Assembly (NCBI GenBank): GCA_019635715.1 | Contig: JAHBYY010000017.1 | Span: forward strand, 1-63,286 | Length of the DNA stretch: 63,286 nt | Direction of reading: 5' to 3' | DNA from: Rhizobiaceae bacterium | Lineage (GTDB): Bacteria > Pseudomonadota > Alphaproteobacteria > Rhizobiales > Rhizobiaceae | Part shown: one piece after another, positions 1 through 63,286 of the stretch | Numbering within the stretch: the first letter of the stretch is position 1 | Layout of the letters: each line of letters begins with the position of its first letter | The notes under the pieces: model-generated | The model's input: only the letters and a program-made list of their open reading frames with translations | Databases searched by the model: none | What the model was told of the DNA's origin: nothing | Translations under genes and position numbers: made by a program

Positions 1-19
1 ATATTTCATAATCTATGAG

Positions 20-453
20 TCGCCAAGTTTTACCGAGCTGGTGCTGCCCGGTGAGGCAGCTTGGCGGCTCGGCCAAGGTGGTTCGGGTTGGTTTCCGCGC
101 CGCCAGTTGCTCCGTCATTTCCGCCGTAGCACAAACCTTCTCGGGGGTCCTGCCGGCGAAGGTCGAGTGCGGGCTTCGCCGGTTGTAGTCGTCGATCTGG
201 GAACCGATGCCATTGCGGGCTTCGCTGCCGGTCTCGAAGGCGCCGAGGAAAACGCATTCGTATTTGGGGCTGCGCCACAGCCGCTCGATCAAGACATTGT
301 CCATCCAGCGCCGCGCCCGTCCACGCAGATGCGGCGTCCTTCAGCTTGGCGGAGAAGGCGAAGCTGGTGAACTGGCACCAAGCGGATGACTGTCGGTGTT
401 GAAGATGTCGGGCCTGCCGTGGCGGGCGATCGCTTCTTCGAGCGCGGCGACGC
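20..453 (-). pseudogene. Decayed IS3-family transposase (OrfB, C-terminal part)
   Basis: Read on the minus strand in pieces, this stretch gives typical IS3-family integrase-core sequence: AALEEAIARHGRPDIFNTD, then CQFTSFAFSAKLKDA, then RWMDNVLIERLW, then SPKYECVFLGAFETGSEA and DDYNRRSPHSTFAGRTPEKV. These follow the usual order (NTDxGxQFTS, then MDNxxIERLW, then the YNxxRPH region), but they lie in different frames and the Gly-Ser after NTD is scrambled, so several frameshifts have occurred. The N-terminal half, including the first catalytic Asp, is missing. I see no terminal inverted repeats. It is a dead fragment. Confidence 0.8.
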
Positions 454-463
454 AGAAGTCACA

Positions 464-618
464 TTCGACTGCGACAAGGCCCTCTACCGCCGGCGCCACA
501 AGATCGAAAACCTGTTCGCCAGGCTCAAGGACTGACGGCGCATCGCAACCCGCTACGACCGCTGCGCTCATCCGTGCTTCTCGGCCATCTGCATCGCAGC
601 CGCCGTCATATTCGGGAT
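464..618 (+). pseudogene. Decayed IS5-family (IS427-like) transposase C-terminus with in-frame stop
   Basis: The plus strand encodes DKALYRRRHKIENLFARLKD, a TGA stop at 533-535, then RRIATRYDRCAHPCFSAICI. This is the conserved C-terminal segment of IS5/IS427 transposases, which usually read YRRRHKIENxFGRLKDWRR. The stop replaces the expected Trp (TGG to TGA). Only about 50 codons remain. The fragment directly abuts the oppositely oriented IS3 fragment, with the junction at about 453-464, which suggests one element inserted next to or into another before both decayed. Confidence 0.78.
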
Positions 619-709
619 CCGATCGATAAGTCCCGAGCCTGAGCGGGCCGGGCGGCGCGGCGCCACCGACGATCCGGCGGCATCTTCGCTTCACATCGCG
701 GAAAATGCG

Positions 710-738
710 TTGACAGATTGTAGACAATCCGCAATCCT
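710..738 (+). promoter_or_regulatory. Putative promoter and GntR-type operator before the flavin reductase gene
   Basis: A perfect TTGACA (710-715) is followed directly by the palindrome ATTGTAGACAAT (717-728) and a weak -10 candidate near 733-738. TTGT-N2-ACAA resembles operators of GntR/FCD regulators. The likely ligand is the GntR product encoded at 6997-7761 at the other end of the same module. Promoter strength and binding are inferred. Confidence 0.5.
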
Positions 739-762
739 AGCATCGAGAACAGGGACGCAAAG

Positions 763-1278
763 ATGCTCTCGCAGGATCTGAGAACCGAGCATTTCCGGCA
801 ATCGATGCGGCGCGTGGCCTCCACCGTCTGCGTCATCTCATGCCTGCATGACGGCCGCCGACACGGCATCACCGTCACCTCGGTCACGCCGCTGAGCTTT
901 GCGCCGATGTCGATCCTCGCCTGCATCAACCGCAATTCGTCGATCAGCGCGCCGCTCAAGGAAGAGGGGCACTACTGCATCAACGTGCTGCGCGCCTCGC
1001 AGGCCGAGATCTCCAACTCCTTCAGCGGCGGACGGCCGGTCGAGACGCGCTTCGACATCGGCGAGTGGAGCGAGGAGGAAGGGATTCCCTATCTGCGAAG
1101 CGCCCAGGCCAACCTGTTCTGCGAGATGGACCGGGCGATCTCCTATGCCACGCACGACATCATCATCGGGCGGGTCGCCGGGGTGGCATTCGCCTCCGAC
1201 GTCGATCCGTTGATCTACCAGAACGGCGCCTATGCGCTGACTTCGCCCATGGTCCTGCAGAAGGCGGGACAGCACTGA
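763..1278 (+). CDS. Flavin reductase family protein
   Basis: This 171-residue protein belongs to the flavin-reductase-like (HpaC/RutF-type) family, which reduces free FMN or FAD with NAD(P)H for a partner monooxygenase. The domain fills about residues 12-165. It begins with the family signature around TVCVISCLHDG and GITVTS, followed by the conserved segment ACINRNSSISAPL and the CINVL strand. The start is supported by an AGGGA motif seven bases upstream. The next gene, 46 bases downstream, is a luciferase-like monooxygenase, so the two probably form a two-component flavin-dependent oxygenase. Cytoplasmic. The oxygenase substrate cannot be read from the sequence. Confidence 0.88.
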   Translation: MLSQDLRTEHFRQSMRRVASTVCVISCLHDGRRHGITVTSVTPLSFAPMSILACINRNSSISAPLKEEGHYCINVLRASQAEISNSFSGGRPVETRFDIGEWSEEEGIPYLRSAQANLFCEMDRAISYATHDIIIGRVAGVAFASDVDPLIYQNGAYALTSPMVLQKAGQH

Positions 1279-1324
1279 ATGCCGACGTCGACGGCAGTCG
1301 CCGAAGGATCTTAGGAGCAAACGC

Positions 1325-2416
1325 ATGCAACTTGGTCTGTTCAACCTGATGACGCTTCGCGATCATCCCGACGGCGCGCAGGGCGTGATGCGCGATACGC
1401 GCAAGATGGTGGAGACCGCCGATGAGGCGGGGTTCGACGTCGCCTGGTTCGCCGAGCATCATTTCGCCAACTATTCGAGTTCGCCGTCGCCGCTGATGAT
1501 GTGCTCCTACGCCGCCGGCTGGACCCGGAGCATCAAGCTCGGCCCGGGCGTCATCGTGCTGCCGCTCTACAATCCGCTGCGTGTCGCCCAGGAGATCGCC
1601 GTCGCCGACACGCAGACCGAGGGCCGCCTGGTCGTCGGCCTGGGCACTGGCTATCAGCGCTATGAGTTCGACCGCTACAAGGTGGACCTCGACGACAGGG
1701 TCGATGTGTTCCTCGAATATTGGGAGGTCATCGAAAGGGCGCTCGTCGAAGGCGAGGTCGAATACCGCGGAAAATACGTCTCTCTGCCCAAGACCAGCTT
1801 CGCGATCAGCACGCTGCAAAAGCCGCTGCCGCCGCTGTTCGTGACATCCTCCCACCCCAGGCTGCTCGAGCGCTTCAAGAGGTGGAAGGCGGTGCCGTTC
1901 CTCGCCGCCAGCACGCTCGGGTCACCGGTGCTCTACAAGATGGTCGACGGGCTGAACGATGCCTGGACGTCGATCGGCGAACAGCCTTCGGCCAAGCCCC
2001 TGGCGATCATGCAGTACCTCGCCATCACCGACAGCCGGAAGGAAGCGCTGGAGGTGGCGGAACGCGCCCGCTATGTCGGCCGCATGGCGCACTATCTGCG
2101 CCAGGCCTCGCCGCCGCTGGACGACAACAGCTACATCAGCAACCAGGCCTTCGAGGGCGAGTACACGCTCGACGAATATGCGGACAACATGGTGGTGGGC
2201 GATCCGCACACCGTGGCCGAGAAGATGGTCGCAGACATCAAGCGCCTCAATCCAAGCAACTACACCTGCAATTTCTCCTTCGGCTGCATGCCGATCGAAT
2301 TGGCGCACCGCTCGATCGTCCGCTTCAAGAGCGAGGTCTTGCCGCTGGTCGAGAAGGAGATCGGACCCATCGAAGCTCTCGGCGTGACGCCCGGGCTGAC
2401 GAGAAAGGCGAGCTGA
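1325..2416 (+). CDS. LLM-class flavin-dependent monooxygenase (bacterial luciferase-like)
   Basis: The 363-residue protein has the F420/FMN luciferase-like TIM-barrel fold from its first strand (MQLGLFNLMT). It carries the WFAEHHF motif at residues 41-47, whose His pair lines the flavin pocket in LLM enzymes, and a middle segment DTQTEGRLVVGLGTGY typical of the family. An AGGAG lies eight bases before the ATG. It would use reduced flavin from the preceding reductase to oxygenate a small organic compound. An amino-acid-type uptake system, an SDR and a RidA-like protein downstream suggest a nitrogen-containing substrate, which is inference. The family is too diverse for a substrate call. Confidence 0.88.
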   Translation: MQLGLFNLMTLRDHPDGAQGVMRDTRKMVETADEAGFDVAWFAEHHFANYSSSPSPLMMCSYAAGWTRSIKLGPGVIVLPLYNPLRVAQEIAVADTQTEGRLVVGLGTGYQRYEFDRYKVDLDDRVDVFLEYWEVIERALVEGEVEYRGKYVSLPKTSFAISTLQKPLPPLFVTSSHPRLLERFKRWKAVPFLAASTLGSPVLYKMVDGLNDAWTSIGEQPSAKPLAIMQYLAITDSRKEALEVAERARYVGRMAHYLRQASPPLDDNSYISNQAFEGEYTLDEYADNMVVGDPHTVAEKMVADIKRLNPSNYTCNFSFGCMPIELAHRSIVRFKSEVLPLVEKEIGPIEALGVTPGLTRKAS

Positions 2417-2469
2417 GCGGCCTGGACAGCTCAGTCAACGGCAGTCTTGGACTCCAAAAGGGGAAAGAA

Positions 2470-3294
2470 ATGAAAACAATAATCAAAGCTCTGGCGGTGA
2501 CGGCGCTCGTCGCCTTCGCGGGCACCGGCCAGGCGAACGCCCAGTCGGCGCTCGACACCATCGTGCAGAGCAAGAAGCTGCGCTGCGGCATCATGCTCGA
2601 CAGCCCGCCGGCCGGATTCCGCGACGCCAGCAACGAACCCGACGGCTACGACGTCACCTACTGCAAAGACATGGCGAAGGCGCTCGGCGCGGAACCGGAG
2701 ATCGTCGAGACGCCGTCGCCGGACCGTATTCCCGCCCTGGTTTCCAACCGCATCGACGTGCTGATCGCCTCCACCACCCCGACCTCGGCGCGGGCGCTGA
2801 CGGTGGCATTCACCCAGCCCTACACCAACAACATCATGACGGTGGTGACGCGCAAGGATACCGGCATCACCCAGTATTCCGACCTGGCTTCCAGGAAGCT
2901 CGGCGGCGTCGTCGGCACGACGCCGGAGCAGCTCTTCAAGGAGGAACTCGCAAAGGGCTGGCAGGCATCCGGTGCCACCTATACGGGCTATGCCAGCGAT
3001 GCGGAGAGCTATCTTGCCCTGCAGCAGGGAAAGGTCGACGCCATCGTCATCGCCGTCGGCGTCTTCAACGCGCTTTCGCAAAGCGGCCAGTTCCCCGAAT
3101 TCGTAACGTCGGGATTTGCACCGCTCCCGGATTTCGGTTCGATCGCGGTGCGTCGCGACGACCAGCAGTTCCTGAACTGGGCGCGGGTGTTCGTTTTCAA
3201 TCAGGTCGCTTCCGGCCGCTGGGCCGAAGTCTATAAGAAGTATTATGGCGATGGTCCGCTGCCGCCGCTGACCGCGGAAGGCATCAACTTCTAG
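2470..3294 (+). CDS. Amino-acid-type ABC transporter substrate-binding protein
   Basis: This 274-residue protein begins with a Sec signal peptide (MKTIIKALAVTALVAFAG, likely cut after ANA near residue 24). The rest is a family-3 periplasmic binding protein: KKLRCGIMLDSPP at the N-terminus, GYDVTYCKDMAKALG, then the hinge segments RIPALVSNRIDVLIASTT and KVDAIVIAVG. It would bind an amino acid or similar small zwitterion in the periplasm and deliver it to the two permeases that follow. The ATG was chosen because of the signal peptide and the purine-rich AAGGGGA upstream. A strong hairpin follows the stop codon. Confidence 0.9.
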   Translation: MKTIIKALAVTALVAFAGTGQANAQSALDTIVQSKKLRCGIMLDSPPAGFRDASNEPDGYDVTYCKDMAKALGAEPEIVETPSPDRIPALVSNRIDVLIASTTPTSARALTVAFTQPYTNNIMTVVTRKDTGITQYSDLASRKLGGVVGTTPEQLFKEELAKGWQASGATYTGYASDAESYLALQQGKVDAIVIAVGVFNALSQSGQFPEFVTSGFAPLPDFGSIAVRRDDQQFLNWARVFVFNQVASGRWAEVYKKYYGDGPLPPLTAEGINF

Positions 3295-3305
3295 CCACAG
3301 GACTC

Positions 3306-3333
3306 GATGCCGGCAGGGGTTCCTGCCGGCATC
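3306..3333 (+). terminator. Stem-loop between binding-protein and permease genes
   Basis: A perfect 12-bp inverted repeat (3306-3317 and 3322-3333, loop of four) follows the binding-protein stop and precedes the permease start at 3351. It has no T run, so it more likely acts as a partial terminator or 3'-end stabiliser that keeps binding protein more abundant than permease, as is common in such operons. Confidence 0.6.
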
Positions 3334-3350
3334 GGCATAGGGATTTCGGC

Positions 3351-4013
3351 ATGAATGGCTATCAGTTCTACTGGTCGATCGTCTGGGATTCGCTGCCCCT
3401 GCTGCTGGAAGGCGCCTGGGTGACGATCCAGATCACCGTTCTGGCCTTCATCATCGGTACATTGCTTGCGATGCCCATGGCCGTCGCGCGTCAGCAGGGC
3501 GTGGGATGGGCCTATCGCTTCTCGACCTGTTGGGTGGAGCTGTCGCGCAATACACCGGCGGTCTTTCAGCTCTTCCTCTTCTATTTCGGACTGGGCGCGT
3601 TCCACATCAACATCCCCAGCTACGCCGCCGTGCTCATCGCCGTTTCCTTCAACAACGCCGGATACATGACGGAAATCTTCAGGGGCGGCCTGGCTGCCAT
3701 CCCGCGACAACAATTGTCGGCCTCGCGCTCGCTCGGCATGACCAACCGGCAGAGCTTCCTCCATGTGATCTTTCCCCAGATGTTCAAGGTGATCTTCCTC
3801 GCCTATGTCACGCAGGGGATCTGGGGGATGCTGAACACCTCGCTCGGCATGCTCGTCGGGCTGCAGGATCTCTCCGGCGCCACGCAGTACGCGCAGTCGA
3901 CATCGTTCCGCACGTTCGAGTTCTTCCTGGTCACGGCGCTGATCTACTACCTCATCGCCAAGGGGCTGCAATTCTCGTCCCAACTGGCCTTCCGGCTCAT
4001 CTACAGGAGCTAG
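3351..4013 (+). CDS. Amino-acid ABC transporter permease (first subunit)
   Basis: This 220-residue polar-amino-acid permease has about five hydrophobic helices. The N-terminal segment VTIQITVLAFIIGTLLAMPM is a typical first core helix, and the EAA loop that contacts the ATPase is at EIFRGGLAAIPRQQLSASRS, ending in SLGMTNRQ. It pairs with the next permease to form the membrane channel for the binding protein upstream. It is two bases from the next gene, so translation is probably coupled. No unusual features. Confidence 0.9.
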   Translation: MNGYQFYWSIVWDSLPLLLEGAWVTIQITVLAFIIGTLLAMPMAVARQQGVGWAYRFSTCWVELSRNTPAVFQLFLFYFGLGAFHINIPSYAAVLIAVSFNNAGYMTEIFRGGLAAIPRQQLSASRSLGMTNRQSFLHVIFPQMFKVIFLAYVTQGIWGMLNTSLGMLVGLQDLSGATQYAQSTSFRTFEFFLVTALIYYLIAKGLQFSSQLAFRLIYRS

Positions 4014-4015
4014 GC

Positions 4016-4672
4016 GTGCAGTTTTCCTTCGCAAACCAAGGCCTCGCCTGGTCGGATGCCTATTTCCTGGCCCAGGGCCTGCTCAACACCGTGAGGCTGG
4101 CCGCCGCCGCAACCCTCATCGGCACGCTCGGCGGTATCATCCTCGGCTGGTTGCGCACCGTCTCCGTGACGGTGAGGATCGTCACGGCCCCCTTCATAGA
4201 CGTGCTGCGCAGCGTGCCGATGATCATTCAACTGATCCTTGCCAGCAGCCTCCTGTCGATCCTGGGGTTCAGCGCGTCGCCCTTCTGGTTCGGCACGGTT
4301 GCGCTCGGCGCCTGGATGTCGGCGGTGACCGCCGAGGTGGTCCGGGCGGGCCTCCTCTCGGTGCCGGTGCAATACCGCAAGAGCGCCCGCTCGCTCGGCA
4401 TGAACGGCCACCAGGAGCTGCTCTACATCTCCCTGCCGCTGGCATTCAGGACCAGCCTGGCTCCGTGGATCGGGCTCGTCCTCAGCCTGATCAAGGACAG
4501 CGCTCTCGCGGGGGTGGTCGGCTATGTCGAATATATGCGTTCGACCCAGATCCTGATCACCAGGACGCATGAGACCTGGCTGCTGCTGGCGGGGGCGGGG
4601 CTGGTCTATTTCATCATTTGCTATCCGGTTTCCCGGTACAGCCGGCACCTCGAGACTAAGGTCCGCGTATGA
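4016..4672 (+). CDS. Amino-acid ABC transporter permease (second subunit)
   Basis: This 218-residue inner-membrane permease is of the HisM/GlnP type. Hydrophobic helices include LAAAATLIGTLGGIILGWL, and the EAA loop reads AGLLSVPVQYRKSARSLGMN. I start it at the GTG two bases after the previous stop, because that matches the family's usual N-terminus and a longer reading would overlap the first permease deeply. Its stop overlaps the ATPase start as ATGA. It completes the heterodimeric channel. Confidence 0.88.
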   Translation: MQFSFANQGLAWSDAYFLAQGLLNTVRLAAAATLIGTLGGIILGWLRTVSVTVRIVTAPFIDVLRSVPMIIQLILASSLLSILGFSASPFWFGTVALGAWMSAVTAEVVRAGLLSVPVQYRKSARSLGMNGHQELLYISLPLAFRTSLAPWIGLVLSLIKDSALAGVVGYVEYMRSTQILITRTHETWLLLAGAGLVYFIICYPVSRYSRHLETKVRV

Positions 4673-5427
4673 TCGTCATCAGCAACGTCAAGAAGGCCTT
4701 CGGAACGGTGGTCGTGCTCAACGGCATCGACCTGACGATCGACAAGGGCGAACTCGTCTGCCTGATCGGCGCGAGCGGGTCGGGAAAGTCGACGCTCCTG
4801 CAATGCATCAACGGGCTCGAACCGATCCAGGGCGGCGAGATCCTCGTGGACGGCACCAGCGTCCATGATCCGAAGACGGACATCAACAAGCTGCGCCGCA
4901 GCCTGGGCATCGTCTTCCAGCAGTACAACGCCTTCCCGCACCTCACGGCGCTGGAGAATGTCGCGCTGGCACCGCGTGTGGTCGCCAAGCGCAGCCGCGC
5001 CGAGGCGCGCGCGCTGGCGCGCAAGCATCTCGAGCATGTGGGGCTCGGCGACAAGGGCGACAGCCTGCCGTCGCAGCTCTCGGGCGGCCAGCAGCAGCGT
5101 CTCGCCATCGCCCGGGCCCTCGCGATGGAGCCGAGCTACATGCTGTTCGACGAGGTCACCTCGGCGCTCGATCCCGAACTTGTCGGCGAGGTGCTGGAGA
5201 CCATGCGCCTGCTGAAGAGCGAAGGCATGACCATGGTGGTCGTCACCCACGACATCAATTTCGCCCGGGAATCGGCGGACCGCGTCGTCTTTCTGTGCCA
5301 GGGCGAAGTCTGCGAAATGGGCACGGCCGAAGACGTGATCGAAAATCCCCAGAAAGAACAGACGCAGAAGTTCCTGCGGCGCGAGAAGCGCATGCCTCTC
5401 GAAGTCGTAACAAGTTCCGTCGCCTGA
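4669..5427 (+). CDS. Amino-acid ABC transporter ATP-binding protein
   Basis: The 252-residue ATPase is of the GlnQ/HisP type. Walker A is GASGSGKST (residues 34-42), the Q-loop is QQYNAFPHLT, the signature is LSGGQQQR, and Walker B is MLFDEVTSALD, with Val where many relatives have Pro. A downstream switch His lies in VVVTHDI. The start overlaps the permease stop by four bases (ATGA). It energises the transporter encoded at 2470-4672. Confidence 0.92.
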   Translation: MIVISNVKKAFGTVVVLNGIDLTIDKGELVCLIGASGSGKSTLLQCINGLEPIQGGEILVDGTSVHDPKTDINKLRRSLGIVFQQYNAFPHLTALENVALAPRVVAKRSRAEARALARKHLEHVGLGDKGDSLPSQLSGGQQQRLAIARALAMEPSYMLFDEVTSALDPELVGEVLETMRLLKSEGMTMVVVTHDINFARESADRVVFLCQGEVCEMGTAEDVIENPQKEQTQKFLRREKRMPLEVVTSSVA

Positions 5428-5462
5428 CGGATCCGCTCGACCCAATATTGAAGGTTAAACCC

Positions 5463-6224
5463 ATGATCTCGTTCAATCTCGCGGGCAAGACCGCGCTGGT
5501 CACCGGCGGCGCCTCCGGCATCGGCCTCGAGGCGGCGCGCATGATGGCCGCGGCCGGCGCCAGGGTGGCAATCAACTATCTGCCGTCGGACCCGCGCGGC
5601 GAGGCCGCTGTCGCCGCGCTGCGCAATGAGGGGCTCGACGTCATCGGCGCTCCCGGCGATGTCGGCGACGCCGGACAGGCCAGGGCGATGGTGCTCGATG
5701 CGGTGGTGAAGCTCGGCCGTCTCGACCTGCTCGTCAACAATGCGGGGATACCGGGCGTCCGGCTGCCTGTGCCGATCAACGATCTGGACGGCATCACGGA
5801 AGAGCTTTGGGCAAGCCTGCTCAATGTCAACCTGATGAGCGTGTTCCGATGCTCGAAGGCGGCGGCGCCTGCCCTCAAGGCGGCCAAGGGTGCGATCGTC
5901 AACACCGCCTCGATCGCCGGTTTCGGCGCGGTGGCCAGCACCATCGCCTATAGCGGCTCCAAGGCCGCCGTCATCAACCTGACGAAGAACCTGGCGCGCG
6001 CGCTCGCCCCCGAGGTGCGCGTCAACGCGGTGGCGCCGGGTGTGGTCGAAAGCTCGTGGGCGATCGAATGGTCGGACGAGCGCCGGCGGAGCACCATCGC
6101 GAACACCCCGCTGAAGAAGGTGTGCGGCACGGCCGACGTCGCCGAACTCATCGTCTATCTCGGCTTCGCCGGCGCGCTGATCACCGGTCAGACGGTGGCG
6201 ATCGACGGCGGCATCTCGATCTGA
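5463..6224 (+). CDS. Short-chain dehydrogenase/reductase
   Basis: This 253-residue classical SDR has the Rossmann dinucleotide motif TGGASGIG at residues 14-21, the NNAG motif, a catalytic Ser in NTASIAG and the YSGSK catalytic Tyr/Lys. The C-terminal GQTVAIDGG is typical of the family. It probably oxidises an alcohol or reduces a ketone made by the monooxygenase of this module. The ATG at 5463 is preferred over longer readings because the fold begins at residue 8. Which of NAD or NADP is used cannot be decided reliably. Confidence 0.88.
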   Translation: MISFNLAGKTALVTGGASGIGLEAARMMAAAGARVAINYLPSDPRGEAAVAALRNEGLDVIGAPGDVGDAGQARAMVLDAVVKLGRLDLLVNNAGIPGVRLPVPINDLDGITEELWASLLNVNLMSVFRCSKAAAPALKAAKGAIVNTASIAGFGAVASTIAYSGSKAAVINLTKNLARALAPEVRVNAVAPGVVESSWAIEWSDERRRSTIANTPLKKVCGTADVAELIVYLGFAGALITGQTVAIDGGISI

Positions 6225-6238
6225 ACCTGGAGTCCCGA

Positions 6239-6658
6239 ATGGAAGTCGTGAAGCTCAAATCCGGCAGCATCCTCGAAGACAAGGAAGGCTATTCACGGAT
6301 CGTCGCCCTCGACAACTGGATCTTCATGTCGCTGACCGCGGGGCGCGACTACAAGACCCGCGCCATGCCCGCGACGGCGGTCGAACAGGCCAGGCAGGCG
6401 ATGAAGAATGTCGAGGGCGCACTCGAGGCGGTCGGCAGCAGCCTTGCGGATGTGGTGCGTCGGCGCATCTTCATTCCGCGCCAGGAGGACGTCGCGGAGG
6501 TCATGGCCTATATGGGCGAGACGTTTCGTGGCATCGATCCGGCGAGCTGCGTCAGTTGCGGCCCGCTGGGCGGTCCGGAATATCTCTTCGAGATCGAGAT
6601 CACCGCCTATCGCGGCGCAGGCGCCCTTCCGGTGAAGAACCTGTCGATCTCGCTTTAG
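6239..6658 (+). CDS. RidA/YjgF-family protein lacking the usual catalytic Arg
   Basis: This 139-residue protein has the chorismate-mutase-like fold of the RidA family: VEQARQAMKNVEGALEAVGSS followed by DVVRRRIFI and a C-terminal EIEITAYR strand. Family members hydrolyse reactive enamines or imines, or bind small metabolites. In canonical RidA the C-terminal strand is preceded by PARSxV, whose Arg holds the substrate carboxylate. Here the same place reads DPASCVS, so the Arg is missing. That places it among the Rid subfamilies without the deaminase Arg. Its position last in the operon suggests a role on an intermediate of this pathway. Confidence 0.82.
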   Translation: MEVVKLKSGSILEDKEGYSRIVALDNWIFMSLTAGRDYKTRAMPATAVEQARQAMKNVEGALEAVGSSLADVVRRRIFIPRQEDVAEVMAYMGETFRGIDPASCVSCGPLGGPEYLFEIEITAYRGAGALPVKNLSISL

Positions 6659-6996
6659 CAGGCTGTGGCCAGTCATGGAACGGAGCGCGGCGAGCCGCCA
6701 GGGTCCGAAGGATGGGCGGGACACCTGGCTCGCGCCCACCCTCGCATGTCCGATGGGGCTGACCGGACAAGCCGCCTGACGTCGCGGTCGCGCGCCGGCG
6801 GGAACCCGTCGGGCCGGTTCCATCTGCCCCGGATCCTTCGGATTTCGGCTCTGTCGCGGCACCACCACGCCTTTCGCCGAAACGCCCGGCCTTGAGCCAA
6901 AATGTCGCCCGGCAGAGTGATCCAGTTTTCGCGGGAATTGCTCTACATTGCGATGCCTGTGCGACCGGACTCCCGCGGTTGCCCACGAGGATCCCG
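6659..6996 (+). other. Intergenic stretch without recognised gene
   Basis: Between the RidA-like gene and the GntR gene I see no convincing coding region. A short inverted repeat, GGAACC...GGTTCC, lies near 6800-6820. The end of the stretch must contain the GntR promoter, but no strong -35/-10 pair stands out. Confidence 0.5.
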
Positions 6997-7761
6997 ATGC
7001 GACACGCAAATGAGACGGGCGCCATCCTGGCTCCCATGACGCAGATGGAAAGCACGCAGTTCGCCGCGGAGCAGATCCGCAACGCGATCATCGCGGGACA
7101 TTTCAAGCCCGGCGACAGGCTGGTCGAGCAGCAGCTCACCGACATGTTGAACGTTTCGCGTCATCCGGTGCGCGAAGCACTGCGCCTGCTTGCCCGCGAG
7201 GGCTTCGTCGAGCTCAAGCGCAACAAGGGCGCATCCGTCAGGGCAGTGGACGCCGGCAGCGTCACCGAAGTCTACAATATCCGGATGGCGCTGGGAAAAA
7301 TCGCCTTGGACCATCTGCTTGCGCAGCCCGACCGCCTCGCCCCGGTCGACCTCAAGCGGCTCGAAAAGCTCGCCGACAATGCCGTCAGGTTTGCGAAGCT
7401 CGACAGCCAGGCCGAAACGGTCCGCAACGATCTCGAATTCCAGCAGGCGATCATCGATGCGACGGGACTGCAGCGGACCATCCGCTACTTTTCCGAGCTG
7501 ACGGCGGATGTGCGGCGCTTCAACCATCAGTTGGGCGTCGTCTACACAGATCGGACGGGCGATGCCGAGAAATACGTGGTCAAGCTTTTCGAAAGCCTGC
7601 GCGACGGGAAGTCCGGTGCCGCGCACGAGATCTGGCACGCCAAGTTCGCGAAGGCGCTCGAGCGATATCTTTCGCTGATCGTCGACAAGGAATCGGACGG
7701 GGCGAGCCGCAACGGCGTCGGCCCGCAGCTTTCGGCCCGAAGGCCCTCGGGCCGAAAGTAG
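6997..7761 (+). CDS. GntR-family regulator with FCD domain
   Basis: This 254-residue repressor-type regulator has an N-terminal winged helix (roughly residues 15-80; RLVEQQLTDMLNVSRHPVRE is the recognition region) and a C-terminal all-helical FCD ligand domain. One metal-binding His usual in FCD domains (the His of an FH pair) is replaced: the matching place reads LEFQQAI. An ATG at 6997 with a nearby CGAGG fits the family length; an upstream TTG at 6892 is possible. It is the obvious candidate to control the operon at 763-6658 through the palindrome at 717-728. The last codons lie inside a 12-bp inverted repeat. Confidence 0.88.
   Translation: MRHANETGAILAPMTQMESTQFAAEQIRNAIIAGHFKPGDRLVEQQLTDMLNVSRHPVREALRLLAREGFVELKRNKGASVRAVDAGSVTEVYNIRMALGKIALDHLLAQPDRLAPVDLKRLEKLADNAVRFAKLDSQAETVRNDLEFQQAIIDATGLQRTIRYFSELTADVRRFNHQLGVVYTDRTGDAEKYVVKLFESLRDGKSGAAHEIWHAKFAKALERYLSLIVDKESDGASRNGVGPQLSARRPSGRK
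7729..7758. terminator. Inverted repeat overlapping the end of the GntR gene
   Basis: Perfect 12-bp arms (7729-7740 and 7747-7758) with a six-base loop end just before the GntR stop codon at 7759-7761. The genes on either side converge here, so a bidirectional terminator is plausible. There is no T tract. Confidence 0.5.
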
Positions 7762-7820
7762 CGGCAATAAAGCGCGTCGCGTCAAAGCGGACTCAGGCGA
7801 CGCGCCTTGAGTTCTTATTC

Positions 7821-7873
7821 TGATGCATGTCGTTGTCCCGAAACCGGTTCCCTCTTTCGGGCGACATGCATCA
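7821..7873. repeat. Rhizobial-type intergenic palindromic repeat
   Basis: Perfect 12-bp outer arms TGATGCATGTCG (7821-7832) and its complement (7862-7873) enclose inner 7-bp arms CCCGAAA (7837-7843) and TTTCGGG (7855-7861). The form, with GATGCATGTCG ends and a CCGAAACCGG centre, matches the dispersed palindromes common between genes in Mesorhizobium-like genomes. It lies between two convergent genes and may also end transcription. Confidence 0.7.
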
Positions 7874-7959
7874 GCACGAGCCGCCGCGCAAAGCCGGCCC
7901 GAAGCGCCGGGACGACAGGGTGCCCGGCGCTCGCGCGGTTCCTCAGTCGTGCCGGCCGG

Positions 7960-8922
7960 TCAGGCCGCGTATCTGGCGATCGCGCCGGGCTGTCTCGACC
8001 ACTGGGCATACCACGTGTCGAACAGCTTGAGCTGCGCCTCGACATAGCCGCGCTGGCTGTCGGTCAGAGCATCCGTTTCGTTGAAGTGCAGCCGGTATTC
8101 GGGTGCGCCCTTCAGCACCATCATGTGCTTGAAGAAGAGCACCAGGTCGGGGCCTTCGTCGAAGGAGGAGAGGACGCCGAGCGCGGCTTCCAGCTCCAGA
8201 GCACGCTGGCGGGCTTCGACGTCGCCCCCGGCCGCCGCCTGGCTGAGCCCGACGAGGTGCAGCACCTCCTTCGGCAGCACGTTGCCGATGCCGGTGATGG
8301 CGCCGGAGGCGCCGCAGTTGACGAAACCGTGGAAGACGGCGGTGTCGACGCCGATCATCAGCGCCACCTCATCGTCGCGGCTGGTGATGTTCTCCGCCGC
8401 ATAGCGCAGGTCCGACGGGCCGCCGAACTCCTTGAAGCCGACCAGGTTCGGATGTTCGGCGCGCAGCGCGAAGAACAGGTCGGCGCGCGTCGCGAAGCCG
8501 TAATAGGGGCTGTTGTAGATGACAGCGGGCAGATCGGGCGCCGCCGCCAGGATAGCCTTGAAATGGTGGCGCTGGGCCGTCACCGACGGGCCGCGCGACA
8601 GCACGCGCGGGATCACCATCAAGCCACGGGCGCCGACCTTCTGGGCATGGGCGGCGTGGGCCACGGCCTCGGCGGTGTTGACCGCGCCGGTTCCGACGAT
8701 CACCGGCACGCCGGCCCTGACCATGCGCTCGACCCCTTCCATGCGCTGCTCGCCGGTCAGCAGCGGCCAGTCGCCCATCGAGCCGCAATAGACCACGGCC
8801 GACATGCCGGCCGCGATCAACTCCCGTCCCTTGCGCACGAGCGCCTCGAAGTCGGGTCGGCGGTCCTCGGTGCACGGGGTCATCAACGCCGGCATGCAGC
8901 CGGAAAAGATATTGGCGGTCAT
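7960..8922 (-). CDS. DapA-family lyase/deaminase (HypD-like)
   Basis: This 320-residue TIM-barrel protein belongs to the dihydrodipicolinate synthase/N-acetylneuraminate lyase superfamily. The Schiff-base Lys is K164 in VGFKEFGG and the partner Tyr is Y136 in IYNSPYYG. The segment VVYCGSMGDWPLLT (residues 43-56) recalls rhizobial enzymes of hydroxyproline catabolism that deaminate pyrroline-4-hydroxy-2-carboxylate to 2-oxoglutarate semialdehyde. That assignment rests on my memory of the family plus the enolase-superfamily and proline-racemase neighbours, so treat it as probable. The gene is divergent from the dehydratase-like gene at 9090 and shares its control region. Confidence 0.82.
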   Translation of the reverse strand: MTANIFSGCMPALMTPCTEDRRPDFEALVRKGRELIAAGMSAVVYCGSMGDWPLLTGEQRMEGVERMVRAGVPVIVGTGAVNTAEAVAHAAHAQKVGARGLMVIPRVLSRGPSVTAQRHHFKAILAAAPDLPAVIYNSPYYGFATRADLFFALRAEHPNLVGFKEFGGPSDLRYAAENITSRDDEVALMIGVDTAVFHGFVNCGASGAITGIGNVLPKEVLHLVGLSQAAAGGDVEARQRALELEAALGVLSSFDEGPDLVLFFKHMMVLKGAPEYRLHFNETDALTDSQRGYVEAQLKLFDTWYAQWSRQPGAIARYAA

Positions 8923-9016
8923 TCGGCTTCTCCTCGACGCTGGCTGGCAATACCGGCCGGCCGTTCGGGTCCGGCACCGGTCAACTCTCATGGCCTCATA
9001 TCCTCTTATCCCGCAA

Positions 9017-9057
9017 TTGACAATCGGGTAGAGGGTGACATATTACCGGTTACCACT
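9017..9057. promoter_or_regulatory. Divergent control region with operator-like palindrome
   Basis: A perfect TTGACA (9017-9022) is followed by CATATT or TATTAC as the -10 for the rightward gene. The -10 overlaps the palindrome-like sequence TATTACCGGTTACCA (9041-9055). Its nonamer TACCGGTTA (9044-9052) recurs at 18456-18464. This is probably a regulator site, perhaps for the GntR protein encoded at 11228-11872. Confidence 0.5.
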
Positions 9058-9089
9058 AACTGCAGGCGCGAACGCCGCCGGGACCGATA

Positions 9090-10193
9090 ATGAAAATCAC
9101 CTCGATCGACGCCTTCGGATATCAACTGACCTATGCGCACGGCGAGTATGTGATGTCGAAGGGCCGCGCCGCGCAAAGTCAGGCGTCGACGCTCGTGCGG
9201 ATCCGGACCGATGCCGGCATCGAAGGCTGGGGCGAAAGCAGCACGCTGGGCGGAACCTACCTGCCGGCATTCGCAGGCGGCACGCGGGAGGCCATCAGGG
9301 TTCTCGCCGCGGCCCTCATCGGTCTCGACCCGACCAATCTGTCGAAAGTGCATCAGACGATGGACGCGATGCTTCTGGGCCAGGCCAATGCCAAGAGCGC
9401 CATCGACATCGCCTGCTGGGATGTTTTGGGGAAGGCTGCCGAACTTCCGGTGGCGACCCTCATCGGCGGAGCGGCGCAGGACGACTTTCCGCTCTACGAA
9501 GCCGTTCCGCTGGCCTCGCCGGAGCAGATGGCGGACTTCGTCCGGATGCGCGGCAAGGCCGGGATCAGCCGCTTTCAGGTCAAGGTCGGCAACAATCCGT
9601 TCGACGATGCCAGGCGGACACGCAGCGTCGTCGAAGCCTGCGGCGACGATGCGGTGATCATCGCCGATTCCAACGGCGGCTGGAACCTGCAGGCGGGCAT
9701 CATCGCGGTGCGTGAACTGGCCGGCCTCGACATCTATGTCGAGCAGCCGTGCCGCGACACGGCCGACTGCGCCATCGTCCAGAAAATGAGTTCGCTGCCG
9801 CTGATCATGGATGAGTCCGTCGTCAACTCGGCGGAACTCTATCGCGCCAAATATGAAGCGGGCGCCGGCTCGGTGAACATCAAGCTCGGCCGTGTCGGCG
9901 GCATCACCGGCGCGGTGCGGATGCGCGGCCAGGCGCAGGATCTCGGCATGACCATGTGCATCGAGGACGTATGGGGCGGCGACGTCACGACCGCCGCCGT
10001 AGCCCATGTGGCTGCCAGCACCCATCCCGACGCCCTGCTTCACGCCTCCTTCTTCAACGATTGGACGAAGGAGCATGTGGCGGGATACGCGCCTCGATCC
10101 GAGCGAGGCCGCGGCAGGGCGCCGACCGGGCCGGGTCTGGGGATTTCCGTCGATGCCGGGGCGCTCGGCCCCGCACTTTTCGAGATCAGCTAG
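9090..10193 (+). CDS. Enolase-superfamily (MLE subgroup) enzyme, probable cis-3-hydroxy-L-proline dehydratase
   Basis: This 367-residue protein has the mandelate racemase/muconate-lactonizing fold: capping domain (about 1-120), then a TIM barrel. Metal ligands appear as D193 (IADSNGGW), E218 (YVEQP) and D241 (IMDES); the acid/base pair is K165 (FQVKVGNN) and K265 (NIKLGRVGG). The usual Lys-x-Lys on the second strand is Gln-Val-Lys here. Enolase-family cis-3-hydroxy-L-proline dehydratases are known beside proline-racemase-family genes, and this window has one at 23122, supporting dehydration of c3LHyp to pyrroline-2-carboxylate. Betaine epimerases and other MLE activities remain possible. Confidence 0.82.
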   Translation: MKITSIDAFGYQLTYAHGEYVMSKGRAAQSQASTLVRIRTDAGIEGWGESSTLGGTYLPAFAGGTREAIRVLAAALIGLDPTNLSKVHQTMDAMLLGQANAKSAIDIACWDVLGKAAELPVATLIGGAAQDDFPLYEAVPLASPEQMADFVRMRGKAGISRFQVKVGNNPFDDARRTRSVVEACGDDAVIIADSNGGWNLQAGIIAVRELAGLDIYVEQPCRDTADCAIVQKMSSLPLIMDESVVNSAELYRAKYEAGAGSVNIKLGRVGGITGAVRMRGQAQDLGMTMCIEDVWGGDVTTAAVAHVAASTHPDALLHASFFNDWTKEHVAGYAPRSERGRGRAPTGPGLGISVDAGALGPALFEIS

Positions 10194-10264
10194 CTGCCAG
10201 ACGGCGACGATCGGCGCGCAGGCGGGTTTGCCGCTGCTTTGATGGTTCGACACAGGAGAACAGA

Positions 10265-11170
10265 ATGGCCCTGAAGGGTGTATTGTCCGCTATCGTCACT
10301 CCCTTTTCGCCCGACGGCGAGCAGATCGACGAGGCCGCGCTCAGAAAGCTCGTCGATCAGAACATCGCCGACGGTGTCGACGGATTCGTGCCGGCCGGCG
10401 GTACCGGCGAATTCTCGGTGCTTTCCCATCAGGAAAGGCTGAAACTGGTCGAGATCGTCGTCGAGCAGAGCGCGGGACGGGTAGCCGTGCTCGCCCATAC
10501 CGGCGCGACCTCGTCGCGCGAAGCGATCGCATTCTCGAAGCACGCGGAGCGGGTCGGGGCGAGCGCGATCATGCTGGCGACGCCCTATTACGAGCCGATC
10601 GGCTTCGAAGAGGCGTTCGCCTACTACGCCGCCGTCGCGGATGCGACCAGCCTGCCCATCTGCGCCTACAATTTCCCGCCGGCCACCGGCCTGCACCTCG
10701 ACGTGGATTTCCTTGTCCGGCTGGCGACCGAAATTCCCCAGGTGAAATATGTCAAGGATTCCTCGGCCAGCATCGTGCAGATGAACACGCTGCTCTCCGA
10801 CCATGCCGACAGGATCACCTTCCTGAACGGCGAGGATGTGCTGATGCTGCCGGCGGTGATGATGAGGGCGCCCGGCATGGTCATGGGCGTTGCAAACTTC
10901 ATGGCGCCGGGACTGGCCAGGTTGCACAGAGCCGGCCAGGCGGACGATGCCGCGACGATTGCGGCGATCTGGCGACAGATGAACCCGGTCATTCGCATCC
11001 TTGGCAGCGGCCCCTACAACAGCGGCGTCAAGGCGGCATGCGAAATCCTCGGGCTGCCCGCCGGTCCGGTCCGCGCGCCGATCCGTCCCTACGCGCCCGC
11101 CCAGGTGGAAAAGCTGAAAGCGGCCCTGTCGGCGATCGACCCGGCCTTGCTCACGGGGGCAGGGCGCTGA
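10265..11170 (+). CDS. Second DapA-family lyase
   Basis: This 301-residue DHDPS/NAL-family enzyme has GVLSAIVTPF at its N-terminus, the GGTGEFSVLS loop, Tyr Y135 in AYNFPP and Schiff-base Lys K164 in KYVKDSS. It is only distantly similar to the DapA-family protein at 7960-8922, so the pair is not a recent duplication. It would cleave or deaminate a 2-oxo acid made in this pathway. Lysine synthesis is unlikely given the setting and the lack of other dap genes. It follows the enolase-superfamily gene by 71 bases on the same strand. Confidence 0.86.
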   Translation: MALKGVLSAIVTPFSPDGEQIDEAALRKLVDQNIADGVDGFVPAGGTGEFSVLSHQERLKLVEIVVEQSAGRVAVLAHTGATSSREAIAFSKHAERVGASAIMLATPYYEPIGFEEAFAYYAAVADATSLPICAYNFPPATGLHLDVDFLVRLATEIPQVKYVKDSSASIVQMNTLLSDHADRITFLNGEDVLMLPAVMMRAPGMVMGVANFMAPGLARLHRAGQADDAATIAAIWRQMNPVIRILGSGPYNSGVKAACEILGLPAGPVRAPIRPYAPAQVEKLKAALSAIDPALLTGAGR

Positions 11171-11179
11171 GATCGAGGG

Positions 11180-11205
11180 GGAGGGTGCCTCGCTCGGCGC
11201 CCTCC
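11180..11205. terminator. Stem-loop between convergent genes
   Basis: Arms 11180-11189 and 11196-11205 pair over 10 bp with one G-T wobble and a six-base loop. They lie between the convergent ends of the second DapA gene and the GntR gene, so a bidirectional terminator is likely. Confidence 0.5.
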
Positions 11206-11227
11206 TTGCGCGGTCGCCTCGTCGAAA

Positions 11228-11872
11228 TCAGGCCCAGTCGGTAACCAGGTGGCCCAAATGGTCGGTCATCAGGCTGGCGGTGAGCTTCTGGTCGCCGGCA
11301 ATCAATGCGTCGAGGATCGGCTGGTGTTCCTCGGCCGACTTCACCAGCGCACCGCTTTTCGACAGCGCCTTGAGGCCGTACTGCCGTGCCTGGTCACGCA
11401 GATTCTCGACGATGGCCGTCAACTGGTCGTTCTCGAGAATTTCCAGCAGGCCGACATGAAAGCGCCGGTCGGCATCGAGATATCCGACGATGTCGCCCTT
11501 CTTGGCGCAGCGGACGATGTCGGACGCGATCCTGGAAAACTCGTCCTTGCGGGCGGCAACCTTGCCCTTCATGGCGGCGAGCCGTTCCATGGACGGTATT
11601 TCGACGAGAAGGCGCAGGTCGTAGATGTTGCGCCGCTCTTTCTCGCTCAGCGGAACGACACGAAAGCCGCGGTTCCTCACGGCCTCCATCAAACCCTGAT
11701 TGACGAGAGTAAGCATGGCTTCCCGGACCGGGCTGTTGGATACGCCCAGCTCCGTCGCCAGCGATGCGGCCGAATAGATCTGGCCCGGGGCCAGATCGCC
11801 TGAAATCAGCCTCAGCTTGAGGACCTCGAGAGCCTGGTCTCTCAAGTTGGTTTGTTGCAAGCGGTTTTCCAT
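11228..11872 (-). CDS. GntR-family regulator with FCD domain
   Basis: This 214-residue regulator has the winged helix at about residues 10-75 (LATELGVSNSPVREAMLTLV is the recognition region) and an FCD ligand domain. Unlike the GntR protein at 6997, it keeps the metal-type His residues: RRFHVGL, then EEHQPILDALIAGD, then DHLGH. It is transcribed in the same direction as the Gfo/Idh/MocA and FAD genes upstream, after a 112-base gap. It probably senses a hydroxyproline-related metabolite and acts at the palindromes near 9041, 14561 and 18456. That link is inferred from position. Confidence 0.88.
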   Translation of the reverse strand: MENRLQQTNLRDQALEVLKLRLISGDLAPGQIYSAASLATELGVSNSPVREAMLTLVNQGLMEAVRNRGFRVVPLSEKERRNIYDLRLLVEIPSMERLAAMKGKVAARKDEFSRIASDIVRCAKKGDIVGYLDADRRFHVGLLEILENDQLTAIVENLRDQARQYGLKALSKSGALVKSAEEHQPILDALIAGDQKLTASLMTDHLGHLVTDWA

Positions 11873-11984
11873 CTAGGCCTCGGCTGGCGGGTGATCACCG
11901 ATAACATGCGATCTGTCGCCGATTCTCGCATTGGCGATAAGAAAATTCAATGCAGGCGAATCCGTGCCGTCGCAACCGCGGGCG

Positions 11985-13049
11985 TCAACCTCGAGGTCGG
12001 CCGACCGCGGGCGCGTGGCGGACCTCGACAGCCCTGCCTTCCGCCGATGAACGATAGATGGCGTCGATGACGCGCACGGCCATCAAGGCGTCGATGTCGT
12101 CGATCGCCGGGGGGCCGAGCAATGCCGTGACGATCGCCTGCAGTTGGGCGCGCTGGCCGTCGGTCGGATAGGCGCGCGGCTCGGTCGGATCCGCGAAGCT
12201 GAAGCTTTGCGGAATGCTCGTGACGGCGCGGTCGCCGCTGGTCTGGCGGAAGACGATCTCGTCGTGCTCGCCATTGATGATGATCGAGCCCTCGGTCCCG
12301 GATATGGTCAGAAGGTGGCGTTGTCCCGGGAAGGCGGCGGTCGATGAGGACAGGGTGCCGAGCGCCCCGTCGGCGAACCGGAAAACCGCCACTGCGACGT
12401 CTTCCGTCTCGATCGCATGAAAGGCGGTTGCGGTCAGTGCGAAGACCGAGCGGATCGGCCCGACCAGATATTGCGCCAGGTCGATCAGGTGGGTCGACTG
12501 GGTCATCAGGCAACCGCCGCCCTCGATGGACCTGGTGCCCCGCCATGCGTCCTTCTGGTAGTAGGCGGGCGAGCGGTACTGATTGTCGACGATGTTGACC
12601 AGAAGGATCCGCCCGAGCCTGCCGCTTCGGACGTCCGACAGCGCCTGCAGGGCGGCCGCCGAATAGCGCCGCTGGTAGATGACGAACAGCCGCGTTCCGG
12701 CATCGCGGCAGGCCGCGATGATCATCGAGGCCCGCTCTTCGTTGATCTCGAGGGGCTTTTCGACGACGACATGCTTTCCGGCCCTGGCCGCCGCGACGGC
12801 ATAGTCGAGATGCTGGCCGTTCGGGGTCGTGACGATGACGACGTCGATGTTCTTGTCCGCCAGGAACTCCGAGAGATCCGAATAGCATCTCGGCACCGAA
12901 AAGGCGGCGGCGAAGGCCATCGCCTTGCCCGCATCCCTGGCAAACACCGCCTCCAGCGACGTGCCGGCGACGCGCCTCAATTCGCGGGCATGGGTCTCGG
13001 ATGCGACGCCCGCGCCGATCAGTCCGAACCGGAGTGTCGGGCTGGTCAT
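11985..13049 (-). CDS. Gfo/Idh/MocA-family oxidoreductase
   Basis: This 354-residue NAD(P)-dependent dehydrogenase has the Rossmann motif GLIGAGVAS near residues 9-17, the family EKPLEIN motif with its conserved Lys, and a C-terminal alpha/beta domain beginning near VDNQYRSPAYYQK. The GGGCLMTQSTHLIDL segment carries the catalytic-region His. Members oxidise sugars, inositols or amino acids. The start was set at ATG 13049, where it overlaps the stop of the upstream FAD gene as ATGA, so the two are translationally coupled. The substrate is not evident. Confidence 0.88.
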   Translation of the reverse strand: MTSPTLRFGLIGAGVASETHARELRRVAGTSLEAVFARDAGKAMAFAAAFSVPRCYSDLSEFLADKNIDVVIVTTPNGQHLDYAVAAARAGKHVVVEKPLEINEERASMIIAACRDAGTRLFVIYQRRYSAAALQALSDVRSGRLGRILLVNIVDNQYRSPAYYQKDAWRGTRSIEGGGCLMTQSTHLIDLAQYLVGPIRSVFALTATAFHAIETEDVAVAVFRFADGALGTLSSSTAAFPGQRHLLTISGTEGSIIINGEHDEIVFRQTSGDRAVTSIPQSFSFADPTEPRAYPTDGQRAQLQAIVTALLGPPAIDDIDALMAVRVIDAIYRSSAEGRAVEVRHAPAVGRPRG

Positions 13050-14449
13050 CTGGAGGCGCCGACGACTTTCAACTGAACGGGGCTCTTTTCCTGCTCCATC
13101 AGCCGGAGCCTGGCGCGCCGCGCCGCCTCGTGAGCCGATCCGGCCGCGATTTCCATGTTGCCGATCTCGGCGAAGTAATCGCCGGCGAAATGGATATCGA
13201 CGTCGTTGCGCTCGCAATAGGTCAGCATAGGGTCGAAATCGAAACCGGCGGGGCGATAGGTGTTGCCCGGAACCCAGCGCTGCACGACCGTCTCCTTGAT
13301 GTGGCCTTTGAGTTGCGGAAACATCCGGTAGACGTCGGCCAGGTAGGTGTCGCGGATCGCTTCGTCGGTGAGCTTCAGCATCTCGCGCGCCGGCGCTCCG
13401 CCCGAATACACCATCAGGCTGCCGCCCGGCTTTCTCGGGCCGGTGCGCAGCGGATTGGCATGATTGAAGAACATGTCGAACGAGGCGTCCGGGGTGGTGA
13501 TGGCGTAGATGTCGTCATAGGGCATCGGCCCGGTCTCGTCGGTGATGATGCCCATTGTGGGGAACGGACCGTACTGCACCTGCCGCAGCGTCGTGCGCAC
13601 ATCCTCCGGAATGTCGCGCACGATCTCGGCCGCCTGATAGGCGGGAATGGCGACGATCACCTGCGAGGCCGAAACCGTGTGCGTGCCGCCGTTCGATTCG
13701 TAGGTCACGGAAACTCCGTCACCGGTCTTTTCGATCGACTTGACCGTCGCGTCATACCGCACCTGGTCGCCGAGCAGTTCCATCATCACCTCGCCCAGGC
13801 GGCCGGAGCCGCCGTCGAGGTTGAGCGCCATGGAATCCCCCTTGCCGGCCCACACGGCGCCGAACAGCGAGACGCCCACCCCGGCATGCTGATCCTCCAT
13901 TTCGGCGGCGGCGCGCCGCCCGGCCGACTGGAACAGTTGCTCGACGCGCCTGGGGGGATAGCCGATGAAGTCCCGGAACGAGATGTCCGCCATGTAGCGC
14001 GCGACCCTGGCGCGCCGCTTCTGGTTGGTCTCGCCATAGACGGGCTGCATGGCCTTTTGCCAGCCCTTGACGGCCTTCAGGATGCGAATGCCGATCGAAG
14101 CCAGCGAGATGCGCTCCCGCATGGTCATCTTCATCGTCAGCGGCAGGGCGGCCACCGCGCCGGGCGTGTAGATCTTGCCGCCCCAGTAGATCGCGAATTT
14201 GTTGCCCGGGATGCGGATGACGTCGAGGCCGATGGAGTGCAGGATGTTGCGCATGTGCGAACCGGCCGCCGGAAACAGATGGCCGCCCAGGTTCAACCAG
14301 TAGTCGCCGCGGCCCACGGAATAGAGACGCCCGCCGAGACGGCCCGACTTCTCCAGCACCAGGATGTTCCTGTCCCGCAATTCCCAGGCCGCCGCAATTC
14401 CGGATGGGCCGCCGCCGACAACAATCGCGTCGTAGGAGGTGTTCGTCAT
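13046..14449 (-). CDS. FAD-dependent amine oxidase/desaturase-type oxidoreductase
   Basis: This 467-residue flavoprotein starts with the dinucleotide fold VVGGGPSGIAAAWEL (GGGPSG from residue 12) and the GRLGGRLYS motif typical of the amine-oxidase/protoporphyrinogen-oxidase family. The C-terminal FAD contact reads HFAGDYFAEIGNMEIAAGSA. It could oxidise a secondary amine such as a D-hydroxyproline or another imino acid, producing an imine for the lyases of this module. The substrate is inferred from neighbours only. Its promoter region (14561-14592) is shared with a divergent binding-protein gene. Confidence 0.84.
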   Translation of the reverse strand: MTNTSYDAIVVGGGPSGIAAAWELRDRNILVLEKSGRLGGRLYSVGRGDYWLNLGGHLFPAAGSHMRNILHSIGLDVIRIPGNKFAIYWGGKIYTPGAVAALPLTMKMTMRERISLASIGIRILKAVKGWQKAMQPVYGETNQKRRARVARYMADISFRDFIGYPPRRVEQLFQSAGRRAAAEMEDQHAGVGVSLFGAVWAGKGDSMALNLDGGSGRLGEVMMELLGDQVRYDATVKSIEKTGDGVSVTYESNGGTHTVSASQVIVAIPAYQAAEIVRDIPEDVRTTLRQVQYGPFPTMGIITDETGPMPYDDIYAITTPDASFDMFFNHANPLRTGPRKPGGSLMVYSGGAPAREMLKLTDEAIRDTYLADVYRMFPQLKGHIKETVVQRWVPGNTYRPAGFDFDPMLTYCERNDVDIHFAGDYFAEIGNMEIAAGSAHEAARRARLRLMEQEKSPVQLKVVGASR

Positions 14450-14550
14450 TGTGCGGCTCTCATTTCAACGTGGCGTTTCGGTTGATGGCGCTGACGGCGG
14501 TCAGCCGGGAACTTTGGCCGAGCCTGAAAAGATTGCTCTTGTCATGGCTA

Positions 14551-14610
14551 GCGGTAAGCGGTAATATATTACACGTAAGCCATCATTGTCAACGCACGGT
14601 ACGACCGTGC
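14551..14610. promoter_or_regulatory. Divergent control region with two palindromes
   Basis: Reading leftward, TTGACA (complement of 14587-14592) and TATATT form a good promoter for the FAD gene. The perfect palindrome GTAATATATTAC (14561-14572) covers its -10, next to a direct repeat GCGGTAA (14551-14557 and 14558-14564). A second perfect inverted repeat, GCACGGT-ACG-ACCGTGC (14594-14610), lies upstream of the rightward binding-protein gene. At least two regulator sites seem to be present. Confidence 0.6.
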
Positions 14611-14648
14611 CAAACTCTAACTGACACAAGAATCCAGAGGGAAGCGAA

Positions 14649-15521
14649 ATGATGTTGAATAGACGGAATGCCCTGTGTGCGATCGCGGCGATTGCCGGCG
14701 CTTCGGTGATCGCCATCGCCCAGGCCCAGGCCGGCAAGGTTGACGCGGTTGCCGCTCTCCTGCCGAAGGCCATTCAGGATGCCGGCGTGCTTCGGATCGC
14801 CGTGCCGGATGTCGGCAAGCCGCTTGCCTACAAGGACGGCGCCGATCTCAAGGGAATGGATCCGGACCTGGCCAATGCGGTGGCCGACGTGCTCGGCCTG
14901 AAGGCCGAGGTCAGCCTCATCCCCTTCGCCGCGGCACTCACCGGGTTGCAGGCGAACAAGTACGACATCTCGTATGGCGAGTTCTACGTCACCGCCGAAC
15001 GCCTCAAGGTGGCCGATTTCGTCACGAGCTGGCAGGACTACAGCTCGTTCCTGGTGACCAAGGCCAAGGGCTACAAGCCGACGGCACTGGCCGACATCTG
15101 CGGCCACGTGGTCGGTGCGATGGCTGGCTCGGCCGAGCTGGAGACGCTCAACACGGCGGCGAAGGCGTGCACCGAGGCGGCGACCGTCAGCGCCTTTCCT
15201 TCGATCAGCAATGCCGTGCTGGCGCTCAACAGCGGCCGCGTCGACGGCGTCCTGATCAATCGCGGCGGCGCCCAGGAATCGATCCACATGGATAACGGCC
15301 TCGACGCCACCGGCGAGATCGGCGGCGGGCCGACCGCGACCGCCGTTGCCCGCACCGAGAATTCGGAACAGTTGCTCGCCGCCCTCAAGGCCGCCTATGA
15401 CGAGCTGATCAGGAACGGCGAATACGCCAAGATCCTCGAGAAGAACGACACGGCCTACGGAGCGGCGAAGGAAGCCGTCATCTACACGCAGGACTCCACG
15501 CCGCCCAAATACGGGTTCTGA
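14649..15521 (+). CDS. ABC transporter substrate-binding protein (family 3)
   Basis: This 290-residue periplasmic binding protein has a signal peptide (charged MMLNRRN, hydrophobic stretch, likely cleavage after AQAQA near residue 28). The mature part follows family 3: AGVLRIAVPDVGKP, then GMDPDLANAVADVLGLK, with a hinge at NSGRVDGVLINR. It likely binds an amino or imino acid. It stands apart from its presumed permease (18489) and ATPase (19453), separated by two minus-strand oxidoreductase genes. GAAGCGAA upstream is only a weak ribosome site. Confidence 0.88.
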   Translation: MMLNRRNALCAIAAIAGASVIAIAQAQAGKVDAVAALLPKAIQDAGVLRIAVPDVGKPLAYKDGADLKGMDPDLANAVADVLGLKAEVSLIPFAAALTGLQANKYDISYGEFYVTAERLKVADFVTSWQDYSSFLVTKAKGYKPTALADICGHVVGAMAGSAELETLNTAAKACTEAATVSAFPSISNAVLALNSGRVDGVLINRGGAQESIHMDNGLDATGEIGGGPTATAVARTENSEQLLAALKAAYDELIRNGEYAKILEKNDTAYGAAKEAVIYTQDSTPPKYGF

Positions 15522-15535
15522 TCCCGATCCCGACA

Positions 15536-15567
15536 GGAAATCCCGCCTCGTTCGAGGCGGGATTTCC
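15536..15567. terminator. Strong stem-loop between convergent genes
   Basis: Perfect 15-bp arms (15536-15550 and 15553-15567) with a two-base loop lie between the binding-protein stop and the end of the minus-strand oxidoreductase gene. The A/T-rich outer ends give T residues on both strands, so it probably works as a bidirectional terminator. Confidence 0.75.
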
Positions 15568-15606
15568 GGCACGATCGGGCTTGCGGCCGGAGCATTTCGG
15601 CAAGTT

Positions 15607-17154
15607 TCAGGCGAGCTCGTAGCAATGGTCTGTCCTCAGCCTTGCCTTGAACCGCTCGCATTCGTCCCGCGTCCGGCTCGGGCTCCAGGCGAGGTGCCGC
15701 GCCATCGTCGCGGCGGCTGCCTGTACGGCATCGGCCGTCATGCGTCCGGTCCAGGCGAGGCCGGTCCGGCCGAACAGCACGCCGTTCAGATCCCTGGCGT
15801 GCTCGTGCTCGATCGAGAACCGCACGTCGTCCACGGTGGCCGGATGGTCGTCCTGCAGCCTGCGTCCGGTCCCGGGATGCGCGATGTGGCCGCACGGGCG
15901 GGGGTCCACGGGCCTCGACGGCCGAACTCTCGTCGAGACCGCCCTGGCCAGTTCGCGCGCCGTCGAACGGTGGTTCGCGACAATCCCCCAGCTCAGCGCC
16001 AGCATGTTCGGCAGTCCTTCCGGGGCGAGGTCGTGCACCACGTTGAATGGCAGCCGCCTGCCCTTGGGGTGTCCATCGTCCGCGGTGATCGGGCGGACGC
16101 CCGCCCAGGCCATCACCATGTCGTTTCGGGTGATCGAAAGGCCGGGCGCGAACCTGTCCATCTCGGCCAGCAGGAAATCGATGTCCGCCGCCTCGGGCCT
16201 GACATCGTCGAGCGCCCCGGTGAACGGCGTCTCGGTCGGCCCGACATAGTGGAGATCGTCCCAGGGCAGGCAGCAGATCGGCTCGCCAAGGCTGTTGGTT
16301 CCGGCCAGTCCCAGCCCGCGATAGCGGCCGGGCAAGCCGACCAGCAGATAGACACCCTTGACGGCAACGACCTTTCGCGGAACGGGCGGTTTCGGCTTCG
16401 CCCTGCCGATCACCTCGTCCACCCATGCGCCGGCCAGGTTGAGGACGAGGCGCGCCGACAGTTCATCCGATCGGCCGCCATCCTGCGTCAGCCGGGCGTG
16501 CCAGAAACCGTCGGCTCCACGCCAAAGATCGCCAACCTCCGTGAAGGGGCGCAGCTCGGCGCCGTTCCGTTCGGCGGCGAGCGCCGCGTCGATGGCGATA
16601 CGCTCCGGCCAGCAGAACCGGAAATCCCGGAACGAGATCAGCGATTGGACCGCATCTCGATCCGCGAGATCCGCCACGAACGGATTGGACCGGCTCTCGG
16701 CCGGGCTCAAGCGGCGGTATCGGATATCTGCCCGCCGCCCGCCGAGCGCACTGACGACGCGTGCGCCCAGGTCGACCTGCCATCCGCTGTAGGGGCTGCC
16801 GCGAAAGATCGGCACGAAGGTCGTCATGGGTTCGAGATGCCGCGGCGGCGCGCGGCGGAATTCCTCGAAGTCGCGTGCGGCGCGCCTGGCCGACCGAAGC
16901 CGCATCAGCAGTTCGAGCGGGTCCGCCAGATGGTCGACGATGGATCGTTTCGGAGCGAGCAACTGCAGGCCGCAATGCAGGACGCGCCCCGAGCGGGCGG
17001 TGGTGGCGCCGCCGAGATCGCCGCGATCTGCGAGAACGACGCTGTAGCCGAGCTTCGAGAGTTCCAGGGCCGTCGAGCAGCCGTTGATGCCGGCGCCGAC
17101 GATCAGGACGTCGAACGGCGGTTTCGCGGGATCGGCGAGATCGTCGTCCTCCAT
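15607..17154 (-). CDS. FAD-dependent oxidoreductase (GlpD/DAO family)
   Basis: This 515-residue protein has an N-terminal FAD fold (IVGAGINGCSTALEL, GAGING near residues 20-25), the DRGDLGGATTARSGR stretch and the RIAIDAALAAERNGAEL helix typical of glycerol-3-phosphate dehydrogenase-like enzymes, plus a C-terminal extension as in GlpD. It may oxidise a hydroxylated or amino compound and pass electrons to quinone at the membrane. I start at ATG 17154; a TTG at 17181 overlapping the upstream gene is possible. It lies eight bases after the aldonolactone-oxidase-like gene, so the two are one operon. Confidence 0.82.
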   Translation of the reverse strand: MEDDDLADPAKPPFDVLIVGAGINGCSTALELSKLGYSVVLADRGDLGGATTARSGRVLHCGLQLLAPKRSIVDHLADPLELLMRLRSARRAARDFEEFRRAPPRHLEPMTTFVPIFRGSPYSGWQVDLGARVVSALGGRRADIRYRRLSPAESRSNPFVADLADRDAVQSLISFRDFRFCWPERIAIDAALAAERNGAELRPFTEVGDLWRGADGFWHARLTQDGGRSDELSARLVLNLAGAWVDEVIGRAKPKPPVPRKVVAVKGVYLLVGLPGRYRGLGLAGTNSLGEPICCLPWDDLHYVGPTETPFTGALDDVRPEAADIDFLLAEMDRFAPGLSITRNDMVMAWAGVRPITADDGHPKGRRLPFNVVHDLAPEGLPNMLALSWGIVANHRSTARELARAVSTRVRPSRPVDPRPCGHIAHPGTGRRLQDDHPATVDDVRFSIEHEHARDLNGVLFGRTGLAWTGRMTADAVQAAAATMARHLAWSPSRTRDECERFKARLRTDHCYELA

Positions 17155-17161
17155 CCCCGGC

Positions 17162-18385
17162 TCAGCCGAAGAGATGCGCAAGATGCGGGTTGAGGAACAG
17201 ATCGTCGGGATCCATTTCGCGTCTCACCTTCTGGAACCGTTCGAAATCAGGGTAGAGCCGCTCGACGCGGCCCCGATCGAGAAAGTGCAGCTTGCCCCAA
17301 TGCGGGCGGGCGAAGAACGGCCGCAGCGCCTCGTCGACGGCCCGCAGGAACGGGAGATAGTCCCGGCCGATCTCGCCCGAAACCGAGACCGACGTCGTGT
17401 CCCTGCCGGTCTGGGCGGAGAGGAAGGCGTCGTCGGCCTTCTGCCAGCGGATCTGCAGCGGCGAGATCTCGTCGGGAAAGCGCTTCCACATCAGCTCGCG
17501 CATCACCTCGACCACGCTGCGCGCGTCGGCCGCGTCGACCATATATTCGAGCTCGTGGAATTCGGCGACCGTCGTGCCGTCGGGATAGATGCGATGGGCC
17601 CGGTCCGTCCGCCCGTTGATCTCGCCGACCGGCACCTCGGGCGCGTCGGCGGGAATTTCCCGCAGCAGCTTGACGAAGCAATGATCGGCCGCGACCTCGC
17701 CGAGCTTGTACATGTGCGACGACCGGTCGGCGGGCATCCACCAGAAGGAGAAGTGCCGGTATTCGGCGAGCAGAAAGTCCCATTGCCGCAGCACTTCCGA
17801 CATCGGCAGGATGACGTTCTCCTCGCGAAGCCGGTAGGCCGGCACGAGCTGCAGGCCGACCCTCAGCACCGGGCCCAGCAAGCCAAGCGAAACCTGCGCG
17901 GCGCGAAGCTTTTCGGGGTCGGACCCATCGATGTCCACGACCTCGCCCCGGCCGTTGACGATCCTCAGGCTGGTGACCGCCGAGGACATCGAGCCGAAGG
18001 CCGTTCCCGACCCCTTGGTGCCCGTCGCAATCGCCCCCGCAACCGACTGAACGTCGATATCGCCCTGGTTGGCGATCGCCAGTCCCTGTTGCCAAAGCGG
18101 CGCGCCCAGCGCCGCGATCTTCGATCCCGCCGCGACCTCGGCACGGCGCTTCGACCGGTCCGCCGAGATCACGCCGCTCAGCTTCGACAGATCGAACAGG
18201 GCGCCATCCGTCTCGACGACCGGGGTGAAGGAATGTCCCCCGCCGGCAACCCGGATCGAGCGCTTCTCGGCCACCGCCCGGCGAATCCGCGCGATCGCAT
18301 CCGCCTCGTCGGTCGGCGTGACGATCCGCGACGGCTGAAACGTCTGGTTGCCACCCCAGTTGGTCCATTGCTTGCTGCCTACCAA
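17162..18385 (-). CDS. FAD-linked oxidase of the aldonolactone oxidase type
   Basis: This 407-residue VAO-family flavoprotein resembles L-gulono-1,4-lactone and D-arabinono-1,4-lactone oxidases. The FAD-binding domain shows RVAGGGHSF with H51, the His that can bind FAD covalently, then GTKGSGTAFGSMSSAV. The C-terminal domain ends with the family motif HWGKLH followed by EMDPDDLFLNPHL. Members oxidise sugar lactones or polyols such as alditols and xylitol. Its partner is the downstream GlpD-like protein. How it fits with imino-acid genes is unclear; this divergent pair may serve a separate sugar or polyol substrate. Confidence 0.86.
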   Translation of the reverse strand: MVGSKQWTNWGGNQTFQPSRIVTPTDEADAIARIRRAVAEKRSIRVAGGGHSFTPVVETDGALFDLSKLSGVISADRSKRRAEVAAGSKIAALGAPLWQQGLAIANQGDIDVQSVAGAIATGTKGSGTAFGSMSSAVTSLRIVNGRGEVVDIDGSDPEKLRAAQVSLGLLGPVLRVGLQLVPAYRLREENVILPMSEVLRQWDFLLAEYRHFSFWWMPADRSSHMYKLGEVAADHCFVKLLREIPADAPEVPVGEINGRTDRAHRIYPDGTTVAEFHELEYMVDAADARSVVEVMRELMWKRFPDEISPLQIRWQKADDAFLSAQTGRDTTSVSVSGEIGRDYLPFLRAVDEALRPFFARPHWGKLHFLDRGRVERLYPDFERFQKVRREMDPDDLFLNPHLAHLFG

Positions 18386-18443
18386 CGACTTCTCCTGTCA
18401 TTTCGATCGCGCGGGCCTTGACGGGATCATCCGCGGGCGTCAC

Positions 18444-18471
18444 TATGTAAACGGCTACCGGTTATCGATTA
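18444..18471. promoter_or_regulatory. Operator-like site between divergent oxidase and permease genes
   Basis: TACCGGTTA (18456-18464) repeats the nonamer found at 9044-9052, followed by ATCGAT and TTAC. A TATGTA at 18444-18449 could be a -10. Binding of the module's GntR regulator is a guess based on the shared sequence. Confidence 0.35.
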
Positions 18472-18488
18472 CTCCTTCGCGGGCAAAA

Positions 18489-19451
18489 ATGCCAGAGCAA
18501 ACCAGCAGCAACGCCCCCCAGAGGCCCATGACGGACGCAGCAGACTGGTCCGCCGACCGGGACGTCGAACAGATGCCCGTCGTCCCGCTGAGGCATCACG
18601 GACGCTGGCTGGCGGCTGTGGTCCTGCTGGTCGTTCTGGCCGGGCTGATCGTCTCGATGATCACCAATCCGCGATTCAAGTGGGACATCGTTCTCCAGTA
18701 TCTGTTCGACGATGCGATCATCTCCGGCCTGCTGATGACGATCTGGCTGACCGTCGCCGCCATGGCGATCGGCATCGTCCTGGGCACCGCCATCGCGTTG
18801 ATGCGCATCTCCGCGAATCCCGTGCTGGCCAGCGTGGCGTCCGGCTATCTCTGGATATTTCGCGGGACGCCGCTGCTGGTCCAGCTCATCTTCTGGTTCA
18901 ACCTGTCCGCGCTTTACCCGCAGATCACGGTGGGGTTGCCGTTCGGTCCGAGCCTGGGCACCTTCGACGCCAACTACTTCATCACCGTCTATGTCGCGGC
19001 GCTGCTCGGCCTGGGATTGAACGAGGGCGCCTATATGTCGGAAATCGTCCGGTCCGGGCTGAACTCGGTTCCCGTCGGACAAAGGGAGGCGGCCGAGGCG
19101 CTCGGCATGTCGAGCTTCCGCGTCATGTGGCGCATCATCCTGCCGCAGGCGATGCGGGTGATCATCCCGCCGACCGGCAACCAGCTCATCGGCATGCTGA
19201 AGACGACGTCCCTGGTCAGCGTCATCGCGCTTCAGGAGCTCCTCTATTCGGCGCAGCTCATCTACACGGCGAACTTCCAGACCATGCCGCTGCTGATCGT
19301 CGCCTCCATCTGGTATCTCGTGCTGACGACGGTTCTGTCGATCGGCCAATATTTCCTGGAACGGCATTTCGGCAGGAGCGATCGCAGGACCGCGGCGGTG
19401 CGCGCCGACGATGCCGATGACAACCCCGCCGAAGCCGCGAGGGAGGGCTGA
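18489..19451 (+). CDS. Amino-acid ABC transporter permease
   Basis: This 320-residue permease is longer than the usual 220-240 residues. A hydrophilic N-terminal region of about 45 residues precedes a first transmembrane helix ([19 protein letters not shown]), and the core channel domain starts near [20 protein letters not shown]. The EAA loop reads [20 protein letters not shown]. Such long single permeases usually form homodimers, which fits the presence of only one permease gene here. A later ATG at 18528 is an alternative start. It probably serves the binding protein at 14649 with the ATPase just downstream. Confidence 0.88.
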
Positions 19452-19452
19452 C

Positions 19453-20241
19453 ATGCCGGCGTCCGGTTCCAAGTCCGCGCAGGACTTCGCCGTCATGGCT
19501 CGCGGCGTCGAGAAGTCGTTCGGCACCGTCAAGGTCCTGAAGGGCGTCGATCTCGCCGTCGAATACGGCAAGGTCGCCTGCATCCTGGGGCCCTCGGGGT
19601 CGGGCAAGAGCACGTTCCTGCGGTGCATGAACCACCTCGAGCGTATCGACAAAGGCCTTCTGCAGGTCGGCGGGCAACTCGTCGGCTATCGCCAGCATGC
19701 CGGCAGGCTCTACGAGATGAAGCAGGGTGAAGTGGCGCGCCAGCGCGCCGACATCGGCATGGTGTTCCAGAGCTTCAATCTCTTCCCGCACATGACGGTG
19801 CTGCAGAACATCATCGAGGCGCCGGTCGGCGTGAAGAAGGTCGACAGGAAGCAGGCGATCGACGAGGCCATGCAGTTGCTCGCCAAGGTCGGCCTCACCG
19901 CGAAGGCCGCCTCCTACCCGAGAACCCTGTCGGGCGGCCAGCAGCAGCGCGTCGCCATCGCGCGGGCCTTGGCGATGAAGCCGAAGCTGATGCTCTTCGA
20001 CGAGCCGACCAGCGCTCTCGACCCCGAGCTCGTCGGCGAGGTGCTGAACGTGATGCGTGGACTCGCCCAGGACGGAATGACCATGATCGTCGTCACCCAC
20101 GAGATCGGTTTCGCGCGCGAGGTCGGCGACATGGTCGTCTTCATGGACGAGGGCGTGGTCGTCGAGCAGGGAAGCCCTGACGACCTTTTCACCAACACCA
20201 AGAGCAGCCGCGCCAGGGCCTTCCTGAGCAAGGTCCTGTGA
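19453..20241 (+). CDS. Amino-acid ABC transporter ATP-binding protein
   Basis: This 262-residue GlnQ-type ATPase has Walker [11 protein letters not shown]-loop [12 protein letters not shown], signature LSGGQQQR, Walker [13 protein letters not shown] and a switch His in VVTHEIG. The start is one base after the permease stop. A longer reading from 19411 would run into the permease gene and adds no conserved residues. It energises uptake through the permease at 18489. The stop overlaps a possible GTG start for the next gene, but an ATG 26 bases downstream is more natural. Confidence 0.92.
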
Positions 20242-20267
20242 CATCCCAGATCACCAGTGGAACGCAA

Positions 20268-21740
20268 ATGACAAGCCTCCCAGACAATGTGCGAAGCCAA
20301 GCCTTCATCGACGGCGCGTTCGTCGATGCCGAAGACGGGGCGGAGTTCGAAAATCTCAATCCGGCGACCGGGAAACTTCTGGTCAAGGTGGCCGCGTGCT
20401 CGGCGCGCGACGTCGACGCGGCGGTGCGCGCGGCGCGCGGCGCGTTCGAGGCCGGCACGTGGAGCCGCATCGAGCCCCGTGAACGCAAGAGGATATTGCG
20501 CAACTTCGCCGACCTCGTCGAAGCCAACGGCAAGGAGATCGCCCTTCTCGATTGCATCGACGCGGGAAAGCCCATCGCCGACTGCGAAAACCTCGACGTT
20601 CCCGACGTCGTCAACAATATCCGCTGGTACGCCGAAGCCATCGACAAGGTGTTCGGCAAGATCTCGCCCACGGGGGAGGGCAATCTGGGCCTGATCGTCC
20701 GCGAGCCGGTCGGCGTGGTCGGCATGGTGCTGCCGTGGAACTTTCCGGCAGGCACGCTCTCCTGGAAGATCGCACCGGCGCTCGCCGCCGGCAATTCGAT
20801 CGTCGTCAAGCCGGCCGAGCTCGCGCCGCTCTCGACGCTGCGCATCGCCGAACTGGCCTTCGAGGCCGGCATACCGGCCGGCGTCTTCAACGTCGTGCCC
20901 GGGCTCGGGCACATCGCCGGCAAGGCGCTCGGCCTGCATCCCGATGTCGATGTCATTTCCTTCACGGGTTCGACGGAGATCGGCCGGCAGTTCCTGCGCT
21001 ACTCGGCCGACAGCAATCTCAAGAAGGTCGTCCTGGAATGCGGTGGCAAGAGCCCGCAGATCGTGATGGCGGATGCAGCGGGAAATCTCGATCAGATCGC
21101 CGAGAATCTGGCCGCCGCCGCATTCTGGAACATGGGCCAGAACTGCACCTGCGGGTCGCGCATTCTCGTCCAGTCCAGCATCAAGCAGGATTTCGTCGAC
21201 AGGCTGGTCAATGCTTCGCGGAGCTGGATCGTCGGCGAGCCGACGGATCAGGCAACCAAGCTCGGACCGCTGATCGAAGCCTCCGCCCTGACGCGCGTGC
21301 TCGGCGCGATCGACCAGGCCAGGAAGGATGGCGCAACGGTGGTGGCGGGCGGCAACCGGCTTTTCCAGGAAACCGGCGGCTGGTTCGTCGAGGCGACCGT
21401 CGTCGACAATGTCGGTCCGGAGTCCGCCCTGGCCAGGGACGAGATTTTCGGACCGGTGGTCGCCATCCTGCCGTTCGAGACCGAGGACGAGGCCGTCCGG
21501 ATTGCCAACGCTTCCGCCTATGGCCTTGCCGCGACCGTGTTCTCGACCGACATCAACGTCGCGATCCGTGTCGCCCGCCGGGTGCAGGCCGGAACGGTGG
21601 CGGTCAACGCCTATGGAGAAGGCGACATCACCACGCCTTTCGGAGGCTACAAGACCTCCGGCTTCGGCGGCTACGACAAGGGGCTGGAAGCTTTCGATCA
21701 GTACACGCAGATGAAGACGATCTGGGTTACGCTGGGCTAG
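20268..21740 (+). CDS. Aldehyde dehydrogenase (PuuC-like)
   Basis: This 490-residue NAD(P)-dependent aldehyde dehydrogenase has every catalytic feature: PWNFP with N158, GSTEIG near residue 234, general base E257 in LECGGKSP, and the nucleophile C293 in GQNCTCG. Its C-terminal PFGGYKTSGFGGYDKGLEAF resembles the gamma-glutamyl-aminobutyraldehyde dehydrogenase (PuuC) group. In this module it could oxidise 2-oxoglutarate semialdehyde or another omega-aldehyde. It might also supply the 4-guanidinobutyraldehyde step missing from the arginine module at 41-52 kb. Both are inference. Confidence 0.9.
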   Translation: MTSLPDNVRSQAFIDGAFVDAEDGAEFENLNPATGKLLVKVAACSARDVDAAVRAARGAFEAGTWSRIEPRERKRILRNFADLVEANGKEIALLDCIDAGKPIADCENLDVPDVVNNIRWYAEAIDKVFGKISPTGEGNLGLIVREPVGVVGMVLPWNFPAGTLSWKIAPALAAGNSIVVKPAELAPLSTLRIAELAFEAGIPAGVFNVVPGLGHIAGKALGLHPDVDVISFTGSTEIGRQFLRYSADSNLKKVVLECGGKSPQIVMADAAGNLDQIAENLAAAAFWNMGQNCTCGSRILVQSSIKQDFVDRLVNASRSWIVGEPTDQATKLGPLIEASALTRVLGAIDQARKDGATVVAGGNRLFQETGGWFVEATVVDNVGPESALARDEIFGPVVAILPFETEDEAVRIANASAYGLAATVFSTDINVAIRVARRVQAGTVAVNAYGEGDITTPFGGYKTSGFGGYDKGLEAFDQYTQMKTIWVTLG

Positions 21741-21803
21741 AGGCTGTTATGGACTCTAGAGGCGCAACGGTTGCTCCCGAGCATCGCATCGGGCAGGAGT
21801 TCC

Positions 21804-22862
21804 ATGACTGAGACCGTTACCCTTACCCTTGCCGAGGCCGGCGATCTCTGCCTGCGCGTCCTTTCGGATGCCGGGCTCGACGGCAGGCACGCCGAGGTTG
21901 TGGCGGAGGTCATCGTTGCCGGGCAGCGCGACGAATGCCACTCGCACGGGCTGTATCGGCTGATCGGCTGCGCCCATGCGCTGGCCTCCGGCCGCATCAA
22001 CCGGGCCGCCAGGCCGAAAGTGACAGACCTCGCGCCGTCGATCGTCAAGGTCGATGCCGATTTCGGCTTTTCATCCTACGCCTACGCCGAAGGCATCGGC
22101 CTTGCGCTGGACAAGGCGCGCTCCCAGGGCATCGCTGCCCTGGTCATCAACAGATGCTATCATTTTTCCGCGCTGTGGCCGGAAATCGAGCCTTTGGCCG
22201 AACAGGGTTTCGCGGCGCTGGCGCTGACGCCGAGCCATAGCTGGGTTGCGCCGGCAGGGGGCACCAAGCCGCTTTTCGGCACCAATCCCATCGCCTTCGC
22301 ATGGCCGAGAGCCGACAATCATCCCTTTGTCTTCGACTTCGCGACGAGCGCGACGGCGCGCGGCGAGATCGAACTCCACCGGCGGGCCGGCAAGACCATC
22401 GCGCCGGGCCTCGCGCTCGATTGCGATGGCCGGCCGACGGTCGATCCGGCCGAGGCGCTTCGGGGCGCCATGCTGACATTCGGAGGCCACAAGGGATCCG
22501 CCCTGTCGACCATGGTCGAACTGCTGGCGGGTCCGTTGCTCGACGACATGATCAGCATGGAATCGAAGGCGTTCGACGGCGGGCTGGGCGTCACGCCATG
22601 CCATGGGGAACTGATCCTGATCTTCGATCCGGGCGTGTTCCTGGGCGAGGCGCTGGGCAAAAATCTCGCCCGCGCCGAGATGCTCTTCGACGCGATCGTC
22701 GGCCAGGACGCGCGGTTGCCGTCCCAGCGCAGATACGAGGCGCGTCTCAGAAGCCTTCGCGGCGGGGTGACCATTCCGCGACCCCTCTACAATGAACTGG
22801 TCGCGCTGACGAATGGGGCGGCAGAACCGGCAAATGTTCGCGAGCAACGGCGCCCTGCATGA
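21804..22862 (+). CDS. LDH2-family oxidoreductase, probable pyrroline-2-carboxylate reductase
   Basis: This 352-residue protein belongs to the malate/L-lactate dehydrogenase-like (LDH2) family, which does not use the common Rossmann fold. The N-terminal DECHSHGLYRL carries the conserved S-H-G (H48), and LFGTNPIAFAWP and TFGGHKGSALSTMVE are family landmarks. Relatives named DpkA or LhpD reduce delta1-pyrroline-2-carboxylate to L-proline. A pyrroline-2-carboxylate-forming dehydratase at 9090 and a proline-racemase-family gene at 23122 fit that role well. Ureidoglycolate or 2,3-diketogulonate reductases are alternatives within the family. Confidence 0.82.
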   Translation: MTETVTLTLAEAGDLCLRVLSDAGLDGRHAEVVAEVIVAGQRDECHSHGLYRLIGCAHALASGRINRAARPKVTDLAPSIVKVDADFGFSSYAYAEGIGLALDKARSQGIAALVINRCYHFSALWPEIEPLAEQGFAALALTPSHSWVAPAGGTKPLFGTNPIAFAWPRADNHPFVFDFATSATARGEIELHRRAGKTIAPGLALDCDGRPTVDPAEALRGAMLTFGGHKGSALSTMVELLAGPLLDDMISMESKAFDGGLGVTPCHGELILIFDPGVFLGEALGKNLARAEMLFDAIVGQDARLPSQRRYEARLRSLRGGVTIPRPLYNELVALTNGAAEPANVREQRRPA

Positions 22863-23121
22863 GGACGACGATATGCGTTCACGTGCGCAGCGGCTGCGCC
22901 AGATGATCCCGGGTCGCATCGAGGGTGTCTCCAGGGATCAACCGCCATTTGCTGGCCGCCCTCACGCAATTTCCAGATGGTCTCTCCGATGCCGCAGCGG
23001 GCAGGCGCGATTTCGCCGCTGAGGCGCGTGCGGTAGGATCACCGTGGACGGGTGGTCGGGCGGCGCCCGACGATCCGTCGACGCCGGTCCCCGAAAGCTG
23101 AACAAAGAGCAAGGCAACAAG

Positions 23122-24162
23122 ATGCGCACAAAAGCCTCCATTCGTGTCGTCGGCTGCCATGCCGAAGGTGAAGTCGGCGACGTGATCGTCGGCGGCGTGC
23201 TGCCGCCGGCGGGCCGCACGATGATGGAGAAGATGATCACCATGGAACGTGATCATGACCACATAAGGCGCATGCTGATCTGCGAGCCGCGCGGCAGCGT
23301 CGCGAGGCACGTCAACCTGCTCGTTCCGTCGACGCGCGAGGATTGCGCCGCCGGCGCCATCATCATGGAGCCGACGGAGTATGTTCCGATGTCGGGGTCC
23401 AACACGATCTGCGTCGCCACGGTGCTGCTCGAGACCGGCATGGTGGCCATGAGCGAGCCCGAGACGCGCTTCAAGCTCGATATGCCGGGCGGCGTCATCG
23501 AAGTGCGCGCCGCGTGCCGCGACGGCAAATGCCTGTCGATCACCTTTCGCAACGCCCCCGCCTTCGTCGAGCGCCTCGACGCCAACATCGAGGTCGAAGG
23601 GCTCGGCACGCTGACGGTCGACATCGCCTATGGCGGCATGTTCTACGCGATCGTCGACGCCAAGGCGCTCGGCTTCTCGGTCGCTCCCGACGAGGCGCGC
23701 GAACTGGCCGTGGCGGGCGAAAGGGTTCGACGGGCCGCGCGCGAACAGCTCGACGTCGTGCATCCGGAATTCGACCAGGTGCGCGGCGTGTCGATCGTGC
23801 AGTTCGCCATGCCGTTCCAGGGTCCGGGCAACGTCACCCGCAACACCTGCATCGTCTCGCCGGGGCGCTCCGACCGCAGCCCGACGGGGACCGGCACGTC
23901 GGCGCGCATGGCGGTGCTGCATGCCCGGGGCCTGATGCGAACCGGCGACGTTCTCATCCATGAATCGATCATCGGCTCCCGCTTCACGGGCAGGATCCTG
24001 GACCTGACCGAGATCGGCGGCCGCAAGGCGATCGTTCCGGAGATCACCGGCCGAGCCTGGATCACCGGCGAGCATGCCTACTATCTCGACCCGACGGATC
24101 CCTATCCCCAGGGCTACGTGCTGTCGGATACCTGGGGAACCTCGACGGCGGTAAAGCAGTAG
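23122..24162 (+). CDS. Proline-racemase-family protein with Ser/Thr in place of both catalytic Cys
   Basis: This 346-residue protein has the two-lobed proline-racemase fold, starting HAEGEVGDVIVGG. The first active-site motif, normally MCGHxT, reads MSGSNT (S91, S93). The second, normally DRSPCGTGT, reads DRSPTGTGT (T255). Cys/Cys members racemise or epimerise; Cys/Thr members are trans-3-hydroxy-L-proline dehydratases; Ser/Cys members are also known. A Ser/Thr pair is unusual and argues against simple racemase activity. Neighbouring genes support a hydroxyproline-type substrate. Start at ATG 23122; the longer frame begins with GTG and adds unconserved residues. Confidence 0.85.
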   Translation: MRTKASIRVVGCHAEGEVGDVIVGGVLPPAGRTMMEKMITMERDHDHIRRMLICEPRGSVARHVNLLVPSTREDCAAGAIIMEPTEYVPMSGSNTICVATVLLETGMVAMSEPETRFKLDMPGGVIEVRAACRDGKCLSITFRNAPAFVERLDANIEVEGLGTLTVDIAYGGMFYAIVDAKALGFSVAPDEARELAVAGERVRRAAREQLDVVHPEFDQVRGVSIVQFAMPFQGPGNVTRNTCIVSPGRSDRSPTGTGTSARMAVLHARGLMRTGDVLIHESIIGSRFTGRILDLTEIGGRKAIVPEITGRAWITGEHAYYLDPTDPYPQGYVLSDTWGTSTAVKQ

Positions 24163-24242
24163 GCGCGCAGGCGGCGGCGCGCGCAACAGGCAATGCGCGG
24201 GGTGCCGACCAAACACGCGATCGAAACCGATGGAGGATCCCG

Positions 24243-24437
24243 ATGCCGCTTGTGAAGATCGATCTGTATCCCGGCCGCTCGCCAGGGCAGAAGCGCGAAG
24301 TGGCGGCCGCCATCACCCAGGTCTTCGTCGAAAAGCTGGGCTCCGACCCCAGGGACGTGATGGTGATCTTCAACGACACGCCGGCCCATGACTGGTTCGC
24401 CGCCGGCGAACCCATGCAACCGCCGGCGAAATCCTGA
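24243..24437 (+). CDS. 4-oxalocrotonate tautomerase-family small enzyme
   Basis: This 64-residue protein is the right length for a 4-OT subunit. It begins MPLVKIDLYPGRS, so the catalytic Pro is exposed after Met removal, and continues with the family pattern SPGQKREVAAAITQ. GGAGG lies six bases upstream of the ATG. Tautomerases of this kind interconvert enol and keto forms of 2-oxo acids, which suits a pathway ending in 2-oxo acid lyases. It closes the hydroxyproline-like module and converges with the LacI gene. Confidence 0.82.
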   Translation: MPLVKIDLYPGRSPGQKREVAAAITQVFVEKLGSDPRDVMVIFNDTPAHDWFAAGEPMQPPAKS

Positions 24438-24468
24438 CCGGAGCGGATCCTGGCAAGGCCCGCCGCGC

Positions 24469-24485
24469 CTTAGCTTCTTGCTAAG
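24469..24485. terminator. Small hairpin at a convergent junction
   Basis: CTTAGC (24469-24474) and GCTAAG (24480-24485) flank a five-base loop. The hairpin covers the stop codon of the minus-strand LacI gene and faces the end of the tautomerase gene. It is a weak terminator candidate. Confidence 0.4.
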
Positions 24486-25585
24486 TCGCTGGTTTTGCTG
24501 GATGATCCGTCGTTCCCCGGAGCCGCAATGTCGTCCGGGCGCGGCTCGGGCCGGTCGTCCGGCGCGGCAGAGCGCAGGCTCGTTCTCCGGACGAGGCGGG
24601 CGCCCAGGATGAGGTGCTGGGGCTCGACGTCCGGCGCGGCGATCCTCTCGAACAGGAGGCGCAAGGCTCCGTCCACCATCTGCCGCACCGGCTGGCGAAC
24701 CGACGTCAGCTCGTAGGTCGGCAGGTCGGCCATGGCCGTGTCGTCGAAGCCGATCACCGACACGTCCCGCGGAATGCGCAGGCCGAGACGCGAACGCATC
24801 ACGTCCATGGCACGGATCGCCATGTAGTCGTTGACGACGAAGACCCCGTCCGGGCGCTGGTCCGCAGAAACGTCGAACATCCGCAGCGTCGCGTCTTCGG
24901 TGCGGGCGAGGTCGAAGTGGCCGACCGTCCGGGCGAAGAGTTCGACGCCGCGCGACCTGAGCGCCGCCATGAAGCCGAATTCGCGATCGCGGCTGGTCGA
25001 GGCGCCTTCCCAGCCGGCGATCAGGCCGATGCGCCGGCACCCGGCGGCGACCAGGGCGTCGGCCGCGAGGCGTCCGCCGCCGACATTGTCGGTGGTCACG
25101 CTCGACAGTTGCGGATTGTCCTGCAGGCGGTTCAGCGTCACCACGGGAATGCCCTGGGCCAGGCAATGGTCGCAGATGCCCGAGGACAGTTCGACGGAAG
25201 CGGTGATCAGCCCGTCGACCTGATATTGCAGGATGTCGGAGACGGTCGCGTCCACATCCGCCAGCGTGTCCGGCATCATGAAGACGAGCGCGTGATAGCC
25301 CTGCCGCTGCAGGCCGTGGCAGATCAGTTCGAGCGCATTGGCGTAGAAGGGGTTGTCCAGATAGCTGAACAGCACCCCGACCATGCGCGAGCGCTGGGTG
25401 ATCAGCGAGCGCGCCAGCGCGTTGGGGCGATAGCCGAGTTCGTCGGCCGCCTTGAGCACCTTGCGCCGCGTCTCTTCGGAGACGCCGGACTGCGTGGGCA
25501 CCTTGGAGAAGGTCCGGCTGACGGCCGACTGCGACACGCCGGCGTGGCGCGCGACGTCGATCGAGGTGACGGGAGTCTTCTTCAT
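24470..25585 (-). CDS. LacI-family transcriptional regulator (first)
   Basis: This 371-residue regulator has an N-terminal LacI helix-turn-helix (TSIDVARHAGVSQSAVSRTF, residues 8-27) and a periplasmic-binding-protein-like ligand domain with RSRMVGVLFSYLDNPFYANA and FDDTAMADLPTYELTSVRQP. The start at ATG 25585 puts the DNA-binding domain at the N-terminus as usual. It is divergent from the module 3 operon, and the intergenic region holds two GCATAC/GTATGC sites. It is similar to the second LacI protein at 32087 but clearly a separate paralogue. Likely a substrate-responsive repressor. Confidence 0.9.
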   Translation of the reverse strand: MKKTPVTSIDVARHAGVSQSAVSRTFSKVPTQSGVSEETRRKVLKAADELGYRPNALARSLITQRSRMVGVLFSYLDNPFYANALELICHGLQRQGYHALVFMMPDTLADVDATVSDILQYQVDGLITASVELSSGICDHCLAQGIPVVTLNRLQDNPQLSSVTTDNVGGGRLAADALVAAGCRRIGLIAGWEGASTSRDREFGFMAALRSRGVELFARTVGHFDLARTEDATLRMFDVSADQRPDGVFVVNDYMAIRAMDVMRSRLGLRIPRDVSVIGFDDTAMADLPTYELTSVRQPVRQMVDGALRLLFERIAAPDVEPQHLILGARLVRRTSLRSAAPDDRPEPRPDDIAAPGNDGSSSKTSDLARS

Positions 25586-25658
25586 GGCGCAGCCTTGCCT
25601 TGCCGCGACATATGCCCGGCGGGGCCAATCGTGTCCAGCAATCGATAGGCATCTAGAC

Positions 25659-25676
25659 GCATACATATGCGTATGC
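25659..25676. promoter_or_regulatory. LacI-type operator, copy 1
   Basis: GCATAC (25659-25664) and GTATGC (25671-25676) are inverted around ATATGC, giving overlapping half sites on the LacI side of the divergent region. It shares TTGCATACG on the complementary strand with the other three copies in this module. Confidence 0.6.
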
Positions 25677-25769
25677 AAGACCCGCCGCGACACATCCTGC
25701 TCACCCGATTTGCCGCGAATTTTTGCGAGTTAGGAGATTCCCTCTTGTCAGCGTGATCAATATGCGCAA

Positions 25770-25781
25770 GCATACGTATGC
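25770..25781. promoter_or_regulatory. LacI-type operator, copy 2 (perfect palindrome)
   Basis: GCATACGTATGC is a perfect 12-bp palindrome with a CpG centre, typical of LacI-family operators. It ends nine bases before the AAAGGGG ribosome site (25790-25796) of the first gene of the rightward operon, a position suited to repression. Confidence 0.75.
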
Positions 25782-25803
25782 AGTCAGACAAAGGGGTCTT
25801 GCC

Positions 25804-27012
25804 GTGGCCGAAGCCGTTCAAGAGCGTTCATCCAGCGAGGCCGGGGGGCGCGACAAGCCGAAGCCGCAGGTCGCGCGGGCCGAGCGGGCGGCCGAGTCGT
25901 CGCGGGTCCAGTTCGACGCGCTGTCCGCCGAGCACATGCCGAAGGATTATTCGATCTCGCTCGATGCCTATCGGCGCGGCGGCACCGACAATTTCATCGG
26001 CAAGGCGCCGGAGGGTCTCGTCGCGCAGCCGATGCGCGGCTTCGATCCGACCTATGTCAACATCATCGACTACATCGTCCGCATCACCCACCGGATCTGG
26101 GAAGAGAAGGACATCGGCTACATCTACGACAGCTACAGCCACGACTGCACCGTGTGGGACGATCTCGGCCTGCAATACGGGCGCGACAAGATCGTCGCCG
26201 ACACGGTGCACACCAACAATGCCTTCCCCGACATCCGCCTGGTTGCCGACGAGGTGGTATGGGCCGGCAACGAGGAGGTCGGCTTCCACACCTCGCACCG
26301 CACCAAGATTCTCGGCACCAACACCGGCTTCAGCCGCTTCGGGCCGCCGACCGGCAAGCGCGTGCAGCTCTGGTGCATCGCGAACTGCGTGGCGCGTGCC
26401 AACGAGATCTTCCACGAGCACGTCATCTACGACACGGCGGGCCTGTTGCAGCAGCTCGGGCTCGACGTGGTCGAGACGGCCAAGCGCTTCGCCGCCGTGC
26501 GCCAGATCACGCCTTTCGCGGCGAACTTCATGGCCGGCGAACCGAAGCGCATGCCGGGCCAGGGCAAGCCTGCCAGCCGGCCGATCCCGCAGTCGCGCGA
26601 CGACGTCGAGGAGTTCGTCCGCGCCGCCTTCCAGACGGTCTGGAACCGCCGCAACTTCGGCGCGATCGATGCCATCTACAGCCCGAACGTGGTGATGCAG
26701 GGGTCGACGGGCCGCGTCTACAGGGGGCCGGGCCAGCTTCGCTCCTTCATCCTGTCGATGGTCGCGATGTTCCCCGACATCTCGCTGACCGTCGACGACC
26801 TCTACTGGATGGGCAACCCGAAGGACGGGTTCGTCGTCTCGATCCGCTGGGGGGCGGTGGGCACGCATCGCGGATTCGGCCCCTACGGCGAGCCTACCGG
26901 CAAGCAGGTCAACCTCTGGGGCATCACCCAGTGGGTGATCGAAGGCGGCGTGGTCCAGAAGGAATGGACCATGTTCAACGAGTTCGGCGTGCTGATGCAG
27001 CTCTACCGCTGA
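25804..27012 (+). CDS. Tandem SnoaL/NTF2-like domain protein (402 aa)
   Basis: This cytoplasmic protein carries two NTF2-like (SnoaL, ester-cyclase type) domains, at about residues 95-240 and 265-402. Each shows the pattern IWEEKD or VWNRRNFGAID, a long middle with FPDI, and a closing FGPPTGK or YGEPTGK plus FNEFGVLMQL. About 90 residues before the first domain are polar and lack homology I recognise. SnoaL relatives catalyse ring closure, aldol or hydrolytic steps without cofactors, or only bind ligands. GTG 25804 has AAAGGGG seven bases upstream; longer readings would place the start before the operator at 25770. Confidence 0.8.
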   Translation: MAEAVQERSSSEAGGRDKPKPQVARAERAAESSRVQFDALSAEHMPKDYSISLDAYRRGGTDNFIGKAPEGLVAQPMRGFDPTYVNIIDYIVRITHRIWEEKDIGYIYDSYSHDCTVWDDLGLQYGRDKIVADTVHTNNAFPDIRLVADEVVWAGNEEVGFHTSHRTKILGTNTGFSRFGPPTGKRVQLWCIANCVARANEIFHEHVIYDTAGLLQQLGLDVVETAKRFAAVRQITPFAANFMAGEPKRMPGQGKPASRPIPQSRDDVEEFVRAAFQTVWNRRNFGAIDAIYSPNVVMQGSTGRVYRGPGQLRSFILSMVAMFPDISLTVDDLYWMGNPKDGFVVSIRWGAVGTHRGFGPYGEPTGKQVNLWGITQWVIEGGVVQKEWTMFNEFGVLMQLYR

Positions 27013-27115
27013 CGCGGCGAAGGCGGCCGGAGGTCGCCGAAAGATGATTTCAAGCGGCGCGGCCAGGCGTCCCGTTGCCGGCGATCCAACGAACAGACGC
27101 CCCGGAGTGGAACAG

Positions 27116-28366
27116 ATGAAACCCTTGCGTACATGGCTTGCCTCGGCGGCGTTCGCCGCCACGGCTTCGTTCTTCTCGCCCTCCCTCGCCAATGCGGCCT
27201 GCGCGATCGAGGGCAGCGGCGAGGTCAACGTCATCACCAACTTCTTCCCCACACTGGAACTGCTCGCGGCGAAGATGAAGGAATGCGCCAAGCCCGGCCT
27301 CAAGGTCGAGGTGAAGCTGACCACCGAGATGAAGACCGAGATTCCGCGCGCCTTCGAGGCGGCCAGTTCGCCGTTCGACGGCGCGGCCGTCGCCAATTCC
27401 TCGATCGTCCAGCTTCAGTCGAAGGGGCAGTTGATGCCCCTCAACGACCTCGTGGCGAAGTACAAGGACACGTACAAGATCGAGGATCAGATGCTGATCC
27501 GCTTCGGCGACGACATCATGGCCGTCGCCTTCATGGCCAATGCGCAGATCCTGTACTACCGCAAGGACATCCTCGAAAAGCACGGCATCGCCGTGCCGAC
27601 CACCTATGATGAGCTGCTCGCCGCCTGCGAGAAGCTGAAGGGCGATCCTGAGGTCGATCACTGCTTCTCTGCCGCCTACGGCAATTCCTGGGAGCTCGGC
27701 AACGAGTTCATCGACATCTTCGTGGCGATGGGCGGACAGCTTGCGGACCCGCAGACCTCGCAGGCGACCTTCAACGGTCCGGAGGGCGTGGCCACCCTCG
27801 AACTGATGGCCAAGCTGGCCGGCTATATGTCGCCCAACGCGCTGGCCATCGATTTTGGCGGCGTCAAGCAGGAGATGCAGCAGGGCCGCACCGCTATGGC
27901 ATTCCTGTGGGGCGACATCGCCGCCTCCATGGACAATCCGGAGGAAAGCAAGGTCGTCGACAAGGTCGGCCTGGCGGTTGCGCCGAAGGCCAAGGCGGAC
28001 GGGGCGATCTCGACGCTGTTCTGGTGGGACGGCTACGTCATCCCGAAGAATCTCGACGGCGATCCCGACCTCACCTTCCAGGTGATGATGGAGGCGATCA
28101 AGGCCGAGACGGTGACCGAGAACAACGACATCACGCTGTGGCTGCGGTCGAACTACAAGCCGACCAAATATGCCGACGCGATCGTGAAGTCGGTCGAGGC
28201 CGGCGCGCCGCCCTTCCCGATGACGCCGCAGGTCGACCTCGCTATCCTGGCGCTCGGCGAGAACATCGGCGACGCGATCGCGGGCAAGGAAAGCGCCCAG
28301 CAGTCGCTCGACGATGCCGCCAAGGCCTATACCCGTGCCGCGACCGACGCCGGGTACCTGAAGTAG
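27116..28366 (+). CDS. Sugar-type ABC transporter substrate-binding protein (family 1)
   Basis: This 416-residue MalE/UgpB-type periplasmic binding protein has a signal peptide ending near ANAAC (residue 25 or so). The mature part has the family's EVNVITNFFPTLE beginning, FMANAQILYYRKDILEKHGI in the middle, and AMAFLWGDIAAS and LFWWDGYVIPKN in the second lobe. Such proteins bind oligosaccharides, polyols or glycosides. With the permeases at 28393 and 29439 and the ATPase at 34396 it forms one CUT1-type uptake system. Confidence 0.9.
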   Translation: MKPLRTWLASAAFAATASFFSPSLANAACAIEGSGEVNVITNFFPTLELLAAKMKECAKPGLKVEVKLTTEMKTEIPRAFEAASSPFDGAAVANSSIVQLQSKGQLMPLNDLVAKYKDTYKIEDQMLIRFGDDIMAVAFMANAQILYYRKDILEKHGIAVPTTYDELLAACEKLKGDPEVDHCFSAAYGNSWELGNEFIDIFVAMGGQLADPQTSQATFNGPEGVATLELMAKLAGYMSPNALAIDFGGVKQEMQQGRTAMAFLWGDIAASMDNPEESKVVDKVGLAVAPKAKADGAISTLFWWDGYVIPKNLDGDPDLTFQVMMEAIKAETVTENNDITLWLRSNYKPTKYADAIVKSVEAGAPPFPMTPQVDLAILALGENIGDAIAGKESAQQSLDDAAKAYTRAATDAGYLK

Positions 28367-28392
28367 GGCATTGCCGGGACGGGGGCGCCACG

Positions 28393-29442
28393 ATGAGAAC
28401 AGGCACATTTCTCGGCTTCGTGGCGCCCTCGGTCCTGTCGATGCTGCTGCTGATCGCGGTGCCGCTGGTCGGCGTCGTCTATCTCGCGCTCTACCAGAGC
28501 CATGTGAAGACCGAGATGGTCGAGGTCCGCACCAAGGTGCCGCTGTTCGGCGGCCTTTCCAGGGACCAGGTCAGCTATGTGCCGCAGGCGGTGCTCGATG
28601 AGGACGGCAGGCCGATCCGGGTCTGGGACTATGTCGGCATGCAGAATCTCGCCAAGGCGTCGGAGATCGATGAACTCGGACGGATCCTGACGAAGCCGCG
28701 CGACGAAGCCAGCCTGCCGGACATGATCGATTCCATGTACCGGGACATCACCAATCTGGATTTCTGGTCGGCGTTCGAGTTCACCATGATCTATGTGGTG
28801 GCCACCACGCCCCTGATGCTCGCCGTCGGCTTCCTGCTCGCGCTGGCCGTCAACCGGGCGACGGAGCAGCTCAAGGGATCGTTGATCTTCGTGTCGCTGT
28901 TGCCGATGATCGTCACGCCGGTCGTCTCCTCGCTCGCCGTCTACTGGCTGTTCCTCGACAATGCCATCGTCGCGACGGTGCTGCGCGAACTCGGGCTCGG
29001 CCGCATCTACTTCCTGAAGGATGCCGTCACGATCCGCATCCTGATCATCGCCTACGGCGTCTGGTATGCGGCGCCCTTCGCCTTCATCATTCTCTACGCC
29101 GGCCTGCAGACGGTGCCGAAAGAATCGCTGGAGGCGGCGCGGGTCGACGGCGCGACACGCTGGCAGGCGATCCGGCTGGTGACCATCCCGCATCTCATGC
29201 CGCTTTTCGCGGTGGTGGTGCTGATCCACCTGATGGACGCCTACCGCGTGTTCGAGCCCATCCTGGTCTTCAACTCGCGGGTGTTCGCCAGCTCGCTGCA
29301 ATATCTGGTCTACATCGCGATGTCCTTCGAGGACAACATCCACCGCGCGGCGGCCTATGCCGTGCTGACGGTGATCGGCATCGTGATCCTCCTGACGCCG
29401 GTGCTGATCAGCACGTGGCGCGAGCAGAGGTCGACGCCATGA
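28393..29442 (+). CDS. Sugar ABC transporter permease (MalF/UgpA type)
   Basis: This 349-residue permease has six or so transmembrane segments. The first (VLSMLLLIAVPLVGVVYLAL) is followed by an unusually large periplasmic loop of about 90 residues (residues 40-130), longer than in most UgpA-type proteins and more like MalF. The EAA loop reads ESLEAARVDGATRWQAIRLV. It forms the channel with the next gene, which it overlaps by ATGA. The start at 28393 is close to the binding-protein stop. Confidence 0.88.
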   Translation: MRTGTFLGFVAPSVLSMLLLIAVPLVGVVYLALYQSHVKTEMVEVRTKVPLFGGLSRDQVSYVPQAVLDEDGRPIRVWDYVGMQNLAKASEIDELGRILTKPRDEASLPDMIDSMYRDITNLDFWSAFEFTMIYVVATTPLMLAVGFLLALAVNRATEQLKGSLIFVSLLPMIVTPVVSSLAVYWLFLDNAIVATVLRELGLGRIYFLKDAVTIRILIIAYGVWYAAPFAFIILYAGLQTVPKESLEAARVDGATRWQAIRLVTIPHLMPLFAVVVLIHLMDAYRVFEPILVFNSRVFASSLQYLVYIAMSFEDNIHRAAAYAVLTVIGIVILLTPVLISTWREQRSTP

Positions 29443-30281
29443 GCGCAAGCGATCGCCTTCCGCTCTGGCTGAAGAGCCTCAACACGGCCGGGCTCGGCAT
29501 CTGGCTGTTCGTCGCGATGTTCCCGTTCCTCTGGATGTTCCTGATCTCGTTCAGGCTTCCGGTCGACGCCTTCTCGGTGCCGCCGCAGCTCTTCGCGCCG
29601 TTCACGCTGCGCAATTTCTACGGCGTGTGGGTGACCGACGGCTTTTGGCGCTATGCGGTAAACACCGGCGTCGTCACCGTGTTCAGCGTCGTCATCTCGC
29701 TGGCGATCGCCTGCCCGGCCGCCTATGCGCTGTCGCGCTACCGCGGATCGCTCGGGTTCTGGCTGCTGGTCGCGGCGCTGATCTTCCGGGCGATGCCGCA
29801 TGTCGTGCTGCTCACCGCCTACCGTCCGGCCTTCTTCAGCCTCGGCATCTGGAGCCGCTACGAGACGCTGATCATCGTGCTGACCGCCATCAACCAGCCG
29901 TTCACGATCTGGATGATGCGCTCCTTCTTCATGAACATCCCCAAGGAGCTCGACGAAGCCGCGCTGATCGACGGATGCTCGCGGTTCCAGGCGTTCCGGC
30001 TGGCGATCATGCCGGTGATGTGGCCGGGCGTGGTGACCGCCGCGCTGTTCGCCTTCCTGCTCTCCTACAACGACTTCCTGATCTCGTCGCAGTTGATGAA
30101 CGGCGAGATGCAGACGATGACGGCGGCGCTCGGAAATTACATGGGCCAGGCCAAGCACCTCGACAAGCTGATGCTCGGCATTGCCGGCGCGGTCTCCGTG
30201 ACGATCCCGGTCATCATCCTCATCTACCTGTTCCAGAAGCAGATCGTGGCCGGCATGACGGCGGGGGCGGTGAAGGGATGA
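29439..30281 (+). CDS. Sugar ABC transporter permease (MalG/UgpE type)
   Basis: This 280-residue inner-membrane protein is the second CUT1 channel subunit. Transmembrane helices include IWLFVAMFPFLWMFLISF and VVISLAIACPAAYALSRY, and the EAA loop is KELDEAALIDGCSRFQAFRL. The start overlaps the previous stop by four bases, indicating coupled translation. The ATPase for this pair is not adjacent but lies 4 kb downstream at 34396, with regulatory and NTF2-like genes between. Confidence 0.9.
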   Translation: MSASDRLPLWLKSLNTAGLGIWLFVAMFPFLWMFLISFRLPVDAFSVPPQLFAPFTLRNFYGVWVTDGFWRYAVNTGVVTVFSVVISLAIACPAAYALSRYRGSLGFWLLVAALIFRAMPHVVLLTAYRPAFFSLGIWSRYETLIIVLTAINQPFTIWMMRSFFMNIPKELDEAALIDGCSRFQAFRLAIMPVMWPGVVTAALFAFLLSYNDFLISSQLMNGEMQTMTAALGNYMGQAKHLDKLMLGIAGAVSVTIPVIILIYLFQKQIVAGMTAGAVKG

Positions 30282-30436
30282 TCTATCTCGAAACCTTCTT
30301 CTCCACCGCCTAGGGCGCGCCTCGCGCGGCCCTGCCGCACGGCGGCCCGGCCGCAGGTCACACCAAACCCGAAATCAGGCTTGCCGGTCCGCCGCCGAGG
30401 TGCGGGGAGGGCGGAGCTTTATCCAAAGGCAGAACC

Positions 30437-30877
30437 ATGTCGCGCCAACACAATCTCGAACTCGTCCACAAGATGTACGAGGCCCTGAACAGCCAGGATC
30501 TCGAAGCCCATTACAGATACTGGCATGAGGACATGATCTGGCATGGCCCGCCGGGCTTCGGCGACATCCATGGCGTGAAAGGCTTCATCGAGGAGGTGAT
30601 GAAGCCCTTCTACAAGGCGTTTCCGGACTATCACGCCAGGAACGACATCGAAGTCGCCGACGAGAATTTCGTCTCGGCGACCGGTTTCCTCACCGGTCAC
30701 CAGCGCGGCGAGTGGCTGGGCTTCGCGCCGACCGGCAAGTTCATGCGCATGCGCTTCTCCGACTTCTGGTCGGTCAAGGACGGCAAGCTGCACGAGAACT
30801 GGGTGATGGTCGACCATGTCGACGTGATGAACCAGCTCGGCATCGACCTGATGGCCGGCATCAAGGGCGGACGCTGA
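30437..30877 (+). CDS. SnoaL/NTF2-like (ester cyclase-type) protein
   Basis: This 146-residue protein is a single NTF2-like domain of the SnoaL type: LVHKMYEALNSQDLEAHYRY, then FPDYHARNDIEVADENFV, then the FAPTGKFMRMRFSDFW strand and a closing LHENWVMVDHVDVMNQLG. The order and the ENWVMVD end match the second halves of the tandem proteins at 31092 and 33247, so the four genes share ancestry. The conserved Asp/His pattern suggests a hydrolase, cyclase or isomerase rather than a structural role, but the activity is unknown. Confidence 0.85.
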   Translation: MSRQHNLELVHKMYEALNSQDLEAHYRYWHEDMIWHGPPGFGDIHGVKGFIEEVMKPFYKAFPDYHARNDIEVADENFVSATGFLTGHQRGEWLGFAPTGKFMRMRFSDFWSVKDGKLHENWVMVDHVDVMNQLGIDLMAGIKGGR

Positions 30878-30917
30878 CGTCGCACGGGCAGGGGCGCCGG
30901 CGTCGACGCCCCGCTCG

Positions 30918-30999
30918 CCCCGTTTTTCACGGGGAGAGCACAAAGATGAGGGGCAGCTCCAGCTCCGGCAGGTTTGCAACGCCCCTCATCCCCTGCCGG
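30918..30999. repeat. Mosaic palindromic repeat between NTF2-like genes
   Basis: CCCCGT/ACGGGG (30918-30923 and 30929-30934) is followed by a 10-bp inverted repeat, GATGAGGGGC (30945-30954) with its complement at 30981-30990, and a CCGGCAGG/CCTGCCGG pair. This resembles the intergenic mosaic palindromes of rhizobia. It splits two related genes and may affect readthrough. Confidence 0.45.
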
Positions 31000-31091
31000 A
31001 CCTTTTCCACGTGGAACGGGAGAAGGAGGACAATCGGGACGGCTTTGCCCCGGTTCAGAAGACAAGTTTGGCTTGCGGGAATGGGAAAAGG

Positions 31092-32087
31092 ATGGTCGCC
31101 GCTGTGATCCGCGCCAAGATATGCGACGGTTTGGCCGCCCTGGTGCGCGGCAGGGATGGTTCGGCGACGGTGGCTGCAAGTGACATCCTTGCCCACGACG
31201 TGGTCTGGAACGGCTGCCATCCGATCGGCCGTCTCGACGGTGCCGGGACGGTGGTGGAGAAGGTCTTCGGAGCGCTGCGCGAGAGCTTTCCCGACCTCGA
31301 ACGTCGCGACGACGTGTTCATTGCCGGTTCGTTCGGCGGCAGCCAGTGGCTGAGCGCGACCGGACATTGCTTCGGCAGCTTCGAGCAGGACTGGCTGGGT
31401 ATTCCGGCGACCGGCCGGTGGACGAGCCTGCGCTATGGCGAGATGTACCGGCTGGAGGGGGATCGCATCGCCGAGGCATTCGTCCTCTACGACCTGATCG
31501 ACTTCATGCGGCAGGCGGGTGTCCCGCCCTGGCGTGCCGGGCTCGGGGTCGAGGGATTCACCCCCGGCCCGCGCACCCGAGACGGTGTCCGCTTGAAGGC
31601 ATCCGCGCAGGGCGATACCGGCACGACCTTCGATCTGGTCATGTCGATGCTGCACGCCCTGTTCGCGCCGGACAGGCAGACCATGGGAATGGAGCGCTTC
31701 TGGTCGCCGAGGATGATGTGGTACGGCCCGGCGATGATCGGCGCGACGCGCGGCCTCGACGGCTTTTTCCGCGACCACCAGACGCCTTGGATGACAGCCT
31801 TTCCGAACTGGAGCGACGCGCTCGATGCCCCGCATTTCGCCGATGGTCCCTATGCGTGCTATGCCGGATGGCCGAGCATCAGGGCGCGGCATGACGGGCC
31901 TCTGTACGGGCTTGATCCCACCGGCCGCACGGTCGATATCCGGGTGATGGACTGGTGGAGGCGGGAAGATGGTTTGCTTGCGGAAAACTGGGTCCTGCTC
32001 GATTTTCCCGACCTCTTCATGCAGCTTGGCGTAGACCTGTTCGCGCTGATGCGCGAGCGCGCCGCGAACCGTCGGGCGGAGAGGTGA
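31092..32087 (+). CDS. Tandem SnoaL/NTF2-like domain protein (331 aa)
   Basis: This protein consists of two NTF2-like domains, about residues 5-150 and 180-320. Each ends in a similar closing strand (IAEAFVLYDLIDFMRQAG and LAENWVLLDFPDLFMQLG). The linker GFTPGPRTRDGVRL is nearly matched in the protein at 33247 ([14 protein letters not shown]), showing that the two are duplicates of one tandem ancestor. ATG 31092 follows GGGAAAAGG closely; a GTG four codons later is possible. The stop overlaps the LacI start (TGATG), so the regulator is translated with it. Confidence 0.78.
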   Translation: MVAAVIRAKICDGLAALVRGRDGSATVAASDILAHDVVWNGCHPIGRLDGAGTVVEKVFGALRESFPDLERRDDVFIAGSFGGSQWLSATGHCFGSFEQDWLGIPATGRWTSLRYGEMYRLEGDRIAEAFVLYDLIDFMRQAGVPPWRAGLGVEGFTPGPRTRDGVRLKASAQGDTGTTFDLVMSMLHALFAPDRQTMGMERFWSPRMMWYGPAMIGATRGLDGFFRDHQTPWMTAFPNWSDALDAPHFADGPYACYAGWPSIRARHDGPLYGLDPTGRTVDIRVMDWWRREDGLLAENWVLLDFPDLFMQLGVDLFALMRERAANRRAER

Positions 32088-33139
32088 TGGCGAAGGACAC
32101 GGTCACCTCCGAGGATGTGGCGAAGCTGGCGAACGTGTCGCAATCGGCCGTCAGCCGCACCTTCACGCCCGGTGCCAGCGTATCGGAAACCACGCGCGAG
32201 CGCGTCCTCGCAGCCGCGAGGGAGCTGGGCTACCGGCCGAACGTGCTGGCGCGCGCCATGATCAGCGGCCGCTCGCAGTTGATCGCGGTGCTCGTCGCCT
32301 ATCTCGACAACCAGTTCTACCCGATCGTGCTCGAGCAGTTGTCGCGATCGCTTCAGCAGCACGGCTATCAGGTCCTGCTGTTCATGACCGATCCCGGCAA
32401 CCAGGACCAGATGGTCCAGAAGATGCTGCAGTATCAGGTCGACGGCATCGTCATGGCGTCCGCCACCATGTCGTCGACGCTGGCGCGCGAATGCGCGCAG
32501 ACGGGCATCCCTGTCGTGCTGTTCAACCGCTACGTGCCGGCCCTGCCGGCGAGCAGCGTGACCTCCGACAATCTGACGGGCGGTCAACTGGTGGCGCGCC
32601 TGCTGGTCAAGGCGGGGCATCGGCGGATCGCCTTCATCGCCGGTGCCGAGAATTCCTCGACCAACCGCGACCGCGAGGCCGGCTTCACGGCGGAACTGGC
32701 AGCCCTTGGGCAGCGCTTATGGAGACGCGGCATCGGCGGCTACACCTTCGAGGGAGCCGCGCAGGCGGCTCGGGATCTGTTTGCCGGAGATGTCGGTCCC
32801 GATGCGGTCTTCGTCGCCAACGACCATATGGCGTTCGCGGCAGCGGATGTGATCCGCGACGAACTCGGCCTGCGCATTCCGCAGGACGTGTCGCTGGTCG
32901 GCTATGACGACGTGCCCGAGGCCGGCTGGGGCGGCTACAAGCTGACCACCGTCAAGCAGCCCGGCGAGCAGATGATCGAGGAAACGGTCCGCATCCTGGT
33001 CGAGCAGTTGGAGAGCCGGAAGGTGGTGAAGCACGAGGCGATCCTGCCGAGCCACCTCGTCATTCGTTCCAGTGCGCGCCTGCCCGACGCCGAGACGCTG
33101 GCGTCGCTCGCCGGCCCCGGGACAGCCGGGACGAGCTGA
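32087..33139 (+). CDS. LacI-family transcriptional regulator (second)
   Basis: This 350-residue regulator has helix-turn-helix VTSEDVAKLANVSQSAVSRT at residues 4-23 and a ligand domain with RSQLIAVLVAYLDNQFYPIV and YDDVPEAGWGGYKLTTVKQP. The recognition helix (NVSQSAVSRTF) closely matches that of the first LacI protein (GVSQSAVSRTF), so both may read the same GCATACGTATGC-type operators while their ligand pockets differ. It sits inside the operon it would control, between two tandem NTF2-like genes, and copy 3 of the operator lies 38 bases after its stop. Confidence 0.9.
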   Translation: MAKDTVTSEDVAKLANVSQSAVSRTFTPGASVSETTRERVLAAARELGYRPNVLARAMISGRSQLIAVLVAYLDNQFYPIVLEQLSRSLQQHGYQVLLFMTDPGNQDQMVQKMLQYQVDGIVMASATMSSTLARECAQTGIPVVLFNRYVPALPASSVTSDNLTGGQLVARLLVKAGHRRIAFIAGAENSSTNRDREAGFTAELAALGQRLWRRGIGGYTFEGAAQAARDLFAGDVGPDAVFVANDHMAFAAADVIRDELGLRIPQDVSLVGYDDVPEAGWGGYKLTTVKQPGEQMIEETVRILVEQLESRKVVKHEAILPSHLVIRSSARLPDAETLASLAGPGTAGTS

Positions 33140-33176
33140 CACGGAACGCCACGTCTCAAAAGCCATGCGGATATTT

Positions 33177-33188
33177 GCATACGAATGC
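33177..33188. promoter_or_regulatory. LacI-type operator, copy 3
   Basis: GCATACGAATGC, flanked by TTT and AGA, differs from the perfect palindrome by one base. It lies 59 bases before the start of the third NTF2-like gene and suggests an internal regulated promoter. Confidence 0.6.
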
Positions 33189-33246
33189 AGATCCCAAGCG
33201 TAAATTTGGATCGGAATCTGCCGCGCCCACGCGCCAAGGAGGGAAA

Positions 33247-34251
33247 ATGACGAACGACTTTCAAGCGAGCAAGAAACTGGTCCGCGACTTCATGCGCGAC
33301 CTCGACGCGGCTGCCGACGGCGAGATCGAGGCGGCGATCGGCCGCTATGCCGCCCCCGACTTTCTGTGGCGCGGCATGCATCCGTTCTACGAGCAGAGCG
33401 GAGCCAAGGCGGCGGCCGACGTGTTCTGGCGGCCGTTCCGGGCGGCGATCGGGCCGATCCAGCGCCGCGAGGACATCTTCCTCGCCGGACGCAACGACGT
33501 CGAGACGCGCGGCGGCGAGTGGGTGTGCAGCATGGGCCATCTGATGGGCCTGTTCGACAGGCCGTGGCTGGGCATCCCGCCGAGCGGCAAGATGCTGTTC
33601 CTGCGCTATTGCGAGTTTCATGCCGTCGAGGACGGCAAGATCCGCGAGACGGCGCTGTTCATCGACCTGCTCGGCGTCCTGCAGCAGGTCGGCCTGCATC
33701 CGCTGGCGCCGCAATCCGGCGCCTCGATCCTGACGCCGGGGCCGCGCACGCATGACGGCCTGCTCTACGACGCCTGCGATCCGGCGGAAGGGCGGAAGAC
33801 GCTCGATCTCGTCAACCGCATGGCGCGCGAACTGACGACCTCCGACATGGGCTCGCCGCAGGACGAACTGCTCGGCACATGGCACAAGGACATGATCTGG
33901 TTCGGCCCGGCCGGGATCGGCGCGACCTACACGACGGATCGCTACCAGATCCAGCATCAGGGCCCGTTCTCCGAGCATCTGGAGGACATCGTCTTCCACG
34001 GCCATGTCGCGCGCATCGCCGAGGGAGACTATGCGGCCTGGTTCGGCTGGCCCAACCTGACAATGAAATCGTCCGGCGGCTTCATGGGGCTGCCGGCCTC
34101 CGACCGCACCGGCCAGATGCGGGTCGTCGACGTCTATCGGCGCGATGGAGAGAAGCTCAGCGAGAACTGGATCTTCATCGACATCCCGCACTTCCTGTCC
34201 TGCCTCGGCCTCGACGTGCTCGACCGCGTCCGCCGGTTTCCCAGGAGCTGA
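33247..34251 (+). CDS. Tandem SnoaL/NTF2-like domain protein (334 aa)
   Basis: This protein has two NTF2-like domains (about residues 5-160 and 195-330), linked by [14 protein letters not shown]. The first contains [15 protein letters not shown] and [15 protein letters not shown]; the second contains [11 protein letters not shown] and closes with [20 protein letters not shown]. It is the closest relative of the 331-residue protein at 31092, although a LacI gene separates them. The start has AGGAGGG seven bases upstream. Function unknown; a cofactor-free lyase, cyclase or hydrolase step on the imported compound is plausible. Confidence 0.82.
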
Positions 34252-34287
34252 GCAGCGGTCGGCGCGAAAAAGAGTCGTGCCGATATT

Positions 34288-34299
34288 GCATACGTATTC
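34288..34299. promoter_or_regulatory. LacI-type operator, copy 4
   Basis: GCATACGTATTC, flanked by ATT and AAA, matches the perfect palindrome in 11 of 12 bases. It lies 96 bases before the ATPase gene start, suggesting a promoter that also drives the dehydrogenase genes downstream. Confidence 0.6.
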
Positions 34300-34395
34300 A
34301 AAACCTGCCACTGTATGCGGGTCGAGCTGGGGCGCGGGCGGGACCGCCGCGGCCCCAGCCGGCCCAGCGCCTTCCCAAGGACGAAGGATCAGTCG

Positions 34396-35442
34396 ATGGC
34401 CTCGGTCACCCTCAGGAACGTATCCAAGCGCTGGGGCAATTTCGCCGGCGTGGACGCGATCGATCTGGAGATCGCCGACCACGAGTTCGTGGTGTTTCTC
34501 GGCCCGTCCGGCTGCGGCAAGACGACGACGATGCGCATGATCGCCGGCCTGGAGGATCCGACCGGCGGCCAGATCCTGATCGGCGACCGCGTCGTCAACG
34601 ATCTGGAGCCGAAGGACCGGGACGTCGCCATGGTGTTCCAGAGCTACGGCCTCTATCCCAATCTGACCGTCTACGAGAACATCCGCTTCCCGCTCAAGGT
34701 GCGCAAGGTCGATGCCTCGACCCACGACGCCCGCGTGCGACGGGCCGCCGACATGGTGGAGCTCGGCCCTCTTCTGGAGCGCCGGCCGCGCGAGCTTTCG
34801 GGCGGCCAGCGCCAGCGCGTCGCGCTCGCCCGCGCCATCGTGCGCCAGCCGACCGTGTTCCTGATGGACGAGCCGCTGTCCAACCTCGACGCCAAGCTGC
34901 GCGTCTCGACCCGCGCGCAGATCAAGAACCTCCAGCACGAGCTGAAGGTCACGACGATCTATGTGACGCACGACCAAATCGAGGCGATGACGCTCGCCGA
35001 CCGGGTCGTGGTGATGAACAAGGGCAGCTTTCAGCAGGTCGGCACGCCGACCGAGATCTACGACCGTCCGGCCAACACCTTCGTCGCCGGGTTCATCGGC
35101 TCGCCGGCGATGAACCTGGTCGACGGCGAGCTGAAGGACGGCGTGTTCAGCGCCGAGCACATCCGCATCTCCGGGCTCGATGCGGCGCGCAACGGCCCGG
35201 TGACGCTCGGCTTCCGCGCCGAGGATGCCAGCGTGGCGCCCGCCGGCGGCGAGGTCTCGGCGCCGATCTACAGCGTCGAGCTGCTGGGCGAGGCGACGAT
35301 GGTGACGGTGCGCGCCGGTGCCGCGCTGCTCGCGGTGAAGGCCGCCAAGGACTACCGCGCCGAGATCGGCGACCCGGTCGGCTTCGATATCCGCCCGGAG
35401 ATCTGCCACCTTTTCGACCGCACGACCGGCGCCCGCATCTGA
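34396..35442 (+). CDS. Sugar ABC transporter ATP-binding protein (MalK/UgpC type)
   Basis: This 348-residue CUT1 ATPase has Walker [11 protein letters not shown]-loop [12 protein letters not shown], signature LSGGQRQR, Walker [16 protein letters not shown] and switch His in [11 protein letters not shown]-terminal TOBE-type regulatory domain (about residues 235-348) includes [12 protein letters not shown]. It is the natural motor for the permeases at 28393 and 29439, which lack an ATPase next to them. ATG 34396 starts [15 protein letters not shown], the usual family N-terminus. Confidence 0.92.
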
Positions 35443-35519
35443 GCGCCGCGGTCCGTCAGGGACGGTCCAATGGACGAAGAGGGGTCGATCGCAATGAGGA
35501 ACAAGCGGGGAGTGACACT

Positions 35520-36830
35520 ATGATCCGGCATCTGAAGACAGCCAGGAGCGAGGCGGCGCGCGCCGAGGACGATGCCAAGGTCCGCGCCACGGTCGAAGGC
35601 ATCCTGAAGGACATCGAGACGCGCGGCGACGCGGCGGTCCGCGATCTCTCGGCCAAGTTCGACAAATACGAGCCGGCCGCGTTCCGCCTCACCGAACAGG
35701 AGATCGAGCAGGCCGTCGCCAAGGTCGGCAAGCGCGACCTCGAGGACATCAAGTTCGCGCAGGCGCAGGTCCGCGGCTTCGCCGAAGTCCAGAAGGCCTC
35801 GATGCGGGACATCGAGGTCGAGACACTGCCTGGCGTCATCCTCGGCCACCGCAACATTCCGGTGAATTCGGTCGGCTGCTACGTGCCGGGCGGCAAATAT
35901 CCGATGGTCGCCTCGGCGCATATGAGCGTGGTCACCGCCAAGGTCGCCGGCGTGAAACGCATCATCGCCTCGGCGCCGCCGCAGGGCGGGGCGCCGCACC
36001 CGGCGATCGTCGCGGCCATGCATCTCGGCGGTGCCGACGAGATCTACTGTCTCGGCGGCATCCAGGCGGTGGGCGCCATGGCGCTCGGCACCGAGACGAT
36101 CGCGCCGGTCGACATGCTGGTCGGCCCGGGCAACGCCTTCGTCGCCGAGGCGAAGCGCCAGCTCTTCGGCCGCGTCGGCATCGACCTGTTCGCCGGACCG
36201 ACCGAGACGATGGTGATCGCCGACGAGACGGCGGCCGATGCGGAACTCTGCGCCACCGACCTGCTCGGCCAGGCCGAACACGGCATCAACTCGCCTGCCG
36301 TGCTGCTGACCAATTCGGAGAGGCTGGCCCGCGACACGATGGCCGAGATCGAGCGGCTGCTGAAGATCCTGCCGACCGGCGCCACCGCCGCCAAATCCTG
36401 GGAGGACTATGGCGAGGTGATCGTCTGCGACAGCTATGAGGAGATGCTCAGCCAGGCCGATTTCATCGCCTCCGAGCATGTCCAGGTGATGACCGATCGG
36501 GACGACTGGTTCCTTGAGAACATGACCAGTTACGGGGCGCTGTTCCTCGGGGCGCGCACCAACGTCGCCTATGGCGACAAGGTGATCGGCACCAATCACA
36601 CGCTGCCGACCAGGAAGGCCGGGCGCTATACGGGCGGGCTGTGGGTCGGCAAGTTCCTGAAGACGCACAGCTACCAGAAGGTGCTGACCGACGAGGCGTC
36701 GGCGCTGATCGGCGAATATTGCTCGCGGCTGTGCATGCTGGAGGGGTTTGCCGGCCATGCCGAGCAGGCCAATGTCCGCGTGCGCCGCTATGGCGGGCGC
36801 AACGTGCCCTATGCCGAGGCGGCCGAGTGA
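35520..36830 (+). CDS. Histidinol-dehydrogenase-family enzyme (HisD/HpsN-like)
   Basis: This 436-residue NAD-dependent zinc dehydrogenase has the HisD fold and the expected residues: Q and H of [12 protein letters not shown] of [15 protein letters not shown], the C-terminal [10 protein letters not shown] His, and the E-H pair of ASEHVQVMT. No his genes are nearby, so histidine synthesis is unlikely. Catabolic relatives include HpsN, which oxidises sulfopropanediol to sulfolactate, and [20 protein letters not shown] resembles that branch. It probably oxidises a primary alcohol twice to an acid. The start of the following SDR gene overlaps its stop (TGATG). Confidence 0.86.
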
Positions 36831-37594
36831 TGAAGCTGCCGCGCACGCCGTCCTTCCGGCTTGACGGCCGCCGCGCCCTGGTGACCGGCGCGTCGCGCGG
36901 CATCGGCCTCGGCTGCGCCGTGGCGCTCGCCGAGGCGGGCGCGCATGTCGTGTGCGCGGCGCGCGGCCGGCAGGCACTCGACGAGACGGTCGCAGCGATC
37001 GGTGAAGCAGGGTTTTCGGCGGAAGCGCTGGCTGTCGACCTCGACGATCCGCAGGCGAGCGCCGAGGCGATCGGCCGGGCCGGGCCGTTCGACGTCTTCG
37101 TCAGCAATGCCGGCATCGCCCGCCATGCCTCGCTGGTCGACACCACGCTCGACGCGTTCGACGCGGTCACCGCCACCAACTGGCGCGGCGCCTATTTCGC
37201 CACGCAGGCGGTGGCGCGGGGCATGGTCGCAGCCGGCCGGGGCGGCTCGATCATCAGCATTTCCTCGCAGATGGGCCATGTCGGCGGCTTCGACCGCACC
37301 GTCTACGGCGCGCTGAAACATGCGCTGGAAGGTTTTACGAAATCGGCGGCAATCGAACTGGCGCCGCACCAGATCCGCGTCAACACGATCGGGCCGACCT
37401 TCGTGAAGACGCCGCTCGCCGAACAGACCTTCGCAAATCCGGAGCGCGCCGCCTGGATCAAGTCGAAGATCAAGCTCGGCCGCCTGGCGGAGATCGAGGA
37501 CATCATGGGTGCCGTGGTGTTCCTGGCGTGCGACGCCTCGGCGATGGTCACCGGCACGTCCATCGTCATCGACGGCGGCTGGACAGCAGGTTGA
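36830..37594 (+). CDS. Short-chain dehydrogenase/reductase
   Basis: This 254-residue SDR has TGASRGIG near residues 19-26, SNAGIA (instead of NNAG), a catalytic Ser in ISISSQMG and YGALK for Tyr/Lys, with the C-terminal GTSIVIDGG. It overlaps the HisD-like gene by one base and is followed after 70 bases by the bicupin, so the three likely catalyse successive steps. HpsN-type dehydrogenases are often accompanied by SDRs that interconvert hydroxyl epimers, which is a possible role here. Confidence 0.88.
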   Translation: MKLPRTPSFRLDGRRALVTGASRGIGLGCAVALAEAGAHVVCAARGRQALDETVAAIGEAGFSAEALAVDLDDPQASAEAIGRAGPFDVFVSNAGIARHASLVDTTLDAFDAVTATNWRGAYFATQAVARGMVAAGRGGSIISISSQMGHVGGFDRTVYGALKHALEGFTKSAAIELAPHQIRVNTIGPTFVKTPLAEQTFANPERAAWIKSKIKLGRLAEIEDIMGAVVFLACDASAMVTGTSIVIDGGWTAG

Positions 37595-37664
37595 GGCAGG
37601 CGGCGATGGACGCGATTGCCTTGGACGAAACCGCGATCTGCGGGCAGATCCTTCTCAAGACGGG

Positions 37665-38639
37665 ATGACGACCATGACACCGGAGGAAATGGAAACGCGC
37701 ATCGTGCGCTACGGCGACCTCGTGCCGTGCAAGACCGCCTTCATCGATGCCCATACGCCGGGCTCCGACCAGAAGGAGAATTTCACGATCATCGGCGGCG
37801 GCGTCTCGGAAAGCCCGGACCAGCACGTCCATATCCGCGACACGCCCGGCTTCAACATCGGCGCAGCCGGCCAGCCGCCGAAATGCCGCAACTCGCTGCA
37901 TTCGCATCGCACGGCGGAAGTGTTCTTCGTGCTGAAGGGCCGCTGGCGCTTCTTCTGGGGCCGCTGGGGCAAGGCCGGCGAGGTCGTGCTCGAGGAAGGC
38001 GACATCATCAACATCCCGACGGGCATCTTCCGCGGCTTCGAGAACATCGGCACCGACTACGGGATGATCATGGCGATCCTCGGCGGCGACGATGCCGGCG
38101 GCGGCGTGATCTGGGCGCCGCAGGTGATCGAGGACGCCAGGGAGCACGGACTGGTTCTGGGCAGGAACGGCAAGCTCTACGACACAAAGAAGGGCCAGAA
38201 GCTCCCCGACGGCGTCCCCCCGATGCCGCTGCTCACCGACGAGGAACTGAAGGCGTTCCCGGAGCCGACCACGGCCGACGTCGTGCCCTTCTACGTCGCC
38301 CGCTACTGGGACCTGATGGCGCTTTCCGACCGGCAGCCGGCCAAGGTGATCGGCGAGAACGCCAGGCTGCGCGACAAGCCGGGCTTCGAGGTGGAGCTGC
38401 TGTCGCGCAAATCGATCTCCGCAGAGCCCTATGCCAACGAACGGCACGAAGTCCTGATGCCGATGCGCGGCTACTGGCGCTTCGACTGGGACGGCGGCTC
38501 CAAGACGCTGAACCCGGGCGACACCTGCGCCGTGCCTCCCGGCCTGAAGCATTCGCTGACGCCGTCGATGACCGGCGAGGCGAGCCTCTACCGGGTGACC
38601 ACCACCGGCGACAGAGCCGGCCCGACCTGGCGGCAGTAG
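37665..38639 (+). CDS. Bicupin domain protein
   Basis: This 324-residue protein has two cupin domains. The first (about 45-140) shows NSLHSHRTAEVFFVLKG, with a metal-type His pair and Glu, and GDIINIPTGIFRGF. The second (about 235-315) shows ERHEVLMPMRGYWRF and PGDTCAVPPGLKHSL. The second set of metal ligands looks less complete. Bicupins include dioxygenases, isomerases and sugar-binding proteins. It may open or isomerise an intermediate of this pathway. Two closely spaced ATGs (37665, 37674) are possible; AAGACGGG favours the first. Confidence 0.8.
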   Translation: MTTMTPEEMETRIVRYGDLVPCKTAFIDAHTPGSDQKENFTIIGGGVSESPDQHVHIRDTPGFNIGAAGQPPKCRNSLHSHRTAEVFFVLKGRWRFFWGRWGKAGEVVLEEGDIINIPTGIFRGFENIGTDYGMIMAILGGDDAGGGVIWAPQVIEDAREHGLVLGRNGKLYDTKKGQKLPDGVPPMPLLTDEELKAFPEPTTADVVPFYVARYWDLMALSDRQPAKVIGENARLRDKPGFEVELLSRKSISAEPYANERHEVLMPMRGYWRFDWDGGSKTLNPGDTCAVPPGLKHSLTPSMTGEASLYRVTTTGDRAGPTWRQ

Positions 38640-38657
38640 TCTGTGGCGAAACGGCGA

Positions 38658-39227
38658 TCAGGCTTCGATCGGCGGCAGATCGGCGAAGAACTCGTCGATC
38701 TGCACGTCGATGCCCGGCGGATCGAGCGAGAGAACTCCACCGCCCAGAATTTGGCAGGCAATCTCCTGCCCGTTTCGCCGATAGTGGATCGTGGTTCGTT
38801 TGTCGGTGTCGATGATCAGATAGTGCTGGATCGAAGGCACCTCGAAATACCGCCCCAGCTTGCGGATGAGATCGGCCGCCCGAGAGGACGGCGACAGCAC
38901 TTCAACGACCACGACAGGATGGTCGACCAGCAGCGCATTGAAATCGACCGGACCACAATGGATCGTGCAGTCTGGCTCGAATGCCGTGAGGCGGTCGACT
39001 TTGATGGTCACGCCATCGCCAAACGCGGTGCATCCGGTCTGTTCGGTTTTCAGAGCGCTTCGAAACGCAAGGAAAACGCCCAACTTCACGGCGACGTGCG
39101 CAAGCCGTTCGGGCCGCATCGTGATGACTTCGCCATCGTGCAGTTCGTAACGCCCCTCGCGCCCCTGCGACCACGCGAGGAATTCGTCGACGGTCATGCG
39201 CGGCAGGGGCTTTGCCGTATCGGACAT
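38658..39227 (-). CDS. Uma2-family (DUF820) putative endonuclease
   Basis: This 189-residue protein has the Uma2/PD-(D/E)XK fold: MTVDEFLAWSQGREGRYELHDGEVI at the start, then FEPDCTIHCG with the first acidic residue, VVVVEVLSPSSRAADLIRK with the core Glu, and HYLIIDTDKRT. These proteins are common in mobile gene pools, and their biological role is poorly known. It lies antisense inside an otherwise uninterrupted plus-strand operon, between the bicupin and MetE-like genes, and reads less G+C-rich than its neighbours. It looks like an insertion acquired by transfer. Confidence 0.85.
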   Translation of the reverse strand: MSDTAKPLPRMTVDEFLAWSQGREGRYELHDGEVITMRPERLAHVAVKLGVFLAFRSALKTEQTGCTAFGDGVTIKVDRLTAFEPDCTIHCGPVDFNALLVDHPVVVVEVLSPSSRAADLIRKLGRYFEVPSIQHYLIIDTDKRTTIHYRRNGQEIACQILGGGVLSLDPPGIDVQIDEFFADLPPIEA

Positions 39228-39291
39228 CGCAGGCGTTTCGTTTGCGCAGCATCCTACGAAGAAACAGGCTGAACAGCCAGAGGAGGACCCG

Positions 39292-40413
39292 TTGACCCTG
39301 CTTGCCACCCATGTCGGATCATTGCCGCGCAGCCAGGCCATCGTCGATTTCCTGTTCGCCCGCGAGCGCGGCGAGCCCTATGACGCGGCGGCGTTCGATG
39401 CCTGCATGGCGTCGGCGGTCGGCGAGGTGGTGCGCCGGCAGGTGGAGGCCGGCATCGACATCGTCAGCGACGGCGAGACGTCGAAGATCTCCTACGCGAC
39501 CTATGTGAAGGACCGCTACACCGGCTTCGCCGGCGACAGCCCGCGCAACGCGCCGGGCGACCTGAAGCTGTTCCCGACCTTCCTGGAGCGGCTGGCGAAA
39601 TCCGGCGGTACGCCGACCTATGCCCGCCCGATGTGCGTCGGCGATGTCCGCTCCAGGGGACAGGACGAGCTCGGCAAGGACATCGCCAATCTCAAGGCGG
39701 CGATGGCGGCCCACGGCGCATCGCGCGGCTTCATGAACGCCGCGTCGCCGGGCGTCATCTCGCTGTTTCTGCAGAACGCCCACTATGCGTCGCGCGATGC
39801 CTACCTGGCGGCGCTCGCCGACGCCATGCGCGAGGAATACCGGACGATCGTCGCGGCCGGGCTCGACCTTCAGCTCGACTGCCCGGACCTGGCGCTGTCG
39901 CGCCACATGCTGTTCCAGGATCTTTCGGACGAGGAGTTCGTCAAGGTCGCCGCGAGCCATGTCGAAGCCTTGAACCACGCGATCGCCGGCCTGCCGGCGG
40001 AGCGTATCCGTGTCCACATCTGCTGGGGCAATTATGAAGGGCCGCATGTCTGCGACATCGACATGGCCAAGGTGTTTTCGGTTCTGATGGGCGTCAAGGC
40101 GAGCTCGATCCTGTTCGAGACCTCGAACCCGCGCCACGGCCACGAATGGACGGTCTTCCGCGACCGGGCGGGCGAGATTCCGGACGACAAGATCCTCGTC
40201 CCGGGCGTCGTCGATACGACGACGAACTTCGTCGAGCACCCTGAGCTCGTCTGCCAACGCCTGCAGCGCTTCGTCGACATCGTCGGCGCGGATCGCGTCG
40301 TCGCCGGATCGGACTGCGGCTTCGGCACCTTCGCCGGCTTCGGCGCCGTCGATCCGGAGATCGCCTGGGCCAAGCTCGCGACGCTGAAGGAAGGCGCGCG
40401 CCGCGCCGGATGA
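39292..40413 (+). CDS. MetE C-terminal-like zinc methyltransferase/lyase
   Basis: This 373-residue protein matches the catalytic (C-terminal) barrel of cobalamin-independent methionine synthase, starting ATHVGSLPRS. The zinc ligands are present: H242 and C244 (VHICWGN), E276 (ILFETSN) and C342 (GSDCGF). It lacks the N-terminal MetE half. Such stand-alone proteins in catabolic clusters can be demethylases or thiol-transfer enzymes related to epoxyalkane:CoM transferase. It starts at TTG 39292, with AGAGGAGG six bases upstream. The stop overlaps the hydrolase start (ATGA). Confidence 0.86.
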   Translation: MTLLATHVGSLPRSQAIVDFLFARERGEPYDAAAFDACMASAVGEVVRRQVEAGIDIVSDGETSKISYATYVKDRYTGFAGDSPRNAPGDLKLFPTFLERLAKSGGTPTYARPMCVGDVRSRGQDELGKDIANLKAAMAAHGASRGFMNAASPGVISLFLQNAHYASRDAYLAALADAMREEYRTIVAAGLDLQLDCPDLALSRHMLFQDLSDEEFVKVAASHVEALNHAIAGLPAERIRVHICWGNYEGPHVCDIDMAKVFSVLMGVKASSILFETSNPRHGHEWTVFRDRAGEIPDDKILVPGVVDTTTNFVEHPELVCQRLQRFVDIVGADRVVAGSDCGFGTFAGFGAVDPEIAWAKLATLKEGARRAG

Positions 40414-41099
40414 TCCCGCTCGTCCTCATCCCCGGCATGATGTGCGACTGGCGGCTGTTTTCGCCGCAGCTCGCCGCGCTGGGGCGTCGGCCGGTGCTGC
40501 TGGCCGCGGCGACCGAGGGCGACACGATGCAGGACCTCGCGGCGCGGATTCTGGCGGTCGCGCCGCCGCGCTTCGCCGTCGCCGGGCTCAGCATGGGCGG
40601 CATCGTCGCGATGGAGATGCTGGCGCAGGCGCCGGAGCGCATCGACCGGCTGGCGCTGCTCGACACCAATCCGCGCGCCGAGGCGCCGGAGGTCCGTGCG
40701 CGCAGGCTGCCGCAGATCGACAAGGCGCGGCGCGGCGGATTGCGCGCGGTGATGCGCGACGAGATGAAGCCGAACTACCTTGCGGACGGTCCGGACCGCG
40801 ACCGCATCCTCGACCTCTGCATGGAGATGGCGATGGCACTCGGCGCGGAAGTCTTCGTCAACCAGTCGCGCGCGCTGGCCGGACGTGCCGACCGGCAGGA
40901 GGCGCTGCGGGCGTTCGGCGGTCCGGCGCTCGTTCTGATGGGCGCCGAGGACCGGCTCTGCCCGCGCGACCGGCATGAGCTGATGCACGGCCTGATGCCG
41001 AAATCGCGCCTCGTCGTCGTCGAGGGCGCGGGACATCTGCCGAGCCTCGAGCAGCCGGCCGCCGTCACCGAGGCGATGCTGCGCTGGCTGGACGCCTGA
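40410..41099 (+). CDS. Alpha/beta hydrolase
   Basis: This 229-residue hydrolase has a short alpha/beta fold with LIPGMMCD (oxyanion region), the nucleophile elbow GLSMGG with S61, and a terminal catalytic His in VEGAGHLPSLEQP. The acid is likely the Asp in LMGAEDRLCP. It overlaps the MetE-like gene by four bases and ends the module 3 operon. It could hydrolyse an ester, lactone or thioester formed upstream in the pathway. Confidence 0.88.
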   Translation: MIPLVLIPGMMCDWRLFSPQLAALGRRPVLLAAATEGDTMQDLAARILAVAPPRFAVAGLSMGGIVAMEMLAQAPERIDRLALLDTNPRAEAPEVRARRLPQIDKARRGGLRAVMRDEMKPNYLADGPDRDRILDLCMEMAMALGAEVFVNQSRALAGRADRQEALRAFGGPALVLMGAEDRLCPRDRHELMHGLMPKSRLVVVEGAGHLPSLEQPAAVTEAMLRWLDA

Positions 41100-41204
41100 C
41101 GGGCCCGGCCCGGAGGCTGCGTGCCGACGAGGGACGCGGAGCCGCGGCACGATCCCCACCTCGCCCTGCCTGTCGGCCGGGCCGCAACGGTCTTGCCAAG
41201 TCCG

Positions 41205-43028
41205 TCAGAGGATGCGCTTCCCGAAAGCCGACATGACGAAGCTCAAGGCTTCCGTCGAGACGCGCTCGTCGAGCGCCGGCGTCAGGCCCGAGACGTCCAT
41301 CGAGATCATGCCGCCGTTCAGCGCGATGGCCTCCATCGCCAGATGCGTCTCGCGCACGGTGATGCCGCCAGACCCGTCCGCCCATCCCCGAATCTCCGTC
41401 ACGCTCGGCGAATAGCTGACATGGAAGCCCAGCGTTCCGGTGGTGGCGATCTGCAGCGCCTGGCGCATCACGTCGCGCATGCCGAGCGCATCGATGTCGG
41501 CCATGGTGAAGACGGTGACGCGCGACTGCTTGAGAATCGCCGCCTCGGCGGGGCTCGCCTCGCGCAGGCCGACGAGAACCACGTTCTCCGGCGAGAGCTG
41601 CGGCTGCAACGGCCCTGGCCCGTCGACAAGGCCGAGCGCCTGGGCAAGCACCGACAGCTCTGCCGCCTCCGCCTCGCCGGTTGCCGCCATCGCCGCCCGC
41701 GAATCGAACCAGATCAGGCCGAGCGAGTGGGTGGCGCCGACCGCCGCCGCCAGCCCGGAGAGGGCGCTGCGGCGGTCCCTGCCGGCGGTCAGCCGCAGCA
41801 GGCCGGCGGGCAGCCGGTCGGTATCTCCCGGCTCGACCACGTCGTAGCCCATCGCCTCCAGGCGTTCGCCGGTGCCACGCCGGGCGAGCACGCCGCCGGC
41901 CTTGGCATCCGCGACGATCTGCACCATCTTGCGGCGCGGCGCGGCCGCGTCGACATCGTGTAGCGGGGTCTTCTCGATGTATTCGGAGGTCATCGCGGCC
42001 AGCATAGCGCCGTAGCTCATGCGGAACGAGATGCGGTCGCCGACTGAAACGGGCGGTTCGGCGTCGCTGACGTCCATCAGCAGGTGATCGCTCGACCCGC
42101 CGAGCACGCGCACGCCCTTGACCAGCGGCACCAGCCCCTCGATCAGCACGTCCTCGCGCCCGATGTTGGCGATGGCGCGCAGGCGGTCGCCCTCGTCGAC
42201 GAAGACCGGCTGGTTGCCGAACGCGTCGTAGCCGGAGCGCCCGATCGGCCGCGACGGCTTGAGCTTCACCTCGATGACGTCGCAGGTCAGCTTGCAGGCG
42301 TCGCGTTCGATCTTGTCCCAGGGCAGCTCGCGGAAGGTTTCGAGACCGCCCTGCAGGATCGCTTCGCCGACCCGCAGATTGTTGATGCCGGCGGGCAGGA
42401 CGCCGTCGAGCAGCAGCGGCAGCGACGACGACGCGCCGCCGGAAACGTAGTCGAGCTGCCGGCCGGTCAGCCGCTCGACCTTGTAGGCGTGGGCGACGAG
42501 CTGGCCGAGATTTTCCTCCGTCGGCATGATCGCGCCGAAACATCCGAGATTCGTGCCCACCCCGGCGATGCGCACGCCCTTCATCGCGAGGATCTGCTCG
42601 ACGGTGGGCAGCAGATCCTTCGGCCAGACGCCTTCCCTCAGGTCGCCGAGATCGATCATCAGGATGATGTCGTGGACCTTGCCCATGCGTTCGGCGATGC
42701 GCGACAGCTCCCGGATGATCGCCGGCTCCGACTGCATCGAGACGTCGACCGTGCGCACCACCTCCTCGACCCGGGTGATCGGCGGGCTGCGCAGCAGCAT
42801 CACCGGCGCGGAGATGCCGCTTTCGCGCAGGCGCCGGATGTTCTCGAAACGCGATTCCGCCAGCCCGGCGACGCCGCCGCGCAGCATGGCGCGCGCCACC
42901 TGGGGCATGCCGCAGGTGCCCTTGGTCACGCCGAAGACCTTGATCCCGCCGGCCGCGCAGGCGGAAACCACGGCGCGGGCGTTGCGCTCGATACGGCCGA
43001 GATCGATGGTGACTTGAGGTCCGGACAT
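41205..43028 (-). CDS. Fusion of PLP amino-acid racemase and degenerate arginase-fold domain
   Basis: The 607-residue protein joins two folds. Residues 1-360 match alanine/ornithine-type racemases: PLP Lys K36 in FGVTKGTCG, then DLGDLREGVWPKDL, GVGTNLGCFG and DYVSGGASSSLP. Residues 400-607 match an arginase: LIWFDSRAAM, NVVLVGLREASPAE, FTMADIDALGM, then ETHLAMEAIALNGG, MISMDVSGLTPALD and AFGKRIL. Arginase metal motifs are lost: GGDHS is GRDRRS, DAHxD is DSRAA (442-446) and SFDxDxxD is SYSPSVTEI (538-546). The racemase half probably makes D-arginine; the other half may bind arginine or regulate. It overlaps the dehydrogenase gene by one base. Confidence 0.85.
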   Translation of the reverse strand: MSGPQVTIDLGRIERNARAVVSACAAGGIKVFGVTKGTCGMPQVARAMLRGGVAGLAESRFENIRRLRESGISAPVMLLRSPPITRVEEVVRTVDVSMQSEPAIIRELSRIAERMGKVHDIILMIDLGDLREGVWPKDLLPTVEQILAMKGVRIAGVGTNLGCFGAIMPTEENLGQLVAHAYKVERLTGRQLDYVSGGASSSLPLLLDGVLPAGINNLRVGEAILQGGLETFRELPWDKIERDACKLTCDVIEVKLKPSRPIGRSGYDAFGNQPVFVDEGDRLRAIANIGREDVLIEGLVPLVKGVRVLGGSSDHLLMDVSDAEPPVSVGDRISFRMSYGAMLAAMTSEYIEKTPLHDVDAAAPRRKMVQIVADAKAGGVLARRGTGERLEAMGYDVVEPGDTDRLPAGLLRLTAGRDRRSALSGLAAAVGATHSLGLIWFDSRAAMAATGEAEAAELSVLAQALGLVDGPGPLQPQLSPENVVLVGLREASPAEAAILKQSRVTVFTMADIDALGMRDVMRQALQIATTGTLGFHVSYSPSVTEIRGWADGSGGITVRETHLAMEAIALNGGMISMDVSGLTPALDERVSTEALSFVMSAFGKRIL

Positions 43029-44281
43029 CACTGGAACTCGTAGGTGAGGCCTTTCGGGTCGATCTCGGGCCTGCGCTGCGCGACGAGATCGGCCAGCAGC
43101 TTGCCGGAGCCTGCGGCCATGGTCCAGCCGACGTGGCCGTGGCCGGTGTCGAGATAGAGGTTCTTGTAGCGCGCCCGCCCGATGACCGGCACCGAGTTCG
43201 GCATCATCGGCCTGAGGCCGGCCCAGAACTCGGCCTTGCGCTCGTCGAAGGCCCCGGGAAAAAGTTCCCTGCCGGTCCGCAGCAACTTTGCGAAATCCTC
43301 GGGCCGGTGGCTCCTGTCGAACCCGGCAAACTCCGCCGTGGCGGCGAGCCGGATGCGGCCGCCCAGCCGCGAATAGGCCATCAACTGATCCTCGTCCGCG
43401 CCGCCCATGGTCGGCGCATGCGTCTCGTCCTCGATCGGCATCGTCACCGTGTAGCCCTTGACCGGATAGACCGGGAGGTCGATGCGGTATCTGCGCCCGA
43501 GCAGGCCGCTCTCGGGTCCCATGGCGATCACCACCGCGTCGCCCGCCACCGGCCCCGCCGAAGTCCTCACGGCGCGCACCACCTCGCCGTCGATGTCGAG
43601 GCCCTGCACGTCGGTGCCGAACATGAAGCGGACGCCGAGCCGCGCGCTGCAATAGGCCGAGAGCTGCTCGACGAAGCGGCGCGAATCGCCGGTCTGGTCG
43701 AGCGGCGAATAGACGCCGCCGGCGATCCTGTGCCTTGCGCCGGCGAGACCCGGCTCCAGTTCGACCAGCCGGTCGGGGTCGACGATCTCGATCGGCAGGC
43801 CGCGCTCGGCGAGATAGCGGTAGGTTTCGGCGCCGTGGGCGAGGCTTTCCTTGGAGCGGAAGAAGTAGAGGATGCCCTTCCTGCGCTCGTCATAACCGAT
43901 GGCGGTCTCCTCGGTCAGCGCGTTGATGCAGTCGCGCGAATAGAGCGCCAGCCTCAGCTTGACGTCGGTGTTGGCGCGGCAGCGCGCCGCCGTGCATTGG
44001 GCGAGGAAGCGCAGGCTCCACAGCAGGAAATAGGGGTCGGGGCGCAGCCGGACCTTGATCCCGAGATCCTTGTCGTAGAGGGCGCGCAGGAAGGTTTTGA
44101 GCGCCGCGGGCGATGCCCAGGCGGTCGCGTCGCCCGGCGACACCAGGCCGGCATTCGAATAGCTGGTGCCGCGCGCCGCCGCTTCATGGCGCTCGACAAC
44201 GGTCACTTCGTGGCCGTCCCTGGCGAGGTAGTAGGCGGCGGCCGTCCCGACGACGCCGGCGCCGAGCACCAGGATCTTCAT
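43028..44281 (-). CDS. D-amino-acid dehydrogenase (DadA-like)
   Basis: This 417-residue FAD protein starts with VLGAGVVGTAAAYYLARDG and has the DadA landmarks TSYSNAGLVSPG, GGVYSPLDQTGDS and a C-terminal DTGHGHVGWTMAAGSGK. Such enzymes oxidise D-amino acids to 2-oxo acids with electrons going to the respiratory chain. Translational coupling to the racemase fusion and the neighbouring guanidino genes suggest D-arginine as substrate, giving 2-ketoarginine. D-alanine or another basic D-amino acid cannot be excluded. Confidence 0.88.
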   Translation of the reverse strand: MKILVLGAGVVGTAAAYYLARDGHEVTVVERHEAAARGTSYSNAGLVSPGDATAWASPAALKTFLRALYDKDLGIKVRLRPDPYFLLWSLRFLAQCTAARCRANTDVKLRLALYSRDCINALTEETAIGYDERRKGILYFFRSKESLAHGAETYRYLAERGLPIEIVDPDRLVELEPGLAGARHRIAGGVYSPLDQTGDSRRFVEQLSAYCSARLGVRFMFGTDVQGLDIDGEVVRAVRTSAGPVAGDAVVIAMGPESGLLGRRYRIDLPVYPVKGYTVTMPIEDETHAPTMGGADEDQLMAYSRLGGRIRLAATAEFAGFDRSHRPEDFAKLLRTGRELFPGAFDERKAEFWAGLRPMMPNSVPVIGRARYKNLYLDTGHGHVGWTMAAGSGKLLADLVAQRRPEIDPKGLTYEFQ

Positions 44282-44381
44282 GCCGCCATGCCCTCCTCGA
44301 AGCTCGGCCTGCGCGGACCTTCCGCGAGAGCGGCGCGCAACCGCGGCCCGCGCCAGGGCTCGCCGATGAGGCGTTCGCCCA

Positions 44382-45998
44382 TCATGGCGACCGCACCAGT
44401 TGCAGTGCGAGAGGCGATCCCTCGCGGATCTCGATCAGCGTCGGGACGCTCCGCCGCGCCGACTCCGCCAGGGCGTCGCGCAGCGCCGCGATATCCTGCG
44501 GCCGCGACGCCTCGCAGCCGAGCCCCCTGGCCACCGCGACGAAGTCCGGCGTGAAGATGTCGACGCCGATCTGCGGAATGCCGCGCTCGGCCATGAACGC
44601 CTTGATCTCGCCGTAGCTGGCATTGTTCCAGACGATCACCGCCGCGCCGATCCCCGCCTCGACCGCCGCCGCCATCTCGGGAAGGGAAAACTGGATGCCG
44701 CCGTCGCCCATCAGCGCGACGACCGGGCGATGCGGTGCACCGAGCCTGGCGCCGAACGCCGCCGGCATCCCGTAGCCGAGCGTGCCGTAGCCGGTCGAGG
44801 AATTGAAGTAGGAGCGCGGCCGCGCCGCCTGGTAGAACTGGTTGGCGCAGTAGACGGGCTCGGTCTGGTCGCCGGCGACGATGGCGCCGGGCAGGACCTC
44901 GTCGACGATCTCCATGAGGCGCCGGTGCGTCGCGCAGGCCGGCCACAGACCCTGATCGACCGCGGTGCGGATCGCCGCGGCGCGCGCCGCGCCGCCGCTG
45001 GCGGCCTTGCCGGGCGGCAGCGCGGAAAGCAGCGCGGCAGCCGCGAGCTTCGCGTCGGCGACGATCGGCAGCGCCGCGGGAAACTGCGTCACCAATTGGA
45101 GCGGATCGATGTCGATATGGATCAGCCTGCCGCCGAAGCTGACCGGATGCGGCTCCGGATACATTTCCGTCTCGCCGAACTCGGTGCCGATGGCGAGAAC
45201 CACGTCGGCGGCGGCGAGCTCGGCGCGCAGCGGCGCCATGCCGAGATTGCCGGACAGCCGCAGCGGATGATCCGGCGGGACGATGCCCTTGCCGTTGATC
45301 GTCATGAACACCGGTGCGTCGAGGCGCTCGGCCAGCCCGCGGATCTCGCCGGCCGCATCCTGGGCGCCGCCGCCGGCAATGATCAGCGGGCGCCGTGTCG
45401 TCGCCAGCATGGCGGCGGCCTCGGCGATCCTGGACGGATCGGGCGCCGCCCGTCCCGGCAGGGTCCAGGCGGCGGGAGCGCTGTCGTCCACTTCCGCGAC
45501 GATCACGTCGAGCGGGATCTCGATGTGGACGGGCCGGGGCCGCGACGACGAAAACACCGCGAAGGCGCAGGCCAGGATCTCCGGAAGCTGCGACGGCGCC
45601 AGGATGGTGTGGCTGAACGCCGTGACGCCAGACACCAGTCCCTGCTGCGACGGCAGTTCGTGCAGCCGGCCGTGGCGCATCCCCAACTGCTCGCGCGCAT
45701 TGACGCTGGAGATCACCAGCATCGGCACCGAGTCGGCATAGGCCTGTCCCATCGCGGTGGCGATGTTGGTCATGCCGGGGCCGGTGATGATGAAGCACAC
45801 GCCGGGCTTTCCCGTGACGCGCGCATAGCCGTCGGCCATGAAGCCGGCGCCCTGCTCGTGGCGCGGCGTGATGTGCCTGATCCTGGTCGACGGCAGGCCG
45901 CGGTAGAGTTCCACCGTATGGACGCCGGGGATGCCGAAGATCAGCTCGACGCCGTAGGCCTCGAGCAGCTTGACCAGATGTTCGCCGCAGGTCGCCAT
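44382..45998 (-). CDS. Thiamine-diphosphate decarboxylase, probably 2-ketoarginine (5-guanidino-2-oxopentanoate) decarboxylase
   Basis: This 538-residue ThDP enzyme has three domains. The catalytic Glu is E48 in TPRHEQGAG, the central domain contains LIIAGGGAQDAAGE, and the ThDP-Mg motif is MGDGGIQFSLPEMA, ending about 28 residues later at WNN. It resembles acetolactate synthase-like enzymes such as AruI, which converts 2-ketoarginine to 4-guanidinobutyraldehyde in the arginine transaminase pathway. Flanking DadA-like and guanidinobutyrase genes support that over acetolactate synthesis, and no small subunit is present. Confidence 0.84.
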   Translation of the reverse strand: MATCGEHLVKLLEAYGVELIFGIPGVHTVELYRGLPSTRIRHITPRHEQGAGFMADGYARVTGKPGVCFIITGPGMTNIATAMGQAYADSVPMLVISSVNAREQLGMRHGRLHELPSQQGLVSGVTAFSHTILAPSQLPEILACAFAVFSSSRPRPVHIEIPLDVIVAEVDDSAPAAWTLPGRAAPDPSRIAEAAAMLATTRRPLIIAGGGAQDAAGEIRGLAERLDAPVFMTINGKGIVPPDHPLRLSGNLGMAPLRAELAAADVVLAIGTEFGETEMYPEPHPVSFGGRLIHIDIDPLQLVTQFPAALPIVADAKLAAAALLSALPPGKAASGGAARAAAIRTAVDQGLWPACATHRRLMEIVDEVLPGAIVAGDQTEPVYCANQFYQAARPRSYFNSSTGYGTLGYGMPAAFGARLGAPHRPVVALMGDGGIQFSLPEMAAAVEAGIGAAVIVWNNASYGEIKAFMAERGIPQIGVDIFTPDFVAVARGLGCEASRPQDIAALRDALAESARRSVPTLIEIREGSPLALQLVRSP

Positions 45999-46025
45999 GA
46001 AACCTTCCTCACTTCCTGAATTTTA

Positions 46026-46271
46026 CCCCACCCCTAATCCCTCCCCACAAGGGGAGGGCAATCGCATATGAATACCGCCTTCCCCCTCTCCGGCCCTACG
46101 GGCCACCTCTCCCCCCTCCGGAGGGAGAGGAAAGGAGCCCGGCATCGCGGCCGGCGTTTCCTCGCCCCCACAACGTGGGGGAGAGGTGCCGAGCGAAGCG
46201 AGGCGGTGAGGGGGTCGACCAACCTGCTTTGTCCATATGCGATTGCCCTGCCCCTTGTGGGGGGTTGGGGG
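46026..46271. repeat. Long nested palindromic intergenic element
   Basis: An element of about 245 bp has inverted outer arms of roughly 40 bp: 46026-46070, ending CAATCGCATATG, and 46234-46271, starting CATATGCGATTGCCC. Inner palindromes include a CTCCCTCCGGAGGGAG-like core near 46110-46131 and CCCCCACAACGTGGGGG near 46166-46184. It resembles the MITE-like mosaic repeats scattered through Mesorhizobium-type genomes. It sits between the guanidinobutyrase and decarboxylase genes and may separate two transcripts. Confidence 0.75.
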
Positions 46272-46290
46272 ATATGAAATCGCGCCTACA

Positions 46291-47244
46291 TCACCGCCGC
46301 TGCACCCCCGGCAGCACGCAGAGCATCTCGAACAGCAGGTAGGCGGCGGTGAGCGCGGTATTGCCGCTTGTATCGTAGGGCGGGGAGACTTCGACCAGGT
46401 CGCAGCCGACGAGGTTCAGCCCGAAGCAGCCGCGAATGATCTCCAGCGCCTGGATCGTCGTCAGCCCGCCGATCTCCGGCGTGCCGGTGCCGGGGGCGAA
46501 GCCCGGGTCGAGGCTGTCGATGTCGTAGGACAGATAGACGGGCCCGTCGCCCATCTGGGCGCGCACCTCCTGCATCAGCGGCGTCAGCGACTTCCACCAG
46601 CATTCCTCGGCCTGGACGACGCGGAAACCCTGGCTGCGCGGCCAGTCGAAATCGTCCGCCGCATAGCCGGAGCCGCGCAGGCCGATCTGGATGCAGCGCT
46701 TGGTGTCGAGCACGCCAGCCTCGACGGCGCGGCGGAACGGCGTGCCGTGGGCGATCGGCTCGCCGAACATGTGGTCGTTGATGTCGGCATGCGCGTCGAC
46801 GTGGATCAACCCGACCGGCCCGTGCTTGTTGGCCATGGCGCGCAGGATCGGATAGGCGATGGTGTGGTCGCCGCCAAGCGTCAGCGGAATGCAGTTTTCC
46901 GCGAGGATGCGGTCATAGGCCTCGGTGATGATGTCCATGCAGCGCGGCAGGTTGAACGTGTCGATCGCCACGTCGCCGATGTCGGCCACCTGCAGGCTGT
47001 CGAAGGGAGCGGCGCGCGAGGCCATGTTGTACGGTCTGACGAAGCTCGACTCGGCGCGGATCTGGCGCGGCCCGAAGCGGGTGCCGGGCCGGTTCGAGGT
47101 GCCGATGTCCATCGGCACGCCGACGAAGCAGGCGTCGAGCCCCTGCGCCGTCGGCTGGGCCGGCAGGCGCATGAAGGTGGCCGGCGCGCCGAAGCGCGGC
47201 ATCTCGTTGCCGCCGAGCGGCTGGTTGAACGTCTTGTCGGTCAT
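46291..47244 (-). CDS. Agmatinase/guanidinobutyrase-family ureohydrolase
   Basis: This 317-residue ureohydrolase has the full dinuclear Mn site: H127 in GGDHT, D150, H152 and D154 in DAHAD, and D241 and D243 in SYDIDSLDPGFAPG. That makes it catalytically intact, unlike the arginase-like half at 41205. The module suggests 4-guanidinobutyrate as substrate, giving GABA and urea, as GbuA does in Pseudomonas. Agmatine or 3-guanidinopropionate remain possible. The start overlaps the upstream nitrilase gene's stop by four bases. Confidence 0.9.
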   Translation of the reverse strand: MTDKTFNQPLGGNEMPRFGAPATFMRLPAQPTAQGLDACFVGVPMDIGTSNRPGTRFGPRQIRAESSFVRPYNMASRAAPFDSLQVADIGDVAIDTFNLPRCMDIITEAYDRILAENCIPLTLGGDHTIAYPILRAMANKHGPVGLIHVDAHADINDHMFGEPIAHGTPFRRAVEAGVLDTKRCIQIGLRGSGYAADDFDWPRSQGFRVVQAEECWWKSLTPLMQEVRAQMGDGPVYLSYDIDSLDPGFAPGTGTPEIGGLTTIQALEIIRGCFGLNLVGCDLVEVSPPYDTSGNTALTAAYLLFEMLCVLPGVQRR

Positions 47245-48053
47245 GTCCGGGATTCCATCGTTGCGGCGACCGCGCCGTAGAGTTCCGGCCGCCTGTCGGT
47301 CAGGTAGGGGTTGAGCTGGCGCGAGCCCAGCAGGGCCGCCTTGTCGAGGTCGGCGACGATCAGCTCCTCGCCGCGACCGGCGCGGGCGATGTCGGTGCCG
47401 TCGGGCCCGATCACGCAGGAGAGGCCGCAATAGTCGAAATCGGCCTCCGCGCCGCAGCGATTGGCATAGGCGACGAACACCTGGTTCTCGAAGGCGCGCA
47501 CCGGCACGACGGCCCGGGCGACAATGTCGAACGGCCGCATCAGCGCCGTCGGCACGACCATCAGATCGGCGCCATCGAGCGCCAGCCGCCTGGCGTTTTC
47601 CGGAAACTCGACATCGTAGCAGATCAGCAGGCCCAGCCTGAAGCCGCCGATCTCGAAGATCTCCGGGGCGGCCTGACCGGGCGAGAACTGGGCGCGGTCG
47701 ACCGCGCCGAAGAGGTGGGTCTTGCGGTAGGTCGCCAGGATCGCGCCGTCCGCGCCGATGGCGATCGCGCTGTTGTAGACCGCTTCGCCGTCCTGCTCCG
47801 GAAATCCGAAGACCAGCGCGATGCCGGCGCCGCGGGCGATCTGCCGGGCCGCGCCGATCGACGGCCCGTCGACCGGCTCGGCCAGCCGCCGCACGTGCTC
47901 CGCTCCGAGCGCGTATCCGGTCAGGAACATCTCGGGCGCCGCCATCAGATCGGCGCCGCGCCGGCGCGCCTCGTCCGCGGCGTGGGCGAGGCGTCCTAGA
48001 TTGCCCTGCGGCGTATCGGCCTTCTCCGGCCCCTGGAAACAAGCGATGCGCAT
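47241..48053 (-). CDS. Carbon-nitrogen hydrolase (nitrilase superfamily)
   Basis: This 270-residue protein has the full Glu-Lys-Cys triad: E41 in APEMFLTGY, K111 in YRKTHLFG and C145 in LLICYDVEF. Members hydrolyse amides, carbamoyl groups or nitriles. In this module it could hydrolyse 4-guanidinobutyramide, a product of arginine oxygenases, or an N-carbamoyl compound as AguB does; no arginine oxygenase gene is in sight. It overlaps the ureohydrolase gene by four bases, so the two are made together. Confidence 0.88.
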   Translation of the reverse strand: MRIACFQGPEKADTPQGNLGRLAHAADEARRRGADLMAAPEMFLTGYALGAEHVRRLAEPVDGPSIGAARQIARGAGIALVFGFPEQDGEAVYNSAIAIGADGAILATYRKTHLFGAVDRAQFSPGQAAPEIFEIGGFRLGLLICYDVEFPENARRLALDGADLMVVPTALMRPFDIVARAVVPVRAFENQVFVAYANRCGAEADFDYCGLSCVIGPDGTDIARAGRGEELIVADLDKAALLGSRQLNPYLTDRRPELYGAVAATMESRT

Positions 48054-48135
48054 GAAAACCCGGCTATCGAACGGTGGAGACGAGAGTCCGGACCCGCCCT
48101 GCAGATTGCGGGCCCGACGGTTTCGCTGTGTCGGC

Positions 48136-48936
48136 TCAGCCCTCGGAAGCCATGGCGCCCAGCAGCTTGCGGATGTCGCCGAACCTGGCGATCAGGCCGA
48201 AGACCAGTGCCGCGACCGCCACGAAGAAGATCGACACCGCCGCCATGGTCGGCGTGTAGCCGTAGCGCAGCGCGTTGAAGATCTTGATCGGCAGCGTCTC
48301 GATGGTGAAGCCGACGGTCATGTAGGCGACGATGTATTCGTTGAGCGACAGCACGAAGGCGAAGGCGTAGCCCGAGACCAGATAGGGCAGGATCAGCGGG
48401 AACACGACGGTCCTGAGCACCGTGCGGTCGTCGGCCCCCATGGTCGCGGCCGCTTCGACCAGCGAGCGGTCGATCGACGCGAACCCGAGGGACAGGGTGA
48501 CCAGCGGCAGCGTCACGAAGAAGATGCCGTGGCTGATCGCCGCCGTCCAGGGCTGGCCGTAGAGGCCGCTGGTCGCCCAGAAAGTCAGCATGCCGAGCGC
48601 CGTGATGACCGGCGGCAGGATGAACGGCGCCACTCCGAGAAGCTGGAAGACGTTGGCCCAGGGCGCGATGCGGCGCCACAGGAACCAGGCGAGCGGCAGA
48701 GCGACGGCGACGGCGATGGCCGCCGCGCTCAAGGCGAGCAGGATCGACGCGATCAGCGCCCGCCGCCATTCGGGATCGGCGAAGATCTGCTGGTACCAGG
48801 ACATCGAGAAACCGACCGGCGGGAAGGTCAGGTCCTGCTTCTCGTTCACCGACACGCCGGCGACCACGATCAGCGGCAGGGCGAGGAACAGGCCGACGGC
48901 GAAGAAATACAGCCTGCGCAGGAATGTCTGCCTCAC
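48136..48936 (-). CDS. Polyamine-type ABC transporter permease (PotC-like)
   Basis: This 266-residue permease has six helices, the first being LYFFAVGLFLALPLIVVAGV. The EAA loop reads SLVEAAATMGADDRTVLRTV. It belongs to the spermidine/putrescine group (PotC/YdcV) and forms the channel with the permease at 48933, which it overlaps by four bases. In this cluster it probably imports arginine, D-arginine or a guanidino compound rather than a polyamine. The nitrilase gene begins 82 bases downstream in the transcription direction. Confidence 0.88.
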   Translation of the reverse strand: MRQTFLRRLYFFAVGLFLALPLIVVAGVSVNEKQDLTFPPVGFSMSWYQQIFADPEWRRALIASILLALSAAAIAVAVALPLAWFLWRRIAPWANVFQLLGVAPFILPPVITALGMLTFWATSGLYGQPWTAAISHGIFFVTLPLVTLSLGFASIDRSLVEAAATMGADDRTVLRTVVFPLILPYLVSGYAFAFVLSLNEYIVAYMTVGFTIETLPIKIFNALRYGYTPTMAAVSIFFVAVAALVFGLIARFGDIRKLLGAMASEG

Positions 48937-49787
48937 AGCGCGTTCTCCTTCCTGCCGGCGAACAGCGTCAGGCCGACCAGGGCCAGCGAGATGAGCACGA
49001 GGAACACCGCCATCGCCGCGGCGAAGGGCATGTTCGACTGGTAGATCGCCTGGTCGGTGATGAGCACCGAGAGCGTCCAGTGCTGCGGCCGTCCGAGGAT
49101 CTGCGGCAGCAAATAGGAGCCCAGCGCGAAGACGAAGACCATGATGACGGTGGCGACAACGGTGTTGCGCAGTGCCGGGACCACGACGTTGAAGAAGGCG
49201 CGGACCGGCGAGGAACCGAGCGTGCGCGCCGCTTCGAGCAGCGTCGGGTCGAGCCGCACCAGGGCAGGGTAGAGCACCAGTACGGTGTAGGGCAGGGCCT
49301 GGTAGACCATTCCGGTCAGCACCGCGCCGAAGGAGGGCAGCAGCGCCACCGGCTCGTTCATCAGGCCGAGCCAGACGAACAGGTTGGTGATGCCGGCGGT
49401 GCGCGAAAACAGCGTCGACCAGGCGAAGCCGATGATGACTTCCGAGAGCGACAGCACCGACAGGAGGACCACCAGCCAGACCGTCTGCACCTTCCTGGAC
49501 TGTTTGGTCAGCAGGTAGGTGAAGGGAAAGGCGATGGCGACGCAGCAGATCGCCACCAGCACGGAGAGCATCAGGGAAAAGCCGAGGACGCGGCCGAAGA
49601 ACAGGGATATGAACCGGCCGTAATTGTCGAGCGTGAAGGCGACCGTGTAGAAGCCGGCCGGATCGCGCTGGAAGAAGCTGACGGCGATCATCGTCGAGAA
49701 GGGCACGACGAAGAAGACGATCAGCATCAGCCCGGGGAAGACGAGCGGGGCGTAGTCGGCGAGCGACTTCGGCGCCTCGCGTCTCAT
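48933..49787 (-). CDS. Polyamine-type ABC transporter permease (PotB-like)
   Basis: This 284-residue permease has six helices and an EAA loop at PTLLEAARTLGSSPVRAFFN. The N-terminal LVFPGLMLIVFFVVPFSTMI is a typical PotB first helix. It overlaps both neighbours by four bases (the ATPase upstream and PotC downstream), so the three membrane-complex genes are translated in one chain. Confidence 0.88.
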   Translation of the reverse strand: MRREAPKSLADYAPLVFPGLMLIVFFVVPFSTMIAVSFFQRDPAGFYTVAFTLDNYGRFISLFFGRVLGFSLMLSVLVAICCVAIAFPFTYLLTKQSRKVQTVWLVVLLSVLSLSEVIIGFAWSTLFSRTAGITNLFVWLGLMNEPVALLPSFGAVLTGMVYQALPYTVLVLYPALVRLDPTLLEAARTLGSSPVRAFFNVVVPALRNTVVATVIMVFVFALGSYLLPQILGRPQHWTLSVLITDQAIYQSNMPFAAAMAVFLVLISLALVGLTLFAGRKENAL

Positions 49788-50821
49788 GACTTCACCACGA
49801 CGCAGCTTTCGGCCGGCAGGACGACGCCGACCCTGTCGCCGGCTTTGGCGTCGACACGCTCGCGCGGGGTGGTCACCGCGACGATCGTCGGACCGCCGAC
49901 GTCGACATAGGTTTCGATCGTCGCGCCGAGATCGCGCACGAAGGTCACGGTGCCGTCGAGCGTGCCGGCGCCCGCCGCGGCGATGCGGACGTCCTCGGGG
50001 CGGATCGAGATGGACGCCTTGGCCGCGCCGTTCGGCGGTGCGAGCCCCGGGATCGCGGCGCCCTGAACCATGGCGCGCCCGGCCGAGTCGGTGGCGATCT
50101 CCAGCAGGTTGGTCGAGCCGATGAAATCGGCGACGAAGGCATCCGCCGGCTTGCGGTAGATCTCGATCGGCGACGCGGCCTGGCGGATGCGCCCCTGGCC
50201 CATGACGACGACAAGATCGGCCATGGTCATGGCTTCGCGCTGGTCGTGGGTGACGACGATGGTGGTGATGCCGAGCCGCTGCTGCAATTGCCTGAGCTCA
50301 ACCTGCATGGATTCGCGCAGCTTGGCGTCGAGCGCCGACATCGGCTCGTCGAGCAGGAACAGCCGCGGCGACAGCGCCAGCGCGCGCGCGATCGCCACGC
50401 GCTGGCGCTGGCCGCCGGAGAGTTTTGCGACCGGCCGGTCGGCGAAGCCGGGCAGATGGACGAGCTTCAGGAGTTCGTCGGCGCGCCTGCGTTGCTCTTC
50501 GCGAGGGGTGCCGCGGATGCGCAGCGCATAGGAGACGTTGTCGCCGACGCTGAGATGCGGGAACAGGGCAAGCGACTGGAACACCATGCCGAAATTTCGC
50601 TGGTGCGTCGGGACGCCGGTGATGTCCTGCCCGTCGATGACGATCGATCCGGACGTCGGCTCCTCGAGCCCTGCGATCATCCTGAGCAGGGTCGTCTTGC
50701 CGCACCCCGACGGACCGAGAAGGCACACGAAGGTGCCGTGCGGCACGGAAAGATCGAGGCTGTCGACGGCCTTGAAGTCGCCGAACTGCTTGGTGACGTC
50801 GTTGATCGCAAGTCCGGACAT
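49784..50821 (-). CDS. Polyamine-type ABC transporter ATP-binding protein (PotA-like)
   Basis: This 345-residue ATPase has Walker [11 protein letters not shown]-loop FQSLALFPHLSV, signature LSGGQRQR, Walker B FLLDEPMSALDAKLR and switch His in VVTHDQREAM. A C-terminal TOBE domain (about residues 270-345) includes ASISIRPEDVRI. It powers the PotB/PotC-like channel. It is 388 bases from the binding-protein gene, with a hairpin in between, so expression may be lower than that of the binding protein. Confidence 0.92.
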   Translation of the reverse strand: MSGLAINDVTKQFGDFKAVDSLDLSVPHGTFVCLLGPSGCGKTTLLRMIAGLEEPTSGSIVIDGQDITGVPTHQRNFGMVFQSLALFPHLSVGDNVSYALRIRGTPREEQRRRADELLKLVHLPGFADRPVAKLSGGQRQRVAIARALALSPRLFLLDEPMSALDAKLRESMQVELRQLQQRLGITTIVVTHDQREAMTMADLVVVMGQGRIRQAASPIEIYRKPADAFVADFIGSTNLLEIATDSAGRAMVQGAAIPGLAPPNGAAKASISIRPEDVRIAAAGAGTLDGTVTFVRDLGATIETYVDVGGPTIVAVTTPRERVDAKAGDRVGVVLPAESCVVVKS

Positions 50822-51209
50822 GCAGGGTTCCTTCTGTGCCTGGAAGGCCGCGACGACTCCCGGCGGGGTCTTCCCGTCGGGAAGCTGGCGAGAAACGCTG
50901 TTCTACGCTTAGATGGCGGTGAGAGCGGAATTCGGAAGCGAAAGCAGCGGCGCCGAGCCAGCCGGCGCATCGGGGAGGATCGGCCACCCCGACCGCGGCG
51001 ACGGCCTCGCTCTCGAACCGGAGGTGCGCCATGTGGTCTCGACCATGTAGCGTCACCCTGGAACTGAAATGGACCCGGACGGGCTGGCAAATCTCGATCC
51101 GGGTCCGCTTCAGGATCTAGGAAACGGGGTCGGGCGAAAGCCCGGCTCCCACTCCGGATCTGAAGGTAGCGCCGAAAGCCGTCGACGACAAGCTTTGCAC
51201 CACCGCTTC
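50822..51209 (-). other. Long intergenic stretch inside the transporter operon
   Basis: The 388 bases between the binding-protein and ATPase genes hold no gene I can support. The one clear element is the hairpin at 51071-51106. The spacing suggests a processed or attenuated transcript, or an internal promoter for the ATPase gene. Confidence 0.5.
51071..51106 (-). terminator. Stem-loop downstream of the binding-protein gene
   Basis: GGACCCGGA (51071-51079) and TCCGGGTCC (51098-51106) form a perfect 9-bp stem with an 18-base loop, 103 bases after the binding-protein stop in the direction of transcription. It parallels the hairpins found after the binding-protein genes at 2470 and 60271. Confidence 0.45.
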
Positions 51210-52289
51210 TCACCCCGCGATCATCTCGGTCCACTTCTGGTTCAGCCAGTCGGACTTGGACGTGTAGAGGTCGTAGCGCGGGATGATCGGCTCGATCTCG
51301 GAAGACACCGCCGCGAACTCTTCGGGCGTCAGGTCGAGCGTCTCCTTCTTGAGTGTCGGCGCGGTGCCAACCTTGCGCGACATCAGCCCCTGGATCGACG
51401 GCTGGCTCATATAGTCGATGAAGACATGCGCCTCATCCGCCTTTTCCGAAGCGCGCGAGACCACCCAGTTGCCCGAATCCTGGATGCCGCCTTCCTTCGG
51501 GAAGGTCGAGCGCACCGGCTGGCCGTCGGCGGCCGCCAGCCCGGTCACATCGTGATAATACTGGCCCATCGGGATCTCGCCCGATTTCAGCGCCTGTTCG
51601 AACTGCGCCTCGTCGCGGTACCAGAGACGGACGTTCGGCTTGACCTCGGCGAGCTTCTCGAAGGCCTTGATCTGGCCTTCCTCGCTGTCGAGCGCGTTGG
51701 TGCCGCCGAAGAAGGTCTTGGCCGTCACTTCGAGCAGGAACGAGTTGGAGACCAGCGCGAGCAGCCCGAGCTTGTCGGCGTTCGCCGGGTCCCAGAACGC
51801 CGCCCAGGATTCGGGCGCGGTCGGATAGGCCTCGGTGTTGGTGACCAGCGTGATGTACCAGGCCACCGCGCCGATGCCGGCGACGCGGCCGTCCGGATAC
51901 TTGTTGATGAAATGGCCGAGCAGGTCGCCATAGTGCTTGATGCGCTTCTCATCGATCGGGGTCCAGAGCTCGGTCGACTGGCCCTTGAGCGTCGAGGTCT
52001 GCGACATCATCGAGACGTCGGCGGGGGCCTGTCCGGCCCTGGCGGCCTGTTCGAGCTGCACCAGCCAGGCCTCGCCGGTCGGCTCGGCAATCGATTCGAC
52101 GGCGATGCCGGTCGCCTTGGTGAATTCCGGGAAGATGTTCTCGTCGAACGACTTCTTGAAGTAGCCGCCGTAGACGCCGATCTTCAGCGACTTGTCCTGG
52201 GCGCGAAGCACCGTGGGCATGGCGAGCAGGCCCGCCGTGGCAAGTCCGGCGCCGAGCACGGCGCGGCGGTCGATCATCGTGAAGTTCAT
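51210..52289 (-). CDS. ABC transporter substrate-binding protein (PotD-like)
   Basis: This 359-residue family-1 extracellular binding protein has a signal with a twin-arginine-like stretch (MIDRRAVLGAGLATAGLLAM) and likely cleavage after LRAQ. The mature part has SLKIGVYGGYFKKSFDENIF, GEAWLVQLEQAARAGQAPAD and GAVAWYITLVTNTEA, as in polyamine/opine binding proteins. GGAGAA lies nine bases before ATG 52289. It is the first gene of the minus-strand operon, next to the divergent LysR gene, and is probably the main controlled target. The ligand is inferred to be a guanidino compound. Confidence 0.9.
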   Translation of the reverse strand: MNFTMIDRRAVLGAGLATAGLLAMPTVLRAQDKSLKIGVYGGYFKKSFDENIFPEFTKATGIAVESIAEPTGEAWLVQLEQAARAGQAPADVSMMSQTSTLKGQSTELWTPIDEKRIKHYGDLLGHFINKYPDGRVAGIGAVAWYITLVTNTEAYPTAPESWAAFWDPANADKLGLLALVSNSFLLEVTAKTFFGGTNALDSEEGQIKAFEKLAEVKPNVRLWYRDEAQFEQALKSGEIPMGQYYHDVTGLAAADGQPVRSTFPKEGGIQDSGNWVVSRASEKADEAHVFIDYMSQPSIQGLMSRKVGTAPTLKKETLDLTPEEFAAVSSEIEPIIPRYDLYTSKSDWLNQKWTEMIAG

Positions 52290-52651
52290 CTGTTCGTTCT
52301 CCTTGTGTTTGTCCGGCTTGCGGCCGGCTTCCTGTTCTTTTGCCGGCAAGCCCGCGCCGCCGCCGCGGGCCGTCGACGGGTCCGCGATCGGCTTCGGATG
52401 CCCCCGTCGGCGGCGGATCGTCCGGAAACCCGTCGTCGACAATCGCGGATGCGCGTCGGCATGGCAGTTTGGGCGGTGCTGCTTCAAGCCTGGGGCGCTC
52501 GCATCGGCCTTGCCGCCTGCCCGCTGCCCCGGAAGTTCCCAGTCGTCTGCTTGTTGTTGTTGCCTTGAAGAGTGCGTCAATTTTCTTGAAACGGCAATTG
52601 ATATTGCTACAGTCGTCATTGTGAGATTTTCTCACAGTTGAGGTTGGCGAC
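52290..52651. promoter_or_regulatory. Divergent control region between the guanidino operon and the LysR gene
   Basis: The 362-base gap is A/T-rich near the LysR gene. It holds the perfect inverted repeat TGTGAG-ATTTT-CTCACA (52620-52636) just before the LysR ribosome site, and a wider one, TCAATT...AATTGA, near 52578-52602. Both have the size of LysR boxes, one fit for autorepression and one for activation of the leftward operon. The part at 52330-52480 shows nothing I recognise. Confidence 0.6.
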
Positions 52652-53611
52652 ATGGCCCCGCGATTGCCACCCTTGAACCCGCTCCGCGCCTTTGAGGCGA
52701 CGGCGCGGTGCGGCTCCCTGACCAAGGCGGCCGGCGAACTGCATGTGACCCACGGTGCGATAAGCCATCAGATCAGGGCCCTCGAGACGACGCTGAACGT
52801 GCGGCTCTTCGAACGCGTCGGCCAGCGTCTGCGGCTGACGCCGCAGGGCGCCGAACTCCTGCCGGCGGTCTCCACCGCCTTCGAGGGCATCGCCGCCGCC
52901 ACGGCGCGGATGTCGCGGCCCACCAGTTCCGGTTCGCTGTCCATCACCTGCGTGGCGGCGCTGCTCTCGTTCTGGCTCGTTCCGCGGCTGGAGAGCTTTA
53001 CCTCGCAGTTTCCCGACATCAGCCTGACGCTGACCGCGGCCAACGATCCGCGCGACATCCATTCGCCGGACGTCGACCTGTGCATCCTCTACGGCGACGG
53101 CAATTGGAGCGACTGCTGGCTGAAGTTCTGGACGCATCTGGACCTGTTTCCGGTGGCCAGCCCGACGCTCATCAACAACCGGCCGATCCGCACCATCCGC
53201 GACCTTTCCGACCATGTGATGCTGCATGCCGACACCGGACGCGAATGGCATACCTGGCTGGCCGCCGCGGAGGCGCTCGACCTTCCCCGCCGCCGGCAGC
53301 ATCGCCTCAACGACGCAAGGCTGGCGATCGAGGCCGCCGTCCACGGTCACGGGGTGGCGCTCGGCGATACGATGACGGCGCGCAGCCTGCTCGCCAAGGG
53401 CCAGTTGGTGACGCCGTTCAACCTGTCGGTGCCGGCGGTGGACGCCTTCTACGTGGCCTGCCGCAACGATCTGAAGAACATGCCGATCCTGCGCGTCTTC
53501 ATCGACTGGCTGTTCGAACAGCATGACGAGGCGAGGGGCGGTTCGGAGCCGGCCGTCGCCGGCCAGGTGGCGATCCGCAGGCGCCGCGCCAAGCCGCCTT
53601 CCGCCGGCTGA
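52652..53611 (+). CDS. LysR-family regulator (GcvA-like)
   Basis: This 319-residue regulator has an N-terminal winged helix (residues 9-68; FEATARCGSLTKAAGELHVT and GAISHQIRALE) typical of the GcvA group, and a type-2 periplasmic-binding ligand domain (about 95-300). It is divergent from the guanidino uptake/degradation operon and most likely activates it in response to arginine or a derivative. The 3' end overlaps a perfect 13-bp inverted repeat that could end transcription. Confidence 0.9.
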   Translation: MAPRLPPLNPLRAFEATARCGSLTKAAGELHVTHGAISHQIRALETTLNVRLFERVGQRLRLTPQGAELLPAVSTAFEGIAAATARMSRPTSSGSLSITCVAALLSFWLVPRLESFTSQFPDISLTLTAANDPRDIHSPDVDLCILYGDGNWSDCWLKFWTHLDLFPVASPTLINNRPIRTIRDLSDHVMLHADTGREWHTWLAAAEALDLPRRRQHRLNDARLAIEAAVHGHGVALGDTMTARSLLAKGQLVTPFNLSVPAVDAFYVACRNDLKNMPILRVFIDWLFEQHDEARGGSEPAVAGQVAIRRRRAKPPSAG

Positions 53612-53637
53612 GCGGCACGCCGGCCAGCCGGCGGAAG
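53598..53637 (+). terminator. Stem-loop overlapping the end of the LysR gene
   Basis: Perfect 13-bp arms (53598-53610 and 53625-53637) surround a 14-base loop and include the LysR stop codon. GC-rich without a T run; a likely terminator separating LysR from the next operon. Confidence 0.55.
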
Positions 53638-53727
53638 CTGCAACACCGCGGCCGCTCCGCGCGGTGACGTGGCGACGTGCGCCGCGCCGCGATCGACGTC
53701 GCGACTTGACTACTTCACAAGAAATGG

Positions 53728-53740
53728 CTTTCTAGGAAAG
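53728..53740. promoter_or_regulatory. RpiR-like operator before the isomerase gene
   Basis: CTTTC-TAG-GAAAG is a perfect inverted repeat 22 bases before the isomerase start. GAAA/TTTC palindromes are typical of RpiR-family sites, and an RpiR gene lies in the same operon (54792). Autoregulation is the simplest reading. Confidence 0.55.
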
Positions 53741-53762
53741 TCAGAAAATCCGGAAGCTTCGC

Positions 53763-54743
53763 ATGCTGTCTCGTTTCGCCACCCGGCTGAACTCGTTCGC
53801 GTCGGCGCCGCAACTCCAATGGCCAGGCCTGTCCGGCAAGCCGAGCATGATGCAGATGGCGGAGCGCGCCGCCTCGGTGCGCGGCCTCACCGATCTCGAT
53901 CTCAACTTTCCCGACCATGTTTCGGGCGACGCGGCCGCGATCGCCGGCCGCATCGGCGACCTCGGCCTGTCGGTGAACGGCCTGGCGATGCGCTACTACA
54001 CCAACCCGGCGTTCAAGCGCGGGGCCTTCACCAATCCGGACGGAGCCGTGAGGCGAGAGGCCATCGATCTCACCAGGCGCGGCATCGACGCGGCGCGCGC
54101 CATGGGCGCCGACCTGATGACCATCTGGCTCGGCCAGGACGGTTTCGACTGCAACTTCCAGCTCGACTACGCTCAGGCATGGGAATGGGAAATCGCCGGC
54201 CTGAGGGAAGTGGCCGAACACGATCCGGACTGCAACATCAGCATCGAATACAAGCCCGACGAGCCGCGCGCCCAGGCGCTGCTGCGGGACGCGGCGACGA
54301 CGCTGCTGGCGATCGACGAGGTCGGGTCGCCCAATCTCGGCGTGACCATCGATTTCGCGCATGCGCTCTATGCCGGCGAGCAGCCGGCCCTGGTGGCGCA
54401 TCTCGTGCATCGCCGCAGCCGGCTTCTCGGCGTGCATCTCAACGACGGCTACGGCAAGCGCGACGACGGGCTGATGGTCGGCGCCGTGCATCTTCGCTCG
54501 ACGCTCGAACTGCTCCACCAGATCCGCAGGGACGGCTTCGACGGCGCGCTCTACTTCGACACGTTTCCCGATGTCAGCGGTCTCGATCCGGTGGCCGAGT
54601 GCGAGGTCAACATCGAGACGGTGCGCCGCCTGCTGAAGGTCTCCGAGGATCTGGCGGGCGACAACGGGCTGGCCGAGGCGCTGGCGCTCCAGGATGCCGT
54701 GGCCGGCCAGAGGATCGTCAACCGGGCCCTGATCGGCGCATGA
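53763..54743 (+). CDS. Xylose-isomerase-like TIM-barrel protein (sugar isomerase/epimerase)
   Basis: This 326-residue protein is of the AP-endonuclease-2/xylose-isomerase-like barrel family. Metal-type residues appear in ISIEYKPDEP (Glu), GVTIDFAHAL (Asp, His), GVHLNDGYG (His, Asp) and ALYFDTFPD (Asp). Family members isomerise or epimerise keto-sugars or inositol derivatives. With the RpiR regulator and PfkB kinase that follow, it forms a small sugar-utilisation operon. No transporter lies within it; the Frc-type system at 60271 could serve. Confidence 0.85.
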   Translation: MLSRFATRLNSFASAPQLQWPGLSGKPSMMQMAERAASVRGLTDLDLNFPDHVSGDAAAIAGRIGDLGLSVNGLAMRYYTNPAFKRGAFTNPDGAVRREAIDLTRRGIDAARAMGADLMTIWLGQDGFDCNFQLDYAQAWEWEIAGLREVAEHDPDCNISIEYKPDEPRAQALLRDAATTLLAIDEVGSPNLGVTIDFAHALYAGEQPALVAHLVHRRSRLLGVHLNDGYGKRDDGLMVGAVHLRSTLELLHQIRRDGFDGALYFDTFPDVSGLDPVAECEVNIETVRRLLKVSEDLAGDNGLAEALALQDAVAGQRIVNRALIGA

Positions 54744-54791
54744 CCGGCGGTCATCGACCATGCAGGCGATCGTAGCGGCGAGGCAGCACGG

Positions 54792-55664
54792 ATGAGCCTT
54801 CCCCCGAGCGATCCGCGAACGATCGGGCCGCGCATCCGCATGATGATGCCGCGCCTCACGCCGCTCGAGACACGGGTCGTCGACATGATCCTCGGCCGCC
54901 GCGATTTCGGGGAAAAGACGTCGCTGAGGACGGTTGCCGAAGATGCCGGCGTGTCGGAGGCGATGATCGTCAAGGTCGCCAAGAAGCTCGGCTTCGACGG
55001 CTTCAAGGATTTTCGCGCCGGCCTCGCCGACTACAACCGTTTGCCGACCGCCGAGCTGCATGAGGAACTGTCGCCCGACGATACGGATGCCGAGATCGCG
55101 CGCAAAGTGTTCCGCACCTCCGTCCATGCGCTCGAGGAGACGCTGGCCATCCTCGATCCGGAGGCGCTGGAACGCGCCGCCGACCTGATCTTTAGCGCCC
55201 GCCAGCGCGATCTCTACGGGATCGGCGGCTCGGCGCAGATCGCCCGCGACGTCGGGCACAAGCTGCTGCGCATCGGGGTGCGCACCAGCGTGTTCGAAGA
55301 TTCGCACATGATGCTGATGTCGGCGTCGCTGCTGGGGGAGGGGGATGTGGCGATCGCCGTCTCCCACTCCGGCGCCACCTCGGCGGTCATCGAGCCCATC
55401 GAGCTGGCCCGCCGGCGCGGCGCCCGCACCATCGCGCTGACCAACTACGCCACCTCGCCGCTCGCCTCGGTTGCCGACGTGGTGCTGTGTTCGACGGCGC
55501 AGGGATCGCCGCTGCTCGGCGAGAACGCCGCGGCGCGCATCGCCCAGCTCATCATCTTCGACGCCGTGTTCGCCGCCGTCGCCCGCCGGGATCTGAAGGC
55601 GGCCGAGCGGAACCTGGCGGCAACCATGGGAGCCGTCGCGGCGAAGCGGCGGCGCGACGCATGA
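54792..55664 (+). CDS. RpiR-family transcriptional regulator
   Basis: This 290-residue regulator has an N-terminal RpiR helix-turn-helix (about 20-85; TSLRTVAEDAGVSEAMIVKV) and a C-terminal SIS sugar-phosphate isomerase domain (about 130-270), with LYGIGGSAQIARDVG and the phosphosugar-binding loop VSHSGATSAV. Its ligand should be a phosphorylated sugar from the kinase next door. It overlaps the kinase gene by four bases (ATGA). Target: probably the 53728 palindrome. Confidence 0.9.
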   Translation: MSLPPSDPRTIGPRIRMMMPRLTPLETRVVDMILGRRDFGEKTSLRTVAEDAGVSEAMIVKVAKKLGFDGFKDFRAGLADYNRLPTAELHEELSPDDTDAEIARKVFRTSVHALEETLAILDPEALERAADLIFSARQRDLYGIGGSAQIARDVGHKLLRIGVRTSVFEDSHMMLMSASLLGEGDVAIAVSHSGATSAVIEPIELARRRGARTIALTNYATSPLASVADVVLCSTAQGSPLLGENAAARIAQLIIFDAVFAAVARRDLKAAERNLAATMGAVAAKRRRDA

Positions 55665-56530
55665 CGTCTTCATCACGCCCCGTCGTCGTGGTCGTCGGGA
55701 GCCTCCACTACGATATCATGGTCGATGCGCCGGACCGGCCGCGCAAGGGCGAAACCGTCACGGGTTTCGGATGGCGGCCGAAATTCGGCGGCAAGGGCGG
55801 CAACCAGGCGGTCGCGGCGGCCGGGGCAGGGGCGGCGGTGCGCATGGTGGGCGCCGTCGGCCGGGACGATTTCGGCCGCTTCCTCCTCTCCGCGCTCGAC
55901 GCCGCCGGAGTGGATGCGTCGCGCATCGAACGCGTCGACCGTCACGGGTCGGGCATGAGCGTGGCGATCAGCGACGCGGGCGGTGATTATGGCGCGGTCA
56001 TCGTCTCGGGGGCCAATGCCGCCGCCGATCCGCGCGTTCTGGATGACCCGGCGCTCTGGCAGGGCGCCGGCATCCTGATCCTGCAGAACGAGATGCCGGA
56101 GGCCATCAATCTCGCCGCCGCGGCAGCCGCCAGGCGTGCCGGCGTGCGCGTCTGCCTCAACGCCGCGCCCTATCGTCCGCTGGCGGAGGCGTTCGCCGCG
56201 CTGGTCGACATATTGATCGTCAATGCGATCGAGGCCGAGCAGATGTCCGGCTGTCCGGTCGGCGATCTCGCCTCGGCGTGTCGCGCCGCCGAGACGCTCG
56301 CCGGCGGCTTCGACAGCGTCGTGGTGACGGCGGGCGGCGACGGCGTGGCAGGCATTCGGCCCGGCCAGGAGCCGATTGCGATGCCTGCCATTGCGGTGCG
56401 GCTGGTCAGCACGCATGGCGCCGGGGACGTCTTCGTCGGCAGCTTCGCGGCGGCGTTGGCCGCCGGACTGCCATTCGCCGACTGCCTGAGATCGGCCAAC
56501 GAAGCCGCGGCCATCCATGTTTCGAGCTGA
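55661..56530 (+). CDS. PfkB-family carbohydrate kinase (ribokinase-like)
   Basis: This 289-residue kinase has the ribokinase fold: VVGSLHYDIMV at the N-terminus, the GGKGGNQAVAAAGAGA substrate motif near residues 42-57, and the catalytic Asp in the anion-hole motif THGAGDVFVGS. It would phosphorylate a pentose or related sugar, supplying the ligand sensed by the RpiR protein and the substrate of the isomerase. The start is coupled to the RpiR stop. Confidence 0.9.
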   Translation: MTSSSRPVVVVVGSLHYDIMVDAPDRPRKGETVTGFGWRPKFGGKGGNQAVAAAGAGAAVRMVGAVGRDDFGRFLLSALDAAGVDASRIERVDRHGSGMSVAISDAGGDYGAVIVSGANAAADPRVLDDPALWQGAGILILQNEMPEAINLAAAAAARRAGVRVCLNAAPYRPLAEAFAALVDILIVNAIEAEQMSGCPVGDLASACRAAETLAGGFDSVVVTAGGDGVAGIRPGQEPIAMPAIAVRLVSTHGAGDVFVGSFAAALAAGLPFADCLRSANEAAAIHVSS

Positions 56531-56798
56531 CGGCGGCGGTCGCCGCGCCTTCGCCGCAAATGGCCTGTGGATTTCCGGCTCCGGTTTGCATTAGGCTGGT
56601 CGCAGCGACGGTCCGGGCCCTGACTGCGGGGCGGGGCCGACCGGCCGACCCGGAGGGCTTTCGGGCGTGAAGGCCGGCCGGTCTCCGCCCTTTGTGAACC
56701 TTTCCACTCCCGACGGAAGATTTCCCGGCAGCTTTGCGCCCGTGCCGACGCGACGAACGTGATCCTTCATTTCCCATCGCCCGACAGGAGTTGCGCAT

Positions 56799-57635
56799 AT
56801 GAGCAGCGGCTACATCACGACCAGGGACGGCACGCAGATCTACTACAAGGACTGGGGGTCGAAGGACGCCCAGCCGATCGTCTTCCATCATGGCTGGCCG
56901 CTGTCGGCCGACGACTGGGACGGCCAGATGCTGTTCTTCCTGCACAAGGGCTATCGCGTCGTCGCGCATGACCGGCGCGGCCACGGCCGGTCCAGCCAGA
57001 CCGAGACCGGCAATGAGATGGACACCTACGCCGCCGACGTCGCCGAACTCGCAGCCGCGCTCGACCTGAGGAACGCCGTGCATGTCGGCCATTCGACCGG
57101 CGGCGGCGAGGTGACGCGCTATGTCGCCCGGCATGGCAAGGGACGCGTCGCCAAGGCGGTGATCGCCGGCGCGGTGCCGCCGATCATGGTCAGGAGCGAC
57201 AGAAATCCCGGCGGCCTGCCGATCGAGGTGTTCGACGGGTTCCGCAAGGCGCTGGCCGACAACCGCGCGCAGTTCTTCCTCGACGTGCCCTCCGGCCCTT
57301 TCTACGGCTACAACCGGCCGGGCGCCAAGGTCGACCAGGGTGTGATCTGGAACTGGTGGCGGCAGGGCATGATGGGCGGTGCGAAGGCGCACTACGACTG
57401 CATCAAGGCCTTCTCCGAGACCGATTTCACCGAGGACCTGAAGGCGATCGACGTGCCGGTGTTCGTCACGCATGGCGACGACGACCAGATCGTGCCGATC
57501 GCCGACTCGGCGCTGCTGTCGATCAAGCTGCTGAAGCACGGCACGCTCAAGGTCTATCCCGGCCTGCCGCACGGCATGGCGACGACCAACCCGGACGTGT
57601 TCAACGCCGACCTGCTCGATTTCATCAAGGATTGA
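56799..57635 (+). CDS. Alpha/beta hydrolase (non-haem chloroperoxidase type)
   Basis: This 278-residue enzyme matches cofactor-free haloperoxidase/esterase proteins: [12 protein letters not shown] near the oxyanion site, RRGHGRSSQ, the nucleophile S99 in GHSTGGGE, catalytic acid D229 in HGDDDQIVP and H258 in GLPHGMA. Biological substrates of this family are mostly esters; peroxidase activity is a side reaction. It stands alone with its own 268-base upstream region, where a GACCGGCC/GGCCGGTC pair (56639-56683) may end the kinase transcript. It converges with the MocR gene. Confidence 0.9.
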
Positions 57636-57659
57636 CGGTCTGCGGCGACGCCGCGCGGA

Positions 57660-59069
57660 TCAGGGTCTGGCCGGCTGCGCGCCGGCCAGCGCCCGCTCCA
57701 GCACGTCGAAGATCCGCGCGTCCGTGCATTGCGCGACGTTGAAGCGCATGAACGAGGCGGCCGCCTGCGCGGCGCTGAACGCATTGCCGGGCGCCAGCAC
57801 CACGCCCTCGACCAGCGCGGCGCGGGCGATCTCGGTGGCGTCGGCGCCGTCGGGCAGGCGGCACCACAGGAACATGCCGTCGCGCGGTTCGGTCCACGGC
57901 TCGATGCCGAGCGCCCTCAGCCGCGCCGCCGTCTCCGCCATGGCGCGCGACAGCCGGTTGCGCAGCGTGTGCAGATGGCGGCGGTAGAGACCGTCGCCGA
58001 GCACGCCGTGGACGAGTTCGGCGGTCAGCCGGCCGCCGCCGAAGCCGGTGGCGATCTTCAGGTCGACCAGACCCTCGATCCACTCCGCCCTGGCGGCGAT
58101 GAAGCCGCAGCGGGCGGCGGCCGAGAGCGTCTTGGAGAAGCTGCCGATCTGGACGACGCGGGCCAGCCCGTCGAAGGCGGCGAGGCGCGGCGCGGGCGTC
58201 CGCTCGAAATCGGCGAAGATGTCGTCCTCGACGATGGTCAGGGCGAACTGGTCGGCGAGCCGCAGGATCTTGTGCGCCGTCGCCGGCGAGAGCGAGGCGC
58301 CCGTCGGGTTGTGGATGCCCGAATTGGTGACGTACAGGCGCGGCCGGCAATCCTCCAGGACGCGTGCGAAGGCCTGCGGATCGGGCCCCTGCGGGCCGTA
58401 GGGGACGCTGACGATGCGTACCCGGTGGGCGCGCAGCAGCGCCTGGAAGTTGAAGTAGCAGGGATCGTCGACGAGGACGGTCTCTCCCGGCTCGATCAGC
58501 AGCCGGCAGACCAGATCGATCGCCTGCGTGTCGGAATCCGTCAGCACGATCTGCTCGGGCGCGGCCTCCACGCCGCGCTCGCCGAGGCGCCGCGAGATCA
58601 GGCCGCGCAGCGCCGGCAGGCCGAGCGGCGAGCCGTAGTCGGTGAGCACCGGCCCGTCGGCACGCGCCAGCGCGCGCATGGCGCGGCGGATCCCGTCGAG
58701 CGGCATCCAGGAATCGGGCAGCCATCCGCAGCCGGGCTTCAAGCCGCCGTCGCCGGCATCGAGCGACTGTCGGGAGATCCACAGAGGGTCGACGGCGCGA
58801 TCGAGCCGCGGTCCGACATCGGCCAGCGATAGCGGCGAGGCGCGACCGGCGACGATGAAGCCGGAGCCCGGACGCGAGACGATCTCGCCCTCAGCCACCA
58901 GCCGGTCGTAGGCTTCGACCACCGTCGAAGCCGAGACGCCGGCCAGGCCGGCCATCCTGCGGATCGACGGCAGCTTTTCGCCCTGCGTCAGGCCGCGGCC
59001 GGCGATCCGCTGCCGGACCGCCGCCATGACCTGCCCGACGCGTGTCGGGGGCTGTGCGAGGGCGTCCAT
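57660..59069 (-). CDS. MocR-type regulator (GntR helix-turn-helix with aminotransferase domain)
   Basis: This 469-residue protein has a GntR winged helix (about 8-75; MAGLAGVSASTVVEAYDRLV) fused to a fold-type I aminotransferase domain. PLP features include TDSDTQAIDLVCRLL, a NPTG motif in IHNPTGASLS, VEDDIFADF and the Schiff-base Lys in SFSKTLS. MocR proteins sense amino acids or vitamins through PLP chemistry. It is divergent from an EamA exporter gene, which it most likely controls. GGAG lies nine bases before ATG 59069. Confidence 0.9.
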   Translation of the reverse strand: MDALAQPPTRVGQVMAAVRQRIAGRGLTQGEKLPSIRRMAGLAGVSASTVVEAYDRLVAEGEIVSRPGSGFIVAGRASPLSLADVGPRLDRAVDPLWISRQSLDAGDGGLKPGCGWLPDSWMPLDGIRRAMRALARADGPVLTDYGSPLGLPALRGLISRRLGERGVEAAPEQIVLTDSDTQAIDLVCRLLIEPGETVLVDDPCYFNFQALLRAHRVRIVSVPYGPQGPDPQAFARVLEDCRPRLYVTNSGIHNPTGASLSPATAHKILRLADQFALTIVEDDIFADFERTPAPRLAAFDGLARVVQIGSFSKTLSAAARCGFIAARAEWIEGLVDLKIATGFGGGRLTAELVHGVLGDGLYRRHLHTLRNRLSRAMAETAARLRALGIEPWTEPRDGMFLWCRLPDGADATEIARAALVEGVVLAPGNAFSAAQAAASFMRFNVAQCTDARIFDVLERALAGAQPARP

Positions 59070-59177
59070 CCGTATCGCTCCATGTATCAGAACAGTTTGG
59101 GGCAACTGTATTGGATTGCCTCTTGCGATTCCAGCGCGGTCGACAGATGGATCGGCGCGTGTCCGAAGGAGGCGGGA
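59070..59177. promoter_or_regulatory. Divergent control region of the MocR and EamA genes
   Basis: The region holds TGTATCAG and CTGTATTGG as imperfect direct repeats and the inverted pair CAGTT (59093-59097) and AACTG (59104-59108). MocR regulators commonly bind such repeats, so this is the probable binding site. Confidence 0.4.
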
Positions 59178-60041
59178 ATGGATCGCAGTGCCACGGGATG
59201 GTTGAACGGACTGATCGGCGTCGTCATCTTCAGCGCCTCGCTGCCGGCGACGCGGGCAGCGGTGCTGCAACTCGACCCGGTGTTCGTGACCGTTGCCCGT
59301 GCAGCGATCGCCGGCATTCTGGCGCTGATCACGATCGTCGCCTTTCGCCGCAAGCGGCCGCGGGCGGCCGACCTGGTGTCGCTGGCGATCGTGACGCTCG
59401 GCGTGGTGATCGGCTTCCCGCTGCTCACCGCCCTGGCCCTCCAGCACGTCACCTCGGCGCATTCGACGGTTTTCATCGGCCTGCTGCCGCTGTCGACCGC
59501 CATTTTCGGAGTTATCCGCGGCGGGGAGCGGCCGCGCCCGGCGTTCTGGGTCTTCTCCGTCATCGGCAGCGCGCTGGTCGTCGGCTTCGCCGCGTCGCAG
59601 GGGCTGGCGGCCGCGCCGCTGGGCGACGGGCTGATGCTGGCGGCAATCGTGGTGTGCGGGCTGGGCTATGCGGAAGGCGCAAGGCTGTCGCGCAGCCTCG
59701 GCGGACTGCAGGTGATCTGCTGGGCGCTGGTGCTGGCGCTGCCGGCGATGCTGGTGGCGGCGGTGCTGCTGCTGCCCGGCGATCTCGGCGGCGTCGGCCT
59801 CCCGGCCTGGGCCGGGCTCGCCTATGTCTCGGTGTTCAGCATGCTGGTCGGCTTCATCTTCTGGTACCGGGGACTGGCGCAGGGCGGCATCGCGTCGGTC
59901 GGCCAGCTCCAATTGCTGCAACCGTTCTTCGGCCTGGCACTCGCGGCGACGCTGCTCGGCGAGGCCGTCTCGGCGTCGATGATCCTGGCCACGGTCGGCG
60001 TCATCGGCTGCGTCGCCGCGGCACGCCGGTTCGCACGCTGA
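59178..60041 (+). CDS. EamA-family (DMT superfamily) exporter
   Basis: This 287-residue inner-membrane protein has about ten transmembrane helices in two EamA repeats (LNGLIGVVIFSASLPATRAA begins the first; PLGDGLMLAAIVVCGLGYA the second). Such proteins export amino acids or related metabolites. AAGGAGG before ATG 59178 is a strong ribosome site. Divergence from a MocR gene is a common arrangement for EamA exporters and suggests that an amine or amino acid is both signal and cargo. Confidence 0.88.
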   Translation: MDRSATGWLNGLIGVVIFSASLPATRAAVLQLDPVFVTVARAAIAGILALITIVAFRRKRPRAADLVSLAIVTLGVVIGFPLLTALALQHVTSAHSTVFIGLLPLSTAIFGVIRGGERPRPAFWVFSVIGSALVVGFAASQGLAAAPLGDGLMLAAIVVCGLGYAEGARLSRSLGGLQVICWALVLALPAMLVAAVLLLPGDLGGVGLPAWAGLAYVSVFSMLVGFIFWYRGLAQGGIASVGQLQLLQPFFGLALAATLLGEAVSASMILATVGVIGCVAAARRFAR

Positions 60042-60270
60042 AGCGCCTCGCAGGCTCTTCGGCACGGCCGCAAAGACGGCCAAGACAGCACGCCCGAATC
60101 CTGCATAGTATGCGCCGCCGCCGCAGCGCAGGAGATGCGGTGGCGACGCCTAGTTTTTGACGCGCGTAAAGAAGGTAGTTGACGGGACGCAAGAGGGGTT
60201 GCAGTCTGCATACTCGGGTCGTTGCGCCCGTCAGGCCGAGTTGTTCCAATTCACCAGGGAGGAGAATCTT

Positions 60271-61263
60271 ATGGAGCGTCGCAATTTCGTTAAGCTGATG
60301 GGTGCCGCGGGCCTCGCCGCCCCGGCGATCCTGGCATCCGGCAGGTCGTCGTCGGCCCAGGACAAGCCGACCATCGCCCTGATTCCCGGCCTCACGGCCG
60401 ACGGCTTCTACGTCACCATGCACAAGGGCGCCCAGGCGGCGGCCGAGGCGGTCGGCGCCCAGCTCATCTACCAGGGCGCGGCGGAATGGAACGTCTCGCT
60501 GCAGGTGCCGATCCTCGAGGCGGTGATCGCCAAGAAGCCGGCGGCCATCCTGATCGCGCCGAACGACAAGACGCAGATGATCGAGCCACTGCGCAAGGCG
60601 CACGCCGCCGGCATCGCCGTCGTCTGCGTCGACACCTTCATCGGCGACGGCGTCTTCCAGACCGGAGCCGGCGACGCCGACTTCCCGATCGCCTATGTCG
60701 CATCGGACAACGTGCTCGGCGGGCGCATGGCGGCGCGCGCCCTCGCCAAGGCGATCGGCGAGAAGGGCAAGGTGTACGTCTCCAACGTCAAGCCCGGCAT
60801 CTCGACCACCGACCAGCGCGAGGAAGGCTTCAAGCTGGAGATCGCCCAGCACAAGGACATCGAGGTGCTGGAGACGCAGTTCAACGACGACGACGCCAAC
60901 AAGGCGGCGGCGCAGTTCCAGGCGGTGCTCGGCCGCGTGCCGGACCTCGCCGGCGTGTTCGGCGCCAACCTGTTCTCGGCCGGCGGCACGGCCAACGGCG
61001 CCAAGCAGGCGGGCGTCGCCGGCAAGGTCAAGATGGCCGGCTTCGACGCGCCGGAGTCGATCGTCGCGCAGCTCAAGGACGGAACCTTCGAGCTGACGAT
61101 CGCCCAGCATCCGGCCGAGATCGGCTATTTCGGCTTCATGTCGGCCTTTGCGCACGCCACCGGCAATCCGGTGCCGACCCATATCGGCACCGGCTTCACC
61201 GTCATGACGGCGGCCAACATCGACGATCCGAACGTCAATCGCTACCTCTACAAGAGCGAATAG
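60271..61263 (+). CDS. Sugar ABC transporter substrate-binding protein (RbsB/FrcB-like)
   Basis: This 330-residue periplasmic-binding protein has a twin-arginine-like signal (MERRNFVKLMGAAGLAAPAI) with likely cleavage after SSAQ. The mature part fits the ribose/fructose type: TIALIPGLTADGFYVTMHKG, VPILEAVIAKKPAAILIAP, and VAGKVKMAGFDAPESI in the second lobe. AGGGAGGAG lies eight bases upstream. It is the first gene of a sugar uptake operon with 61342 and 62387. Ribose, fructose or a similar monosaccharide is likely. Confidence 0.9.
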   Translation: MERRNFVKLMGAAGLAAPAILASGRSSSAQDKPTIALIPGLTADGFYVTMHKGAQAAAEAVGAQLIYQGAAEWNVSLQVPILEAVIAKKPAAILIAPNDKTQMIEPLRKAHAAGIAVVCVDTFIGDGVFQTGAGDADFPIAYVASDNVLGGRMAARALAKAIGEKGKVYVSNVKPGISTTDQREEGFKLEIAQHKDIEVLETQFNDDDANKAAAQFQAVLGRVPDLAGVFGANLFSAGGTANGAKQAGVAGKVKMAGFDAPESIVAQLKDGTFELTIAQHPAEIGYFGFMSAFAHATGNPVPTHIGTGFTVMTAANIDDPNVNRYLYKSE

Positions 61264-61281
61264 CACCCGCCTTCGAGACTG

Positions 61282-61315
61282 ACCGTCCGCCGCCCGCGAA
61301 GGGGCGGCGGACGGT
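61282..61315 (+). terminator. Stem-loop between binding-protein and permease genes
   Basis: Perfect 14-bp arms (61282-61295 and 61302-61315) with a six-base loop lie between the binding-protein stop and the permease start. There is no T run. The probable role is transcript stabilisation or partial termination that raises binding-protein levels. Confidence 0.65.
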
Positions 61316-61341
61316 GGTGTGTTCATTTCCCGGGAGGAAAG

Positions 61342-62394
61342 ATGGCCGTCCACGAGTCCACGCCGGCAGTCGCCGGCCGTCCGCCGACCGAGGCGCGCAA
61401 GCCCTTGCTGATGCGCATCGCCGAGATGCGCGCCTGGCTGTTCCTCATCCTGCTGATCGTCTTCTTCGAGGTCTGGTCGCGCTCCGCCTACGGGGTGAGC
61501 TTCGTGCTCAACACCTACAATCTCCAGTCGATCTCGGTGTTCGCCACGGCGCCGCTGCTGCTGGCGCTCGGCCAGACCTTCGTCATCATCTCGGCCGGCA
61601 TCGACCTGTCGCTGGGCTTCGTCATGGGGCTGGCCTCGGTCATCGCCGCGCATGTCGCCAACTATGCTGCCCTCAAGCTCGGCCTGCCGCCGCTCGGCGC
61701 GATGATGGTCGGCCTGCTGACCGGCATCCTGATGACGGTCATCCCCGGCCTGGTGAACGGGGCGCTGATCGCCTATCTGCGCGTGCCGCCCTTCATCGGA
61801 ACCCTGGGCATGTATGGCGTGGCGCGCGGTGCCGCCTATCTGTTCGCCGGCGGCATGACCATCTCGGTGTCCAACGAATGGTATTCCTTCATCGGCAACG
61901 GCCGCATCCTCGGCATCCCGATGCTGGTCATCCTGGCGGCCATCGCCTGCCTCGTCATGCACTACATGCTGTCGCAGACCCGCTTCGGCCAGCACACCTA
62001 TGCGATGGGCGCCAGCCAGGCGGCGGCGCGCCGCGCCGGCATCAACGTCAAGAAGCTGACCATGAAGATCTACCTGCTGTCCGGCGTCATGGCCGGCGTG
62101 GCGGGCGTGCTCTACACCGGACGCTTCTCGGCAGGTGCCGCGCAGGCCGGCGAGCCGCTGCTGCTCGACTCGATCGCCGCCGTGGTGATCGGCGGCGCCA
62201 GCCTGTTCGGCGGTTCGGGCACCATCCTCGGCACGGTCGCCGGGGCGCTGGTCATCGCGGTGATCCAGTACGGGCTCGTCTTCATCAATGTCGAGCCGTT
62301 CTGGCAGTTCATCGCCGTCGGCACCGTGATCATCATCTCCGTGCTCGTCGACCAGACGCAGCGCCGCTTTACCGGAGGACGCCAGGTTGAGTGA
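61342..62394 (+). CDS. Sugar ABC transporter permease (RbsC/FrcC-like)
   Basis: This 350-residue permease has 8-10 helices. Family landmarks are LLALGQTFVIISAGIDLSLG, the conserved loop NGALIAYLRVPPFIGTLGMY, GASQAAARRAGINVKKLTMK, which contacts the ATPase, and VVIGGASLFGGSGTILGT. Preceded by GGGAGG. It probably forms a homodimer. Its stop overlaps the ATPase gene by eight bases. Confidence 0.9.
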   Translation: MAVHESTPAVAGRPPTEARKPLLMRIAEMRAWLFLILLIVFFEVWSRSAYGVSFVLNTYNLQSISVFATAPLLLALGQTFVIISAGIDLSLGFVMGLASVIAAHVANYAALKLGLPPLGAMMVGLLTGILMTVIPGLVNGALIAYLRVPPFIGTLGMYGVARGAAYLFAGGMTISVSNEWYSFIGNGRILGIPMLVILAAIACLVMHYMLSQTRFGQHTYAMGASQAAARRAGINVKKLTMKIYLLSGVMAGVAGVLYTGRFSAGAAQAGEPLLLDSIAAVVIGGASLFGGSGTILGTVAGALVIAVIQYGLVFINVEPFWQFIAVGTVIIISVLVDQTQRRFTGGRQVE

Positions 62395-63133
62395 CGACGC
62401 CCCCATCCTTTCGGTCCGCAACGTCTCCAAGCGCTTCGGCGGCGTCCAGGCGCTCAACAAGGTGTCGCTCGACATCCACCCCGGCGAGGTCGTGGCGCTG
62501 GCCGGCGACAACGGCGCCGGCAAGTCGACGGTGATCAAGGCGATCTCCGGCGTGTTCAAATACGACGAGGGCGACATCACCCTCGACGGCCGGCGGATCG
62601 CCTTCTCTTCTCCCGAGGAGGCGCGCAACAACGGCATCGAGACGATCTACCAGGACCTCGCTCTGGCCGACAATCTGTCGATCGGTGCCAATATCTTCCT
62701 CGGCCGCGAGCCGATGAGGAAGCTGTTCGGCTTCCTGCCGGTGATCGACCGCAAGCTGATGGCCGACGCGGCCAAGGCGACGATGGAACAGCTCGACTTC
62801 CACGTCAGCCGGCTCGACGCGCCGGTGGCGGCGTTTTCCGGAGGTCAGCGCCAGGCGGTGGCGATCGGCCGGGCGATCTACTGGAACGCCCGCATCGTCA
62901 TCATGGACGAGCCGACCGCCGCGCTCGGCGTGCCCGAACAGCTCAAGGTCATGTCGCTGATCCGCTCGCTCAAGGCGGCGGGCAAGGGCGTCATCTTCAT
63001 CTCGCACAATCTGCGCGACATTTTCGAGGTGGCGGACCGCATCGTCGTGTTCCGGCGCGGCGAGAATGCCGGCGAGCGGCGGCCGGATGCCACCACCAGC
63101 GACGAGATCGTGCGGCTGATGGTTGGGAAATAG
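62387..63133 (+). CDS. Sugar ABC transporter ATP-binding protein, single-domain (FrcA-like)
   Basis: This 248-residue protein has one ATPase domain: Walker A GDNGAGKST, Q-loop IYQDLALADNLS, signature FSGGQRQAV, Walker B VIMDEPTAALG and switch His in FISHNLRD. RbsA proteins normally carry two such domains (about 500 residues); the single form is known from the rhizobial fructose system FrcBCA. It starts at TTG 62387, inside the permease gene, with GGAGG nine bases upstream. The signature FSGGQRQ and stop at 63133 show that it is complete, not truncated. Confidence 0.9.
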   Translation: MSDDAPILSVRNVSKRFGGVQALNKVSLDIHPGEVVALAGDNGAGKSTVIKAISGVFKYDEGDITLDGRRIAFSSPEEARNNGIETIYQDLALADNLSIGANIFLGREPMRKLFGFLPVIDRKLMADAAKATMEQLDFHVSRLDAPVAAFSGGQRQAVAIGRAIYWNARIVIMDEPTAALGVPEQLKVMSLIRSLKAAGKGVIFISHNLRDIFEVADRIVVFRRGENAGERRPDATTSDEIVRLMVGK

Positions 63134-63286
63134 CGCCGCCCAACGCCAATCGCCGCGGCATTTGGCCGGCACGGCGGTCGCGACGTCTCGCTCCGCTTGT
63201 CGGGGTGCGAAGGACGGACGAGACCGGTGGCTCCTCCCGAAAGGGCTGGGGCCCGCGGCCGCCGACCTGCCGGCCCGGCGCCCTAA

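Follow-up and report, generated by a model that had tools for sequence, protein, structure and literature searches.

A PLP racemase fused to a pseudo-arginase that lost its metal site and retained arginase interface residues: a candidate arginine racemase in Rhizobiaceae and other bacteria

Why does a PLP racemase carry, at its C-terminus, an arginase-like domain from which the metal ligands have been lost? The question is raised by a gene in the window analysed here, a stretch of 63,286 nucleotides from a Rhizobiaceae bacterium (contig JAHBYY010000017.1). A sequence-only reading of this DNA had proposed that the gene (41205-43028) joins an amino-acid racemase to an arginase fold, without giving a strand; Pfam, NCBIfam, phmmer and Foldseek agreed that the fusion is real (Table 1). 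The open reading frame was complete on the minus strand, from the ATG at 43028 to the stop at 41205-41207, and frame 1 of the plus strand contained internal stops. An assembly join was rejected as the source of the fusion, because 61 full-length public loci have the identical architecture. The genome to which the window belongs (85% complete) contained one copy.

Table 1. Positions in the window of the fusion gene, its domains and diagnostic residues, and the neighbouring genes.
Feature	Position	Strand	Basis
Fusion gene, Orr-type PLP racemase and pseudo-arginase, 607 aa	41205..43028	minus	Pfam, NCBIfam, 76 aligned full-length fusions
Racemase domain, residues 1-355, Ala_racemase_N and following beta part, Orr-like	41964..43028	minus	Pfam, NCBIfam, model
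K36 codon, predicted PLP lysine	42921..42923	minus	Invariant in 76/76 fusions
Pseudo-arginase domain, residues 366-607	41208..41933	minus	Pfam, phmmer, model and Foldseek
GRDRRS (416-421) replacing GGDHS, metal His gone	41766..41783	minus	Motif His (H419) in 0/76 fusions vs 39/39 arginases
DSRAA (442-446) replacing DAHxD, D442 retained, His and second Asp gone	41691..41705	minus	D442 74/76, H444 1/76, D446 0/76
SYSPSVTEI (538-546) at the SxDxDxxDP motif, shortened, both metal Asp missing	41391..41417	minus	0/76 for both
D513 codon, interface acid, human D204	41490..41492	minus	76/76 fusions, 39/39 arginases, 0/5 guanidinobutyrase/agmatinase-type
R559-E560 codons, human R255-E256	41349..41354	minus	76/76 fusions; guanidinobutyrase/agmatinase-type R 0/5, E 1/5
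E566 codon, interface acid, human E262	41331..41333	minus	76/76 fusions; guanidinobutyrase/agmatinase-type 0/5
D-amino-acid dehydrogenase, DadA/DauA-like	43028..44281	minus	NF001933, 458.8 bits (cutoff 383)
5-Guanidino-2-oxopentanoate (2-ketoarginine) decarboxylase, AruI-like	44382..45998	minus	NF005712, 755.2 bits (cutoff 500)
Metal-intact ureohydrolase, agmatinase-type by model	46291..47244	minus	TIGR01230, 213.1 bits (cutoff 174.3)
Carbon-nitrogen hydrolase, part of this run of genes	47241..48053	minus	PF00795, E 7.8e-56; no NCBIfam cutoff reached
ABC uptake transporter: two permeases, ATPase with TOBE, solute-binding protein	48136..52619	minus	Domain scan, 3/4 genes
ABC transporter gene, permease by position	48933-49787	minus	Position only

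Pfam matched residues 8-224 to Ala_racemase_N (E 3.8e-28) and residues 413-595 to Arginase (PF00491; E 4.7e-16; score 59.5 bits, cutoff 22). The best NCBIfam model was the ornithine racemase Orr (NF040742), which covered residues 4-354 and, at 392.6 bits, did not reach its cutoff of 480; the rocF arginase (TIGR01229; residues 413-604, 71.8 bits) and alanine racemase Alr (TIGR00492; 35.5 bits) models also remained below their cutoffs of 227.6 and 168, respectively. The fusion shares with Orr the PLP lysine and an alanine-racemase-type barrel, whereas the Orr model, with 351 positions, has no arginase part. Three full-length matches on plasmids are annotated either as plain "alanine racemase" (two) or not at all (one), and the name given to the two is probably wrong. 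The PLP racemase with an intact lysine that had been described at the N-terminus was borne out by the Ala_racemase_N match and by the invariance of K36, D129 and Y339, each of which was found in 76/76 fusions. Since stand-alone racemase relatives are approximately 350-410 residues long, the C-terminal domain was probably added to an already complete racemase.

By phmmer, residues 408-606 aligned with residues 88-298 of the 299 of Bacillus caldovelox arginase, stopping one residue short of its end, in agreement with the earlier description; the N-terminal stretch of the arginase (roughly the first 87 residues) is reduced to about 42 in the fusion. Among PDB entries, a full-length model (pLDDT 81.4, pTM 0.59) matched arginases as well as alanine racemases and D-threonine aldolases, the latter two being the top Foldseek matches. 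When the C-terminal domain was modelled alone (pLDDT 85.6, pTM 0.88), the input consisted of 27 fusion sequences only, which kept true arginases from influencing the model; all models were monomers. The predicted domain matched the arginase fold, as had been proposed: the best 50 of 1253 Foldseek matches (E up to 10) were all arginases, with a best E of 1.6e-18, TM scores of 0.78-0.85 by query length and an rmsd of 4.0-6.8.

For comparison, a genome scan yielded 70 loci, of which 64 had the fusion, whole or cut, and 6, in Bacillota, had the racemase only. Sixty-one of the 64 were used (excluded were L054 and L061, truncated by contig ends, and the frameshifted L058), and together with the window, L072 and 13 sequences from phylum and family samples they made up 76 full-length fusions, 71 of them distinct, with some genomes repeating species already sampled. 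G808 (L119, L129), in which the gene is split on two contigs, was omitted; L001 and L083 duplicate the window, and L130-L132 repeat L072, L117 and L118. Losses and retentions were read from an alignment of the 76 fusions with 39 true arginases.

The motif replacements named by the sequence-only reading, with D442 (presumably human arginase D124) as the sole metal ligand left, were present in the window exactly as described. They were also general: a complete metal set was found in none of the 76 full-length fusions, and recent decay of a single copy was therefore not upheld. The third metal motif fell into gap columns in all 76, H457 and E581 were retained in 0/76, the position of human E277 was gone in 76/76, and position 420 was histidine in 2/76; D442 was missing only in Thiofilum and Thiothrix. 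With the six metal ligands absent except D442, and the TIGR01229 score below its cutoff, the fusion would not be classed as a catalytic RocF. The earlier picture of a non-catalytic arginase fold on an intact-looking racemase is supported, and neither of the two refuting conditions set with it, a mismatch with the arginase fold or intact ligands in related proteins, was borne out.

Seventy-four (74) alignment columns reached at least 95% conservation in the 39 true arginases, and 8 of these were retained in all 76 fusions: D513, G516, G555, R559, E560, E566, S600 and G603. Of the 24 charged positions among conserved arginase columns, the four retained in 76/76 fusions correspond by alignment to human D204, R255, E256 and E262; D513 and E566 are D199 and E256 of B. 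caldovelox arginase when counted along the phmmer alignment. D204, E256 and E262 are named in the literature as interface residues, and we take R255 to be one as well. The hypergeometric probability for the retention of D204, E256 and E262, a set named only after the alignment had been seen, was 0.0009 over all columns and 0.002 over the 24 charged columns, and is only a guide because the 76 fusions are related (19 clusters at 90% identity). E481 was invariant in the fusions though it lies outside the conserved arginase columns.

These residues are not needed for the ureohydrolase fold as such, since they are mostly absent from metal-intact relatives: in five guanidinobutyrase/agmatinase-type sequences, four of which are close kin of one another, the checked metal ligands and the E277 position were present, and 1 of 20 interface positions was retained (the E560 position, in one sequence). 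The general fold was thus rejected as the cause of their retention, D513, R559 and E566 being absent in 5/5 and E560 in 4/5. Judged from these alignments, the fused domain retained the residues peculiar to arginase subunit contacts and lost those of general ureohydrolase chemistry.

Going by their titles, two papers reportedly deal with an allosteric site through which arginine activates the B. caldovelox enzyme and with what Glu256 and Asp204 contribute to oligomers and cooperativity of human arginase. According to the available part of one source, Arg308 of arginase bridges Glu262 and, in the rat enzyme, Asp204 of the neighbouring subunit; the Arg308Ala enzyme is monomeric, and guanidinium restores the trimer and cooperativity and gives more activity; B. 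caldovelox arginase has no Arg308, and its structure 3CEV contains L-arginine in the same interface region (PMC7925462). On the other hand, breaking the B. caldovelox hexamer left the kinetics much the same, and human and rat arginase monomers had comparable activity (PMC11271267, in the portion available), indicating that the interface need not matter for activity.

We tentatively favour, with a little less than even confidence, the explanation that the protein racemises L-arginine, that its dead arginase domain holds the enzyme together as an assembly, and that L-arginine at the retained interface may stabilise or activate this assembly. The C-terminal domain would have descended from a true arginase, lost the manganese site and most of the substrate pocket, and been kept because its subunit interface was still useful. 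The retained residues would be those that, in arginases, hold the mammalian Arg308 or, in the B. caldovelox enzyme, free L-arginine; the dead domain would bring racemase units together in a larger oligomer, which interface-bound L-arginine would stabilise or activate, so that the flux to D-arginine would rise with L-arginine. The suggestions of the sequence-only reading that the domain binds arginine or sets the oligomer state gain support from retained D513, R559, E560 and E566; racemisation confined to abundant arginine, which that reading also put forward, is a hypothesis. The sharper version, in which the dead arginase is a feed-forward allosteric sensor of L-arginine that switches on the racemase into a D-arginine/2-ketoarginine route, is possible, though we lean against it.

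The main rival to an assembly with L-arginine as its possible ligand is pure scaffolding, in which the pseudo-arginase only holds racemase dimers in arginase-like trimers and the charged residues form ligand-free salt bridges. The same invariant interface residues would be expected of it, and they could be structural; moreover, the mammalian site is occupied by the protein's own Arg308 (PMC7925462, available part), and K604 near the C-terminal end, which was retained in 74/76 fusions, might itself fill the interface site. However, the window protein ends within one residue of the B. caldovelox arginase end, and the arginine at the C-terminal end, R605, was retained in only 63/76; with no longer tail, no invariant tail arginine fills the site. 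In addition, guanidinium-binding acids in all 76 sequences are not required of a pure scaffold. We consider this rival somewhat unlikely.

The genomic context bears on the substrate. Upstream of the fusion and on the same strand lies a dehydrogenase gene, whose TGA overlaps the ATG of the fusion by one base (TGATG). Beyond it come the decarboxylase and ureohydrolase genes, then those of the carbon-nitrogen hydrolase and the ABC transporter (Table 1). The ureohydrolase, scoring above the TIGR01230 cutoff, is the true enzyme that had been placed near the fusion, and from its context we infer a guanidinobutyrase; the carbon-nitrogen hydrolase could presumably act on guanidinobutyramide or another amide. 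In the proposed pathway, the racemase would convert L-arginine to D-arginine and pass it to the dehydrogenase encoded just upstream, which would yield 2-ketoarginine for the decarboxylase, an aldehyde dehydrogenase and guanidinobutyrase. A gene for an aldehyde dehydrogenase was among the cluster genes in one Labrys and in Thiofilum, which would complete the route on paper: L-Arg to D-Arg, 2-ketoarginine, 4-guanidinobutyraldehyde, 4-guanidinobutyrate, and GABA plus urea. The genome of the window contained 19 aldehyde dehydrogenase matches, one of them in the window (20319-21722).

A dehydrogenase gene lay directly upstream of the fusion in 61/64 loci; among the three exceptions, L027 starts at the edge of the available DNA, and L042 and L071 have no dehydrogenase. 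Genes for the decarboxylase and ureohydrolase were both within the available flank in 11/64 loci (Labrys 3, Shinella 2, Rhizobium 1, MAGs 3, Thiofilum 1 and Thiothrix 1), and a decarboxylase above the curated cutoff was linked to the fusion in the window, Labrys, Thiofilum and a Burkholderiaceae MAG. Against the preferred explanation of an arginine racemase, only the dehydrogenase was found linked to the fusion in Mesorhizobium, which makes up most of the sample; the best decarboxylase matches of carriers G547 and G741 share only 50% identity and are located elsewhere; and a divergent clade of fusions lies beside another transporter-type gene. Decarboxylase matches occurred in 116/297 family genomes, most of them around 45-55% identical, and these paralogues blur the association with the fusion.

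Accordance of the best model with Orr, together with the Bacillota relatives, leaves ornithine as a possible substrate. A second rival would therefore have the racemase act on ornithine or lysine, with the dead domain contacting a partner enzyme or channelling substrate. The divergent clade, beside a MatE gene in the two of its four loci that were scanned and beside an agmatinase-type ureohydrolase in one genome, would suit it, and pairs of pseudoenzyme and enzyme exist in the family, as in metformin hydrolase (PMC11271267, as far as available). We regard it as improbable: the linkage to 2-ketoarginine decarboxylase in the four cases above argues against the substrate, and the encoded guanidinobutyrase-type enzymes, without the arginase interface residues, are unlikely partners through that surface. 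In distinction from Orr, the substrate of the fusion is probably arginine.

The fusion was found in Mesorhizobium, Pseudaminobacter, Labrys, Shinella, Rhizobium, several MAGs, Thiofilum and Thiothrix. Full-length copies occurred in 4/398 genomes of the phylum sample and 14/297 of the family sample (G808 omitted), giving 15 carriers, three of which, including the genome of the window, were in both; in the class sample (385 genomes), this genome was the only carrier. That the fusion strictly replaces arginase was rejected, since RocF was above its cutoff in 3/15 carriers. In a tree of racemase domains, a single branch (support 91/87) separated 24 fusions from 37 stand-alone proteins, and the split recurred in 92% of 200 bootstrap trees. 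A single fusion event is the simplest reading of fusions lying on one side of one branch, and the pseudo-arginase was probably fused once.

The dN/dS ratio was below 1 in 11/11 fusion pairs. For the C-terminal domain, omega was 0.05-0.14 in ten pairs (dS being saturated in one of them, L059/L069) and 0.38 between the window and L002; the corresponding values for the N-terminal domain were 0.04-0.12 and 0.24. Omega was higher in the C-terminal domain in 8/11 pairs and dN in 10/11; this domain is thus under selection, often looser than on the racemase. Recent decay was rejected by the common loss in 76 homologues and by this purifying selection. That the domain is a functionless, decaying arginase carried along by the racemase, for which the lost catalytic residues and the higher dN and omega might speak, is very improbable and was already disfavoured, given 76 full-length sequences whose lowest pair identity is 36%, the low omega in 10/11 pairs, 14 strictly invariant residues and the absence of any intact-site fusion among the 76.

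RocF (B. caldovelox 1CEV/3CEV, Thermus and B. subtilis) resembles the fused domain in its fold and the D204/R255/E256/E262 interface set; the fusion differs in the missing metal ligands and catalytic residues, the shortened N-terminal part and the attached racemase. The closest precedent is Oda, the ODC/arginase of Fusobacterium, whose loss of arginase is said, in the title of Mothersole 2022, to concern oral-associated species, whereas an intact site occurred in 0/76 racemase fusions. Like the fusion, Oda combines a PLP enzyme with a C-terminal arginase domain, which is non-functional in F. nucleatum and for which the available part of the source only suggests a non-catalytic role (PMC12826042); in contrast to Ala_racemase_N, its N-terminal domain is an ornithine decarboxylase. 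The racemase partner sets the fusion apart from Oda, and the pattern of what was kept is unusually clear. An arginase-like protein of Trypanosoma brucei, reportedly the subject of Hai 2015 by its title, and the metformin hydrolase MetCaCb are, to our knowledge, not fused to a racemase. Both are comparable as ureohydrolase-family members or subunits without a working metal site, as described for MetCaCb in PMC11271267 (available part). Pseudomonas aeruginosa racemises arginine through two coupled dehydrogenases: the D-arginine dehydrogenase DauA also yields 2-ketoarginine (available text of PMC5619798), and DauB converts this into L-arginine. In the fusion loci, by contrast, the dehydrogenase has a PLP racemase as its linked partner. 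Among the literature matches listed, with most subscription papers out of reach, no racemase-arginase fusion or its pathway was described. The statement that no protein of this type is known may therefore hold, among the matches listed, for the racemase fusion, but not for a PLP enzyme with a dead arginase domain, of which Oda is an example (PMC12826042, part).

The family is a clean natural case in which to ask why a dead enzyme domain is maintained, with probably one fusion event, catalytic residues gone and interface residues untouched across dozens of species. If arginine binds at the interface, a secondary ligand site of an enzyme would have evolved into a regulatory domain, and D-arginine catabolism in rhizobia and sulfur bacteria would have a racemase of its own.

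Several minor observations were made in the related loci. The fusion of Mesorhizobium helmanticense (L058:8001-9823) is frameshifted within the racemase domain according to its tblastn pieces, either by a sequencing error or by decay. Genes for a 505-aa protein in Labrys (L043:4114-5628; no Pfam match at E 1e-5) and a 512-aa protein in Shinella (L045:1546-3081; CPSase ATP-binding, just below the cutoff) adjoin that of aldehyde dehydrogenase. An AAT domain (PF03417), of the acyl-CoA:6-aminopenicillanic-acid acyltransferase type, was found in arginine-branch clusters of Labrys (L043:5640-6653) and Thiofilum (L059:178-1149). The divergent clade, L072 (G034), L116 (G972), L117 (G913) and L118 (G1024), is 36-39% identical to the window protein, and its dead domain is even shorter, with the positions of D513, R559, E560 and E566 retained. 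Its members adjoin a transporter-type gene and not arginine genes (contexts L133-L136; MatE in L133 and L136, the two scanned), and in G913 the agmatinase-type ureohydrolase that adjoins the fusion has its metal motifs.
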